The notes beneath the pieces were generated by a model. It ran no database searches, was not told the DNA's origin, and saw only the letters and a program-made list of their open reading frames with translations. A stretch of 64,000 nt of DNA from the NCBI RefSeq assembly GCF_018446385.1, contig NC_055987.1, positions 11,865,705-11,929,704 of the forward strand, read 5' to 3'. Position 1 is the stretch's first letter; every line of letters starts with the position of its first letter. This DNA is from Zingiber officinale (Eukaryota; Streptophyta; Magnoliopsida; Zingiberales; Zingiberaceae). Position numbers and translations under genes: made by a program. Positions 1-64,000 of the stretch are shown here, in pieces.

Positions 1-741
1 GGATGGATTGGCTAACGAAGACTAAGTAGAAGTTTAGATTGAGGTTGTTTCAAATATTGAACATTTAAACCTCAAAACTTCTAAAATTTGGGTTTCTAGT
101 CATTGTTGGTGCAATGACAGAAGTTACCACCATGTCTTTAGGGGAGGGACTCTTTAAAGACATGAAAATTATTTTTCATGAACCTTGGAAGGTGGTTAAC
201 CTTCTGTTGTGAATTTGGAGGTATTTAAACTTGAAATGGAGAAATGGGATAAGGATATCCTCACTATAATTTAGCTCTCAAGTGTAGATTATTCTCAAGG
301 TTGGGTAGTTTTTACAGGTTCAGTTGCAGTGAGGAGAATTATAATGAATGAATGAGCGTATGCATTTTTTTGTAAATCAATGATGTGAACAACAATAGCA
401 AGGGGAGAGTCTCTCAACAAATGGATTTGTTGAAGTGTGCCTGAGGGAGCATAGGTTGATGTGTGTCCAAGCGATGATGTTGATGTGTGCCAATAGGGGA
501 GAATGTATGGTTAAGTTTAGGCTTTCATTACCTAGGTCATGGGGAGAATGAAAGGACTCATGAAAGGGAGTAAGTTAGGCTTTCATTACCTAGAGGGAGT
601 TTGCCCTCTTGGGGAGAATGAAGAGCTTAATTTATGCTTTCATTACCTAGTGGCATGAAGAAGGAGGCTATGGGATTAGCCTAACTTACATATGGGATTG
701 TAAGTGTTATTGTGGTATTGTCAAACATCAAAAGGGGAGAT
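1..741 (+). mobile_element. 3' internal (non-coding) end of gag-type LTR element A
   Basis: No open frame of note. The segment matches in order the untranslated tail of element D (about 56740-57260): TTGTTGATGTGTGCCAATAGGGG, repeated 'gctttcattacctag' phrases, 'ggattagcctaactta', then 'tgtcaaacatcaaaaggggagat'. The last purine-rich stretch (729-741) is the polypurine tract that primes plus-strand synthesis next to the 3' LTR. The 5' LTR and gag of this copy lie left of the window. Confidence 0.8.
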
Positions 742-837
742 TGTTGGTGCAATATCCCTCAGGTCAAGGTTGACCTGGGTAACCAAGCTGAGTCTTGGTT
801 TGGGTTTAGATGTTTGATAATAAGATATTGATTGAAG

Positions 838-1400
838 AAGAGTCAAGTAGGTCAAGGTTGATTGATGACTTGATCGAAGTCCTAACCGGGATGTTAGGCA
901 AAATGAAAGACCTAGTGAGTGAAGCCAAGTGGGTCAATATTGACTGGACAGTCATAGTGAGGAAGTCCTAGAGAGTGAAGTTAGGTAGTTAGGAAGTCCT
1001 AGTGGTGAAGCTAGGCGGATGGAAATCCTGGTGAGTGAAGCTAGGTGGGAAAGTCCTAGTGAGTGAAGCTAGGCGATGAGGAAACCCTAGTGAGTGAAGC
1101 TTGGCAGTGTGAAAGTTCTGGTGAGTGAAGCCAGGCAGGAGAAATCCAGGTGGATCAAGGATGATCGGACATCTAGTGAGTAGAAATCCAAGTGGATCAA
1201 GGATGACTAGATACTTGGCATGAGAAGAAAAGTCCAAGTAGGTCAAGGTTGATTGGATACTTGGCAAGAGGAGAAAAGTCCAAGTGGGTCAAAGGGTTGA
1301 CTGGACACTTGGTGAGGGAGTCCTAACAGGTCAAGGGTGACTAGATGCTAGGTCATGAATAGCCCTAACAAGTCAAGGTTGACCGGATGTTGGTTTGGGA
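838..1400 (+). repeat. Array of short covarying hairpins in LTR A
   Basis: About 15 imperfect units of roughly 22-45 bp. Short units read stem, TGAGTGAAG loop, complementary stem (CCTAG/CTAGG, CCTGG/CCAGG). Longer units have an outer stem such as CCAAGTG/CACTTGG around an inner GGTCAA/TTGAC stem. Stem letters change between units but pairing is mostly kept. Confidence 0.75.
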
Positions 1401-1434
1401 GGTTTGGGACTTGGTTTTGGACAAAATCAAGTCT

Positions 1435-1660
1435 TTGGATCGATCGATGGATCGATCGAGCACTGTCAATGACAGAGCCTCGGATCGTCCTGGGATCGAT
1501 CAGGTCCCAATCGATCGATGGATCGATTGGGCCGCTCTGAGCGATCAGTGGATCGATCCGTGGATCGATCCAGGTAGTCCGCTCGATGGAGCGCCCGGAT
1601 CGATCCGTGGATCGATCAAAGCCTCCGATCGATTGGAACATTGAATCGATCGGGATCCAC
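1435..1660 (+). repeat. GATCGATC palindrome array in LTR A
   Basis: About ten copies of ATCGAT-centred palindromes, such as GGATCGATCC and CCCAATCGAT...ATCGATTGGG, spaced 10-30 bp apart just upstream of a TATA-like motif. Same place in the LTR as the arrays of A2 and H. Confidence 0.8.
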
Positions 1661-2161
1661 CGTTGGCATCGTTTATAGGCTGCGGCAGCGCGTCGATGGC
1701 TGCGGTATCGCTTCTCGATTCACTCCAGTTACTCGCGGCTCCTCCCGCCTGCTCAAAGATCAGATCGCCAGTTCTTGAAGGATCTTGGAAGCTTTCCAAG
1801 TCAAGAGGCGGATCAAAGGCAAGAAGAGAAGCTAGGGTTAGGGTTTTCTGTACTCATTGTAAGCTTTGCGCTTGTATTTTGTTTCCCTTTCCTTTCTTCT
1901 TGTACTGAGAGTCTTGTAGGGCTTCTCCGCCCTCGGTAGTTACCGAAAAGGAGTGTTTTCATAGTGGAGGGTGCGTGCGTGGTGTGGATCCTTGGATTAG
2001 TCACCTCTTGTGAGGTGGATACCAAGTAAACCAACCGTGTTAGCGTTGTTGTATTTGTTTCTGTATTTTCCGCTGCACATCTTTGAAGGAACAAGCAACG
2101 CCGAGCACCGAGCGAACGCGACGAGCTATTCACCCCCCTCTAGCTACTTTTGGTCCTAACA

Positions 2162-4589
2162 TATTTGTTCTTTTAGGTTTTGACTTGGATCTCCTGCGGA
2201 ACTTAACACGTTCGACCCAAATCACCTTAAGTTATTAATTCCATTAAATATTAATTTCCATAATTGGTTCCCAGTACTAACGTGGCGAGGCACACGGCCT
2301 TCTTGGATATGGGAGCAACCACCACCGACTAGACAAAACCTTTTATAGAAAGCTAATATTTAATTTCCTAAAATAACTTTAGGTTAACTGAAAAGAACAA
2401 TCAAATCACAAGGAAAAAAAACAAAAGAACACAACATCGAAAAACATATTCGAAATTCTAGAATCGTAAGCCTCTTGTATTTGGTATTATTTCCATAAAT
2501 AACTAGTATGATGCGGAAAGAAAAATTACTAGTTATACCTTGTAGAAAAACCTCTTGATCTTCTACCGTATTCCTCTTCTAACCTCGGACGTTGTGTGGG
2601 CAACGATCTTCCGAGATGAGAAACCACCAAGCACCTTCTTCTTCTCCTAGCTAGGTTCGGCCAACACAAAGAAGCTTCGCCAAGGACGAAGAACAAAACA
2701 CCAACCAAACTCCAAGGGATACAAGCTTTCTCTCCTTCTTCTTCTTCTTCTCCAAGTAGTATCCGGCCACCACAAGAACTCCAAGCAAGAGATAAGTTTC
2801 TGCCACCACAAAAAAAGAAGAAAGGAAGAGGATGGTCGGCCACAATAATTTTCTTCAAGAATGAATAATTTCGGCCACCACCAATACTCCAAGGGATGCT
2901 AGAGATGAGACTTGCTTTCTCTCCTTCTTCTCCTTCCTTGATCCGGCCACAAACAAAAGCTCCACCAAGAAGATAGGTTTCGGCCAACAAGAGGAGAAGA
3001 GAGAAAGGGAAGGGCCGGTCACCACACCAAGGAAAAGAGGGAGAAAAATAATAGAGGTTGTTCTCCATGAAGGCACCCCTACCCCTTCTTTTATATTCCT
3101 TGGCTTTGGCAAATAAGGAAATTTATTTATAATAAAATTTCCTTAACTTTCCTTGACAACAATTAATTAAGAAAAAATTAAATAAATTTTCCTAATTAAT
3201 TGTATGTGGCCGGCCACCTCATGTAGAGCAAATAGGATAATTTTAATCAACAATTAAAACTTCCTTTTTTGTTTTTGGAAATTTTAAAAAATAAAATTTC
3301 CTTTTAAAATCCCTTCATGGTTGATAAAAAGAAATTTCTATAATTTTAATTTTCAACATGTGAATAATTTTTCAGAGAGAAAAAATAAAATATCTTTCCA
3401 ATCTACAAATAAGGAAAGAGATCTAATCTCTTTCTTTTAATCTTTTGTAGAAGAGATATTTTAATTTTAATTCTCTGTAATAAATTATATCTTCCACATA
3501 ATAAAAATTAAAATTAAAATTCTTTTAATTTAATGGGGCCGGCCACCTAAGCTTGGGTTCAAGCTAGGGCCGGCCACCCATGAACCAAGGCTTGGCCGGC
3601 CCTAGCTTGAACCACAAGCTAGCTTGGCCGACCCCTTTCTCATGGGTATGAAGGTGGGTATAGGTGGGTATAGTACTCTATAAATAAGAGGCTACGATAG
3701 GGACCGAGAGGAGGAATTGGTTTTGGTCTCCCGATAAAATTAAGCATCCCGTATTCGCCCCGAACACATAACTTAATTTTAATTAATTCATTCCACTAGA
3801 GAACTATTAACGAACTACGCACCAATCCCAAATTACATTTTTGGGCTCCTTCTTATTATGAGTGTGTTAGTCTCCCTGTGTTTAAGATATCGAATGCCCA
3901 CTAATTAAGTGAGTTACTGACAACTCATTTAATTAATATCTTAGTCCAAGAGTAGTACCACTCAACCTTATTATCATGTCGGACTAAGTCCACCTGCAGG
4001 GTTTAACATGACAATCCTTATGAGCTCCTCTTGAGGACATTATCAACCTAGTATCTCTAGGACACAGTTTCCTTTTATAATCAACAACACACACTATAAG
4101 TGATACCATTTCCCAACTTATCGGGCTTATTGATTTATCGAACTAAATCTCACCCATTGATAAATTAAAGAAATAAATATCAAATATATGTGCTTGTTAT
4201 TATATTAGGATTAAGAGCACACACTTCCATAATAACCGAGGTATTTGTTTCTTTATAAAGTCAGTATAAAAGAAACGACCTCAAATGGTCCTACTCAATA
4301 CACTCTGAGTGTACTAGTGTAATTATACAGTCAAGATAAACTGATACCTAATTACACTACGACCTTCCAATGGTTTGTTCCTTTCCATTATGGTCGTGAG
4401 CTACTGTTTATAATTTATAAGATACTGACAACATGATCCTCTGTGTGTGACACCACACACCATGTTATGTACAATATAAATTAATTGAACAACTACATTT
4501 ATCATAAATGTAGACATTTGACCAATGTGATTCTTATTTCTAGATAAATGTTTATACCAAAAGCTAGACTTTTAGTATACACTCTAACA
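2162..4589 (-). mobile_element. 3' LTR (left copy) of Copia element B, truncated
   Basis: Nearly identical to the right LTR at 9123-11576, but the outermost 145 bp or so (right-copy 9123-9267) are missing at the junction with LTR A. It ends on the plus strand with ACTCTAACA, followed by 'atctcccactt', the reverse complement of a polypurine tract, so B reads on the minus strand. It keeps about 105 bp (around 4048-4150) that the right copy has lost. A 179-codon open frame (2529-3068, -) lies in the transcribed part. It is also open in the right copy, but LTR identity alone explains that. Confidence 0.88.
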
Positions 4590-7500
4590 ATCTCCCACTT
4601 ATTCTAAAAGACTAAGCTGCTATATCTGCTGCCATACATCTGATTCCTAATCCTTCAACATGTCCATCAAAATCTCTTGCCTTAAGGACCTCGGTGGAAG
4701 GATCTATAGGTCATCACCTGATGCAATCTAGGCAGCAACAACTTCTCCTCGTTTATACGATTTCTCGTATTGGGTGGTACTTGCGCTATATTGTGTTTAC
4801 TTGCCTTTATAGACTTATGGTTTCTTCGAGTTTGTTACTGCACCAATATTATTACAATAAATTGTAATAATCTTTGGACAAACCAGAAATCATATCTAAG
4901 TCTATCTTGAGATTATTGAGTCATTCATCTTTTATAGCTACCTCAGAGGCTTGCCATATACTAAGCTTCTATGGTGGAGTCCAGAAAAATACTATGCTTA
5001 TCACTCTTCCACAGTTATGACTTTACCTCCTAAAGTAAACACAAAACCCCGAGGTTGACTTATTATTGTCCCTATCCGATTGGAAGTCAAAATCCGTGTA
5101 ACCCATAGGGACCAAATTAACTGCCTTGTAAGCTAGCATATAATCTCTAGCGCCTCTAAGGTACTTTAATATATGCTTTACTGTAGTCCAATGTCCTTGT
5201 CTAGGGTTACTTTGATATATGCTAACTATGCTCTTGGCAAAACAGATTTCTGATCTCGTGCATAACATACATTAGGTTGTCTAACTGCCAAAGCATAAAG
5301 AACTGCCTACATTTCCTTTATCTCCTTTGATGTCTACAGAGACATATCTTTAGATAAAGTTACTCCATCCTGAAAAGGTAAGAAACCTTTCTTGGAGTTT
5401 TGCATGCTTAAAACGAGCAAGGATTTTTTCGATATATGAAGCTTGGGATAAGTAAAATATTCTTTTCTTGCGATCCCTTATTACTTTGATCTCAAGAATA
5501 TATTCATTCTCCCAAGTCCTTTATATCGAATTGTTTGGACAACCATACCCTTACTTCTGACAACATTTTGATATTGTTTCCAACTACCAAAAATGTTATC
5601 TACGTATAGTACAAGAAATACCACCACGCTTCCATCACACCTTTTGTATACACAAGACTTACCCGGTAAATAAATCCATGAGTCTGAATTACTTTGATAA
5701 ACCGGATGTTCCAAGACCTTGAAGCTTTGCCTCAGTCCAAGACCGATTGAGCTTACAAGATGCTCTTAGCCCTTTGCAATGAACCCTTCTGGTTGCTTTA
5801 TATGGATGCTTTCTTCAAGACTTCCATTAAGGAATACTGTCTTGACATCCACTTGCCAAATAGATAAAAGAATCCGGATAGACTTAAGCATGGCTACCAG
5901 TGAAAAAAAAAGTTTCCTTTTTCATCAAGCCTTGCTTTGAAGGTTTCTACCTCCCTGTCTATCCCTCTTTTTTCCTATTATAGACCTTTTACACCCAAAG
6001 GCTTTTACACCACTTGGTGGTTCTACAAGCTTCCAGATTTTATTAGAATACATATATTCTAATTCTATTATTCATTACTCTTTGCCAAGATGCTGCATAT
6101 TTATTTTGGAGTGCTTCGTCATATGTCCGGAGATCAGGTTCATGTCCTTCAGGGATCGAGTTCAAAAACTCTCCCAAAACATGAATCTTTTAAGGTTGCT
6201 TAACAACCCTCCCACTACGACAAGACATTTTCTGCAATTGTGTATCATTTGTGATACGTGTTGTAGTTTTCTTGTGGTATCTCATCTTGTACAGTTGGTA
6301 CTAGATTAGACATGTCTTTTATTATTTCCTTAAGAACAAATTTACTTATGAGCACATGGTTCATTATATAGTCCTTTTAAAATCAGTCATTGATGCTAAC
6401 AATGACCTTCTGATTTTAAGACTATAAACCTACTTTTGTTTATCTAGGATAACTTACAAACAAGTGAACTCCTATCCAACTTATTATTATCTCTCTTTAA
6501 CATATGTGCTGGATTACCCGAATCCGAATATGCTTCAAAATAGGCTTACGCCTATTCAGCAATTCTATATGAGTAGAGAGTTCTAACTTGGAAGGTACTA
6601 TGTTCACTTTCGTTTTCAAAGTTTTATCCTTAAAACAAATTTGGTAATTTTCTGAATAACTCATCATCTATCTAATTATTCCATAAGAGTCCTTTACCTT
6701 CTTTCTACTACATCATTCTGTTGGGGTGTACCAGATGCAGTTAGTTGGGATTGAAATCCAACTACTGATAAGTGACTCCTAAAATCTCTCAAGAGGTACT
6801 TGCCACTACGATCTTCCATAGTGACTTTTTACTTTAACATTTCTACGCATCAACCTTGTACTCTTTGAACTAATCAAAGTACTTAGTCTTGCGGTACATT
6901 AAGTAAATTTATTTGTATCTTGAATAGTTGTCTATAAAATAGACAAAATATTCAATACTACCTCTTGTCTGATAGTCATAGGATCACACAAATCAGAATG
7001 AACCGATTTCAACATATCTTTGACTCCATACCCCTTGGACTTAAAAACTTCTTGATTATTTTCCTTCCAAGTAAGACTCGCAGGTTGGAAATATTTCCAC
7101 TACCAATGAACCCAAAAGTTCATTAGCTACCAATGAATCCTACTCAAGTATAACCTAGCTTTTAGATGCCAAAGATATAATTGGTTCATTTCTGAAGGTT
7201 GCTTTCTCTTAAAATTAGAAGATGTGTTACTAATTTCCATTTGTTGCATCGTGGGAGTTATTGGATTATAAATTGTCAACCATCATACCAGAATAGATAA
7301 CTTCCCTATTTTTCTTGATAACAACTTTGTTATCAAAATAGACACAATATCTATAATAGTTTAGAAACTGAAATCAGGTTCTTTCTAAACTTGGTACGTA
7401 AAGACAATTACTTAAAATCCATATTTTATTCTTATCAAAGGATAAACATCTCCCACTGCAATAGCTACCACTTTTACAGTAGTGTCCATGTGGACGGTGA

Positions 7501-9122
7501 TTTACCTTTCATTTAGTTGTCAGGTTTCCTGGAACCCTGCAATGAATTGCAGACATGATTAATGCCATCTTGTATCTACACTCCAGGTTCTGGTAGATAA
7601 CACCACTAGACATGTTTCAACTAATGAATTAGATACACCTAAATTGTTCTTAGTTCTAAGAAGACAGTCTACCTTAATGTCCAAGTCCTATTTCCAATCA
7701 TTACAATTTGGACTACTAAGTCTTTTTCTATAGTATGACTACTAGGGATTGACAAACATCCTAAGAATCACAAAAATATTTGGTCAAGATCAACTCCTTA
7801 AAATCTCCATAAATTTTGCGTATACAAAATCGAAGAGGAGATTTTATTCATTAATTTTATTATCTCGTCAACTTTTCTTTATGACGAATAAAATTAATAG
7901 TTGATCTGTCTTTGATCAAATATTTGGTCAAAACTCTTTGAATTTAAAATAACATTGATTCCTCAAACAATATTATTTAAATTCACCAACACCTCAAACA
8001 CCGTGAATTTTGCATGCCACGTTAGTGTGGACGTATACAAATTCATCATTTGTAAGAGGAGGGTTTTACCCATTGACTATCTTGTCAATATAACTTTTTA
8101 ACAAATAAAATTACCTCAAACACCATGAATCTTGTATGCCACGTTAGTGTGGACGTATACAAATTCAAACATTTGTAAGAGGGGTTTATTAATTTTATTA
8201 TATTGCCAATCTAGTTTTATGACAAATCAATAGTTGGTTTCCTTTGGTCACACAAGTGATAGTAGTGACTCCGTTGGGAGGATACTATTAAATGTGTCTA
8301 AGTGTATACCATTACTTGACACTAAGTCCATTAATAAGATTATGCCCTTCCGTTGGGGAAGATCACACGCTCTTAATTAACTTCCTATAGTCATCCAAAA
8401 TGGAAGTCTATTCTAGTGATCCACAAACAAGCTCATCCGTTATGGAGGAAGGCACTCGAGCCAATGCGAAAGCTTGTTTGCATCACTTACAAACCAAGAA
8501 TGGAGACCATGGATTTACTTAAAATCCCTCTCCCACTTAGTTATTTATAAATGAGGAATTTTAACTATGCTAGCCTACTAAATATGTAAACCAACATGCA
8601 CATACAAAAATAAAAGCAATAAATAGAAAATCTAATTTTCAACTATTATGGCTTTTATCTCTAGTTGTCCTCCGTGTGTTGTCATCCCAAGCTGCCGCCA
8701 TATTTGGCCACCGCCACCAGGACTAGCCGTCGCATCCATCTTGCTCCTAGTTCCACTGCTCGGGTCCTTAGAAGGTTCCACGCTTTGCAAGATTTGATCC
8801 ATGACATAAATAGAATTTTATATTTTTGATCCTATATTCCATAAAAGGAATGTACATGTATCTAGATCAAAATAAAATCCTAATAAAACTAAATACGACT
8901 CTGCTTCTGTATTTTATAATACAATCATGCACACACATATAAATGCCCTTGACATGTCCAAGGGTCCAATCACACACATAATAACTAAAAGCCATAATAG
9001 TTGGATCCTGCATCCACAAAGTTAGCACATCCTACTATTAACCTGCCTAAATTATGTATGACATGTGCATAATTAAACTAATACCAAATACATAGAGGCA
9101 AAACCCTAGCTCTGATACCAAT
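4590..9122 (-). pseudogene. Decayed internal region of Copia element B (gag-pol remnants)
   Basis: Minus-strand Copia polyprotein remains, broken by many stops and frameshifts. The 5' leader is followed by a short ATG frame (8802 downwards). Integrase remains include a GTPQQN-type motif (about 6699-6735). Reverse transcriptase remains (5481-5714) carry YVDN in place of the catalytic YVDD. RNase H/tail remains lie at 5023-5268 (HILKYLRGARDYML, then STSGFCVYF). The order LTR, PBS, gag, IN, RT, RNase H is that of Ty1/Copia. No segment can encode a working enzyme. Confidence 0.85.
9109..9120 (-). other. Primer-binding site of element B
   Basis: Reads TGGTATCAGAGC on the minus strand, complementary to the 3' end of plant initiator tRNA-Met, two bases inside the 5' LTR. 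Confidence 0.85.
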
Positions 9123-11576
9123 TGTTGGGTGCTACTCGGAAAACCTAGAGGTTCCACTGTACAAAAATTTTATACAAAGGTCTGAACCTTTTCCTAGCTA
9201 CCATGTGTTCTTTTAAATTAAATTTTGGATCGCCTGCGGAACTTAACACGTTTGATCCAAAACTTAATCTATTTGTTCTTTTAGGTTTTAACTTGGATCT
9301 CCTGCGGAACTTAACACGTTCGACCCAAATCACCTTAAGTTATTAATTCCATTAAATATTAATTTCCATAATTGGTTCCCAGTACTGACGTGGCGAGGCA
9401 CACGGCCTTCTTGGATATGGGAGCAACCACCACCGACTAGACAAAACCTTTTATAGAAAGCTAATATTTAATTTCCTAAAATAACTTTAGGTTAACCGAA
9501 AAGAACAATCAAATCACAAGGAAAAAAATAAAAGAACACAACATCGAAAAACATATTCGAAATTCTAGAATCGTAAGCCTCTTGTATTTGGTATTATTTC
9601 CATAAATAACTAGTATGATGCGGAAAGAAAAATTACTAGTTATACCTTGTAGAAAAATCTCTTGATCTTCTACCGTATTCCTCTTCTAACCTCGGACGTT
9701 GTGTGGGCAACGATCTTCCGAGATGAGAAACCACCAAGCACCTTCTTCTTCTCCTAGCTAGGTTCGGCCAACACAAAGAAGCTTCACCAAGGACGAAGAA
9801 CAAAACACCAACCAAGCTCCAAGGGATACAAGCTTTCTCTCCTTCTTCTTCTTCTTCTCCAAGTAGTATCCGGCCACCACAAGAACTCCAAGCAAGAGAT
9901 AAGTTTCCGCCACCACAAAAAAAGAAGAAAGGAAGAGGATGGCCGGCCACAATAATTTTCTTCAAGAATGAATAATTTCGGCCACCACCAATGCTCCAAG
10001 GGATGCTAGAGATGAGACTTGCTTTCTCTCCTTCTTCTCCTTCCTTGATCCGGCCACAAACAAAAGCTCCACCAAGAAGATAGGTTTCGGCCAATAAGAG
10101 GAGAAGAGAGAAAGGGAAGGGCCGGCCACCACACCAAGGAAAAGAGGGAGAAAAATAATAGAGGTTGTTCTCCATGAAGGCACCCCTACCCCTTCTTTTA
10201 TATTCCTTGGCTTTGGCAAATGAGGAAATTTATTTATAATAAAATTTCCTTAACTTTCCTTGACAACAATTAATTAAGAAAAAATTAAATAAATTTTCCT
10301 AATTAATTGTATGTGGCCGGCCACCTCATGTAGAGCAAATAGGATAATTTTAATCAACAATTAAAACTTCCTTTTTTGTCTTTGGAAATTTTAAAAAATA
10401 AAATTTCCTTTTAAAATCCCTTCATGGTTGATAAAAAGAAATTTCTATAATTTTAATTTTCAACATGTGAATAATTTTTCAGAGAAAAAATAAAATATCT
10501 TTCCAATCTACAAATAAGGAAAGAGATCTAATCTCTTTCTTTTAATCTTTTTGTAGATCTTTTTAAAGAGAGATATTTTAATTTTAATTCTCTGTAATAA
10601 ATTATATCTTCCACATAATAAAAATTAAAATTAAAATTCTTTTTAATTTAATGGGGGTCGGCTACCTAAGCTTGGGTTCAAGCTAGGGTCGGCCACCCAT
10701 GAACCAAGGCTTGGCCGGCCCCTTTCTCATGGGTATGAAGGTGGGTATAGGTGGGTATAGTACTCTATAAATAAGAGGCTACGATAGGGACCGAGAGGAG
10801 GAATTGGTTTTGGTCTCCCGATAAAATTAAGCATCCCATGTTCGCCCCGAACACACAACTTAATTTTATCAATAATAATTCATTCCACTAGAGAACTATT
10901 ATTGAACTACCGCACCAATCCCAAATTACATTTTTGGGCTCCTTCTTATTATGAGTGTGTTAGTCTCCCTGTGTTTAAGATATCGAATGTCCACTAATTA
11001 AGTGAGTTACTGACAACTCATTTAATTAATATCTTAGTCCAAGAGTAGTACCACTCAACCTTATCGTCATGTCGGACTAAGTCCACCTGCAGGGTTTAAC
11101 ATGACAATCCTTATGAGCTCCTCTTGGGGACATTATCAACCTAGTAATATATCAAAGAAATAAATATCAAATATATGTGCTTGTTATTATATTAGGATTA
11201 AGAGCACACACTTCCATAATAACCGAGGTCTTTGTTTCTTTATAAAGTCAGTATAAAAGAAACGACCTCAAATGGTCTTACTCAATACACTCTGAGTGTA
11301 CTAGTGTAATTATACAGTCAAGATAAACTGATACCTAATTACACTACGACCTTCCAATGGTTTATTCCTTTCCATTATGGTCGTGAGCTACTGTTTATAA
11401 TTTATAAGATACTGACAACATGATCCTCTGTGTGTGACACCACACACCATGTTTTGTACAATATAAATTAATTGAACAACTACATTTATCATAAATGTAG
11501 ACATTTGACCAATGTGATTCTTATTTCTAGATAAATGTTTATACCAAAAGCTAGGCTTTTAGTATACACTCTAACA
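9123..11576 (-). mobile_element. 5' LTR (right copy) of Copia element B
   Basis: Plus-strand termini TGTTGGGTGC...CTCTAACA. Very close to the left LTR apart from the 145-bp truncation there and a deletion of about 105 bp here (near 11147), which points to a fairly recent insertion whose pol has nevertheless decayed. It contains the same 179-codon frame (9636-10175, -), low-complexity and rich in K/E- and W-coding repeats. I do not regard it as a gene. Confidence 0.88.
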
Positions 11577-11627
11577 ACATGGAGATTGCAGGTGCAATTG
11601 TTCATGTGGTGAGATTGTGAAGGAGAG

Positions 11628-12205
11628 TCAAGTACGTCAAGGTTGACTGGATGCTTGACTAGAAAATCCTGGTGACTGAAGCCAGGTGAAAGACCTAGTG
11701 AGTGAAGGTAGGCAGCATGGAAAGTCCTGGTGAGTGAAGCCAGGTGAAAGTCCTAACTGGGAGGTTAGACAGACTGAAAGTCCTGGTGAGTGAAGCCAGG
11801 TAGAAGGAAAAACCCAAGTGAGTGAAGCTAGGTGAAAGTCCCGGTGAGTGAAGCCGGGCAGCTGGAAAATCCTGGTGAGTGAAGCCAGGTGAAAGACCTA
11901 GTGAGTGAAGCTAGGCAGTATGGAAAGTCTTGGTGAGTGAAGCCAGGCACAGGAAATCCAGATGGATCAAGTTTGATCAGACATATGGTATTGGGAAGTC
12001 CAAGTAGGTCAAAGGGATTGACCGGATACTTGGCACGGGAAATCCAAGTGGATCAAGGTTGATCGAACACCTGGTGAACATAAGTCCAAGTGGGTCAAAG
12101 GGATTGACCGGACACTTGGTGAGGGAGTCCTAACAGGTCAAGGGTGACCGGATGCTAGGCATGATGTATCAACAGGTCATGGTTGACCGGATGTTGGTTT
12201 AGGGG
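11628..12205 (+). repeat. Covarying hairpin array in LTR A2
   Basis: The cleanest array in the window. Examples: CCTGG/CCAGG (11668-11686), CCTAG/CTAGG, CCCGG/CCGGG, CCTAAC/GTTAG, CCAAGTA/TACTTGG (12000-12033) and CCAAGTG/CACTTGG (12086-12119). The last two contain an inner GGTCAA/TTGACC stem. Confidence 0.8.
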
Positions 12206-12239
12206 ACTATGGACTTGTTTTTGGGCAAAAACAAGAGCT

Positions 12240-12590
12240 GGATCGATCAGCCGATCGATTGGCTCATGCCCAATCGATTGGCCGATCGATTGGCTCATGC
12301 CCAATCGATTGGCCGATCGATTGGGAGAGTCCCCACGACAAGCCTCCTCCCAATCGATCAGTGGATCGATTGGGGAGAAGTGCCGCGCAAACAGAAAGCC
12401 TCCCAATCGATCAGCCGATCGATTGGGAGCCTCCGATCGATCAATCGATCGATTGGGAAGTGCGATTTCGCACGATAAGCCCTGGATCGATCAGCCGATC
12501 GATCCAGGTAATTCTCGAGAGCACAGAGGCGCTCTGGATCGATCGACCGATCGATCCAAAGCCTCCTCGATCGATTGGGAGCAATCCAAT
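12240..12590 (+). repeat. AATCGATT/GATCGATC palindrome array in LTR A2
   Basis: Nine or more dyads. Inverted repeats CCCAATCGAT...ATCGATTGGG occur at 12300-12325 and 12401-12428, and TGGATCGATC...GATCGATCCA at 12483-12506. They are separated by unique spacers such as 'gagtccccacgacaagcct'. Confidence 0.85.
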
Positions 12591-13117
12591 CAATCAGGAT
12601 CTGACCGTTGGCGCAAGATATAGCTGTTGGCGAGCGCTTCTCTCGGCAGAACTTCCACGGCTTTCATCTCCGATCCTCACAGCGACTCCAGCCACTTCTC
12701 CACAATTCTCACGCTAGATCTTGAAGGTTCTTGGAGGTTTTTCCAAGTCAAGAGGCGGATCTACAACAAGAAGAAGAAAGCTAGGGTTAGAGTTTTCTTG
12801 TGCAAACTTGTAAGCTTTTACTTATATTTTATTTCCTTTCCCTTTCTTCTTGTAGTGTGAACTTGTAGGGCTTCTCCGCCTTCAGTAGTTACCGTAAAGG
12901 AAGTTTTTATTAGTGGAGGGTACGTGAGTGTGTGGATCCTTGGATTAGTCACCTCTTCTTGAGGTGGATACCAAGTAAATCTTTGTGTTAGCGTTATATG
13001 TATTGTTTCTTGTACTTTCCGTTGCATATCTTTGAAGAAACAAGCAACTAAGAGCACAAGGATCACGCCAAGCTATTCACCCCCCCCCCCCCTCTAGCTA
13101 TATATTTGGTTCCAACA

Positions 13118-14070
13118 GGAAATAATATCAAAGTGTTGTCGGAAGTAAGGGTATGGTTGTCTAAACAATTCTATATGAAGGACTTGGGAGAATGCACATA
13201 TTCTTGGGATCAAAGTAATTAGGGATCGCAAGACAAGAATATTATGATTATCCCAAGCTTCCTATATCGATACGATCCTAGCTTGTTTTAACATGTAAGA
13301 CTCCAAGAAAGGTTTTCTACCTTTTAGACATGGAGTAACTTTATCTAAAGAGATGTCTCTGAAGACATCAAAGGAGATAGAGGACATGAAGGCAGTTCCT
13401 TATGCTTCGGCTATCGGAAGCCTAATGTATGCTATGCACGAGACCAGATATCTGCTTTACCGTGGGCATGGTTAGCAGATATCAAGAGTAACCCTGGGCA
13501 AGGACATTGGACTGCTGTTAAGCATATATTAAAGTACCTGAGAATAACTAGAGATTATATGCTAGTTTATCAAGCAGATAATTTGTTTCCTGAAGGTTAC
13601 ACGGATCTTGACTTCCAATCAGATAGGGACAATAGTAACTTAAGCTCGGGATTTTGTGTTTACTTTAGGAAGTGAAGCCATAACAATGGAAGAGTGTTAA
13701 GCATAGGTGCTTTTCAAATTTCACCATAGAAGCTGAATGGCTCAGAAACTTCATGATGGACTTAGACATGATTTCTAGTTTGCCCAAAAATTATTACAAT
13801 TTATTATAATAATAGTAGTCCAGTAGCAAACTCAAAGAAACCATAAATCCATAAGACAAGTAAACACAATAGAGTGCAAGTACCACCCAATACGAGACAT
13901 CGTATAACGAGGAGAAGTTGTTGCCGCCTAGATTGCATCAGGTGATAACCTGAGAGATCCTTTCACTAAGGCCCTTAAGGCAAAAGTTTTTGATGGGCAT
14001 GTTGAAGGGATAGGAATAAGATGTATGGCAAAATATATGACAACATAGTCTTTTAGTATAAGTGGGAGAT
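13118..14070 (+). pseudogene. Copia pol 3' fragment (RT tail and RNase H) of element B2
   Basis: Plus-strand homologue of the B pol fragments. Around 13140-13240 the frame resembles B's RT tail. Around 13475-13670 it reads HWTAVKHILKYL... and ends FCVYFRK, the RNase H/tail region. Stops and frameshifts break it. The upstream part is cut off by LTR A2. It ends in the polypurine tract AGTGGGAGAT (14061-14070) just before the 3' LTR. Confidence 0.8.
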
Positions 14071-15819
14071 TGTTGGAATGTATACTAAAAGTCTAGCTTT
14101 TTGTATAAACATTTACTTAGAAATAAGAATCATATTGGTCAAATATCTACATTTATAAGTTAAGTATAGTTGTTCGATTAATTTACATTGTAGATAACAT
14201 GGTGTGTGGTATCACACACAGAAGATCATGTTATCAATTCCTTATAAATTATAAATAGTAGCTCACGACTGAGATGGAAAGGAACAAACCATTGAAATAG
14301 TCGTAGTGTAATAAGGTATTAGTTTATCTTATTGATAAATTATACTAGTACACTCTGAGTGTATTGAGCATGACCATTTAAGGTAAGTTCTTTTTATACT
14401 AACTTGATAAAAGAACAATACCTTAGTTATTATGGAAGTGTGTGCTCTTAATCCTAATATAATAACAAGCAGATATATTTAGTATTTATTTCTTTGACTT
14501 ATCAAAGGGTGAGATTTAGCTTGATAAATCAATAGGCCCGATAAGTTGGGAAATGATATTACTTATAGTGTGTGTTGTTGATTATAGAAGGAAACTGTGT
14601 CCTAATAATCTAGGTTGATAATGTCCCCAAGAGGAGCTCATTAGGATTGTCATGTTAAACCCTGCAGGTGGACTTAGTCCGACACGACAATAAGGTTGAG
14701 TGGTACTACTCTTGGACTAAAATATTAATTAAAGAGAGTTGTTAGTAACTCATTTAATTAGTGGGCATTCGACATCTTAAACACAGGGAGACTAACACAC
14801 TCATAATAAGAAGGAGCCCAAAATGTAATTTGGGATTGGTGCGGTAGTTCAATAATAATTTTTTAGTGGTATGAATTATTATTGATGAAATTAAGTTGGG
14901 TGTTCGGGGTGAACACGGGAAGCTTAATTTCATCGGGAGACCTAAACCAATTCCTCCTCTCGGTCCCTGTCGTAGCCTCTTATTTATAAAGTATTATACC
15001 CACCTATACCCACCTTTATATCCATCCTAAGGTGGCCGGCCAAGCAAGAAGCTTGGGCCGGCCAAGCAAATAGGATGAGCCATGTTGTGTGCCCGACCCT
15101 AGCTTGAACCCAAGCTTGGTGTGGCCGGCCACATCAAATTAAAAGGATTTTATTTTTTTTTAAATTTTTCTTATGTGGATTCCATGATTTTAAAAGAGAG
15201 TTTTAAAATTATAAATATTTTCTTTTATAACTTTCTACAAAAGATTAAGAAAAGATTTGATATCTTTCCTTATTTGTAGATTGAAAAGAAGATTTTAATT
15301 TTGAGAAAACTTCCCTTTTTTGTAACCATGTTCATGATTTAAAAGAGAGTTTTAAAATTATAAATTTTTTCCTTTTATAAGTTTCTACAAAAGATTAAGA
15401 AAAGATTTGATATCTTTCCTTATTTATAGATTGAGAGGAAGATTTTAATTTTAAAGATAACTTTTCTTTTTGGAAATCATCTGTTGGTCCCTTTGGAGGC
15501 CGGCAAGAGGGGAGGGGTGAATTGCCCTACAAAATAAAACTCGAACCTTTCTCGGATTTCAACTATATAATGAACACTTGTAATAAATAAATAAAATAGA
15601 CTAAGTAAAGAAAAGCAGACACCAGAGTTTTACTTGGTTTGCAATCAGGGGATTGCTAATCCAAGGAATGTAAGCGCACTATCTGATTCTCCTCTGGGCG
15701 GAGTAGCCTCTTTACAACGTTGACAGCACAAATGAAAAGAACAGAATTGAAAGCACAGAAGGAATTGATTACAAGTTCGTTCTCTTGAATGTACGGATCA
15801 GTACTTTATTTATAGTACT

Positions 15820-15935
15820 GGTCCGGGCGCCCCCGGGGGGATAAATTTTATCCCCCAACTGTCAACTCACGATCAGCTTCGATCTGGTCAAATATGAACC
15901 CCCGGGCACCCAGAATGGTTCCGGGCGCCCGGACC
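15820..15935 (-). repeat. GGCGCC-centred palindromes in LTR C
   Basis: TCCGGGCGCCCGGA at 15920-15933, a half-degenerate copy at 15821-15832, and a GGGGGATAAA...TTATCCCCC inverted repeat at about 15835-15855, all within about 120 bp upstream (minus-strand sense) of ACTATAAATAAAG. The 5' LTR has the same dyads near 23434-23525. Confidence 0.8.
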
Positions 15936-16969
15936 TGTCAAGTCAACAAAGTTGACTCTGGTCCAGGCTCTCTGCTCCGGTTCAACTCATCTCAGTTCGG
16001 CTCGTCTTGGTCTGGGTCTGTTCGCTCCGGCTCCGCTAGTTTGGGTGATCTCGGCCTTCCAGAATAGGGCTCACCCGAACCCATGTTCCGGCCTTCTCCT
16101 CGAGCAGCCTTCCTGTTTGTGCCCTCGCGCACGCTCTTCTCGTCCACCGGTGTACTCTTCCGCAGACACCTCGTCCCTCGGACGCACCGAGCCCGTCGGC
16201 TCTCTCCCGTGCCGTCCTTCTCGGTAGTCACGTCTTCCGCTCGACTTCCTGTGTTCCTAAGCTCCTGCACACTTAGACACAAGGGTTAAACAAACGCAGG
16301 ACCTAACTTAACTTGTTTGATCACATCAAAACACCTTGGGGTTTCAACAATCTCCCCCTTTTTAATGTGAGCAACCCAAGTTAAGTTAGGGTAACCATAT
16401 GCAATAAAAACGATTTATATTCCAATAAGTCTAAATATTTTTCAATTGAAAAATTATAGTACCTCCCCCTAGACTTAACATACTTCTCCCCCTTTGATCA
16501 CATAAAAATTGGGGTTATAAATAAGTCTAAGGTAAATTCAAACAAAAATTTTAAGTGTAAAATATTTAATAATGTCTAAGTAAAATTTAATTTAAAGACA
16601 CTCTTCAGAATTTTTTTTTAAAAAAAAATGATAAGGCAATATTATAAAAAAAAACTCTAAGTTAACTTTTATATAAAAAAAAATCTAAGTCAATTTACGT
16701 AAAAATTTATAAGAAAAAAAAATTTCTAATTTAAGTTAAAAATATTTTCTAACACAAATTGAATAACTCTTTTAAAGCATTAAGTAATTTGAATTAATGC
16801 TTTTTCAGTTAGTCAATTAAACTTTTCATTTCGATACTTGGCTTCCAGGTCATGGTGAGGCACTAGGCCTTCTTGGTTATTAGAGCAACAACCACTTCCT
16901 TAGGCAAAGCCTCATAAAGAAATTAGTTGTTTAATTTCCTTGCTGAAAATGCTAAGTCTAATTTTAATT

Positions 16970-19900
16970 TTAGATTAAATAGGTTTTTGGAACCCAATAG
17001 AGGTTCCTACCTACAGGATTAACCAAGTATTTCCTAGGTATATAGATTTTTGATATATTTCTTATTTGACTTTGATGAAATCTATAATACCAATTTAAAC
17101 CTCTATAATATCTAAAAGTAGAAAGATTTGAACCATTAGATTTTTTCAATCTTTCTATTTCTTCTTTTAGTTTTTCATTTTCAATTTTCAGTTTTTCAAA
17201 ATCCTCTATAAGACATGATTTTGCCAAAATTCTCTTTGTTTCTAAAATTTCATTTTCTAATTTGGCATTTTTATTTTCTAATTTATACATGGATTTAGTC
17301 ATAGCTTTGATACCAAAGTAAAGTTCATCAGGAGGTAAGAGGCATACCTCACTTACCATATCAGACTTGAAGCCTGAATCTCCCCCTGCTTCGCTACTTC
17401 CATTTGAGGTCACTCCCCCTTCATCGATGCTGGGTTTTGATGTACTTTGTCCTTCGTGGCTTGCCATCAGTGCAATCCCCGCATATTCTTGAGCTTCTGA
17501 TTCAGATGAAGAAGTGTCATCCCAAGTTGCTTTTAGGTTGTGTTTCTTGGGTGTCTTCATTTTGACCTTCTTGAGTTCTGGGCAGTCTTCCCTTAGGTGT
17601 CCCTCCTTCTGACACTGATAGCACCGTACCTTTCTTCTACCTTTTTGATTCTTTTTATTCTGCATTTTAAATTTATTAGATCTAAAAAACTTTTTAAAGT
17701 TTCTTACCATGTACGCTTCTTGATCGTCTTCGGAGTCTGACTCAGGTTCATCCTTATTGGTTGCGTTCAGCGCCATAGTCTGGGTTGTGTCCTTTGATAT
17801 CTCTGCATATCTAGTTTCGTGTAATTCAAGGGTAGAAAACAACTCTTCTAAAGTACTTACCTCCAGGTCTTTTGAGATGTAGTAAGCATCGACGATTGAT
17901 GTCCACTCCGGAGTTCTTGGAAACGCGTTGAGCGCGTAGCGTATAGTGTCCCGATTTGTTACCGTTTCACCAAGGTTTTCGAGACCAGTAACTAGTGTTG
18001 GTGCAATCGACCTAGGTTTTGATGTGTGTGTCAAAGAGTTTAAGTTAGGTTTTCATATGTATTTGATATGTGTTTGAGTCTTGCAGGACTTTGTGGAACA
18101 CATGTGAACTTGGTGCGGCCAAGTGTGGGAAGCTCATCCAAGGGCTCGGATCGTTGAGTCGGTAAAGGATGGTGTGGAAGACATCCGAGGGACCGCGCGG
18201 ACGAGGAGCAATGGAGTGGAGCCGAAGGAAGTGGACTTCAAGGCAGCGTGAAGGATGGCACTGAGAGGAGCCGCGGGCTTGGGTGCATCTGAGGGACGAA
18301 GGCCGAGGAAGAGGACTTCAAAGGCGACTCCGGAAAGGATGAGAGGAGTGAATGTACTGGGACCAGTCGACTGGTAATGGGACCAGTCGACTGATCCAAC
18401 TTCACAGAATGCACAGAAACATTCTGTGCTTTTCGACTAAGGGGACCAGTCGACTGGTCCTAAGACCAGTCGACTGGTACATGACCGTTGGCAGAAAACG
18501 GGCTCTAAAGAGAGCCGTTGGTGTTGCCTAACGGCTAGCACCAGTCGACTGGTGTCAGGGTTTGAGTTGATTGATGATCAACTCTTTCCTCTTATTTAAG
18601 GGGAGCTTTGGGGCATTGAAGGGTTGACCGATACTCATTGTAAACCTTCTGATTCTGTGCCCAAAGCTCCCAAGACAATTCTCTTCCTCCTAATTCTAAC
18701 TCCATCTTGTAAAGAGGAAGAGTGCTCTTGTGAGAGGTTTGCTCCACCGAGAAGGAGAAGCTTTAGCCGGAGATTACCGGGGACTGATCCACCAAAGGAT
18801 CAAGGGCTCGTCCACCTCAAGGACACGTCGTGGAGTAGGAGCAAGCAATCTCCGAACCACGTTACATCGAGCGTGTTAGCGTTTGTATTCTCGTTTGTGT
18901 TTCTTTGTTTTTAGTTTCTATATTTCCGCTTGCGCAAACTAACGTATTGTAGAGAAGAAATCGATTTGGGGGTGGCCTAGCTATCCAACCCCCCTTCAAG
19001 CCGGCCACCGATCCTCCAACAATTGGTATCAGAGCAAGGAAGCTCTTCAACGGACTAATCGCCAAAAAGAACAACATTATCAAATGGCCGGCTCAAACAT
19101 TCATCCACCCAAATTCGAAGGAGACTTCTCTTGGTGGAAGAGGAGAATGGAGGTATTCTTTAATACCGATTTTGACATTATGCTAATCATGAGGAGTGGT
19201 TTTGAAGAGCCCAAGGATGAACACAATGAGACAATCGACATAACAAGATGGACCAAAAGGCAAAAAGAAGAGCATCTAGCAAATGCCAAGGCAATCCATC
19301 ATCTACATAATGTTCTTCCCCAACAAGAAATAACAAGGGTTGGAAGCTACTCAAGCGCCAAGGAATTATGGGAAAAGCTAGTGGAGCTTCACGAAGGGAC
19401 ATCAGAAGCAAAATTGGCAAGAAGAGACCTCCTTCGAACTCAACTCAACAATATCAAACTTGAGAAAGGAGAAAAGGTATCAACTTTACATTCTAGAATT
19501 AAAGAAATTATTAATGGACTAACAAGTGTAGGTGAGACACTCTCAAATCGAGACATGATGACAAAAGCCCTAAATGCTTTCCCAAGAACCACAACTTAGA
19601 GCTCCATTGTAGATTCATACTACATATCAAAGGACCTAGAGAAATCCTCTCTAGATGAACTCTTCTCAACAATGGAGCTTCATGAAACAAGAGTTGAGGG
19701 ATTAGAGGGAGAAGCAAATAAATCAAGAGGAGTAGCCCTTGTGGCAAACAAGGGAAAGGGTAAGAAGAAGAAGTGTTCATCCCCACCATCCTCCGACTCC
19801 GAAGAATCGAGCGTCTCAATGGATAGTGATCAAGAGGCGTATATGGTAAGGAAAATGAGAAGAGCTTTTAGAAAATTTTCATCTAACAAATCTCATGATA

Positions 19901-22900
19901 GGAAAAGCTCAAGAAGCAAAAGCAGGACAAGGAAGATAATTTGCTACAATTGCCAAGGAGAAGGACATATAAGAGATGATTGTCCTCTCTTGAAAAAGAA
20001 GGAAGGGAAGAAGAAGAAGGAGAAGACAAAAGAAAAGGGGAAGAAGGCTCAAAACCTAAAAGCAACATGGGATGATCCTTCATCTTCATCGGAGGAAGAA
20101 GAAGAGCATCACATAGTCAATTTTGCTCTCATGGGGATTGATGATGTAGCCTCCACCTCATCCGAGCAAGAAGAAGGAAGGAGCTTAAGTGAAGATGAAG
20201 AGGGGAGCTCAAGTGAAGGGGGAGGTCAAACTTCGGATTCGGACTTCTCGGTAAGTGAGGTACATAATCTTCCTCCCCATATTTTAGTTAAGATTATTTC
20301 AAGTACAAATGATGATTTATTTAAGGCAAAAAGGAAGAACAAGTCTTTAAGAAATGAAATTTGCATGTTAAATGAAAAATTAGAATCAATGTGTTCTAAG
20401 GATAGTGATTTGCATGCTTCCTCTTCAAGTTCAAATGACTCATGTTTAGAAGAGGAAAATAGGAAATTAAGGGAAAAGGTATAATATCTTACCAATGCCC
20501 TTAGGAAATTTGAAATTGGCTCTAAAACCCTAAATATGATCATTGGGAGCCAAAGGGCAAGTTTTAAGAAAAATGGGATAGGATACAATGAACAAAATAA
20601 TGAAAAGACCTATCATTATCTACTTGCTAGGGGGCAATCCAAGACAAAAACCATAGATAGGAAATGGATCCCCAAAGAGTACTTGGTCAACCCAATTAGA
20701 AAGAATTTCTATTAGGTACCAAAATCAATCCTCAAGGGTTAGAGGATTTTATGGCAAGTCAACCATGGAAGTCAATAATTCAAATTTTTCCTATATGGTT
20801 GACTTGAGACCTTAAGGGGGAGGACTTAGCCTTGATAGAGATTTATGATCAAGAGGCTAAGTAGATGTTACTTTTATCTCACAATGATTTGTATTATTTT
20901 CTAACCATGAATGTGAGATATTAGGATGATACAAGTAATTCACTTATGCTTATGGCATTTTGATGAGTTATGAAGTGTATCAATGTTTAGTGATCATAAG
21001 CCAACTATGGGGAAAGCAAATGTTTAATTAATGGACATCTTGCCCATAGATCATAGTTGGACATTTCAAATGTTTTGAAAACAATTCTATGTTTTAGTTA
21101 CTATGGTATAGCAATATTAAAACATATGATTGCAAAACTGAGCTAGAAATTGATACAAACTTGCATGTTTTCGATATTTTTGAAACTTGGTCAAAATTTT
21201 GAAAATATGATGACTTTTCATGAAAACATATTTTTCTTAGTTAAAGAACATTATAAGAAATATGTGTTCAAAATTTCATGATTTTTCGAATTTTCTAGAA
21301 TTTTTTATGGATTTCTGAAGTTGACTGCCGTAGCAGATACCAGTCGACTGGTACCAGCCTTTCAGCATTCTGTTGGTTTTTAAAATCAAATTTTTGGTTC
21401 AAATTTGAGTGGAACTGATACCATAGTATGTGTACGTGTGTGGTACAATATTTTTGATGGTGTCAAAGGGGGAGAATTGGGTAGGTTTAAGTTAGAAATC
21501 TACTTGTGTACAAATCTTTGAAAATTAAGGTTGAGAGCATGTGTTAAGGGGGAGCTTGGGTTTTATGCTTCATGTTTACATATTGCTTCAAAATTTTCAA
21601 AGTTGTTATTTATGCCTAACTTAAACATATTGCCACACATCAAAAAGGGGGAGATTGTTGGTGCAATCGACCTAGGTTTTGATGTGTGTGTCAAAGAGTT
21701 TAAGTTAGGTTTTCATATGTATTTGATATGTGTTTGAGTCTTGCAGGACTTTGTGGAACACATGTGAACTTGGTGCGGCCAAGTGTGGGAAGCTCATCCA
21801 AGGGCTCGGATCGTTGAGTCGGTAAAGGATGGTGTGGAAGACATCCGAGGGACCGCGCGGACGAGGAGCAATGGAGTGGAGCCGAAGGAAGTGGACTTCA
21901 AGGCAGCGTGAAGGATGACACGGCAGGCTCGGGTGCATATGAGGGACGAAGGCCGAGGAAGAGGACTTCAAAGGCGACTCGGAAGGATGAGAGGTGAATG
22001 TCGGGACGATCGGTAATGGGACCACGGTGATCCAACTTCACGAATGCGGAAACATTAGCTTTTCGATTAAGGGACGATCGGTCCTAAGACCCCGATCGGT
22101 ACATGATTAGCGTAAAACGGGTTCTAAAGAGAGCCGTTGGTGTTGCCTAACAGCTACAGTCGACTGGTGTCGAGGTTTGAGTTGATTGATGATCAACTCT
22201 TTCCTCTTATTTAAGGGAGCTTTGGGGCATTGAAGGGTTGACCGATACTCATTGTAAACCTTCTGATTCTGTGCCCAAAGCTCCCAAGACAATTCTCTTC
22301 CTCCTAATTCTAACTCCATCTTGTAAAGAGGAAGAGTGCTCTTGTGAGAGGTTTGCTCCACCGAGAAGGAGAAGCTTTAGCCGGAGATTGCCGGGGACTG
22401 ATCCACCAAAGGATCAAGGGCTCGTCCACCTCAAGGACACGTCGTGGAGTAGGAGCAAGCAATCTCCGAACCACGTTACATCGAGCGTGTTAGCGTTTGT
22501 ATTCTCGTTTGTGTTTCTTTGTTTTTAGTTTCTATATTTCCGCTTGCGCAAACTAACGTATTGTAGAGAAGAAATCGATTTGGGGGTGGCCTAGCTATCC
22601 AACCCCCCTTCAAGCCGGCCACCGATCCTCCAACAACTAGTTCTTTTACCTTTACATGTAGACCGGCTACTTTCTCACCTTTCTCCAGACGGATGTTCAT
22701 TAGTTTGTTGCGGAGGATGTCCCTTCTAGTGAGCTTCACTTCGGACGTGCCTTCGTGGAGTTCCAAGAACTTCTCCCAAAGTTCTTTAGCAGATAAATAA
22801 TTTCCGATGCGGTTGACCTCTTGATGTTCCGCACGGCTGTTTGCTACCGACTCATTCTGCTCCTTTGTCCAATCGCTCTCTTCTTTTTCTTTTCCATCTT

Positions 22901-23036
22901 TATATATTGGAGCTACAAAACCATATTTCATAATAAACCGAATTTCAAAATCTGTTTTTAGGAATACCTCCATACGACGCTTCCAGTCTGCGAAGTTCCC
23001 CTCGAATTTTGGTGGAACAATGCTTGGTCCGACCAT
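16970..23036 (-). CDS. Gag-like protein of element C, split by insertion of E
   Basis: Start at 23036, about 40 bases inside the primer site. Codons 1-134 (23036-22635) contain PPKFEGNFADWKRRMEVFL and SAKELWEKFLELHEGTSE, hallmarks of the Copia gag (UBN2-type) fold. The frame is cut at codons for ELV by element E and resumes at 17989, running to 16970. With E and one ACTAG removed, a single open frame of 473 codons results, with no other defect visible. A CCHC knuckle CYQCQKEGHLREDC sits at residues 257-270, followed by an acidic Ser/Glu stretch and a Lys/Glu/Leu coiled coil. The tail ends KYLVNPVGRNLYWVPK. Such proteins package retrotransposon RNA. The host gene has been inactive since E inserted. 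Confidence 0.88.
18360..18555 (+). repeat. ACCAGTCGACTGGT palindromes in 5' LTR of E
   Basis: Perfect copies at 18362-18375, 18465-18478 and 18540-18553; an 18-nt palindrome GGACCAGTCGACTGGTCC at 18443-18460; one decayed copy at 18382-18395. The TATA-like TATTTAAG follows at 18593-18600, 40 bp after the last dyad. In the 3' LTR (about 22000-22165) most copies are altered to short CGATCGGT forms. Confidence 0.85.
19084..20755 (+). pseudogene. Gag-like gene of element E with three in-frame stops
   Basis: Starts 49 bases after the primer site with PPKFEGDFSWWKRRMEVFF, followed by SAKELWEKLVELHEGTSE, as in C. One frame runs through a TAG (19597-19599), a CCHC knuckle CYNCQGEGHIRDDC (near 19950), a Ser/Glu-rich acidic stretch, TAA (20482-20484), a coiled-coil-like tail and TAG inside FY*VPKS (near 20713). 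Comparison with C shows Trp at the first and third stops, and Gln is the simplest ancestor of the second. All three are therefore C-to-T type changes on one strand or the other. No pol follows: the rest to 21640 is non-coding tail. Confidence 0.85.
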
Positions 23037-25090
23037 CTTTGTTGCTTCGATCGGCGGTTAGTCCTCCTGAAGCACCTAGCTCTGATACCACTTGTTGGTC
23101 CCTTTGGAGGCCGGCAAGAGGGGAGGGGTGAATTGCCCTACAAAATAAAACTCGAACCTTTCTCGGATTTCAACTATATAATGAACACTTGTAATAAATA
23201 AATAAAAGAGACTAAGTAAAGAAAAGCAGACACCAGAGTTTTACTTGGTTTGCAATCAGGGGATTGCTAATCCAAGGAATGTAAGCGCACTATCTGATTC
23301 TCCTCTGGGCGAAGTAGCCTCTTTACAACGTTGACAGCACAAATGAAAAGAACAGAATTGAAAGCACAGAAGGAATTGATTACAAGTTCGTTCTCTTGAA
23401 TGTACGGATCAGTACTTTATTTATAGTACTGGTCCGGGCGCCCCCGGGGGGATAAATTTTATCCCCCAACGGTCAGCTCGCGATCAGCTTCGATCTGGTC
23501 AAATATGAACCCCCGGGCGCCCGGACCTGTCAAGTCAACAAAGTTGACTCTGGTCCAGGCTCTCTGCTCCGGTTCAGCTCGTCTCAGTTCGGCTCGTCTA
23601 GAATAGGGCACACCCGAACTCATGTTCCGGCCTTCTCCTCGAGCAGCCTTCCTTCCCGGTTTCTCGTCCCTCGAGCGTCGCGCACGCTCTTCTCGTCCAC
23701 CGGTGTACTCTTCCGCGAACACCTCGTCCCTCGGACGCACCGAGCCCGTCGGCTCTCTCCCGTGCCGTCCTTCTCGCTAGCCACGTCTTCCGCTCAACTT
23801 CCTGTGTTCCTAAGCTCATGCACACTTAGACACAAGGGTTAAACAAACGCAGGACCTAACTTATCTTGTTTGATCACATCAAAACACCTTGGGGTTCCAA
23901 CATCATCCACATGTTTTAATAGAGAAATTTTAATTTATAAAATTCCTTTTATAACCAACCATGAAGGGAAAAATTATTTGAGAAATTTTTATTTTAAAAT
24001 TTCCGGAAACAAATTAGGAAGTTTTAATTTTATGTTAAAACTTTCCTTCCTTGGAGCAATGAGGTGGCCGACCATGATATTTAAGAAAAGGAAATTTGTT
24101 TTAATCAATTAAATTTTCCTTTTCATGGCAAAGAAAATAAGGAAGGTTTTATTTAATTTTTCTTTATTTGCCAAGACTAAGGAATATAAAAGAGGGGGTA
24201 GGGGTGCCTTCATGAGACACAACTCTATTCTATTTTCCTCCCTCTCTTCCTTGGTGGTGGTCGGCCCTAGACCTTCCTCTTCTCTTCTTCTTTAGTGGAT
24301 GGTTTCATCCCTCTCTTGGAGCTCTTGTTGGTGGCCGGTTTTAGCTTGGAGAAGAAGGAGATAAAGGATGCTTTGTTTCTAGCATCCTTTGGAGCTTGGT
24401 GGTGGTGGCCAAAACTCTTCATCTCAAGGAGGAGTGCTTGGCCGAAACTTGCAAGAAGGAAGAAGAAGGGTTTGGGTGGTTCTAATCTCGGTAGATCGTT
24501 GCCCACACAACGTCCGAGATAAGAAGTTGAATACGGTGGAAGATCAAGAGGTCGTTGCATATAAAGAAAGGTATAACTAGTAATTATTTTCCGCATTATA
24601 CTAGTTTTTCTTTGTATGAATTCCAAACACAAGAGACATATAATTCTAGGGTTCGAATTTGTGATTCATGTTTTTTTTTATTTTTTGAATTTGTTATTCG
24701 ATTGTTCCTTTTGGTTAAACCTAGGGTTATATAAGGAAATTAAATATTAGATTTCATTGAATGGCTTTGTCTAGGAAGTGGTGGTTGCTCCCATATCCAA
24801 GAAGGCCTAGTGCCTCGCCATGTTTAACCTGGAAGTCGATTTCTGAAATTAATATTTAATTGAATTTATAACATAAGTGGATTTGGATCAATAATGTTAA
24901 GAATCGTTTGCGATCTAAGTCTAAATCATTAAGAACAGATAAGTTAAATTTGAAATTAATAATGTTAAGTTCCGTTTGCGATTCCGAATTTAATTTCTAA
25001 AGAACATAATAGGTTGTTAGGAAAAGTTCGACACTTGTACAAAATTTTTGTACAGTGGAACCGGTACGATCTTCCTAGGACCAACCAACA

Positions 25091-26747
25091 AGTAAGTCTA
25101 ACACCCTGCAACCTAATATGCTTAGATCCCCTGACTCTACTGGCCAATAATATAGAATACATAACGTAGATTGTCAGAGCTTTTACGTAAAACAGCATAG
25201 TGCACATGGCGAGAGATAACTCGCGCAACAAAGTCTTCCATAGTACTGAATATGAGCGACATAACTTTAGATACGATATGACACTTTCCTTACCAGAGTA
25301 TAACAAATGTCCCATTATCAATTAATACCTGAAAAAAAGAGGTATTCGATAGTTGTGATTTAAATGGAGTCCACTCTTGCGGACTAAGGTACATACACAT
25401 AACCGCATCCACCTATTACACTATGCTTCTTCTCCACTTTTCCTCATAAAAACATAACTTGAGCATTAGAGTGGATAAGATAGGGCGCCTCTTAATTAGT
25501 ATTCATTCTAATTCTCTCCTTTTTTTTTCTTTCTCTCTTGTATGTAGGCTTAGTGGACTTCTCTATCGGTGGGTCCCTTGCTCAGCGTGCGGTGACTTCG
25601 TTAACATAGGCGATAGCTCACCATTGACTCAGTCGTCGACGGTCTCAGACAGGAACAACTATGAATTCAGAAGGTTTTCTGCGACGATAGAGTAGCATGA
25701 AAGGATTTGCAGTTTTCTCCTTAGTTTAATTAGAGAAACATTATGGTTAATATTGTGATTAAGAAGTGACACCATAAAGATGCATTTTTAATATCATTAT
25801 AGATAGAAGAATACTTAAAGGCTACCATTTACTTAAGATCAAAACTATTTTAATATCCATCACATTACACATGGAAGAGGAGCATGAACCCGTTTCTTGA
25901 AGAACTACAAGCCCTACATAATCTAAAACTCACTCTGCCCTAAATATTTGCTTGTCCATCCATCTTTGTATGTGTCTGAATCAAGACGCACCACATGTGA
26001 GGAACCGATCACTCACATGATCTCAAAGGCAGAGAAAGGCAGATTCTCCTTTAATAAATCAGAACAAGTCGAGCTAATAGTCACATTAATGATTGCTCCA
26101 CATGCAGTTAGACAGTTACATGCCGACCACAGAAGAGGAACCAGACCGTTGGTAGTTGGAATCGAGTAATTAAGAATAATTTTAAGATGGTGCGAATTAA
26201 TAGAACTATGAATATATTTAAATTTAGGATGTGGCAATTGCTAAGGTTAAGCCATTGATGATGAGCAAATAAGTTTATTTAAATTTTCCTGCATATGCTA
26301 ATCCACATGCAAGCACAACTTAGTCAATACAATGCCATGAATAATTCAGTCATATATGCGACTAAAGGAACAGATCATACCATATTATGGATCCTAGCTA
26401 ATTTGGTCCTCATTATTGACGAAGGATTGATGACTTATTATTTTATTCATAGTTTCACTCAAAAAGGCTATCTGGCTCAAATGTATTAGGACATGTGGTT
26501 CTGTGTGTTTCCTCCAATATTTAGTCTACCCATAGTTAATTTATTTGCCTTTCTATTCCCAAATAACTCATGTGTCAATGCTATCTCATTCATGCTTAAG
26601 GTCCCTATTCATTTCATCTCATGAAGGAAGTGCGGAAAGATAAAAAATTATAATTATTTAGGCTTGAGAAATGAGAAGTAGAGAGCTTTTTGAGGAATGC
26701 TTGCACATGGAGGTCCCTTGCAGGAGCATAGATTAGTGTCTTTAATA
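25091..26747. other. Intergenic sequence without recognised features
   Basis: AT-rich, moderately complex. Several short open frames (for example 25459-25695, 25948-26169 and 26295-26489) show no recognisable domain, no monocot-like GC bias and no splice logic. I see no tRNA or rRNA and no LTR termini here. Confidence 0.5.
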
Positions 26748-27075
26748 GGGATGACCATGGACCCGTTTAAACGGGTCGTCTAAGGTGGGTAAGGGGCAAG
26801 TCTGAGGTTTAATCGGTCCTGTCTCGGAATATAATTAATTTTTTTTATATTTAATAATTAATATTTTGATTAAAATTTTATTTTATAATATTTTAATTAA
26901 AATTTTATTTTATAATATTTTAATATTAAAATAAATATATTTTAAATATAACAGGTCTAGCGGATCTAACACGGATCCGCCCCGCTAGGTTCATCGGACG
27001 GGACGGATTCAAAGAGAGACGGGACCGATTCTGGATTTGGCCAAATTCATTTAGACCCAGGCTCATTGTCATCGC
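26748..27075. mobile_element. Possible decayed TIR element upstream of YUCCA
   Basis: Ends are imperfect inverted repeats: GGGATGACCATGGA at the left, and GCGATGACAATGAG as the complement of the right end. The interior has a palindromic CCCGTTTAAACGGG (26762-26775) and an AT-rich core. No transposase and no convincing target duplication, so the class is uncertain. It ends about 145 bp before the YUCCA TATA box. Confidence 0.4.
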
Positions 27076-27133
27076 TAGTTTTTCATCATAAATTTAAATA
27101 TTTTTATTATATTAAAAATGACAGGGAGATGCT

Positions 27134-27226
27134 TACGTGGCATGATCTTTGACTCCCCAGTTTAAGATTTGAGTGGCGCCGTCTCACATGCAGCTCTCAG
27201 GCGCCATGAACGACCACCTATTTAAG
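27134..27226 (+). promoter_or_regulatory. Core promoter of the YUCCA gene
   Basis: TATTTAAG at 27219-27226 is a good TATA box about 100 bp before the ATG, giving a short leader from roughly 27250. ACGTGGC (27134-27140) matches the G-box/ABRE core about 85 bp further upstream. Both are read from sequence only; no regulator is shown. Confidence 0.55.
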
Positions 27227-27325
27227 CATCTCCACTCTCAAGTATCATCCTTCCCCACTTAACTTCACCACAAGTTTCGTTGCTTCATCCCCGCTGCAGA
27301 ACAGAGTGCTGCTAACTAGCAATTA

Positions 27326-28732
27326 ATGGCGAGTATGATGGAACGAATTGACTTCTCGCGTAGGTGCGTGTTGGTGACCGGTCCAGTGATCGTCGGGGCT
27401 GGACCTTCTGGGTTGGCGATGGCGGCGTGCCTCAAGGAGCACGGTGTGCCGTACGTCGTCCTCGAGCGCGCCGACTGCATCGCCTCGCTGTGGCAGAAGC
27501 GCTCCTACGACCGCCTGAAGCTCCACCTGCCGAAGCAATTCTGCCAGCTGCCGCGGATGCCGTTCCCGGAGGACTACCCGGAGTACCCTTCTAAGAGACA
27601 ATTCGTTGAATACGTGGAGGACTACGCTAGGCACTTCGAGATCCGCCCCCGGTTCAACCAGGCCGTTCAGTCGGCCCGGTTCGACGAGATCAGCGGGCTG
27701 TGGCGGGTGAGGACGACCGGGGCCGGCGCCGAGTCCGGCAACCGGAACCTCGAGGTCGAGTACATTTGCCGATGGCTGGTGGTGGCCACCGGCGAGAACG
27801 CCGAGAAGGTGATCCCCGAGCTCGAGGGCCTTGGGGAGTTCGGCGGCGAAGTGACGCACTCCTGCGACTACAAATCCGGCGAGTCCTACCGCGGGAAGCG
27901 CGTGCTCGTCGTCGGCTGCGGTAACTCCGGCATGGAGCTCGGCCTCGACCTTTGCGACCACAATGCGTTCCCGGCCATGGTTGTTCGTGACTCGGTGAGT
28001 ACATAATCTTGATCTTCATGATTAAAAACGACTACGCTCCGATGAAAGACTATTCCTTTCAAGGTTCATGTACTGCCGAGGGAGGTGATGGGGAAATCGA
28101 CGTTCGAGCTGGCGGTGCTGCTGATGAAGTGGCTGCCGGTGTGGCTGGCGGACAAGATCCTGCTGCTGTTGGCGTGGCTGGTGCTGGGCGACATCGAGAA
28201 ATATGGCCTGAGGCGGCCATCGACGGGTCCCCTGGAGCTCAAGAACGGGGAGGGGCGGTCCCCTGTTCTGGACATAGGCACCCTCGGCAAGATAAGGTCC
28301 GGCGACATCAAGGTGGTGCCCGGCATCAAGCTGTTCTCTCCAGGAAGAGTGGAACTCGTCGACGGCCAGGTGCTCGAAATCGATTCTATCATCCTGGCCA
28401 CGGGATACCGAAGCAATGTCCCCCAATGGCTTCAGGTGCAGAAAACGAGTAGAACGAATTCTTTTCCCATAAATGAAATAGCGATTAATGTATGGTTGTA
28501 GGGATGCGATTTCTTCTCCAAGGATGGGTTTCCGAAGATTCCATTTCCAGACAGGTGGAAGGGGAAGAGCGGGCTCTACGCGGTGGGATTCTCAAGGAGA
28601 GGCCTCGCCGGAGCGTCATCGGACGCGGTGCAGGCTGCATCGGACATCGCGAGGTTGTGGAAGGAGGACGTGAAACCGTGCCGGTCGCGGCCTGCCGCCG
28701 CTTGCCATCGCAGATGCATCTCACAGCTCTGA
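27326..28732 (+). CDS. YUC: YUCCA-family flavin-containing monooxygenase (auxin biosynthesis)
   Basis: Three exons, 27326-27994, 28064-28435 and 28502-28732, joined by introns of 69 and 66 bp with GTGAGT...CAAG and GTGCAG...GTAG borders, all phase 0. The protein is 423 aa, normal for the family. Visible motifs: FAD-binding GAGPSG (residues 24-29), ATGEN (154-158), the FMO-identifying stretch from F172 to Y182, NADPH-binding GCGNSG (197-202) and LATGY (334-338). It ends [13 protein letters not shown] enzymes convert indole-3-pyruvate to the auxin indole-3-acetic acid with FAD, NADPH and O2. The RRC...GPVIVGAG start and RRCIS end resemble the Arabidopsis YUC3/5/7/8/9 group. A second Met at codon 4 is possible. 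High GC3 contrasts with the AT-rich surroundings. It looks intact, with no stop or frameshift. Confidence 0.95.
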
Positions 28733-28948
28733 AATAAAATCATTTTCTTTCCTTCCTTTTCGCGTCGTAGACTAGTTTGTGTAAGATAGAACAACAGAAG
28801 TGCATGAAACCCTCTCTCCAGTGGAGCCCGAAGTTTAGGACACGAAAGGGCTTCTTGTACATTAGAGACGATGTAGTTTTTCTCCCCTGCTTCTGCACCA
28901 TCTTTAAGCTTTTACTATGATGAAAATTTCCTATTACTAAAATTCTTA

Positions 28949-29821
28949 GGGTGTGTTTGATTCAAGTTATCATATATAATTTTGGTTATTTAATTATCAG
29001 GTAATCACATAACCAAGATTATGGGGAATAAAACATAACCAAATGTTATTTGGTTCAACCTAGGTAATGCAATAAAAATTTATTTGTTTGAAGGTTTTAA
29101 TGAATACCGTAGTTTAATATTTTACCGTATTACCCTCAGTTACAAAATCAACTATTATTATTATTATTTATTTTTTATGTTTTTTTTACTTTTCTTTTTC
29201 TTGTATATTTTTTTTTACTTTTTATGTGTTTTTTTATTTTTTTAATGTCTTTATATTTTTTATATTATTTATATTTATATTTTTTTATTTTTTTACATTT
29301 TTTAAATTTAAATTTTTATTTATTTATTTTATTTTATTTTTTAATTTTTAAAATTTTTATAAATTTTTTATTTTTTTATTTTTTTTATTTTTAATTTTTT
29401 AAAAATTTTTAGAATTTTAAAATTTTTTAATTTTTAAAAAAAAATTTAAATTTTTAAAATTTTAAATTTTAAATTTTTTATTTTTTATTTTTTATTTTTT
29501 ATTTTTAAAATTTATATATTTTTAAAAAAATTTATTTTTTAAAATTTTTTTTATTTTTTTACATTTTTTAATTTTTTTTTATATTTTTTCTCTTTTTTTC
29601 ATATTTTTTCTTATCGGAGGATATTTTTGGTAAAAAAAATTTGTTAACCCCGGAATCAAGAAAAACCTTAGTTTTCTGAGGTTTTCCGATTCCGAGCTGG
29701 ACGTGTCGGGCATGGAACATTACTCGGGAATCATCGAATATCTAAACCAAACAAGATTTTTGTTGATAACCTTGGATGGATAACCAAGATTATCAAAAAT
29801 AACCCCGAACCAAACACACCC
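28949..29821. mobile_element. PIF/Harbinger-like non-autonomous TIR element
   Basis: Terminal inverted repeats GGGTGTGTTTGATTC and GAACCAAACACACCC, flanked by the 3-bp direct repeat TTA (28946-28948 and 29822-29824), as expected for the TWA target of PIF/Harbinger. 873 bp, no transposase. The subterminal parts repeat 'aaccaagattat' and 'ataacc' in both orientations. Begins 216 bp after the YUCCA stop, so it probably lies at or just past the 3' end of that transcript. Confidence 0.75.
29155..29635. repeat. T-rich low-complexity tract
   Basis: About 480 bp composed almost only of T-runs with A, such as repeated 'attttttta' steps. Lies inside the TIR element and shows strong strand asymmetry. 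Confidence 0.85.
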
Positions 29822-29989
29822 TTAGTCCTCTATCAGTTGTCTAAAGGGGATGTCTATCAGATTGGATTGTTTACAGCGTGATCCTCCTCTCCTCTAATTT
29901 CAACATCTTTGCAACTTAGAACAGTGATTTTCACTTCTTGAAGTATTTTATTAACAAAAAGCAAATCAAAAGGGTTCATTCTGTTTACA

Positions 29990-30113
29990 TAATTTTAGAG
30001 ATTTCAAAATAGGTGTGTATGGAGTCCCACTCTGTTTTGAACGAATTTTCAAATGACAAAATGCCGATAAACTTTGATTCAGATGAGAAATGATCATACA
30101 ATTTTAAATTGCT
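29990..30113 (+). repeat. Direct repeat, left copy
   Basis: About 124 bp, from 'ttttagagatttcaaaat' to 'acaattttaaattgctt'. A copy with about 90% identity by eye lies at 33216-33345. The gypsy fragment and associated repeats lie between the copies. Confidence 0.8.
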
Positions 30114-30229
30114 TAGGTGCGATCTCGGACGGAGACAGGTTCAGTTAGGCTGCCTACCGAGAATCTCGAGTGAACTCGATGCAATCTCCTATGGAATGGG
30201 TGTAAGACCTATGGTAGGGACGATAACGG

Positions 30230-31134
30230 AGCCCCCACTGACCGGGTCTAGGGGCTTGGACAGCTTCGACTCATTGCGCCACCCTAGATTCCTGACCGAG
30301 AGGAAATCCTGGTCGGGTATCCTTAGAGCGGGAAATGGGTCGAGTAGGAGGTTGGGGCGGTCTTCTCTCCGACTTGTTGGCAGAAACAGGTGCTTTATCT
30401 GCTTTCCTCTGGGTCGCCTGGGCTTCTTCTACATTAATGTAGTTTACTGTCTTCCCAAGCATCTCATCAAAATTCTTCATAGGTTCTTGAATGAGGGCTC
30501 GAAAGAACTCTCCTTCCACCAGACCATGGAAAAGGCGCTCATCAAGATCTCTGACGTAACTGACGGGACGTCCTGGGCTACCTGGTTGAAGCGTTTTAGT
30601 AAGCCCTCAGGGTCTCTGCAGGCCCCTGCCTGAGGGCGAATAGGCAATAGTTAGTCTTCTGATATTTCCTGCTACTGGCGAAATAGCACAGGAAAACGTT
30701 CTTGAAATCCTGAAAGTAGGTAATGAATTCGATAGGCAATCCGTCGAACCACTTTTGTGCCGAGCCAGACAGAGTGTTTAAAAACACCCAGCACTTGATG
30801 GCATCGTTGTACTAATGTAACAATGCAGCGTTCCAAAATTTGTGAAGGTGATTTTCTGGATCCTTGCTACCATCATATTCTCTGATGACTGGGGGCTTAT
30901 ACCCCTTTAGCAGTTTTTCCTCGAGCACCCTCAAAGATAAGGGCACTTATAATTCCATGGGCAACTCCCTCGGCTCCTCCCTGACAACTATGGTCTTCCC
31001 CTTCTTCGAATCTCTGGGTGGGGAACTCTCGGCCGTGGAGGCCTGGTGCTGTTCTTTCTTATTATAATAATCTGGATAGGGGTCGCAATAGAAAGCTCGG
31101 GGGAAACCCTCGGGTTGTTTGTGTCATCCATTGT
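30230..31134 (-). pseudogene. Ty3/gypsy gag remnant
   Basis: Start ATG at 31134 (MDDTNNPRVSPEL). Frames at 30787-30596 read LSGSAQKWFDGLPIEF and RQGPAETLRAY, typical of the capsid part of gag in plant gypsy elements. Another frame at 30519-30271 continues GEFFRALIQEPMKNFDEML. Frameshifts and stops separate the pieces. No pol, primer site or LTR pair was recognised, so this is a decayed fragment. Confidence 0.75.
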
Positions 31135-33215
31135 CACGTTCCAAAATAGGTGAAGGAGATTCCCACAGACAACTCCAAATTGATCCCGTCTGGAATCTGA
31201 GTCAGATGGAGGCCGATGGAGATGACGTTAGTGTTGATGGAGAGACGACTTTGCTGCACCCTACGTACACACGTCCCGAAGGCTGACCCCCACGTGGAAC
31301 TTCAAGGTTTATAGTATAAGGACTGGTAGTACCTGAACTCTGCACACACTTAGACAATCACCCGGAGCATTAGAAACCAGAAATCAGGAAAAAAGTCCTC
31401 AGCGCTAGCTCTCTGATGCTCAAGTCAGATCCTTCTTCCTTGAAAAAGTAGTGTACGGTGGAAAAAATAACCGTAGAAGATGAGTGTGTATGTGTGCATA
31501 CTTGACTACAGAAGAGGACCTCCCTTTTTTATGACACTGCATACCTTCAGAGCCTGTCTGTTGTTAGAGAATGTCGGGTGTCAAGGCTTATCGAATGAGA
31601 GAGGACGTACGGTGGCCTCCTATTAGTGAAAGGAAGGTTCCATTCGCAGGTGCTAGTAGACTACTAGAATATTCTTTGATGTATAACAATTATTCTCTGA
31701 CAGGAGGTTACGATTCCTTGACATTGTTGTTACTTAGCACTTTCTGTCTCGCTCGGATTTAGCACAGGCAGCTCGAGATGACTGCTCAGATGTACCATCA
31801 GGCTTGAGCCTTGATAAGAAGGATGAGCTGTGGTGAATCGATCGAGTTTTATCTGAGATTGCGACGAGGGACCCATCTTTCACGTCCTAATCGCTGAAGA
31901 GATGACCGAGAGTTGTCTTAGTGAAAGTAATAGGCTCGTCTACACAGCATGAGCTGGGGAAGTCCAATCAATTGTGAGCAGGTCAGGAACTAGTCCAGGC
32001 CGCGTCTTACGTCTCATATCTAGAGACCTGCCGTATCTGTGCCCGACTAGGAATTATGTGGCTAATGACGTGAGGTGGTCTAACTCTCTCTTTCTCTTGA
32101 CTATTGATTGTCACGCCCCCTTGACTTTTGACTTCCTGACCTTATTGGACCCCACCTTTATGCACCATATCATCTGGTATCAGAATATGTCGAGTAATGG
32201 AATATGTACGATACCCCTCGTGGAAGGTTCCGTTATAGGTATATGAATTGTCTTTTTATAACCTCTATATTAATAAGACGGTTGAGCATGCTTGATGTCA
32301 AAATATGCCAAGTAAAGCCAAACAATATAAGTTGTACAGACACCCTCAAAGAAAAGTTCCCTCACATGTATACGTTATGATAGCAGAATATTCCCTAACA
32401 AGTAGCTGTTATTCTCTGACAGATTATTGTGATTCTCTAATAATGTTATTTCTTGAAGGCAGTCTGACCGGCCTTGTAGCCAATTGACTGTATGATGGGA
32501 GACTGATAGATGAGAAGTAGGGAGCTTAGCCCTTTAGATCCGCTCGATTCATGAAGGCCGATCGATCATATACTAAGAGTTGTATTGTAGAAGCGTGGAG
32601 TTGGGTTCCATATGTATGATTAGCTCGTGTGCTAACCATCTATATACTGAAAGTTGTATTGTAAAAGTGGGGAGTTGAGTCCCGTATGCCCAATCGACGC
32701 TAGGATCGACCGGGTCTATTTTGTGTATCTTGGCACTACGGAATGGAGTGCTTAGTCTCTTAAGTCCAATCGGCTCTGGGGTCGGGTGGATATATACTGA
32801 GAGCCCTGTTTATAAGAAATACTGAGGCATGAGGAGCTAAGTCCCGTATATCCGATCGAAGATCGACTCTTAGTCTGCCCATGTTAATGCCAGGAGTTCT
32901 GCTCGTATGAAGAGTTCTGAGTGGGGTGTTGAGTTTTATATGTCCGACCGACTCTTGGGCCATCAGAGTTCATGTTAGGAGTTATGCTCATAAGTTATAA
33001 GAAGTTGTGTCCGATGGCCTTGGTCGAGTTTAAATCCGTCTGAATTTATATAGGAAGCCTCACTCCTGAGAGGTGATTCATCCAGATATGTGTACACTCT
33101 TATTTTGACCGTCACTTTATATTGACTTTGACTATTACCTCATTTTAATCATGGATTTCAAATTTTCCTAAATTCACTCACCACTCACAAGATACACAAC
33201 ATACCGTATCACATA
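31135..33215. repeat. Non-coding repeat region beside gypsy gag
   Basis: No gene. Diverged internal repeats are present. A block around 31566-31745 (ending 'attattctctgacag...') recurs at 32290-32460, with a shorter relative near 32170-32240. From 32510 to 33010 there are three to four units containing 'tatatactgaga' and 'ggag(t/c)t(g/a)agtcccgtat'. It lies upstream of the minus-strand gag, so it may be the leader or LTR of that element, but I could not define LTR ends. Confidence 0.45.
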
Positions 33216-33345
33216 GTTTTAGAGATTTCAAAATTGGTGTGGATGCAATCCCACTCTGTTTTGAACGAATTTCCAAATAACAAAGTGCTGATAAACTTTG
33301 ATTTAGATGAGAAATGATCATACAATTTTAAATTGCTTTAATAGA
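33216..33345 (+). repeat. Direct repeat, right copy
   Basis: Counterpart of 29990-30113. The copies then diverge: the left one runs into gypsy-related DNA and the right one into 'taatagatctgctc', the 3' flank of the proline dehydrogenase pseudogene. Confidence 0.8.
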
Positions 33346-33495
33346 TCTGCTCTTCTCTTTAGCACTAAAATATGTAAAAATCTACAAGCTAATTTTGTCT
33401 AAGAGAGCACCAATTCCTTACATATATAAAATAAAATATTCATTCATAGTTACGGGGAAATATCCCTCTCTTTCTTTCCTAGTGAAGTATGAATT

Positions 33496-34712
33496 TCAAG
33501 TTCTAGTAATTGCTGCGTCAACCCTTCTCAACAACTCCTTCCTGCAAAATAAATTAGCAATATGATATGACACATGTAAACCCTGTTTAAGAGACTAACA
33601 AACATCACAAATCTTATGAGTTGCCTATCTACCGAGGAAATGGAAAGGAATCCTCTATTCTCATCTGCTCTCCTAAGGAGATAAGGTATGACTTGCAAAG
33701 GGCAAGTGCTTGCTCACTTGGAAACCGGCATTCTTGAGTCCCAATGAAAGCCCATCTACCATCCCCACTAGTTGTGCGAATTGCAGCTTTTGATCATCTT
33801 TTCCAATTCTCAGCTCCTCCGCCTTCATCGCAGCCACTTGTCCTACACACGTAGAGCTAAATCACTACAAATTCAACAGTCAAGAAGATACTCATCGACT
33901 AGTATATTCACCAGATCGAACGTTGTGGGTGGCAAGAACAACTGCACCAGATTTCCTGCCGACTCTTTCCATCATGAAGACGGAGCGCCCACGGAGGATG
34001 CTAACTAGGTCTCTCTGGTCAAATAGGCACCTCTTACAAGCTTAACGCCCAGAGAGAACCCCTCTTCCTCCGCAGCTTCGACGACGTTCGCCATCCTCTC
34101 CTTGGCATCCCTCAAGTACGTCTGGATTGTGCTGTACACTATGGGTTGCTCGTTGCAGTTGAATCCTCACATCGCCGAGTATGTGAAGTAATCGATTACG
34201 AGTTGGACCGACGAGTACTCTGCGTCAATTAGGAGAGGGATATTGGCTTGTGTACACCTTGCGCAAATGGTTGATAATCTCCAGAGAGCGAGTCGGAGGT
34301 CATGCTCTTCGACCTTTGTGAGGGGCTCCGGCTCATGAGGTGTGAGATAGAGAGGGCTGGAATGGCAGAGGATCGGGAACGAGTGAGTCTTCCATGGAAG
34401 TCGAAATGATGGATCCTTTTGCTCCTATCTCAACTGATCACTGATTCTTTCCAGCAATGAGATGGGGCAAATGACTATGATCTTTACACATACACTTGCC
34501 TGAAAAAATTTTAAGGAAAAAAGAAACTATTAGAAAATTCCACGGTAAGCAGGTACAAAAGTAGTATACGATACCGCCACTACATTAGACACGTGCTCAC
34601 GAATAGGCGGCATAAAATAATTTGCGAATACTTTTTTGGGGGCGTTACTTGTTATAAATGAATTTGCTAAAAACGTACGGAGGCAAACGGAAGTGATAAC
34701 GCCATCTCGACA
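33496..34712 (-). pseudogene. Proline dehydrogenase pseudogene, copy 1 (lacks most of exon 1)
   Basis: Exon-like blocks on the minus strand: a remnant of exon 1 (34712-34679) with a GTACGT donor, exon 2 (34481-33912), exon 3 (33842-33613) and exon 4 (33541-33496, ending in a stop). Recognisable parts include ISLLERISDQLR, IPLLIDAEYSSVQL, YFTYSAM, ATHNVRSG, LSLGLKNAGFQVSKHLP and VIPYLLRRADENRGF. Together they match plant mitochondrial ProDH, the FAD enzyme that oxidises proline to P5C. Defects: TAG after QLR where Trp is expected, TGA after YSAM, TAG in exon 2, an internal deletion that removes the HGSIQETHE region, and a lost GT donor after exon 3. Introns are retained, so it arose by DNA duplication and not by retroposition. 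Confidence 0.85.
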
Positions 34713-35275
34713 ACTTGTGCTCAGAGGTGTTGATTCAATCCATTTATATATATTTTTTTCCTTTTCCAAAATTATTATTATTATTTATTTTTTATTTTTA
34801 TGGGCTCACTGGGTTGTACTCACATTGGGAACCATAGCGCGTGAGGCGTCATTAATGATGCCCCAGCCACCAAACATTGAAACCGTCTTCTTCTCTTTCC
34901 CATTCATCTCATTTTCCCCTAGATCTCTCATCAGTTTCCAAATCCGCACGCAGATGGATTGTTAAATTCATGCAGATTAAGGATTCAGATCGATCTTCAG
35001 CTTTTTTTTCTTTGCTAGCTTTGATCAATTAGGTTGAGTTTTTGTTCACTTTTTTCCATTGGTTTTATTGTTCTTATCATTATCGCGGACATTTAGGTTT
35101 CAAATCAATCGTCGTCTGATCTTTGTGTCACTTGATCCGCGAAAATTTTGGTTCTGAATCCATTTTAGTCTCCCTCTCGATTAAATTGTCATGTTTCTCT
35201 TTGGGTTTTGTTTGATTTTGTTCATTTTTTTCCTCTTGTCTTAGTTGAGGGGGATTGTTCAAATCAGATTTGAAG

Positions 35276-35877
35276 ATATTGGAAGAGTTGTTGATATTTA
35301 CGCGAGGTGGGTTGATCCTATGGGATCTCGGCAAGGCGCTTAAGGGCTCCCCCATCGATGCCCTCATATGTTCCTGCCTCCTTGAGGAGCGATCCATCGA
35401 CGATGCCTTCCACTACGATGGTCCTGCCGGCGGCGCAGCCTATACGCTGAAGTGGGCGTTCGATAACAACCTTGGTCTTGTTTTCGTCGCTGTCTACCAG
35501 CGCATCCTCCGCCTACTTTACGTCGATGATCTTCTCGCCGCCGTCCGTCATGAGTTTTCTTAGATATACAACCCCAAGCACATAACTTATGATGATTTCA
35601 ATGAGACGTTCCGCCAGCTTCAGAAGGAAGCAGAGGCCCGTGCTAAGGAGATGCGCAAGTCCAAAGAGGTTGGTCGGGGCTCTACCATGGCTCCCGTGAA
35701 GAAACAAACCCCTAATGGTGCTGCCAGAGGATCTGGAAAACAATGGAATAACAACAGTGGTGGCTCTGGGAAGGACCACTTTGATGGCGATTCAAGTGAG
35801 GGGCGTTCTTTAGCTAATGGTAGTTTGAAAGGGCAAGGGAATGGACATAAGGAGAAATCTGAAGCCCCAAACCTTTC
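35276..35877 (+). pseudogene. SRP receptor alpha-subunit pseudogene, copy 1 (N-terminal part)
   Basis: The frame from 35276 reads LEELLIFTRGGLILW, LKGSPIDALI, YTLKWAFDNNLGLVFVAVYQ and LLYVDDLLAAV, which is the N-terminal SRX domain of the signal recognition particle receptor alpha subunit that docks on the beta subunit at the ER. The start codon is ATA. A TAG (35561-35563) interrupts before IYNPKHITYDDFNETF. The frame then continues through a Lys/Gly/Ser-rich linker and is cut at 35877, where proline dehydrogenase copy 2 begins in the opposite direction. The GTPase (NG) domain is absent. Compared with plant homologues, about three residues are missing after LILW. Confidence 0.85.
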
Positions 35878-37119
35878 CTGCTGACTCTTTCCATCATGAA
35901 GGAAGCGCAACTATCGAAGCACTCGTGCGTTTCCTGAATGCTCCCGTGTATGAGAGACGGACCGCCCATGGAGGATGCCAACTGCGTCTCTCTGGTCAAA
36001 TAGGCACCTCTTACAAGCTTAATGCCGAGAGAGAACCCATCTTCCTCCACAGCTTCGACGACGTTCGCCATCCTCTCCTTGGCATCCCTCAAGTACGTCT
36101 GGATTGTGTTGTACACTATGGGTTGCTCGTTGCAGTTGAATTCTCGCATCGCCGAGTATGTGAAGTAATCGATTGCGAGTTGGACCGACGAGTACTCTGC
36201 GTCAATTAGGAGAGGGATATTGGCTTGTGTACACCTTGCGCAAATGGTTGATAATCTCCGGAGAGCGAGTCGGAGGTCATGCTCTTTGACCTTTATGAGG
36301 GGCTCCGGCTCATGAGGTGTGAGATAGAGAGGGCTGGAATGGCAGAGGATCGAGAACGAGTGAGCCTTCCATGGAAGTCGAAATGATGGATCCTTTTGCT
36401 CCTATCTCAACTGATCACTGATTCTTTCCAGCAATGAGATGGGGCAAATGACTATAATCTTTACACATACACTTGCCTGATGAGAAAAAAAAAATACAAT
36501 TTTAAGGAAAAAAAACTACTAGAAAATTCCATGGTAAGCAGGTACAAAAGCAGTATACGACACTACCTCTACATTAGACACGTGCTTACGAATAAGCGGT
36601 CGAAAATAATTCGCGAATATGTTTTTTGGGGGTGTTACTTGTTAGAAATGAATTTACTAAAAACGTACGGAGGCAAACGGAGGCGATGATGCCATTTCGA
36701 CGGCGCGGAGGAACCCGGCGAGGTTGCGGTCGCAGGCGGCGCCATCGTCCGCGTCCTCCATCCCGTAGTCTAGGATCGATCGCAGCCCCACGTCCTGCCA
36801 CATCTCCCGCACCGTGCGAGCCGCCTCGTCGACGCCCTCGTCGGCGCAAAAGTGGCGGTGTAGCATCGCGCGAGCAGTCGCGGAGACGGCGATGCAGAGC
36901 TGGTGTCCCTCCGGCGCCGCCGTCGATGCTCGGAGTGCCCAGGTCCCGAGGTCGACGAGCGGGGTGGCGGCCAAGGCGGAGAGGGTGGCGAACGAGCAGA
37001 GGAGGGCGGAGGTGGGGAAGGAGGCGAAGAGTCGGCAGCGAGGAGGCAGAGGAGGAGAGGCGTCGGGTAAAGCGGTAGTGGGAGATAATTGCGGCGATTT
37101 TGGTGGTGCTTGGCATCAT
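35878..37119 (-). pseudogene. Proline dehydrogenase pseudogene, copy 2 (5' half)
   Basis: Exon 1 runs 37119-36669: a start (Met-Met) followed by a basic, Ser-rich leader like a mitochondrial transit peptide, then LVDLGTWALR, HRHFCADEGVDEAARTVREM and SILDYGMEDADDGAACDRN, ending at a GTACGT donor. Exon 2 starts at 36458 and runs through NCNEQPIVYNTIQTYLRDA, GIKLVRGAYLTRE and HGSIQETHECF to 35878, where it is fused to SRP receptor sequence. Defects: a one-base frame slip near 37037 and the same TAG after QLR as in copy 1. The C-terminal exons are missing here but present in copy 1. Confidence 0.85.
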
Positions 37120-37744
37120 CAACGACCCCCCTTCAATTCTCGGCGTGCGATCGAAGAATCGGTGGAATCCTACTTGCGTGCGATACATAGAAGGAAATGG
37201 AATCTTCCCGGATTTAAATTGCGGGCAAAGCGACGTTTGAGGGGAGACTTCAATTTGGTCAGAATAAATAGGGCTTTGATCACGAGGCGCTGACTCATCT
37301 CAACGATGACTAAAGTTGAACTAAGCTCACAAATCAGACTCTATTTTGCCTTCTCCTAATTTAGCTTTAGCTTAACTCACAGGTGTAATTTTACTACTTA
37401 ATTAAACCGTGCACCCTTTTTGCTGGAGTCAAATCCTATTGTTATTCTTTTTTATTATCATAAAAATGATTAATCCGACTTGTAAAGACGCCCCGACCTG
37501 TGCTCAGAGGTGTCGATTCATTGGTTCACTGAGTCTGTGCTCAGACTGGACCTAGAGCCATTCGGAACCATTGCGCGTGAGGCGTTATTAAAGATGCCCC
37601 GGCCGACCCAACGTTGAAACTGTCTTCTTCTCTTTCCCATTCATCTCATTTTCCCCTAGATCTCTCGTTGGGTTTCTAAATCCGCAGCAGATTAAGGTTT
37701 CCTCTGGTCTTAGTTGAGGGAGATTGTTCAGATCGAATTTGAAG

Positions 37745-38392
37745 ATGTTGGAAGAGCTGTTGATATTTACGCGAGGTGGGTTGATCCTATGGGAGCTCGG
37801 CAAGGCGCTTAAGGGCTCCCCCATCGATGCCCTCATCCGTTCCTACCTCCTTGAGGAGCGATCCGCCGACGATGCCTTCCACTACGATGTTCTTGCCGGC
37901 GACGCAACCTATACGCTAAAGTGGGCGTTCGATAACGACCTTGGTCTCGTTTTCGTCGCTGTCTACCAGCGCATCCTCCACCTACTTTACGTCGATGATC
38001 TTCTCGCCGCCGTCCATCGCGAGCTTTCTTAGATATACGACCCCAAGCGCATAACTTATGATGATTTCAATGAGACCTTCCGCTAGCTTCAGAAGGAAGC
38101 AGAGGCCCGTGCTGAGGAGATGCACAAGTCCAAACAGGTTGGTCGGGTCTCTACCATGGCTCCCGTGAAGAAACAAACCCCTAATGGTGCTGCCAGAGGA
38201 TCTGGGAAACAACGGAATAACAACAGTGGTGGCTCTGGGAAGGATGACTCTGATGGCGATTCAAGTGAGGGACATTCTTTAGCTAATGGTGGTTTGAAAG
38301 GGCATGGGAATGGAAATAAGGAGAAATCTCAAGCCCCAAACCTTTTTGCAAAGGGAAAAGATAATGGAGCCCCTAAAGCTGGGCCCAATTAA
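37745..38392 (+). pseudogene. SRP receptor alpha-subunit pseudogene, copy 2 (N-terminal part)
   Basis: Starts with a proper ATG (MLEELLIFTRGGLILW). It has the SRX domain and linker like copy 1, with in-frame TAG at 38030-38032 (shared with copy 1, after the leucine-serine that follows DDLLAAV) and a second TAG at 38084-38086 (CAG in copy 1). The linker runs further than in copy 1, to 38389, and then meets the tail of Copia element J. The NG GTPase domain needed for SRP docking is absent. Confidence 0.87.
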
Positions 38393-41300
38393 GCGACTTG
38401 GTAAGTGCATCAACTAACTGATCCTCAACAAGAATATGAGTAACTCATAGTTTGGAGGCATGCACCAGATCACGAATAAAGTAATAATCAATAGCTAGAT
38501 GCTTCATCCGAGAGTGAAAAACAGGATTAACCGAAAGATATGTGGCACATAAATTAGCAGTAAAAAACATAAACAGATGTGGTAACCGGAAGAAACAAGT
38601 TTGTCAAAAGTGACTTAATCCATTAGATTTTAGATGCCACAGAGGCAATGGTGAGATATTCAGCTTCAGTAAAAACGTGCAACCGTGCGCTGTTTGGTAG
38701 ATTTATAGGAAACCGGATTATCACCTAGAAAATAACAAACGCACCCGTAGAACACCAATCATTTGTATCTCTTCCCAGTCCGCATCGGAGAAACCATAAA
38801 AAGTAAGAGCTATATCTGTAAGAAAACAAATGGCAAGATCCCTAGTACCATTGAAATACCGAAGTAGACGCTTCACAATGCCCCAGTGCGTCTCTAAAGA
38901 AGCATGCATAAACTATGAGAGCTTGTTGACCACAAAGGAAATATTAGGACGAGTCAACGGAGATGTTGTAGGCCTCGAACCACTTGTCAGAACTTAGTCG
39001 GATCAAAAAATATAGACCCATCATGCAAAGTAAGATAAGAACCAGCAGCAATAGGAGTGGAGATCGGCTCGGAGTCAAACATATTGTGTTTCGAGAAAAG
39101 ATTAGTGACATACTTTTGTTGAGAGAAGAGAAGACCATTTGAGATTGGACGAACCTTAACACCGCAAAAGATGGAAAGAGCCCTAAGATCCTTAATCACA
39201 AATTTTGCATGAAGTTTACATACTATGATATCAACAGAAGAAGCATCACTCTCTGTAATGATTAGATCATTACATATACAAGAAAATAAATAATAGTACC
39301 ATCTCGAAAATAAATAAATAAATAAGGAGGTGTCAGCCTGAGATGCGACAAAGTCAAGAGAGACCAAGAACACACAAAACTCTAAATACCAAGCACGCGA
39401 AGCCTGCTTTAGGCCATAAAGTGCCTTATGCAAACAACACATATGATATGGAAACTCAGCACTGCACATATCCAAATGTTGCGCCATATAAACCTCCTTT
39501 GCAAGACGATCATTAAGAAACACATTGTTGACATCAAGTCGGTGAAGACACCACCCTTGATTCACAGCCAAACTAAGAACAATGTGCATTGTTACTGCAT
39601 TAATAATAGGGTTGAATGTATTATGAAAGTAAACACCAGGACATTGATGAAATCCCTTGGCAACAAGTCGAGTCTTATACCGATCAATTGAGTCATCAGA
39701 ATTACGCTTAGTGCGAAACACCCGCTTGTACCCACAAGATTTTAGTCCGGCGAAGGCAGGACAAGAGTCCAAGTCTGATTATGGAGAAGAGCATCATACT
39801 TTTCGTGTATAGCATGTACCCAATTCGAATCTTTGAGTGCTTGCGTGACAAAAGAGGTTCACATGTTTGTGGAAGACTAGTATGAAGAAGATACTTTGGA
39901 TTGAGTTTGTAGATGACATTTTTGAAGTTAGTTTGCATGAGATGTTGATTTAGAGAAGCGAGGGGGGGGGGGGGGGTAGATGGCCTAACAACAGGAGGCA
40001 ATAATGGCAGCGATGATGACAGTGGTGAAGAAGTCAATTGCGGGCGCCTACGGCTAGTGGCAAGTTGCGGCACCAATGCCGAAGGGTCCCATAAGAGGAC
40101 TGGTGTGGCAGAGAACTCAGAGTCAGTGTCTATTACTATGAAATCTAAGGAGGAGGTGACAATAAATGAAAAAATATGTTCCACAAATTTAACATGACGA
40201 GATACAAAGACTCTTTTGAGAGTGACATCATAGCACATGAAGGCACTCTGGGTGAGAGAATAGCCAAGGAAGACACAAGAGGTTGACTTGGGATCAAACT
40301 TGTGGTGAGAGTAAGGGCGCAGCCACAGAAAGCATAAACACCTGAAAACTCGAAGCTTAGAAAGATTAAGAACAGTGGTGAATAATTGGAAAGCCAGACC
40401 TTAGGCATATGGTTAATCAAATAGACTATCACAGCAAAAGCATAAGGTAAGAAAGTGAGTGGAATATATGCTATATGCAACAAAGTGAGACCAATTTTGA
40501 CTATATATCGATGACAACATTCAGAGTATCCATTGTGTTCAGAAGTGTGTGGATTTGTAAGGTGATTGACACCATGAATAAAAGAAAGGAGCGAAGGGCT
40601 AAGAATTTACCTCCATTGTCTGTGAAGAGCGTTTTGATAGTCATCAAGAACCAATTTTCAATAAGAGTTTTGAATGCAATAAAGGTAGAGTATACATTCG
40701 ATTTTTTAGGTAAGGGATAAAGCCATATATACTTCGTAAAATGATCAACAAAGATAATATAATATTTGAGTCCATCAAATGATTATATACGAGATGTCCA
40801 AATATCAAAAAAGATAATATCCAAAGGGGTACGAGACGAAATACTAGATTTATGAAAGGACAATTTGTAACTTTTATTAATATTGCACGAAGTGTATGAA
40901 AAATTAGACAAAATATCCACAAGAAATGAAAGACCAAAGGATAACAAAAAATGTTACAAAACACCTAATGACGAATGACCTAAATGATTATGATATAATA
41001 AAATAGATGACGAGACAGACACTTAAAAGGTAGAAGGGATGATAGCATAGATGTAAATTTTGGCCAACAATAGACACTATCTCTATAGACCTTGCTGACG
41101 ATCCAACACCTGAAAATAAGAATCAAAGAAAAAAATGTAATAGGATAAGTAGCACAAAGTGCAGCGCCATAAATCAAATTTTTTGACATAGATGCCACAA
41201 ATAAAATATTGGAGAAAATTAAAGGCAAAGATGAAGGGGAGAAAGAGAAAGAACCAGTGTGGGTAATGAGTAGCCTAGAATCATCACCAATGATGACGCT

Positions 41301-42410
41301 ATCATTTCTAGAGTAATGCTTATACAATGAGAGAGTATTGAGATCAGTGGTGATATGATGAGAGGCGTCAGAGTCAACCACCCATTCTCGAGAATCAAAC
41401 GAAGGTGTAAAATGATACGACAGTGTGGGCAAACAGTGCACTATACGTGGGACGTGGAGCACTTGGATGACCTAGCGGAAGCAGAGCAAGCATCAAGGTA
41501 GTCATATGACCGCACTGGAGAGCAGAGTGACCTTGGACACTATAGATCTGACAGCACCCAAGATAACGATTGGGACTAGATATAGTAGATGTACAGGAGA
41601 ACGCGCAGACAACCCAGAGTAGACAGGCGCGATTGATGGGACATTAACGGAACCTGCTGGCCATCACCACGATAGTTTGAATGCCGATTACGAGAATTCT
41701 CTGCTGCAGCCACAAGAGAAGTAATTGGTGTCAAAGATGGAGATTGTGTCGAGACTTTTAACTAGGCTTCATAGCTGAGGAGCTACTCGAATAGCTCATC
41801 AAAGGTAATGAGGACGTCACAAACATGCAGAGCATGTGAGATATTACAGTAATCTTAGCTAAGACCATTCAGGATACAAATGGAGAGCTCATCAAAATCA
41901 ACTTTAATATTCATAAGTACAAGAGCGTCAATATTTCTTTCGCTGTCTTGCATATACTTAGTGATAGATTTGTTAACCTATTGAGGGTTGGCAAGACGAT
42001 GAGTCATAATCCTGCCATGTGAGGGAGTAGTGTAGGTTCTTTCCAATGTCTGTCATGCATCTCTAGATGAAGAAATAAACTGCACAAGAGTGGGAGATAT
42101 CGAACCTATAATAGCGTTGAGGAGAAGTTGATCCTGATGTAGTCAGAGAATATGATCAGGATTCACCTAAGAGAGTATGGCGCCTGTAGGTGTTATCTGT
42201 GTAGGGGGGGTAGGGACGTGAGTCATCAACAAATCCCAGTAAGTCATATCCGAATAGAAGAGACGTGAACTGCAAGTGCTAGGCAGAGTAATTAGAGGTG
42301 GTGAGTTTCAACGATGCTTGAGCATTGACGTTGAGAATCACAAGGCCAGAAAGTGAATCAGGAGTATTTGTGAGAGATAGCTGACGAGTGATGTTGTCAG
42401 CAACAACCAT
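38393..42410 (-). pseudogene. Gag-pol polyprotein remnant of Copia element J
   Basis: In order from 42410: gag start MVVADNITRQLSL with LQFTSLLFGYDLLGF; a zinc knuckle near 41550 whose second Cys is Tyr (CQIYSVQGHSALQC); the protease site (about 41370) reads DSDASHH instead of DSGASHH; integrase pieces include PLDIIFSDIW-like residues and TDNGG (40980-40610) and YLINHMPKVW (40145-40483). Reverse transcriptase (39772-38987) keeps RLVAKGFHQ and LHKALYGLKQASRAWY, but the YVDD site is degraded. The RNase H tail lies at 38909-38400. Frameshifts separate the parts. Gag resembles Ale/Retrofit-type Copia elements, which I hold only loosely. Confidence 0.85.
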
Positions 42411-42519
42411 TGTAGAAGGCGATCGATGGGTATTGTGAAAAAAAAAAAAAAGTTACTGTTAAGTTTAGCGTTCTGATACCATGTTGACAATATAATTCAC
42501 ACACTTTATTAATGATAAC
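38393..42519 (-). mobile_element. Degenerate Copia retrotransposon J, lacking its 3' LTR
   Basis: Minus-strand element. Only 38 bp of the 5' LTR remain (42482-42519, TGTTGACAATAT...) before element G interrupts. The primer site is GTTCTGATACCA (42470-42481 on plus). The gag-pol remnant follows to 38393, where it meets the SRP receptor pseudogene inside the RNase H tail (LVDALTKSL). A 14-16 base G-run at about 39961 and an A-run at 42438-42451 lie inside. Confidence 0.85.
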
Positions 42520-42783
42520 TGTTGGTGCAACCTTAGGTCAAGGTTGACCTGGTTGACCTGACTCGAGTTGACCTGACTCGAGTTGTATTTTGATGTTTGA
42601 CAAGAATAGAAAAGTTCTATTATGATGTTTGACGAGAATAGAAAAGTTCTATTCTGATGTTTGACGAGAGTAGAAAAGTTGTATTCTGATGTTTGACAGA
42701 ATACAAACTTGGGAGATTGTGGGTGCAATCTTTGGTCAAGGTTGACTTGGTTGACCCGAGGTGAGTCGACCTGATTTGGAAAA

Positions 42784-43140
42784 GTCCTGGTAAGTGAAGC
42801 CAGGTGAAAGTCCTGGTGAGTGAAGCCAGGCAGTTGGAAAGTCCTGGTGAGTGAAGCCAGGCAAGGGAAATCCAGATAGGTCAAGGTTGACCAGACATCT
42901 GGTGAAAAGTCCAAGCAGGGAGCTTGGCACGAGAAAAGTCCAAGTATGGAGAATTGGCACGGAAAAGTCCAAGCAAGGAACTTGGCACGGGAAAAGTCCA
43001 AGTATGGAGACTTGGCACGGAAAAGTCCAAGTATGGAGACTTGGCACGGGAAAAGTCCAAGTATGGAGACTTGGCACGGAAAAGTCCAAGCAAGGAGCTT
43101 GGCACGGGAGAAGTCCAAGTATGGAAGCTTGGCATGGGAA
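42784..43140 (+). repeat. Covarying hairpin array in LTR G
   Basis: Units of 35-38 bp. The stems alternate CCAAGC/GCTTGG (42911-42927) and CCAAGT/ACTTGG (42998-43015) around a five- or six-base loop. Earlier units are CCTGG/CCAGG and CCAGAT/ATCTGG with an inner GGTCAA/TTGACC stem. Confidence 0.82.
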
Positions 43141-43399
43141 GTCGGAGAGGGCTCGGCAGCTCGTTCTCTGGACTAGGTCAGAGAGGGCTTGGGAGCTCGC
43201 TGCTCGACGTCCGAGAGGGGAGCTCGGGAGCTAGCTCGCTCGGACCTGAGACAGTCGGAGAGGGCTCGTAGCTGTTCCCGGACTAGGTCATAGAGGGCCT
43301 CTGTAGGCTCGTTCTGCAAGTCGAGAATCGATCGATGAGCTCGTTCTCGGACTGACGAGAGGGCCGGTAGCTCGCTCGACGAGTGTGGGTTTGGAGGGA

Positions 43400-43600
43400 G
43401 TTAAACGATCGATCGGCGTGACCGATCCCATCGATGACTGGTTGGTCGCACCGATCGGTAACCAATCGAGGTGTGAATCTGAGATTATCCCGACGGCCGG
43501 GATGCTGTCAGGAAGAGAAGAGGAGAGGAAAGGACCGATCGGTCCGTGGACGTCGATCTATCCACCGATCGGGATATGGTCTCGATCGGTCTAGATCCTG
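43400..43600 (+). repeat. ACCGATCGGT palindromes in LTR G
   Basis: Includes the 14-nt palindrome GGACCGATCGGTCC at 43532-43545, plus CACCGATCGGTAACC-, CACCGATCGGG- and CTCGATCGGTC-type variants. TATAAAG follows about 120 bp downstream. Confidence 0.75.
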
Positions 43601-44204
43601 ACGATCTCGTGGACCGGCTCTCCCGACCAATCGTGGTCGTCCAGGCACAAGTCGCGGCTATCTCCGCTTCTTTCAACTGCATCGCGGTGCCAGTGCGGGT
43701 TATAAAGAGGTCGAGGCTTCTCTTGCTTAATCTTCTTCATGGTTCCTTCGGTCTTCATCGAGCTTCGAAGTTTACTTGAAGCTCGAGTGAGCTTCCTTAC
43801 TCTACCGGTTCAAGCTTATTGGGTTGTTGCTTCATCAACGGACTCCGTCGATGAGAAGGCAAAGTGTTTTACATTTGTATTGCTTTTTGTTTCTTTCTTT
43901 CTTGTACTCCTATCTTCTTTGTCACAATTGTGGCGAGTTTCTCCACCCAAGAGTGTTTATTAGTGTTCAGCGGTCTCATCCACCGACGGATTGAGAGGAT
44001 TCGTCCCACCTTACGGACACGCTAGGAGTAGGAGTTTCATCTCGAACCTCGTTACATCCTTGCTTGATATTTCTATATTTACTTGATTACTTATTATTAT
44101 TAAACTTTTGGTCATTAGTGGTGGGAATGAGAAGTCCTAACAAGTGGTATCAGAGCGAGGTCGCTCTTCGTTGGATTAACACCCGGGAGAGCACAAGCTA
44201 GAGA

Positions 44205-44284
44205 ATGGATCAACTTGGAGAAGACATCACGATTCCACCCTTCTACGATCGCGACGACTTCGCATTTTGGAAGGCAAGAAAAAT
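44205..44284 (+). pseudogene. Start of gag of element G, truncated
   Basis: ATG, then MDQLGEDITIPPFYDRDDFA and FWKARKMLK, matching the gag start of D (MDLFGENVTIPPFYDRDDFA). After about 27 codons the sequence changes abruptly to the inverted 3' tail of element H, so the rest of gag is gone. Confidence 0.8.
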
Positions 44285-47200
44285 GCTAAAAACCACTTTT
44301 GACATTTCTTTTACTTTTTCTAATTTGTGCCAACTTAAAATAAAACATACTCCTCAAGTTTTGGCACAATTTACTCTTTTAAAGAGTAACCAATTGAGTT
44401 AAGGTATAAATTGCCTTTAATTCCCTAAGAATATACCAAAATCCCAACTTGGTAGTTCTTATGATTTTCTCAATTTGTGTCACTTAAAATATCATCCAAT
44501 TTTTTAAAATGTGACACATTTTACTCTTCCCAAGAGTAAGCATTTATCCTTTTCATTTCCAAAGGTTAATAATAACCTTGAAAATGCTCTCCGAGTGTCA
44601 ACTTCATCAAAGTTGGGTTAACTACCATTCTAATCGGAGTTGACACTCTCTAACCCATCTAAGGGGTAGAGAAAATGGTCCTAGGAACCCAAAACCTATT
44701 GGTGCTCCTTGGATGCTCTAGGTACTCGCTAGGGATAACCTCCCTAGATACCTTCCTAGTGACCTTGTTAGGCTTCTTAGAAACCTTGGTCACATTTCCT
44801 AGGTCAACCCTAGGGATTGCTTCTCTTGTGACCTTTCTAGTGACTTTCTTAGACTTCTTAGAAGTCTTAGTCACGTTTGTTGCAAAAATACTCTTAGGGA
44901 TAACCTTCCTAGTATTTTTGACTTGACCACTTGATCTAGGGTTGACTCCATAATTATATGGAACCATATGATAATAAGGCACATCCTTTTTGATTTTAGG
45001 TTTGTATCCCAAACCCCTATGACCCTTGGATGACCCTTGTTTTCCTATACCTAGGTTTTGCTCATTTTGCCCTTTTAGGATATTTTCCATCCTTTTTAGG
45101 GTCTTTTCCATTTTATCAAGCTTTGACCTCAAGACTTGATTTTCTATCATTAAGTCCTTAGCTTTAGGTTTTTCAATGAATTCATGACCATTTTTATTTC
45201 TAGACCTATAACCAAAATTCTTAGTTTCCTTGTCTAGATTTTTATCTACCTTCCTAATCCTAGGTGTGGTAGTCTTAGCATGAAAAGCTACATGGTTTTC
45301 CTTAATGCTATCATGCTTTCTATGTTTATGGTAAATAGCATTAAAATAATAAAAATTTGACTTAGCATGCTTTTTACCATTATTTAAAGGGGTAGGCTCA
45401 ATAAACGATACCTTTCGTTTTACCTTGGAGGCTCCCCCTTGACTTGTGCTTCCTCCTTGAGCCTTGACTGCTTTCTTCCTCTTAGGACATTGACTTCTAT
45501 AATGTCCTTTTTGATTGCAAGAGAAACACACAATGTGCTCCTTGCTCTTCTTTGTTGTGGGGATGTTATCCTTGGGCTTCACCTTGCCCTTTAGTGCCAC
45601 TTGACCCTTCTTCTTGGCCAATTTGGGGCATTTGCTCTTATAATGCCCATGTTCCTTACACTCAAAACATGTAATATGATTTTTATTTTTAATTGAAACA
45701 TTTATACCTTCATGTATAGGGATGGCACTTTCTCCTTTGGATACGGAGGTAGAAGCTTCCTCTTGATCCGAAAATCATTTTCCTCCCATTGATTTTGCTT
45801 GACTTGTGGAGGTGGAAGCTTCTTCATCCTCTTCTCCTCTTGACCTGGATGTGGAGACTTCTCCTTCTTCTTGATCCGGTGTCAATGAAAATTGCTCCCC
45901 CTCAATCCTAGAGGTGGAGACTTCATCAACTTCATCTTGTATATGGAACAAGGAGTATACTCCCTCCTTGCCCTCCTCATTGCATTCCTTTGAAGATGAG
46001 ACTTCTTGGACTTCTTCTTTTGAAGTTGAGCATCTCTCAACCTCGGAGTCTTCCTCCTCTTGGTCTTGCTCCAATGAGTCACCCTCTTTCGATTTTTCTT
46101 GGTTTGGTATAGTGGAGGGGATCTCATGAATCTTTGCCAATTTGCTCCAAAGCTCCTTGGCATCCTTGAATTCTCCAACTTGAGCCAAAATATTGCTTGG
46201 CAATAAATTGACCAAAAGCTTGGTCACTTTCTCATTTGCCTTGCTCCTTTGAACTTGCTCTTGGCTCCATTTGCTTTTCTTGAGAGGCTTGCCCTTGGAG
46301 TTTGTTGGAGCTTCAAATCCTTCCATAAGAGCAAACCATTGCTCTATCTCCATCATCAAGAAATTCTCGATCCTTGATTTCCAAAGATCGAAGCTTGTTG
46401 AAATAAATGATGGAGGCACCCTTGTATCGAATCCAAGCACATCTTGGAATTCCATTGAAGTTGAGCCTTTTGATGAAGTCTTCGACTTGTAGAATTGCTC
46501 CAACTTCTTCACCCTCTATTTCTTTTCCCTTTCCGGCGATGATTCCGGTGAAGAGCAACCTTGCTCTGATACCACTTGTTGGGACCGATTATGTAGCTAG
46601 ACGGGGGTGAATAGCTCGGCGCGATCTTGTGCTCGTCGTTGCTTGTTTCTTCAAAGATATGCAGCGGAAAATACAAAGAAACAAAACACACAACGCTAAC
46701 TCGAGGATTTACTTGGTATCCACCTCACAAGAGGTGACTAATCCAAGGATCCACACACTCATGCACCCTCCACTAATAAAACACTCCTTTACGGTAACTA
46801 CCAAAGGCGGAGAAGCCCTACAAGCTCACAGTACAAGAAGAAAGGGAAGGGAAATACAAAACAAGCAAAAGCTTACAAGATATGCACAGTAATCTCTAAC
46901 CCTAGCTTCTTCCTCGCCTCTTGACTTGGAAAACCTCCAAGAACCTTTAAGATCTGGCGTGAGAGCTGTGGAGAAGTCGCTGTGAAGATCTGTGCTCGCT
47001 AGAGAAGAAAGCCGTGAGTTCTGGTCAAGATCTGTGAAAAAATTCGCACGCCACCAGCTAAATACGACGCCAACGGTCGGATACCAATCGATTGGGGAGA
47101 CTTTGGATCAATCGACCGATCGATCCAGAGTGCCTCTGTGCTCTCAGGAATTGCCTGGATCGATCGGCTAATCGATCCAAGGCTTATTGCGCATAATCGC

Positions 47201-47325
47201 ACCTCCCAATCGATCCACTGATCGATTGGAGGCTCCCAATCGATCGGTCGATCGATTGGGAGGCTTTCTGTTCGCGCAATGCTTCTCCCCAATCAATCCA
47301 CTGATCGATTGGGAGAAGCATTATC
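44285..47325 (-). mobile_element. Gag-only element H: internal region and inner part of 5' LTR
   Basis: Minus-strand element of the A family. The 5' LTR begins at 46577 (TGTTGGGACC on plus), and the primer site GCTCTGATACCA lies just left of it (46563-46574). The LTR runs right to 47325, where D is inserted, and resumes at 63519. The internal region holds one gag gene, then an untranslated tail (44285-44658) containing 'gtgtcacattttac'-type phrases also seen in D. The polypurine tract and 3' LTR are missing because the tail is fused to element G. Confidence 0.85.
44659..46512 (-). pseudogene. Gag-like gene of element H with one in-frame stop
   Basis: One frame from 46512 to 44659 (about 617 codons), broken only by TGA at 45775-45777. 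The N-terminal half has SRIENFLMMEIEQWF and KDAKELWSKLAKIHE (Copia gag-like), then a long Glu/Ser acidic region. After the stop come two CCHC knuckles, CFECKEHGHYKSKC and CFSCNQKGHYRSQC, then a basic region, a short coiled coil (ENQVLRSKLDKMEKTLKRME) and the conserved tail SEYLEHPRSTNRFWVPR. TGA could come from CGA by one transition. No pol is attached. If the first Met is not the true start, the protein could begin a little upstream. Confidence 0.85.
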
Positions 47326-48489
47326 TGTTGGTGCAATTTCCAGTAGGTCAAGGTTGACCTAGTTGACCAAGCGTAAACCTTGGTCATGGTTTCGATGTTT
47401 GACAATACAGAAAGACATGTAGACATGCACAATGTGTTGGGGATCGGACGACCGGCTTGAAAGGGGGTTGGATAGACGGCGCCCCCAAATACTCGCTTTC
47501 TACACTATTGTTAGTATGCGCAGCGGAAATCTAATACTAACTACAAATATGAATACAAAGAAAGCTTAAGACAAGAATAAGAAATGCAAACCAAGCTAAC
47601 ACGTTGTTTAACGTGGTTCGGAGATTAGGGCTCCTACTCCACGGCTGTCCGTAAGGTGGACGATCCCGATCCTTCGGTGGATTACTCCCCGGAAAACTTC
47701 CGGCTAGCTCAAACCTCCTTGTGGGTGGAGAAACCTCACCACAACCCTCACAAGAGCTCCTTTGACGCTAGGGCACTGGTAGACTACTAATAGAGATTAA
47801 CCACCTCTATTTCGTCAACTCAAACCAAGCTCCCAAGCTTTGGTTTTATAGGCCACGGTTGGAAAACCCGCCTACCAACGATCAAAAACATGCGCCGATG
47901 CCCTTGTCGTGTCCGTTACATCCCAACGCTCGATTCCACACATTCGATTCGGGTCCGATCTCGCCCCGACTGATCATAAAAATCAACTGATCGGCCAAGA
48001 AGCCTTCTACTGATGATCGCTTTGCTATGGAAAACCCTAAAACTAGAATTTTACTCCGAGTACAATCTCTGGTGCACTCGTACCCTCACCCTTATGACTC
48101 ACTTGATGCTTCCTTTGCTGCAGCTTTGACCTTTTACCTTCAAGCCTACTTCCTTTGGCTCGTCCCTCGGATGCATTCAAGCCCGCGGCTCGCCATCCTT
48201 CGCATATGCCTCGAAGTCGCTTCCCTCAGCCCTTGTCCTTGTCCATGGTCCCTCGGATGCTCCATCCTTCACGGACCCAAGCCATCAAGTCATGTATCCT
48301 GCAAACCTGCACAACTCAAATACACATATCAAATACAAGGGTGAACCTAACTTAAACCCTTTGCCCAAACACCAAAACACATGGTCGCACGGACCATTGG
48401 GATTGCTCCAACAATCTCCCCCTTTTTGGTGTTTGGCAATACGTTTAAGTTAGGGAAAACAAATAGCAAATAAACATGCTAATACATAC

Positions 48490-48803
48490 AATGGACTTAC
48501 GATGCCAAGGCTACACACTTGGACTTACTCCGCCGAATGGTCTTACGATGCCAAGGCTACACACTTGACTTACAACGCCGAATGGTCTTACGATGCCAAG
48601 GCTACACACTTGGACTTACTCCGCCGAATGGTCTTACGATGCCAAGGCTACACACTTGGACTTACAACGCCGAATGGACTTACGTTGCCAAGGTTATACA
48701 CTTGGCAACCGCCGAATGGTCTTACGATGCCAAGGCTACACACTTGGACTTACAACGCCGAATGGACTTACGTTGCCAAGGTTACACACTTGGCAACCGC
48801 CGT
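48490..48803 (-). repeat. 46-47 bp tandem repeat in element F
   Basis: About seven units of 'ttacgatgccaaggctaca' plus 'cacttggacttac' and 'ccgccgaatggtc', with variants 'ttacgttgccaaggtta'. Unit lengths are 42-47 bp. They lie 80 bp inside the 3' LTR, in the untranslated tail, and are open in all forward frames, hence several spurious frames there. Confidence 0.88.
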
Positions 48804-49660
48804 AACAATGCATCATGCATTTGAACCTATCCCAAGGCTCTCCCTACACCTATGCTCCCCATGAGCTAGGATTTTTACAACGGGCTTTTTAAGAACCTAT
48901 CCCAAGGCTCCCCCTACGCAAAGGCACTTTCAGGTTTTCCCAACTAAACCTTACTTCTCCCCCTTTGCCTAACATCCAAAAGGTCCTCCAACAATATCTC
49001 AATTGTTGAAAACTTGTCATTCCAATTGACCCTAAACTTATGTGTTTATCCCCCATGGATTTCATACACTTGTATGAGTTGACTTGGTCAAAATCCGGTC
49101 CGAAAACAATTTCGGATCGTACGATCTGCAAGAAGTGCCGATCGATTGGTCGCATCATCGGTTGAGCGAATGCTTCATGTTTCCGATCTGCAACTTTAGG
49201 TGATCGAGTGCATCGCTAAAACTAGCGATCGGCCGTTTCAGACCTTTTTTTCGCATTTCACCCAATTTCAGAAATGCACCAATAATTCCACAGACCTCCA
49301 AAAATCCCCAAATTTTGTGGAGATGTCTGTTTTACCCATGTCTACTTGGGAAAAATACATTCAAAAATGTATCTATCACCAATCCCAAGATTGACACAAA
49401 ACTCAAAACTAGCTAAAAAGTTCAATTGAACCTTGACCTAAAGTCCTAGTTTTGGCTTCCTCTTGATGTATTTGTCCATATTAACCCACAATGCATCCCT
49501 AGCATTGGTTTATATGGCATTTATACATCCAAAACCAATTTTCATGCTATATGACCCCAATTGTCATATTTCTTGCATGAAACATAAACTAATTGTGCCA
49601 AAACCCTAGGTTTGAGACTCAAGTCCGTCTCCAAACCACTTGGCACATTCCATGGCTTGT

Positions 49661-51351
49661 CTAGACTCCCAAGTAAAACCCCCTTGAGATCCATTGGCCA
49701 TGGGTCCCAAATTGACTCTTTGAGCACCCCCTAGAGCTCTTAACCTTAGTCACCTCCCTAGGTGACTCATCCACAATGGCTAGGCCACATCGGTCCACCC
49801 CTGGTGAAACTTGGCCTACAAATCTAACTTTCTTAACCTTGGACACTTTGTCCTTGGTTAATTTCTCCTTACCATTAAATGGTTTTCCCTTGCCATTTAT
49901 TGACTTCTCCTTGCTATAGTCATATGCAACCCTAGCATAAGACTTTCCCTTAGCTTTGGAGGACTCTCTCTTGCCATGATCATTTGCCACCCTAGCACAT
50001 GATCTCTCATTAGCCTTAGAGGAACTAGATCGGTATCCCAAGCCCGATCTATCATTGTTGGGTCTTTGGCTACCCAACGTCATCCTTAATTCCTTAGATC
50101 CAACATTGAATCTCTTAAGGAATTGTTCCAACATATCAAGCTTTCCCCTTAAAGCTTGATTCTCCTTCTCTAGGTTTCTAACCCTAGAGTTAATTTGTCC
50201 AAATTGGACATTCCTAGACCTACCCTTCCTAGGCATGTGTCTCCCCTTCTTGGGATTAATACCTTAGGTCTCCCTAGGTCTATTGTTTCTAGATTTTTCA
50301 TGCATAGATTTCCTAGGGTTTTGATCTACATTAACCCTATTCCTATCATGATATTTAAATCTAAAATTTTGCATGGGTAAATATAACAATTATTCCTAGC
50401 ATGCATGGAGGAATTTAAATTTGATTTCGAATTTAAATTTGGGTTTACCTTACCCTTTACCTTTGGAGCTCCCCCTTGACATGAGCCCCTCTTCTTCTTC
50501 TCCCACTTCTTTAGATGCTCCAACTTCTTGAACTCTCCCTTCCTTGAGCATCTTGTGTGGTAGTGTCCAAGTTCTCCACACGTGAAGCATCTAATGTGCT
50601 TCTTCTCCTTCTTCTTCCTACAACTCAAATTAGATTCTAAATGAATTGAATTGAGTTTAGGAGATACCTTCTTCTTACTCATTGGACACCTACTCTTGTA
50701 GTGTCCCTTCTCATTACATCCGAAGCAAATTATGTTGTTCTTTGACTTCACTTCGATGGAGGTGCTTGCTATGTTTACTTCCAAGACTTCATCTTCTTCA
50801 CTTGTCTTGGAATCTTCTTCAATTCTTGAGGATGTAGATGATACCTCATCTTCCTTCTCCTCCTCGGATATTGAGCGTGACTCAACTTCCGTTTGCTCCA
50901 CCTCCTCTTCTTGAGCTACTAAACCCAACTCCTTGGGCTCCACATCCGATTGGTCCTTCTTCTCCTCTTGGACCACTTCATCACTTTCTTCGGATTTTTC
51001 TTCTTCTTCTTATGTAGGCAAAAATTCCTCCCATGGAAATTTCTTCACTTTACTCCACAATTCATGGGCGTTCTCATATTTACCTACACCACTTATCACA
51101 TTAGGAGGCAATAAATCAATTAAAATTGCTATTACCTTTGAGTTTGCCTCCGATCGTGAGGTTTGCTCCTCCGTCCAATGTCGTGTTCGGAGCTTCTTCC
51201 CTTTCTTGTCTTTAGGGACTTCAAATGGCTCTTCCACCACCATCATTGTGTCCCAATCCGTCTCGAAGAAGTTCTTCATCTTCACCATCCAAAAGGTGAT
51301 ATCCCATAAGCTTCCTCCTTCGAACTTTGGCGGTTTTATCAAGCCGGTCAT
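49661..51351 (-). pseudogene. Gag-like gene of element F with stop and frameshift
   Basis: Starts at 51351, 42 bases inside the primer site: MTGLIKPPKFEGGSLWD and FWMVKMKNFFETDWD, then HELWSKVKK. TAA at 51010-51012 interrupts. The same frame continues from 50976 through an acidic Glu/Ser region to two CCHC knuckles, CFGCNEKGHYKSRC and CFTCGELGHYHTRC. A frameshift near 50330-50240 leads to the last block (50236-49661), with a coiled coil NLEKENQALRGKLDMLEQFL. The usual SEYL...WVPR ending of the other gags is not clear here. No pol. Confidence 0.85.
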
Positions 51352-51839
51352 CTTGTGCTTCCTTGGCGGTTAGTCCAACGGAGAGCGTCCTCGCTCTGAT
51401 ACCACTTGTTGGGGATCGGACGACCGGCTTGAAGGGGGGTTGGATAGACGGCGCCCCCAAATACTCGCTTTCTACACTATTGTTAGTATGCGCAGCGGAA
51501 ATCTAATACTAACTACAAATATGAATACAAAGAAAGCTTAAGACAAGAATAAGAAATGCAAACCAAGCTAACACGTTGTTTAACGTGGTTCGGAGATTAG
51601 GGCTCCTACTCCACGGCTGTCCGTAAGGTGGACGATCCCGATCCTTCGGTGGATTACTCCCCGGAAAACTTCCGGCTAGCTCAAACCTCCTTGTGGGTGG
51701 AGAAACCTCACCACAACCCTCACAAGAGCTCCTTTGATGCTAGGGCACTGGTAGACTACTAATAGAGATTAACCACCTCTATTTCGTCAACTCAAACCAA
51801 GCTCCCAAGCTTTGGTTTTATAGGCCACGGGTTGGAAAA

Positions 51840-52015
51840 CCCCGCCTACCAGTCGACTGCTAAAACATGCAGTCGACTGCCCTCTGTGGAAATTCGACCG
51901 TTACATCCCACCGGCAGTCGACTGCCCCAGTCGACTGCACCAGTCGACTGCTAAAACATGCAGTCGACTGCTATAGTACTGCTACAGTAGCGCTACAGTA
52001 CTGCTACAGTAAAAC
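51840..52015 (-). repeat. CAGTCGACTG palindromes in 5' LTR of F
   Basis: Six copies of CAGTCGACTG in 130 bp, including GGCAGTCGACTGCC at 51913-51926, beside 'ctacagta' repeats (51982-52011). They lie about 25 bp upstream, in the element's sense, of CCTATAAAACC (51814-51824). The 3' LTR has no intact copy at the same place (47870-48030). Confidence 0.88.
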
Positions 52016-52484
52016 CCTAAAAACTAGGATTTTACTCCGAGTACAATCTCTCGTGCACTCGTACCCTCACCCTTATGACTCACTTGATGCTTCCTTTGCA
52101 GCTTTGACCTTTTACCTTCAAGCCTACTTCCTTTGGCTCTCGTCCCTCGGATGCATTCAAGCCCGCGGCTCGTCCCCAATGCCATCCTTCGCGTATGCCT
52201 CGAAGTCGCTTCCCTCGGCCCTTGTCCTCGCTGCCTTGTCCATGGTCCCTCAGATGCTCCATCCTTCACCAGACCCGAAGCCATCAACCTGAGTCACATG
52301 TGTATCCTGCAAACCTGCACAACTCAAATACACATATCAAATACAAGGGTGAACCTAACTTAAACCCTTTGCCCAAACACCAAAACACATGGTCGCACGG
52401 ACCATTGGGATTGCTCCAACACAATGCAGGTGCAGTTGTCCATGCGGAGAGATACTGATCAAGGTCTGATCAGGTTAAATGAAG

Positions 52485-53060
52485 AAGAGTCAAGTAGGTC
52501 AAGGTTGACCGGATACTTGACTGGGAAGTCCTAACTGGGATGTTAGGCAGAGTGAAAATCCTAGTGAGTGAAGCTAGGTGAGAGGAAAAGTCCTGATGAG
52601 TGAAGCCCTCGAAAGTCGGTGAGTGAAGCGAAAATCTCGTGAGAAGCGCGGTGAAAATCAGTGAGTGAAGCTAGGTGAAAAGCCAGTGAGTGATGAGTGA
52701 AGCTGGGTGGTGAAAGTCCGGTGAGTGAAGCTCGGTGGAGTGAAGCAGTGCAAAGTCGTGAGTGAGAAAAGTCACGAAGGTCGTAAGGTCATGATTAAAA
52801 TCCGGTGAGTGAAGCGGTGAAAACCCTAGTGAGTGAAGCTAGGTGAAAGTCCCGTGAGTGAAGCCGGGCAGGAAAATCCAGATGGATCAAGGGTGATCGA
52901 CATCTGGTGTGTTGTGAAGGTCAGTAGGTCAAGGGAGTGACCGGATACTTGAAGAAAAGTCCAAGTGGGTCAAGGTTGATCGGACACTTGGTGGGAGTCT
53001 TAGCAGGTCAAGGGTGACGGATGCTAAGCATGATGTACCAACAGGTCAAGGTTGCCGGAT
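52485..53060 (+). repeat. Hairpin array in LTR1 of D, partly eroded
   Basis: The same 'gtgagtgaag' units as A2, but from about 52600 many units have lost one stem arm by small deletions (for example 'gaaagtcggtgagtgaagcgaaaatc'). The long GGTCAAGGTTGACC units at the right end still pair. Confidence 0.7.
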
Positions 53061-53099
53061 GTTGGTTTGGAAGGCTTGGGACTTGGTTTGGGCAAAAAC

Positions 53100-53365
53100 C
53101 AGTTCGGATCGATCTGGGACCGATCCGATACGACGGCCCGGTGACCGATCGGTAATTGAGTGAACAGCTGGATTATCGATCGGTCAAGAAGACCGATCGT
53201 GAGGCAACGAGAGAAGAAGGAGAAAGGCCGATCGGTCCTGGGGACCGTTACTCTGAACGACCGACAGATACATAGCCGATCGGTCTCAGCTATCGATCTC
53301 CCGGGACCGATCGAGGTTCCCTGACCGATCAGAAGGACCGATCGGCCAGCGATCGATCTGCTAGC
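53100..53365 (+). repeat. ACCGATCGGT palindrome array in LTR1 of D
   Basis: About ten CGATCGGT/ACCGATCG dyads or half-dyads. The TATA-like TATAAGA is at 53419-53425. Corresponding segments of LTR2 (58075-58330) and LTR3 (62730-62960) are strongly different. Confidence 0.75.
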
Positions 53366-54000
53366 GTTAGCAGCGGTCTTCGCCTCTTTTTGTCTTGGCT
53401 TCTTCTTGGTGGATGCGGTATAAGAGGTGAGGCTTTCGCGGTAACTCTCTCACTCTTCCTCGGTCACGCTTCGCTTCTTTCACGTGCTCTTGAGCTTCTT
53501 GAGCTCCAAGCTTGGGTGAGCTTCTTGAGTTGCTTGTTGGCATTCGTCGTGAAGTTGGTGCTTCATCCGGACTTCCAATAGGCAAGCGAGTATTTGTACA
53601 TTCATTGTGTATTTTGTTCTTGCTCTTCTTTGTATTTCCATATTTGTTGCAAGTTATTGTGGCGAGGTTTCTCCACCCACAAGGAGTACTTATTAGCTTG
53701 GTTCTCGGGACTCATCCACCCAGATTGATAGGGCTCGTCCACCTTACGGACACGCCGAGGAGTAGGAGTATATCTCCGAACCTCGTTACATCCATCGAGT
53801 TTGAGGTTTGTCTTCTTCCTTTTCGTTTCTACGGTTTCATTTCCGCTGCGCTAACCCTAATCGTAGGAAGAAACGCGAAGAATTTGGGACGGCTATTCAC
53901 ACCCCCCCCCTCTCTAGCCGAGTACAACGATCCTAACAAGTGGTATCAGAGCGAGGTCGCTTTTCGTTGGATCAACACCCGGGGGAGCACGAGCTAGAGA

Positions 54001-55470
54001 ATGGATTTATTTGGAGAAAATGTCACGATTCCACCCTTCTACGATCGCGACGACTTCGCGTTTTGGAAGGTAAGAATGAAGTACTTTCTTATGACTAACC
54101 TTGAAAATTGGAGTTGTGTTCAATTAGGTTTCAAGCCTCCGATGGACAAGAAAGGAGAAACCCTAGAGAAGAAGGAGTGAACCAAGGAACAAGTCCACCA
54201 ATCCCTAGTCAACGATGAGGTATTGAAAATTTTTGAATTCTCTTTACCTAATTATGTTTTGTGTAAGATAGGTGGATACAACAATGCCAAGGAGTTGTGG
54301 AACAACTTGGCTAAGTTCCATGAGGGGAACTCCACTTCAAGCCATGAAGAGGAGTCAAGTGAGCCAAGTAGCTCACATCATGGAGGAGAGGAATTAGAAG
54401 TTGAGGGCTACTCAACATCTAAGGAAGAAGAGGAGGAAAGTTCTTCTTCAAGAATGGAGCAAGAGGAAGAAGCTTCTACCTCCGGAAGGGATGAAGAAGA
54501 AAGTCTTCATCCATCCTCAACCCTAGGTAACTCAAGCATTTCAATTTCAAATAAATTACACATAATGTGCTTTGAGTGTAGGGAATTTGGACATTACAAG
54601 AGTAAATGTCCAAAGAGGGTTAGAAAGACTCCACCGGCGCCAAAGGTCAAGGAAGCCGGAGTCCCAACACGCAAGGGCAAGGAGCACGTGGTGTGCTTCC
54701 AATGCAAGCGAAGGGGACATTATCGGAGCCAATGTCCGAGGGGGAGGCAATCTCACAAGGACAAGAGATCGAGCACATGTATAGGGGAGCTAGGGCAAAC
54801 CCTAAGGTAATCTCTAAGGCACATTCTTGCAATTCTAGTAGGATGCATGCTAGTAGCCTTATTGCTATTGTCAAGAATGATAAGCATGTTAATTATAGAA
54901 ATCGATACACATGCTTAGGTGCCAAACATGTGAGCCTAGATAAGGATAACACTAGGAAAGCCAATCCTAGAATTAACCCATCTAAGGCTAAGGAAAATCT
55001 AGGTAGAAATCCCAAATCAACTAGACATATGCCTAGGAGTACCTCAAAGAACAATGACAAATTAAAAATTGAGGTATTAGAGAAAGAAAATCAAGTCTTG
55101 AGGTCAAGACTTGACTCTCTAGAAAAGGCTCTTGAGGATTTGACTCTAGGGTCTAGGGGTCAAAAACCAATGTCCAAGGACAAGAAAGGTTTGGGTCACA
55201 AACCTAAGTCCCAAGTGGTCAAGCCCACTTATCATAATGTTCCATTCGATTATGGAACAAAATCTAGGGCTAGGAAGACCATCACCAAGGTCACAAGGGG
55301 AGTCACCCCTAGAGTGGATCTTGATGAGTCCCAAATGACCAAGGCTTTAAAGCCTAGGAGGGTCATTAGGAGGGTTGCTAGGGAAGACATCCCTAGTGAA
55401 TATTTAGTGAACCCAATGAGCTAATAGGTATTGGGTTCCTAGGAGCGTGATTTCATCACGCTAGATGAGT
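54001..55470 (+). pseudogene. Gag-like gene of element D, first copy
   Basis: Starts MDLFGENVTIPPFYDRDDFA, followed by FWKVRMKYFLMTNLENW, 49 bases after the primer site. TGA at 54178-54180 stands where Trp is expected (KKE*TKEQ). The frame continues with AKELWNNLAKFHEGNS, an acidic Ser/Glu region and two CCHC knuckles, CFECREFGHYKSKC and CFQCKRRGHYRSQC, to a stop at 54810. A frameshift near 54770-54800 joins the last block (to 55424): a coiled coil EVLEKENQVLRSRLDSLEKA and the tail SEYLVNPMS. Small lesions remove the final WVPR frame. No pol follows. Confidence 0.87.
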
Positions 55471-57247
55471 TAGGGTGTGCCAACCTTACTTGAATAGGTA
55501 GTTAACCTAATCATGGCAAAAGGTGGCACTTTAGGATTTTTCAAGGTATAATCAAGCCTTAAAAATGAAATTAAGAATTATTCCTAAGGTGATTAGAATG
55601 TGCCAATCAAATTTGAGGATTTTTCTAGAATCAATCTAGTTGGCACATAGTGATCTAAAGGTCTTGAGGATATGATTTTAGGTCTATTACACTTAGGAAT
55701 ATAGAATTTATGGAAAAATGATCAAAATTATCAAAAATGGCAATTAAGGCTAGAATTAGGTATCTTCTATACCTTTACATGTTATTTGCCATATATTGTT
55801 TGTCATATGCCATGTCATGACATCATATTTAATTTATTATCATTTGAAATGTCATGATAATGCTTAGGTTAGTTAAATGTCATGCTCTATTTAAGTTTCA
55901 TACTTTATGCCATGACATCATGACATTGGCACATGTTTTCATTTATGATACTATTTTATGTCATGTCATCATCTTTTGCATTTATAATCAACTAATTTGA
56001 TTTAAGGACAAAAACATAATTTGATATGGAAATCAAATTGTTATTTAGAAAATGCATGAGAACTTAGCCTAAGATAACCTAAACCCATATCTCACATCAA
56101 AATTGACTTGGATGTGTTTGATACACCTTAGATGTGTGTGAGATATTAAGATGATGAGTTAGGAACAAGGTGCATAGTTCTTGTACCTAGATGAGCCTAA
56201 TTAAAAATTGGGGATCATAGGGAAAGCTTGTGTACAAGTCATGTATATTTAGCCCTAAGATTGTGGTCCTAAATTAAAGGGTTTAAAATCATTTCAAAAT
56301 TGATTTGAAAAACCTTGATGAAGCTTTTCTAGTGATAGCATTCATCATTGAATAAGGTGATACAAAGATGAGTTAACTTTGAGTTATTTCAAAGACTTGT
56401 GAACTTTGTATCAAGATTGAAAAATGGAAGCTATTTTCATAGAAAACTATTTTTCCATGATAGTATATGTTATGAGAAATGTATCCTCAAAATTTCATAA
56501 TTTTTGGAATTTTCTGTAATTTTATAGAGGTTTCTGAATTTCGTGGAGAGAAATCAGAACTTATCAGACCTTTATCAGGTTTGTGGACTGATCAGAAGGG
56601 TTTCTGATCGGTCCAGGGGAGCCTGGATCGGTCTGGTGACCGATCAGGGCGTGCCAACCTGCTGAATTTTGACTGCTTGTCTGAAATTGCAGCTATGGAA
56701 GTGGTGTTTTAGAGTTCTAAAGGTTTGAAACTCTCCAAGACATTGTTGGTGCAATGGTCAGGGGGAGTTGACTTTTAGGGGGAGTTTTACCTATTGGTCA
56801 AGGGAAGTTGTCATGAGTGATATGGGATTATCACTAAATTGACTATTGACATTAGTATCAAGGGGAAAATTAAGGGTTTCAATGAAAGGTATGGGAATTT
56901 AATTAGGAAGAAACTCTTGACCTTGATTCACTCCTTTTGATGTGTGTCAAAAAGGGGAAGAATGTCTAGAGAATGTTCAAGGAAGAACATTGGAGTTAGT
57001 GGGAGAGTTTGTTGATCACGACGAGTGAAGTTGTGAACAACGATAACTTACTCTTCAGGGGGAGAGTTTGTTGATGTGTGCCAATAGGGGGAGAATGAAG
57101 AGTTTAAGTTAGGCCTTCATTATCTAAGAAGGAGGTTGCCTTCTTAGAAGGAGAATGTAAGGTTGTAACTTATGCTTCATTACCTAATGACATGAAGAAA
57201 GTTGAGGCTATTGGATTAGCCTAACTTAAAGGTATTGTCAAACATCA
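55471..57247 (+). other. Untranslated tail of element D, first copy
   Basis: About 1.8 kb without a gene between gag and the polypurine tract. It includes repeated 'atgtcatgacatcat' phrases (55800-55980) and a GATCGGTC cluster (56586-56650), so palindromes of the LTR type also occur once outside the LTR. Nearly identical to 60240-62043. Confidence 0.75.
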
Positions 57248-57260
57248 AAAAGGGGGAAAT

Positions 57261-58840
57261 TGTTGGTGCAATTTCCAGTAGGTCAAAGTTGACCTAGTTG
57301 ACCAAGCGTAAACCTTGGTCATGGTTTCGATGTTTGACAATACAGAAAGACATGTAGACATGCACAATGCAGGTGCAGTTGTCCATGCGGAGAGATACTG
57401 ATCAAGGTCTGATCAGGTTGAATGAAGAAGAGTCAAGTAGGTCAAGGTTGACCGGATACTTGACTGGGAAGTCCTAACTGGGATGTTAGGCAGAGTGAAA
57501 ATCCTAGTGAGTGAAGCTAGGTGAGAGGAAAAGTCCTGATGAGTGAAGCGCTGCGGTTGGAAAGTCCTGGTGAGTGAAGCGGTCGAAAATCTGGTGAGTG
57601 AAGCGGTGAAAATCCTAGTGAGTGAAGCTAGGCGAAAGTGAAAGTCCCGTGAGTGAAGCCGAGCGGTTGGTGAAAGTCTGGTGAGTGAAGCAGGCGGGGA
57701 AAGTCGTGAGTGAAGCGACGGTTGGAAAGTCTGGTGAGTGGAAGCGATTAGAAATCTGGTGAGTGAAGCCAAGTGAAAACCCTAGTGAGTGAAGCTAGGT
57801 GAAAGTCACAGTGAGTGAAAGGGCGAGGAAAATCCAGATGGATCATGGGTGATCGACATCCGGTGTTGTGAAGGTCAAGTAGGTCAAGGGAGTGCGGATA
57901 CTTGGATCGAAGAGAAAGTCCAAGTGGGTCAAAGGATTTGACCGGACACTTGGTGGGGAGTCTTAGCGGTCAAGGGGTGACCGGATGCTAAGCATGATGT
58001 ACCAACAGTCAAGGTTGGACCGGATGTTGGTTTGGAAGGCTTGGGACTTTGTTTGGTCAAAACCAAGTTCGGATCGATCTGGGACCGATCGGTGATCACT
58101 GATCGATGCGGTGGCCGATCAGTAACAAACAGAAGTGTACGTGGATTATCTGATCGATGCGAAGGCCGATCGGAAAGCAACGAAGAGAAGAAGGAGAAAG
58201 GCTGATCGGTCCTGGGACCGATGAGACCTCTGAGCCGTCGGGACACCTAATGGTCGGGCTTATCTGTCCCGGGACCCGATCAGAGAGGGTTCCCTGTCTG
58301 CGTCGGGCTTCGGCCTGATCGATCCTTCTCCGTTGTGAGCGGCGGTCTTACATCTTCTTCATCGGCGCTGCTTAACGGTGGATGCGGTATAAAGAGGTGA
58401 GGCTTCTGATGCGGTAACTCTCACTTTCTTCTCTGGTCGAGCTTCTTCTTCCTTTGCTGTGCTCTTGAGCTTTCTTTGAAACTCAGAAGATTGAATTGAG
58501 CTAGCCCGGTGAGAGTTGCTTGTTGGCATTAAATCAGTGAAGTTGGTGCTTCGTAGGACTTCAGTCGGCAAGAGAAATGGCGATGTGTTGTACATTCATT
58601 GTGTATTTTGTTCTTGCTCTTCTTTGTATTTCCATATTGCTGTTACACAGAGATTATTTGTGTGAGGTTTCTCCACCCAAGGGAGTACTTATTAACCCGG
58701 TTCTCCGAGGACTCATCCCAGCCGGATTGATAGGGCTTGTCACCTTACGGACACGCCCGAGGAGTAGGTATATCTCCGAACCTCGTTCGTCCATCAGTTT
58801 GAGGTTTGTCTTCTTTCCTTTACGTTTCTCTGGTTCCATT
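57261..58840 (+). mobile_element. Central LTR (LTR2) of the D dimer
   Basis: Begins TGTTGGTGCAATTTCC after a polypurine tract. It follows LTR1 in order (hairpins 57430-58035, palindromes 58075-58330, 'ggtataaagaggtgagg' near 58386, 'gtttctccacccaa') but with dozens of 1-20 base deletions and insertions. Its end and the following primer site are missing and are replaced by about 60 bp of unrelated sequence (58845-58905). Confidence 0.82.
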
Positions 58841-60232
58841 TCTTCAATGATCATGATGAGATTGGATGTTGCAGATGATTCTGATCATGACTGGTTTGGA
58901 AAGGTAGAATGAAACTGCCATTATGACTAACCTTGAAAATTGAGTTGTGTTCAGTGGGTTTCAAGCCTCCGATGGACAGAAGGAAACCCTAGAGAAGAAA
59001 GAGGTGGACCAAGGAACAAGTCCGCAATCTAGTCAACGATGAGGTATTGAAAATTTTTGAATTCTCTTTACCTAATGATGTTTTGTGTAAGATAGGTGGA
59101 TACAACAATGCCAAGGGTTGTGGAACAACTTGGCTAAGTTCCATGGGGAACTCCACTTCAGAAGAGGAGTCAAGTGAGCCAAGTAGCTCACATCATGGAG
59201 GAGGAATTAGAAGTTGAGAAGGCTACTCAACATCTAAGGGAGAAGAGGAGGAGAGTTCTTCTTCAAGAATGGAGCAAGAGGAAGAAGCTACTACCTCGGA
59301 AGGATGAAGAGAGTCTTCATCCATCCTCAACCCTAGGTAACTCAAGCATTTCAATTTCAAATAAATTACACATAATGTGCTTTGAGTGTAGAATTTGGAC
59401 ATTACAAGTAAATGTCCGAAGAGGGTTAGAAAAGACTCCACCGGGGTCAGGAAGCCGGGTCCCAACATGAAGTGAGGGAGCACGTGGTGTGCTTCAGCAA
59501 TGAGGGACATTATCGAGAGTCCAATGGGAGGCAATCTCACAAGGACAAGAGATTGACACATGTATGGGGAGCTAGAGAAAACCCTAAGGTAATCTCTAAG
59601 GCACATTCTTGCAATTCTAGTAGGATGCATGCTAGTAGCCTTATTGCTATTGTCAAGAATGATAAGCATGTTAATTATAGAAATCGATACACATGCTTAG
59701 GTGCCAAACATGTGAGCCTAGATAAGGATAACACTAGGAAAGCCAATCCTAGAATTAACTCATCTAAGGCTAAGGAAAATCTAGGTAGAAATCCCAAATC
59801 AACTAGACATATGCCTAGGAGTACCTCAAAGAACAATGACAAATTAAAAATTGAGGTATTAGAGAAAGAAAATCAAGTCTTGAGGTCAAGACTTGACTCT
59901 CTAGAAAAGGCTCTTGAGGATTTGACTCTAGGATCTAGGGGTCAAAAACCAATGTCCAAGGACAAGAAAGGTTTGGGTCACAAACCTAAGTCCCAAGTGG
60001 TCAAGCCCACTTATCATAATGTTCCATTCGATTATGGAACAAAATCTAGGGCTAGGAAGACCATCACCAAGGTCCCTAGAGTGGATCTTGATGAGTCCCA
60101 AATGACCAAGGCTTTAAAGCCTAGGAGGGTCATTAGGAGGGTTGCTAGGGAAGACATCCCTAGTGAATATTTAGTGAACCCAATGAGCTCCAATAGGTAT
60201 TGGGTTCCTAGGAGCGTGATTTCATCACGCTA
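58841..60232 (+). pseudogene. Gag-like gene of element D, second copy
   Basis: The first half (58905-59560) is riddled with small deletions: the first knuckle is reduced to CFECRIWTLQV and the second is broken. The second half (59560-60232) is almost identical to the first copy and has the coiled coil ENQVLRSRLDSLEKALEDL and the complete ending SEYLVNPMSSNRYWVPR that the first copy has lost. Confidence 0.82.
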
Positions 60233-62043
60233 GATGAGTTAGGGTGTGCCAACCTTACTTGAATAGGTAGTTAACCTAATCATGGCAAAAGGTGGCACTT
60301 TAGGATATTTCAAGGTATAATCAAGCCTTGAAAATGAAATTAAGAATTATTCCTAAGGTGATTAGAATGTGCCAATCATATTTGAGGATTTTTCTAGAAT
60401 CAATCTAGTTGGCACATAGTGATCTAAAAGTCTTGAGGATATGATTTTAGGTCTATTACACTTAGGAATATAGAATTTATGGCAAAATGATCAAAATTAT
60501 CAAAAATGGCAATTAAGGCTAGAATTATGTATCTTCTATACCTTTACATGTTATTTGCCATATATTGTTTGCCATTTGTCATGTCATGACATCATATTTA
60601 ATTTATTATCGTTTGAAATGTCATGATAATGCTTAGGTTAGTTAAATGTCATGCTCTATTTAAGTTTCATACTTTATGTCATGACATCATGACATTGACA
60701 CATGTTTTCATTTATGATACTATTTTATGTCATGTCATCATCTTTTGCATTTATAATCAACTAATTTGATTTAAGGACAAAAACATAATTTGATATGGAA
60801 ATCAAATTGTTGTTTAGAAAATGCATGAGAACTTAGCCTAAGATAACCTAAACCCATATCTCACATCAAAATTGACTTGGATGTGTTTGATACACCTTAG
60901 ATGTGTGTGAGATATTAGGATGATGAGTTAGGAATAAGGTGCATAGTTCTTGTACCTAGATGAGCCTAATTAAAAATTGGGGATCATAGGGAAAGCTTGT
61001 GTACAAGTCATGTACATTTAGCCCTAAGATTGTGGTCCTAAATTAAAGGGTTTAAAATCATTTCAAAATTGATTTGAAAAACCTTGATGAAGCTTTTCTA
61101 GTGATAGCATTCATCATTGAACAAGGTGATACAAAGATGAAGTTTACAAAGACTTTTGAGTACTTGAAGTTTGAAAAAGATTGAAAATGGAAGCCATTTT
61201 CATAGAAAACTATTTTTCCATGATAGTATATGTTATGAGGAATGTATCCTCAAAATTTCACAATTTTTGGATTTTTCTGTAATTTTATAGAGGTTTCTGA
61301 ATTTCGTGGAGAGAAATCAGAACTTATCAGACCTTTATCAGGTTTGTGGACCGATCAGAAGGGTTTCTGATCGGTCCAGGGGAGCCTGGATTGGTCACTG
61401 TGACCGATCCAAAGGGAGCCTAATCGGTCTGGTGACCGATCAGGGCGTGCCAACCTGCTGAATTTCGACTGTTTGTCTGAAATTGCAGCTATGGAAGTGG
61501 TGTTTTAGAGTTCTAAAGGTTTGAAACTCTCCAAGACATTGTTGGTGCAATGGTCAGGGGGAGTTTTTACCTATTGGTCAAGGGGAGTTGACTTTTAGGG
61601 GAGTTGTCATGAGTGATATGGGATTATCACTAAATTGACTATTGACATTAGTATCAATGGGAAAATTAAGGGTTTCAATGAAAGGTATGGGACTTTCATT
61701 AGGAAGAAACTCTTGACCTTGATTCACTCCTTTTGATGTGTGTCAAAAAGGGGAAGAATGTCTAGAGAATGTTCAAGGAAGAACATTGGAGTTAGTGGGA
61801 GAGTTTGTTGATCACGACGAGTGAAGTTGTGAACAACGATAACTTACTCTTCAGGGGGAGAGTTTGTTGATGTGTGCCAATAGGGGGAGAATGAAGGGTT
61901 TAAGTTAGGCCTTCATTATCTAAGAAGGAGGTTGCCTTCTTAGAAGGAGAATGTAAGGTTGTAACTTATGCTTCATTACCTAGTGGCATGAAGAAAGTTG
62001 AGGCTATTGGATTAGCCTAACTTAAAGGTATTGTCAAACATCA
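60233..62043 (+). other. Untranslated tail of element D, second copy
   Basis: Near duplicate of 55471-57247 with a few differences, including an extra GATCGGTC dyad around 61385-61440. No gene. Confidence 0.75.
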
Positions 62044-62056
62044 AAAAGGGGGAGAT

Positions 62057-63513
62057 TGTTGGTGCAATTACCAGTAGGTCAAGGTTGACCTAGTTGACCA
62101 AGCGTAAACCTTGGTCATGGTTTCGATGTTTGACAATACAGAAAGACATGTAGACATGCACAATGCAGGTGCAGTTGTCCATGCGGAGAGATACTAATCA
62201 AGGTCTGACCAGGTTGAATGAAGAAGAGTCAAGTAGGTCAAGGTTGACCGGATACTTGACTGGGAAGTCCTAACTGGGATGTTAGGCAGTGAAAATCTGG
62301 TGAGGCTGGTGGGAGAGTCGTGTAGGCGAAAGGTCTCGGTGAGTGAAGCGGTGAGAAAATCCAGTGAGTGGCTGGTGAAGTGAAGGTGAGCTAGTGGTGA
62401 GCTAGGTGAGGTGAAAGCCGTAGCAGCTAGAAAGTGATCTGTTGAGCGGTAGAAATCTGATTAGGCGGTGAAGCGGTGAGAAGCCTGGTGAGTGAAAACC
62501 TAGTGAGCTGGGTGAGCTCACGGTGGCGTGAATCGATGGATCAAGGGTGATCAGACATCCGGGTGTTGTGTTGTGAGTCAAGTAGGGAGGGTGATGGATG
62601 AGAGAGAAAAGTCCAAGTGGGTCAAAGGGGGACCCTGACACTTAGCGGTCTGTGAGAGTGGGATGTCGATGTACCAACAGTCCATTGACGGATGTTGGTT
62701 GGAAGGCTTAGGACTTGGTTTGGGCAAAAACGATCAGGAAGAGGACGATCGGTGATACGGTCATGCGATCGAACCAAACAGCAATGTACATGACATCGGG
62801 TGTCCGCAAGGAAGAAGAAGAAGAATAAGTGACGCTCGAGCATATGTAGGAAAGCTATCGTCCCAGTGATTCCCGAGTTCCTCATCCGACCGACCCGAGG
62901 CATCTAGCTGATCAGCTTCCCCACCGTCTGACGATCAGTCTCGAGCGATCAGCCGCGGTCTTACATCTTGTGTGCAGCTGCTTCTTCTTCGCTTCTGGTA
63001 TGCGGTAAGAGAACGAGGGCCTTCTAAGTAACTCTCTCACTCTTCCTCAAAGGCTTCTTCCTGCTGTGCTCTTGAGCTTTGCTAAGCTCAAGCTTGGTGA
63101 GCTTCTTGTTGGCTTGTTGGCATTCGTCGAAGTTGGTGCTTCATCAGGACTTCCAATGTGAGTATTTGTACATTCATTGTGTATTTTGTTCTTGCTCTTC
63201 TTTGTATTTCCATATTGCTGTTGCAAGTTATTGTGGCGAGGTTTCTCCACCCACAAGGAGTACTTATTAGCCGGTTCTCCGGGGACTCATCCACCGACGG
63301 ATTGATAGGGCTCATCCACCTTACGGACACGCCGAGGAGTAGGAGTATATCTCCGAACCTCGTTACATCCATCGAGTTTGAGGTTTGTCTTCTTCCTTTT
63401 CGTTTCTACGGTTTCATTTCAGCTGCGCTAACCCTAATCGTAGGAAGAAACGTGAAGAATTTGGGACGGCTATTCACACCCCCCCTCTCTAGCCGAGTAC
63501 GACGATCCTAACA
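62057..63513 (+). mobile_element. 3' LTR (LTR3) of the D dimer
   Basis: Starts TGTTGGTGCAATTACC and ends GATCCTAACA, followed by TTATC. The outer 200 bp and the last 450 bp agree closely with LTR1. The middle (62285-63010), holding the hairpin and palindrome arrays, is heavily shortened and altered. Confidence 0.85.
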
Positions 63514-63518
63514 TTATC

Positions 63519-64000
63519 ATGGGGACTCACCTAATCAATCGGCCGATCGATTGGGCATGTGCCAATCGATCGGCTGATCGATCCAGCTCCTTGTTTTTGC
63601 CCAAAAACAAGTCCAAAGTCCCCTAAACCAACATCCGATCAACCATGACCTATTGGTCCATCATGCCTAGCATCCGGTCACCCTTGACCTGCTAGGACTC
63701 CCTCACCAAGTGTCCGATCAATTCTTTTGACCCACTTAGACTTTTCTCCTCGTGTCAAGTATCTGGTCAATTCCTTTGACCTACTTAGTCTTTCCACCAG
63801 ATGTCTGGTCAACCTTGACCCATCTAGATTTCCTCATGCCTGGCTTCACTCACCAGGTCTTTCCATTGCCTAGCTTCCGGTCACCAGGACTTCCAACTAC
63901 CTAGCTTCACTCACTAGGATTTCCAACTGCCTAGCTTCACTCACTAGGACTTCCCAATTGCCTAGCTTCACTCACCAGGACTTTCATCTGCCTGGCTTCA
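63519..64000 (-). mobile_element. Remainder of 5' LTR of element H
   Basis: Directly continues 47325 after removal of D: 'gagtccccatgataatgcttctcccaatcg' across the site matches 'gagtccccacgacaagcctcctcccaatcg' in A2. It holds two palindromes (63533-63585) and then the hairpin array read in reverse (63620-64000). The outer LTR end is beyond the window. Confidence 0.85.
63620..64000 (-). repeat. Covarying hairpin array in LTR H
   Basis: Reverse-strand units as in A2: CCAAGTG-, CCTAGCA- and CCAGATG-type stems around GGTCAA...TTGACC, then 'cttcactcac' short hairpins (CCTAG/CTAGG, CCTGG/CCAGG). Continues past the window edge. Confidence 0.78.

Follow-up and report, generated by a model that had tools for sequence, protein, structure and literature searches.

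Tandem hairpins with paired stem changes in Copia-like long terminal repeats of ginger

Described tandem arrays and RNA hairpins, and the ginger locus

Plant LTR retrotransposons are known to carry tandem-repeat arrays in their non-coding regions (PMC6317226), and the ginger array resembles those described there in that it, too, consists of short tandem units in a non-coding stretch of such an element. In the main text of that paper, however, the terms hairpin, stem-loop and secondary structure are absent, whereas the ginger units are hairpins in which pairing is kept. The word hairpin is also absent from the available text of a paper on Amomum repeats (PMC11066291). The RNA hairpins attributed to template switching, as presented in PMC8794818, share with the ginger array compensatory changes in short stems; the ginger array differs from that account in that G·U intermediates are common, A·C intermediates are rarer, and no inversion of the loop was noticed.

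Structural RNAs of the Rfam type are like the ginger hairpins that we call type II in that the fold is constant while the stem sequence changes, to a degree exceeding a tree-preserving null. Unlike such families, the ginger module is a multi-copy tandem inside LTRs, and no Rfam family reached its gathering score in 10400-13200. The element itself resembles Copia LTR retrotransposons in its TGTTGG...CCAACA ends, TGGTATCAGAGC primer site, polypurine tract and zinc-knuckle gag, but it differs from them in that no pol domain was found in the pieces of the ginger copies that were scanned, and in the additional hairpin array. A 2009 paper reportedly traced satellites to a hypervariable 3' region. 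In a literature search by title and abstract opening, with most subscription journals outside its coverage, no paper was found that describes covarying arrays of hairpins in LTRs.

The hairpin array and the elements that carry it

The window, which is the whole stretch of 64,000 nucleotides analysed, contains 17 short hairpins at 11628-12205, in a Copia-like LTR and close to its 5' end. A greedy count of hairpins of at least 5 bp gave 11 in the array, compared with a mean of 4.7 and a maximum of 9 in 300 dinucleotide shuffles, and the fold z-scores of the array were −5.1 for the forward strand and −5.7 for the reverse strand, which do not tell the strands apart. The shuffle count and the fold z-scores rule out chance hairpins arising from a repetitive composition, and the string of hairpins reported for this region in the preliminary description is thus present.

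All hairpins of the array are given here on the forward strand. The leader hairpin U0 (11628-11658) has the outer stem TCAAGTA/TGCTTGA with one G·U pair and the inner stem CGTCA/TGACT with one mismatch, where the majority outer stem in four families is TCAAGTA/TACTTGA. It is followed by nine type I units at 11668-11947 (starts at 11668, 11694, 11726, 11782, 11814, 11840, 11871, 11897 and 11929), which follow the plan of CCTGG or CCTAG, the loop TGAGTGAAG, and CCAGG or CTAGG; in the array the loop is TGAGTGAAG or one change from it. All five pairs are Watson-Crick in six of these units, one contains one G·U pair, and two contain one mismatch. Among them lies the hairpin U0b at 11752-11769, CCTAAC-TGGGAG-GTTAGA, whose outermost pair is C·A and whose majority form in the families FM, F57 and FA is CCTAAC/GTTAGG.

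The type II plan consists of a 7-bp outer stem, an inner GGTC/GACC-like stem and a one-sided bulge of 3 nt, which is GGA or AGA in the majorities. In the array, II1 (11958-11988) has CCAGATG/CATATGG with the inner stem GATCA/TGATC; II2 (12000-12033) has a perfect CCAAGTA/TACTTGG; II1x (12044-12074), which is seen in the family FM, has CCAAGTG/CACCTGG where the family majority is CCAGGTG/CACCTGG; and II3 (12086-12119) has a perfect CCAAGTG/CACTTGG. II4 (12129-12159) has CCTAACA/TGCTAGG, which in the family F57 is CTTAGCA/TGCTAAG, and II5 (12168-12198) has ATCAACA/TGTTGGT with one G·U pair as its only defect, the majority being ACCAACA/TGTTGGT. With the leader included, seven units have the type II core: two are perfect, one has only a G·U pair, three have a single mismatch in the outer stem, and the leader has one G·U pair outside and one mismatch inside. 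Of the stems quoted in the preliminary description, CCAAGTA/TACTTGG and CCAAGTG/CACTTGG are exact and CCTAAC/GTTAG is found at 11752-11769, but CCAGATG/CATCTGG reads CCAGATG/CATATGG in this array; its exact form occurs in the window copy at 52875-52910 and in 40 aligned rows, and the copy at 42869 has CCAGATA/CATCTGG.

Further palindromic hairpins, of the form ATCGATTGG/GATCGATC, lie downstream of the array in the same LTR, at 12242-12560 on the forward strand. Their outer arms also occur in paired versions, CTGG/CCAG and CCAA/TTGG, and all their matches to miRNA models were under the Rfam gathering scores.

The LTR carrying the array is a 5'-truncated copy at 11578-13117 on the forward strand, cut at 11577/11578 by another repeat. 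The complete LTRs in the loci L009 and L010 start approximately 70-140 nt earlier than the truncated one, and their match to the window stops at approximately 13117; approximately 11577 is also the point where matching begins in many genome copies of the window LTR. The border is sharp, with the other repeat, ending in ...CTCTAACA, directly abutting the truncated LTR, which points to a nested insertion or a deletion. Further copies of this other repeat end at 4590 and 14070.

In the complete copies, the LTRs are approximately 1.6-1.7 kb long with the ends TGTTGG...CCAACA; paired LTRs with TG...CA ends are found in L009 (1121-2812 and 6976-8645) and also in L010. The primer-binding site TGGTATCAGAGC, which we take to be of the iMet type, lies just 3' of the 5' LTR in all five loci inspected. 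A purine tract such as AAAAAGGGGGAGAT precedes the 3' LTR in complete copies, and 24 places have a purine tract immediately 5' of TGTTGG, some of them belonging to other families. A gag zinc knuckle (PF00098) was above the cut-off in L009, L010 and L012, and Retrotran_gag_2 scored 20.2 bits in L013, under its cut-off of 27 bits. No pol domain was found, and no integrase preceding a reverse transcriptase, in the 16 ORFs and frame pieces scanned, which overlap in places and cover part of the copies; this gives the copies a non-autonomous or decayed appearance.

Of 23 places examined, 17 have the start of the leader hairpin 98-186 nt into the LTR and two have it beyond 300 nt; in the remaining four, only a weak core-like match is listed, at +11 of the LTR. 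A simple scan of 12205-13117 gave no TATA-like site except at 13099. The array would lie in U3, a label taken from its position in the LTR.

Arrays of the same kind belong to four related families: FM, which includes the array at 11628-12205, F63, F57 and FA. Their common hairpin order is U0, U0b in some, a run of type I units, and then II1, II2, II3, II4 and II5, with the extra II1x in FM; the order is not complete everywhere, as individual loci miss a member here and there. In the window, this common order is found on the forward strand in the FA array at 840-1397 (LTR start at approximately 742) and in the F57 arrays at 52487-53069 and at 57430-58034 (LTR start at approximately 57261). A degraded F57-like array lies at 62226-62700 on the forward strand (LTR start at approximately 62057), and an F63 array at 63624-64000 on the reverse strand runs off the end of the window. 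The FD array at 42784-43134, on the forward strand, consists of type I units, a single type II hairpin at 42869-42905, and then CCAAGC/GCTTGG-like and CCAAGT/ACTTGG-like units. A model built from 80 type II units gave 34 matches in the window at E<1e-3, every one of which was inside one of these seven arrays.

The last units of the FD array, at 42904-43134, represent a third kind of tandem hairpin. They read CCAAGC-AGGGA-GCTTGG and CCAAGT-ATGGAG-ACTTGG, and here again the two forms differ by a paired exchange, C-G against T-A. At 42581-42707, approximately four tandem units of 32 nt, the clearest being TTCTATTCT...AGAATAGAA, are capable of forming hairpins and are unlike the others in sequence.

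The type II module was also found with other stems in a fifth LTR group, at L038 (forward strand, 245-560), L063 (reverse strand, 60-300) and L028 (forward strand, 950-1100). Its stems include CCAGACA, CCAGCTA, CCAAATG, CCAAGCG, CCAGACG and CCAGATA, and some units at these three loci are broken. Exact matches to the core pattern of this group number 35,300 across the assembly (17,731 + 17,569), compared with none for the backwards control. In a hand count of 100 matches listed, 85 were fully Watson-Crick and fell into five stem types; of the other 15, five had one G·U pair, two had one A·C pair, four had another single mismatch, and four had several defects, as if they were recombinants of two unit types.

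The assembly searched comprises 3.09 Gb in 211 contigs. The families are large, each query giving between 7,796 and 11,454 first-look candidates, 40 of which were scored. The FM sample consisted of eight of the 40 places scored, one being the window itself, and five longer stretches, which two of the eight places overlap; the other samples were 30 of 40 places scored for F63, 30 of 40 for F57 and 6 of 40 for FA. L001, L005, L006, L014, L044 and L061 were omitted for overlap with the window or with each other, and units above set error limits were excluded.

Copied and covarying stems

The preliminary description held that the outer stems of successive units change on both arms, and the two unit types differ in this respect. 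Among 455 type I units with the exact TGAGTGAAG loop, the stem was CCTGG/CCAGG in 137 and CCTAG/CTAGG in 128, and the forms between them, CCTGG/CTAGG with a G·U pair and CCTAG/CCAGG with an A·C pair, occurred 20 and 8 times. In a set of 869 type I units, from which units more than three changes away from three types were excluded, those with a single defect in the inner three pairs had G·U in 102 cases and A·C in 25; in the outer two pairs, C·A was commoner (46) than U·G (27). The order strings of the units show that the type I arrays are mixtures of the two stem types, which often alternate.

The tree-preserving null was computed using our own R-scape-like script, in which the substitutions on an inferred tree are kept and the columns are shuffled, the tree being derived from the same short columns. 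For type I, the whole-structure total was 225 for all rows against a null maximum of 205, and 96 against 79 for FM; the totals for F63 and F57 were within the null, and no single type I pair reached E<0.05. The contrast between defects in both LTRs and in one LTR of 19 LTR pairs gave p=0.42 for type I, and p=0.15 without other mismatches. The type I stems are thus mainly two unit types copied along, with weak covariation, so the successive compensatory changes claimed for them reduce to a few old events and were overstated. Deamination alone was considered as the cause of the change of CCTGG into CCTAG. Each of the two steps is a transition within a CHG context, and two transitions always restore pairing; paired changes in type I are therefore weak evidence, and the weighing was moved to type II, to G·U versus A·C, and to the contrast before and after insertion.

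In 80 chosen type II units (60 distinct), 98.1% of the pair cells were standard, compared with 83.2% (sd 0.8) when the partners were shuffled, and the pairing fell to 16-39% when the partner was slid by 1-3 columns. Both-sided changes occurred in 9 of the 12 pairs, where the shuffled mean was 7.4. This set consists of 69 rows from 11 hand-picked loci of the four families and 11 fifth-group units fitting a regular expression; the fifth-group units in L028 and L063 lie partly outside that expression and are to that extent absent from the set.

Under the tree-preserving null, three of the 12 pairs of the 80-unit set (58 distinct rows) had E<0.05, and the total was 319 against a null maximum of 98 in three runs of 300. 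For all type II units together with the fifth group (272 rows), one of 12 pairs had E<0.05, and the total was 1193 against a null maximum of 380 in two runs of 150. In both of these sets, the five top column pairs are all stem pairs. The signal is weaker for the type II units of the families without the fifth group (264 distinct rows), where one of 13 pairs had E<0.05. A covariation test of the kind proposed with the preliminary description, run with this script on the units sampled, thus placed type II above both the shuffled and the phylogenetic null, and no single type I pair above the latter.

The paired changes in type II are real. Across families, the type II stems are near-constant at each position of the array, yet they differ between positions, and they are paired in the 7-bp stems. 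In unit majorities with at least 6 rows, the pairs other than Watson-Crick are G·U, save at two places with a majority gap. Four pairs show a transition between two Watson-Crick states across families, for which the G·U intermediate is found in 33 copies and the A·C intermediate in 4, the copies not being independent. At pair 1 of II2 in F57, U·G is found in 17 copies and U-A in 9.

These data bear on an explanation by copying only, in which a few ancestral hairpin units arose once, were duplicated in tandem and carried along, and later copies were neutral. The two dominant type I stems and their frequent alternation, the near-constancy of type II stems at each position across families, and the five stem types that hold the 85 fully paired fifth-group matches among the 100 listed are all in its favour, and the derivation from a few ancestral units copied intact, which the preliminary description had set against its own reading, largely holds for type I. 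However, copying only leaves unexplained the both-arm differences between type II paralogues at matched places, the paired changes at the family level, and the depletion of shared pair-breaking changes described below, and for type II it is weakened by the tree-preserving null. As an account of the whole array we consider it unlikely.

Pairing before and after insertion, and its interpretation

Changes from the family majority were classified as pre-insertion when present in at least two elements or in both LTRs, as post-insertion when present in one LTR of a pair, and as private when there was no mate; A·C pairs and other mismatches were counted as pair-breaking. In these counts, in which the rows share ancestry and are non-independent, 16 pair-breaking changes were pre-insertion and 57 were post-insertion or private, compared with 68 and 79 changes at the unpaired unit positions (p=4e-4). 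This corresponds to an approximately three-fold depletion of pair-breaking changes among the shared or pre-insertion changes. In contrast, G·U-making changes were equally divided, 37 and 37, which differs from the pair-breaking ratio of 16:57 (p=5e-4), and they were not significantly depleted among the shared changes relative to unpaired and downstream positions (p=0.34). The direction was the same in all four families, and the Mantel-Haenszel odds ratio was 0.29 for both contrasts (p=3e-4 and 1e-3). Even the unpaired positions within the units show some depletion relative to the downstream LTR (68:529 versus 79:392, p=0.012).

In a stricter count, in which CpG sites and rows with more than 8 differences were excluded and U0 and U0b were included, breaking versus unpaired gave p=9e-4 and breaking versus G·U gave p=0.04, whereas G·U and A·C alone, at 30:14 before and 46:38 after insertion in a CpG-free count, gave p=0.19. 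With CpG excluded as a possible cause of the G·U excess, the effect is therefore weakened, yet the depletion of breaking relative to unpaired changes stays. Strand-biased mutation was set aside: downstream of the units, transitions are almost equally frequent on the two strands, and G·U is therefore not favoured by a mutation bias.

The 19 LTR pairs were chosen by distance and similarity (84-99.5% identity), and LTR conversion can blur the distinction between before and after insertion in the numbers that follow. Type II defects found in both LTRs were G·U in 46 cases, A·C in 6 and other in 17, and those found in one LTR only were G·U in 40, A·C in 22 and other in 13. The contrast of G·U with A·C gave p=0.004; when other mismatches were added, the ratios became 46:23 and 40:35 (p=0.13).

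Within the same LTR pairs, three type II and four type I base pairs differ on both sides, from Watson-Crick to Watson-Crick, where a rough estimate of chance gives approximately one and two. The three type II changes, found in one LTR at L012 and L013 (II5, U0 and II3), are each from G-C to A-T. Double Watson-Crick changes within units also seemed to be in excess, with 17 seen and 6.2 expected, and were not used as evidence; six of them came from rows of another group or from a misassigned unit (L038, L074), leaving 11.

Such both-sided differences are what would be produced by template switching, or by the correction of quasi-palindromes, while DNA is replicated or RNA is reverse-transcribed, a process in which one arm is rewritten from the other and selection is unneeded, and template switching is a known source of paired changes in one step, as presented in PMC8794818. 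However, this process should purge G·U like A·C, yet the shared changes show no significant depletion of G·U-making ones, G·U intermediates are frequent, and no inverted loop was noticed in a non-systematic look at the unit alignments. The template-switch or inverted-repeat origin raised in the preliminary description is not needed, given the many G·U intermediates in the family-level paired changes, and we regard it as quite improbable.

The reading that we prefer, with a probability of about two in three, is that the array forms hairpins in the sense-strand RNA whose pairing is under selection while the element replicates and decays after insertion, and that these hairpins may serve as a binding platform. 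The sense strand would act as RNA, less likely as single-stranded DNA, because G·U is better tolerated than A·C. The constraint would act during the replication of the element, because pairing is lost after insertion. As for the proposal that structure is kept in RNA or single-stranded DNA, type II agrees with it, and sense RNA fits best with the tree-null result, the depletion of shared pair-breaking changes and the excess of G·U over A·C among intermediates and among the states that the two LTRs have in common.

In this mechanism, the hairpins are strung along the 5' portion of the LTR, on its U3 side, and the genomic RNA would carry the array once, shortly past the polypurine tract and near its 3' end. 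The folded sense RNA would be under selection while the element passes through its replication cycle, and decay would set in once a copy has inserted. The type I units may have become numerous through slippage or unequal exchange involving a few unit types. The motifs that recur in the loops and bulges would form a putative platform with many sites for an RNA-binding protein, such as the Gag of the element or a host factor, with putative roles in packaging, stability or export. A protein platform is favoured by the repetition, the conserved loops and bulge, and the position of the array.

The position of the array, within the 5' half of the LTR, would also suit a signal at the DNA level, in which the units are repeated U3 transcription-factor sites and their palindromy reflects dimer binding or cruciform DNA. 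TTGAC, which in our view resembles a W-box, occurs often in the inner stems of the four families; the fifth group, however, mostly has CTGACC or TCGACC rather than TTGACC, and such a signal does not account for the covariation of the outer stems, the tolerance of G·U on the sense strand, or the one-sided GGA bulge. It is the least probable of the explanations considered here, and we give it very little weight.

A wider reading of the selected RNA hairpins is offered as a tentative possibility. Several LTR groups in this plant may share one modular RNA, in which tandem hairpins past the polypurine tract are maintained by selection as a recognition platform with many sites, for example in packaging by Gag, and which would possibly let a non-autonomous element be recognised by the proteins of a partner.

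That stems change in sequence yet stay paired in many copies suggests that a folded RNA matters to the element. Elements with both LTRs provide a built-in control before and after insertion, by which selection on RNA pairing becomes directly measurable. Should the module prove to be a recognition platform, it would show how copies with gag alone are recognised.
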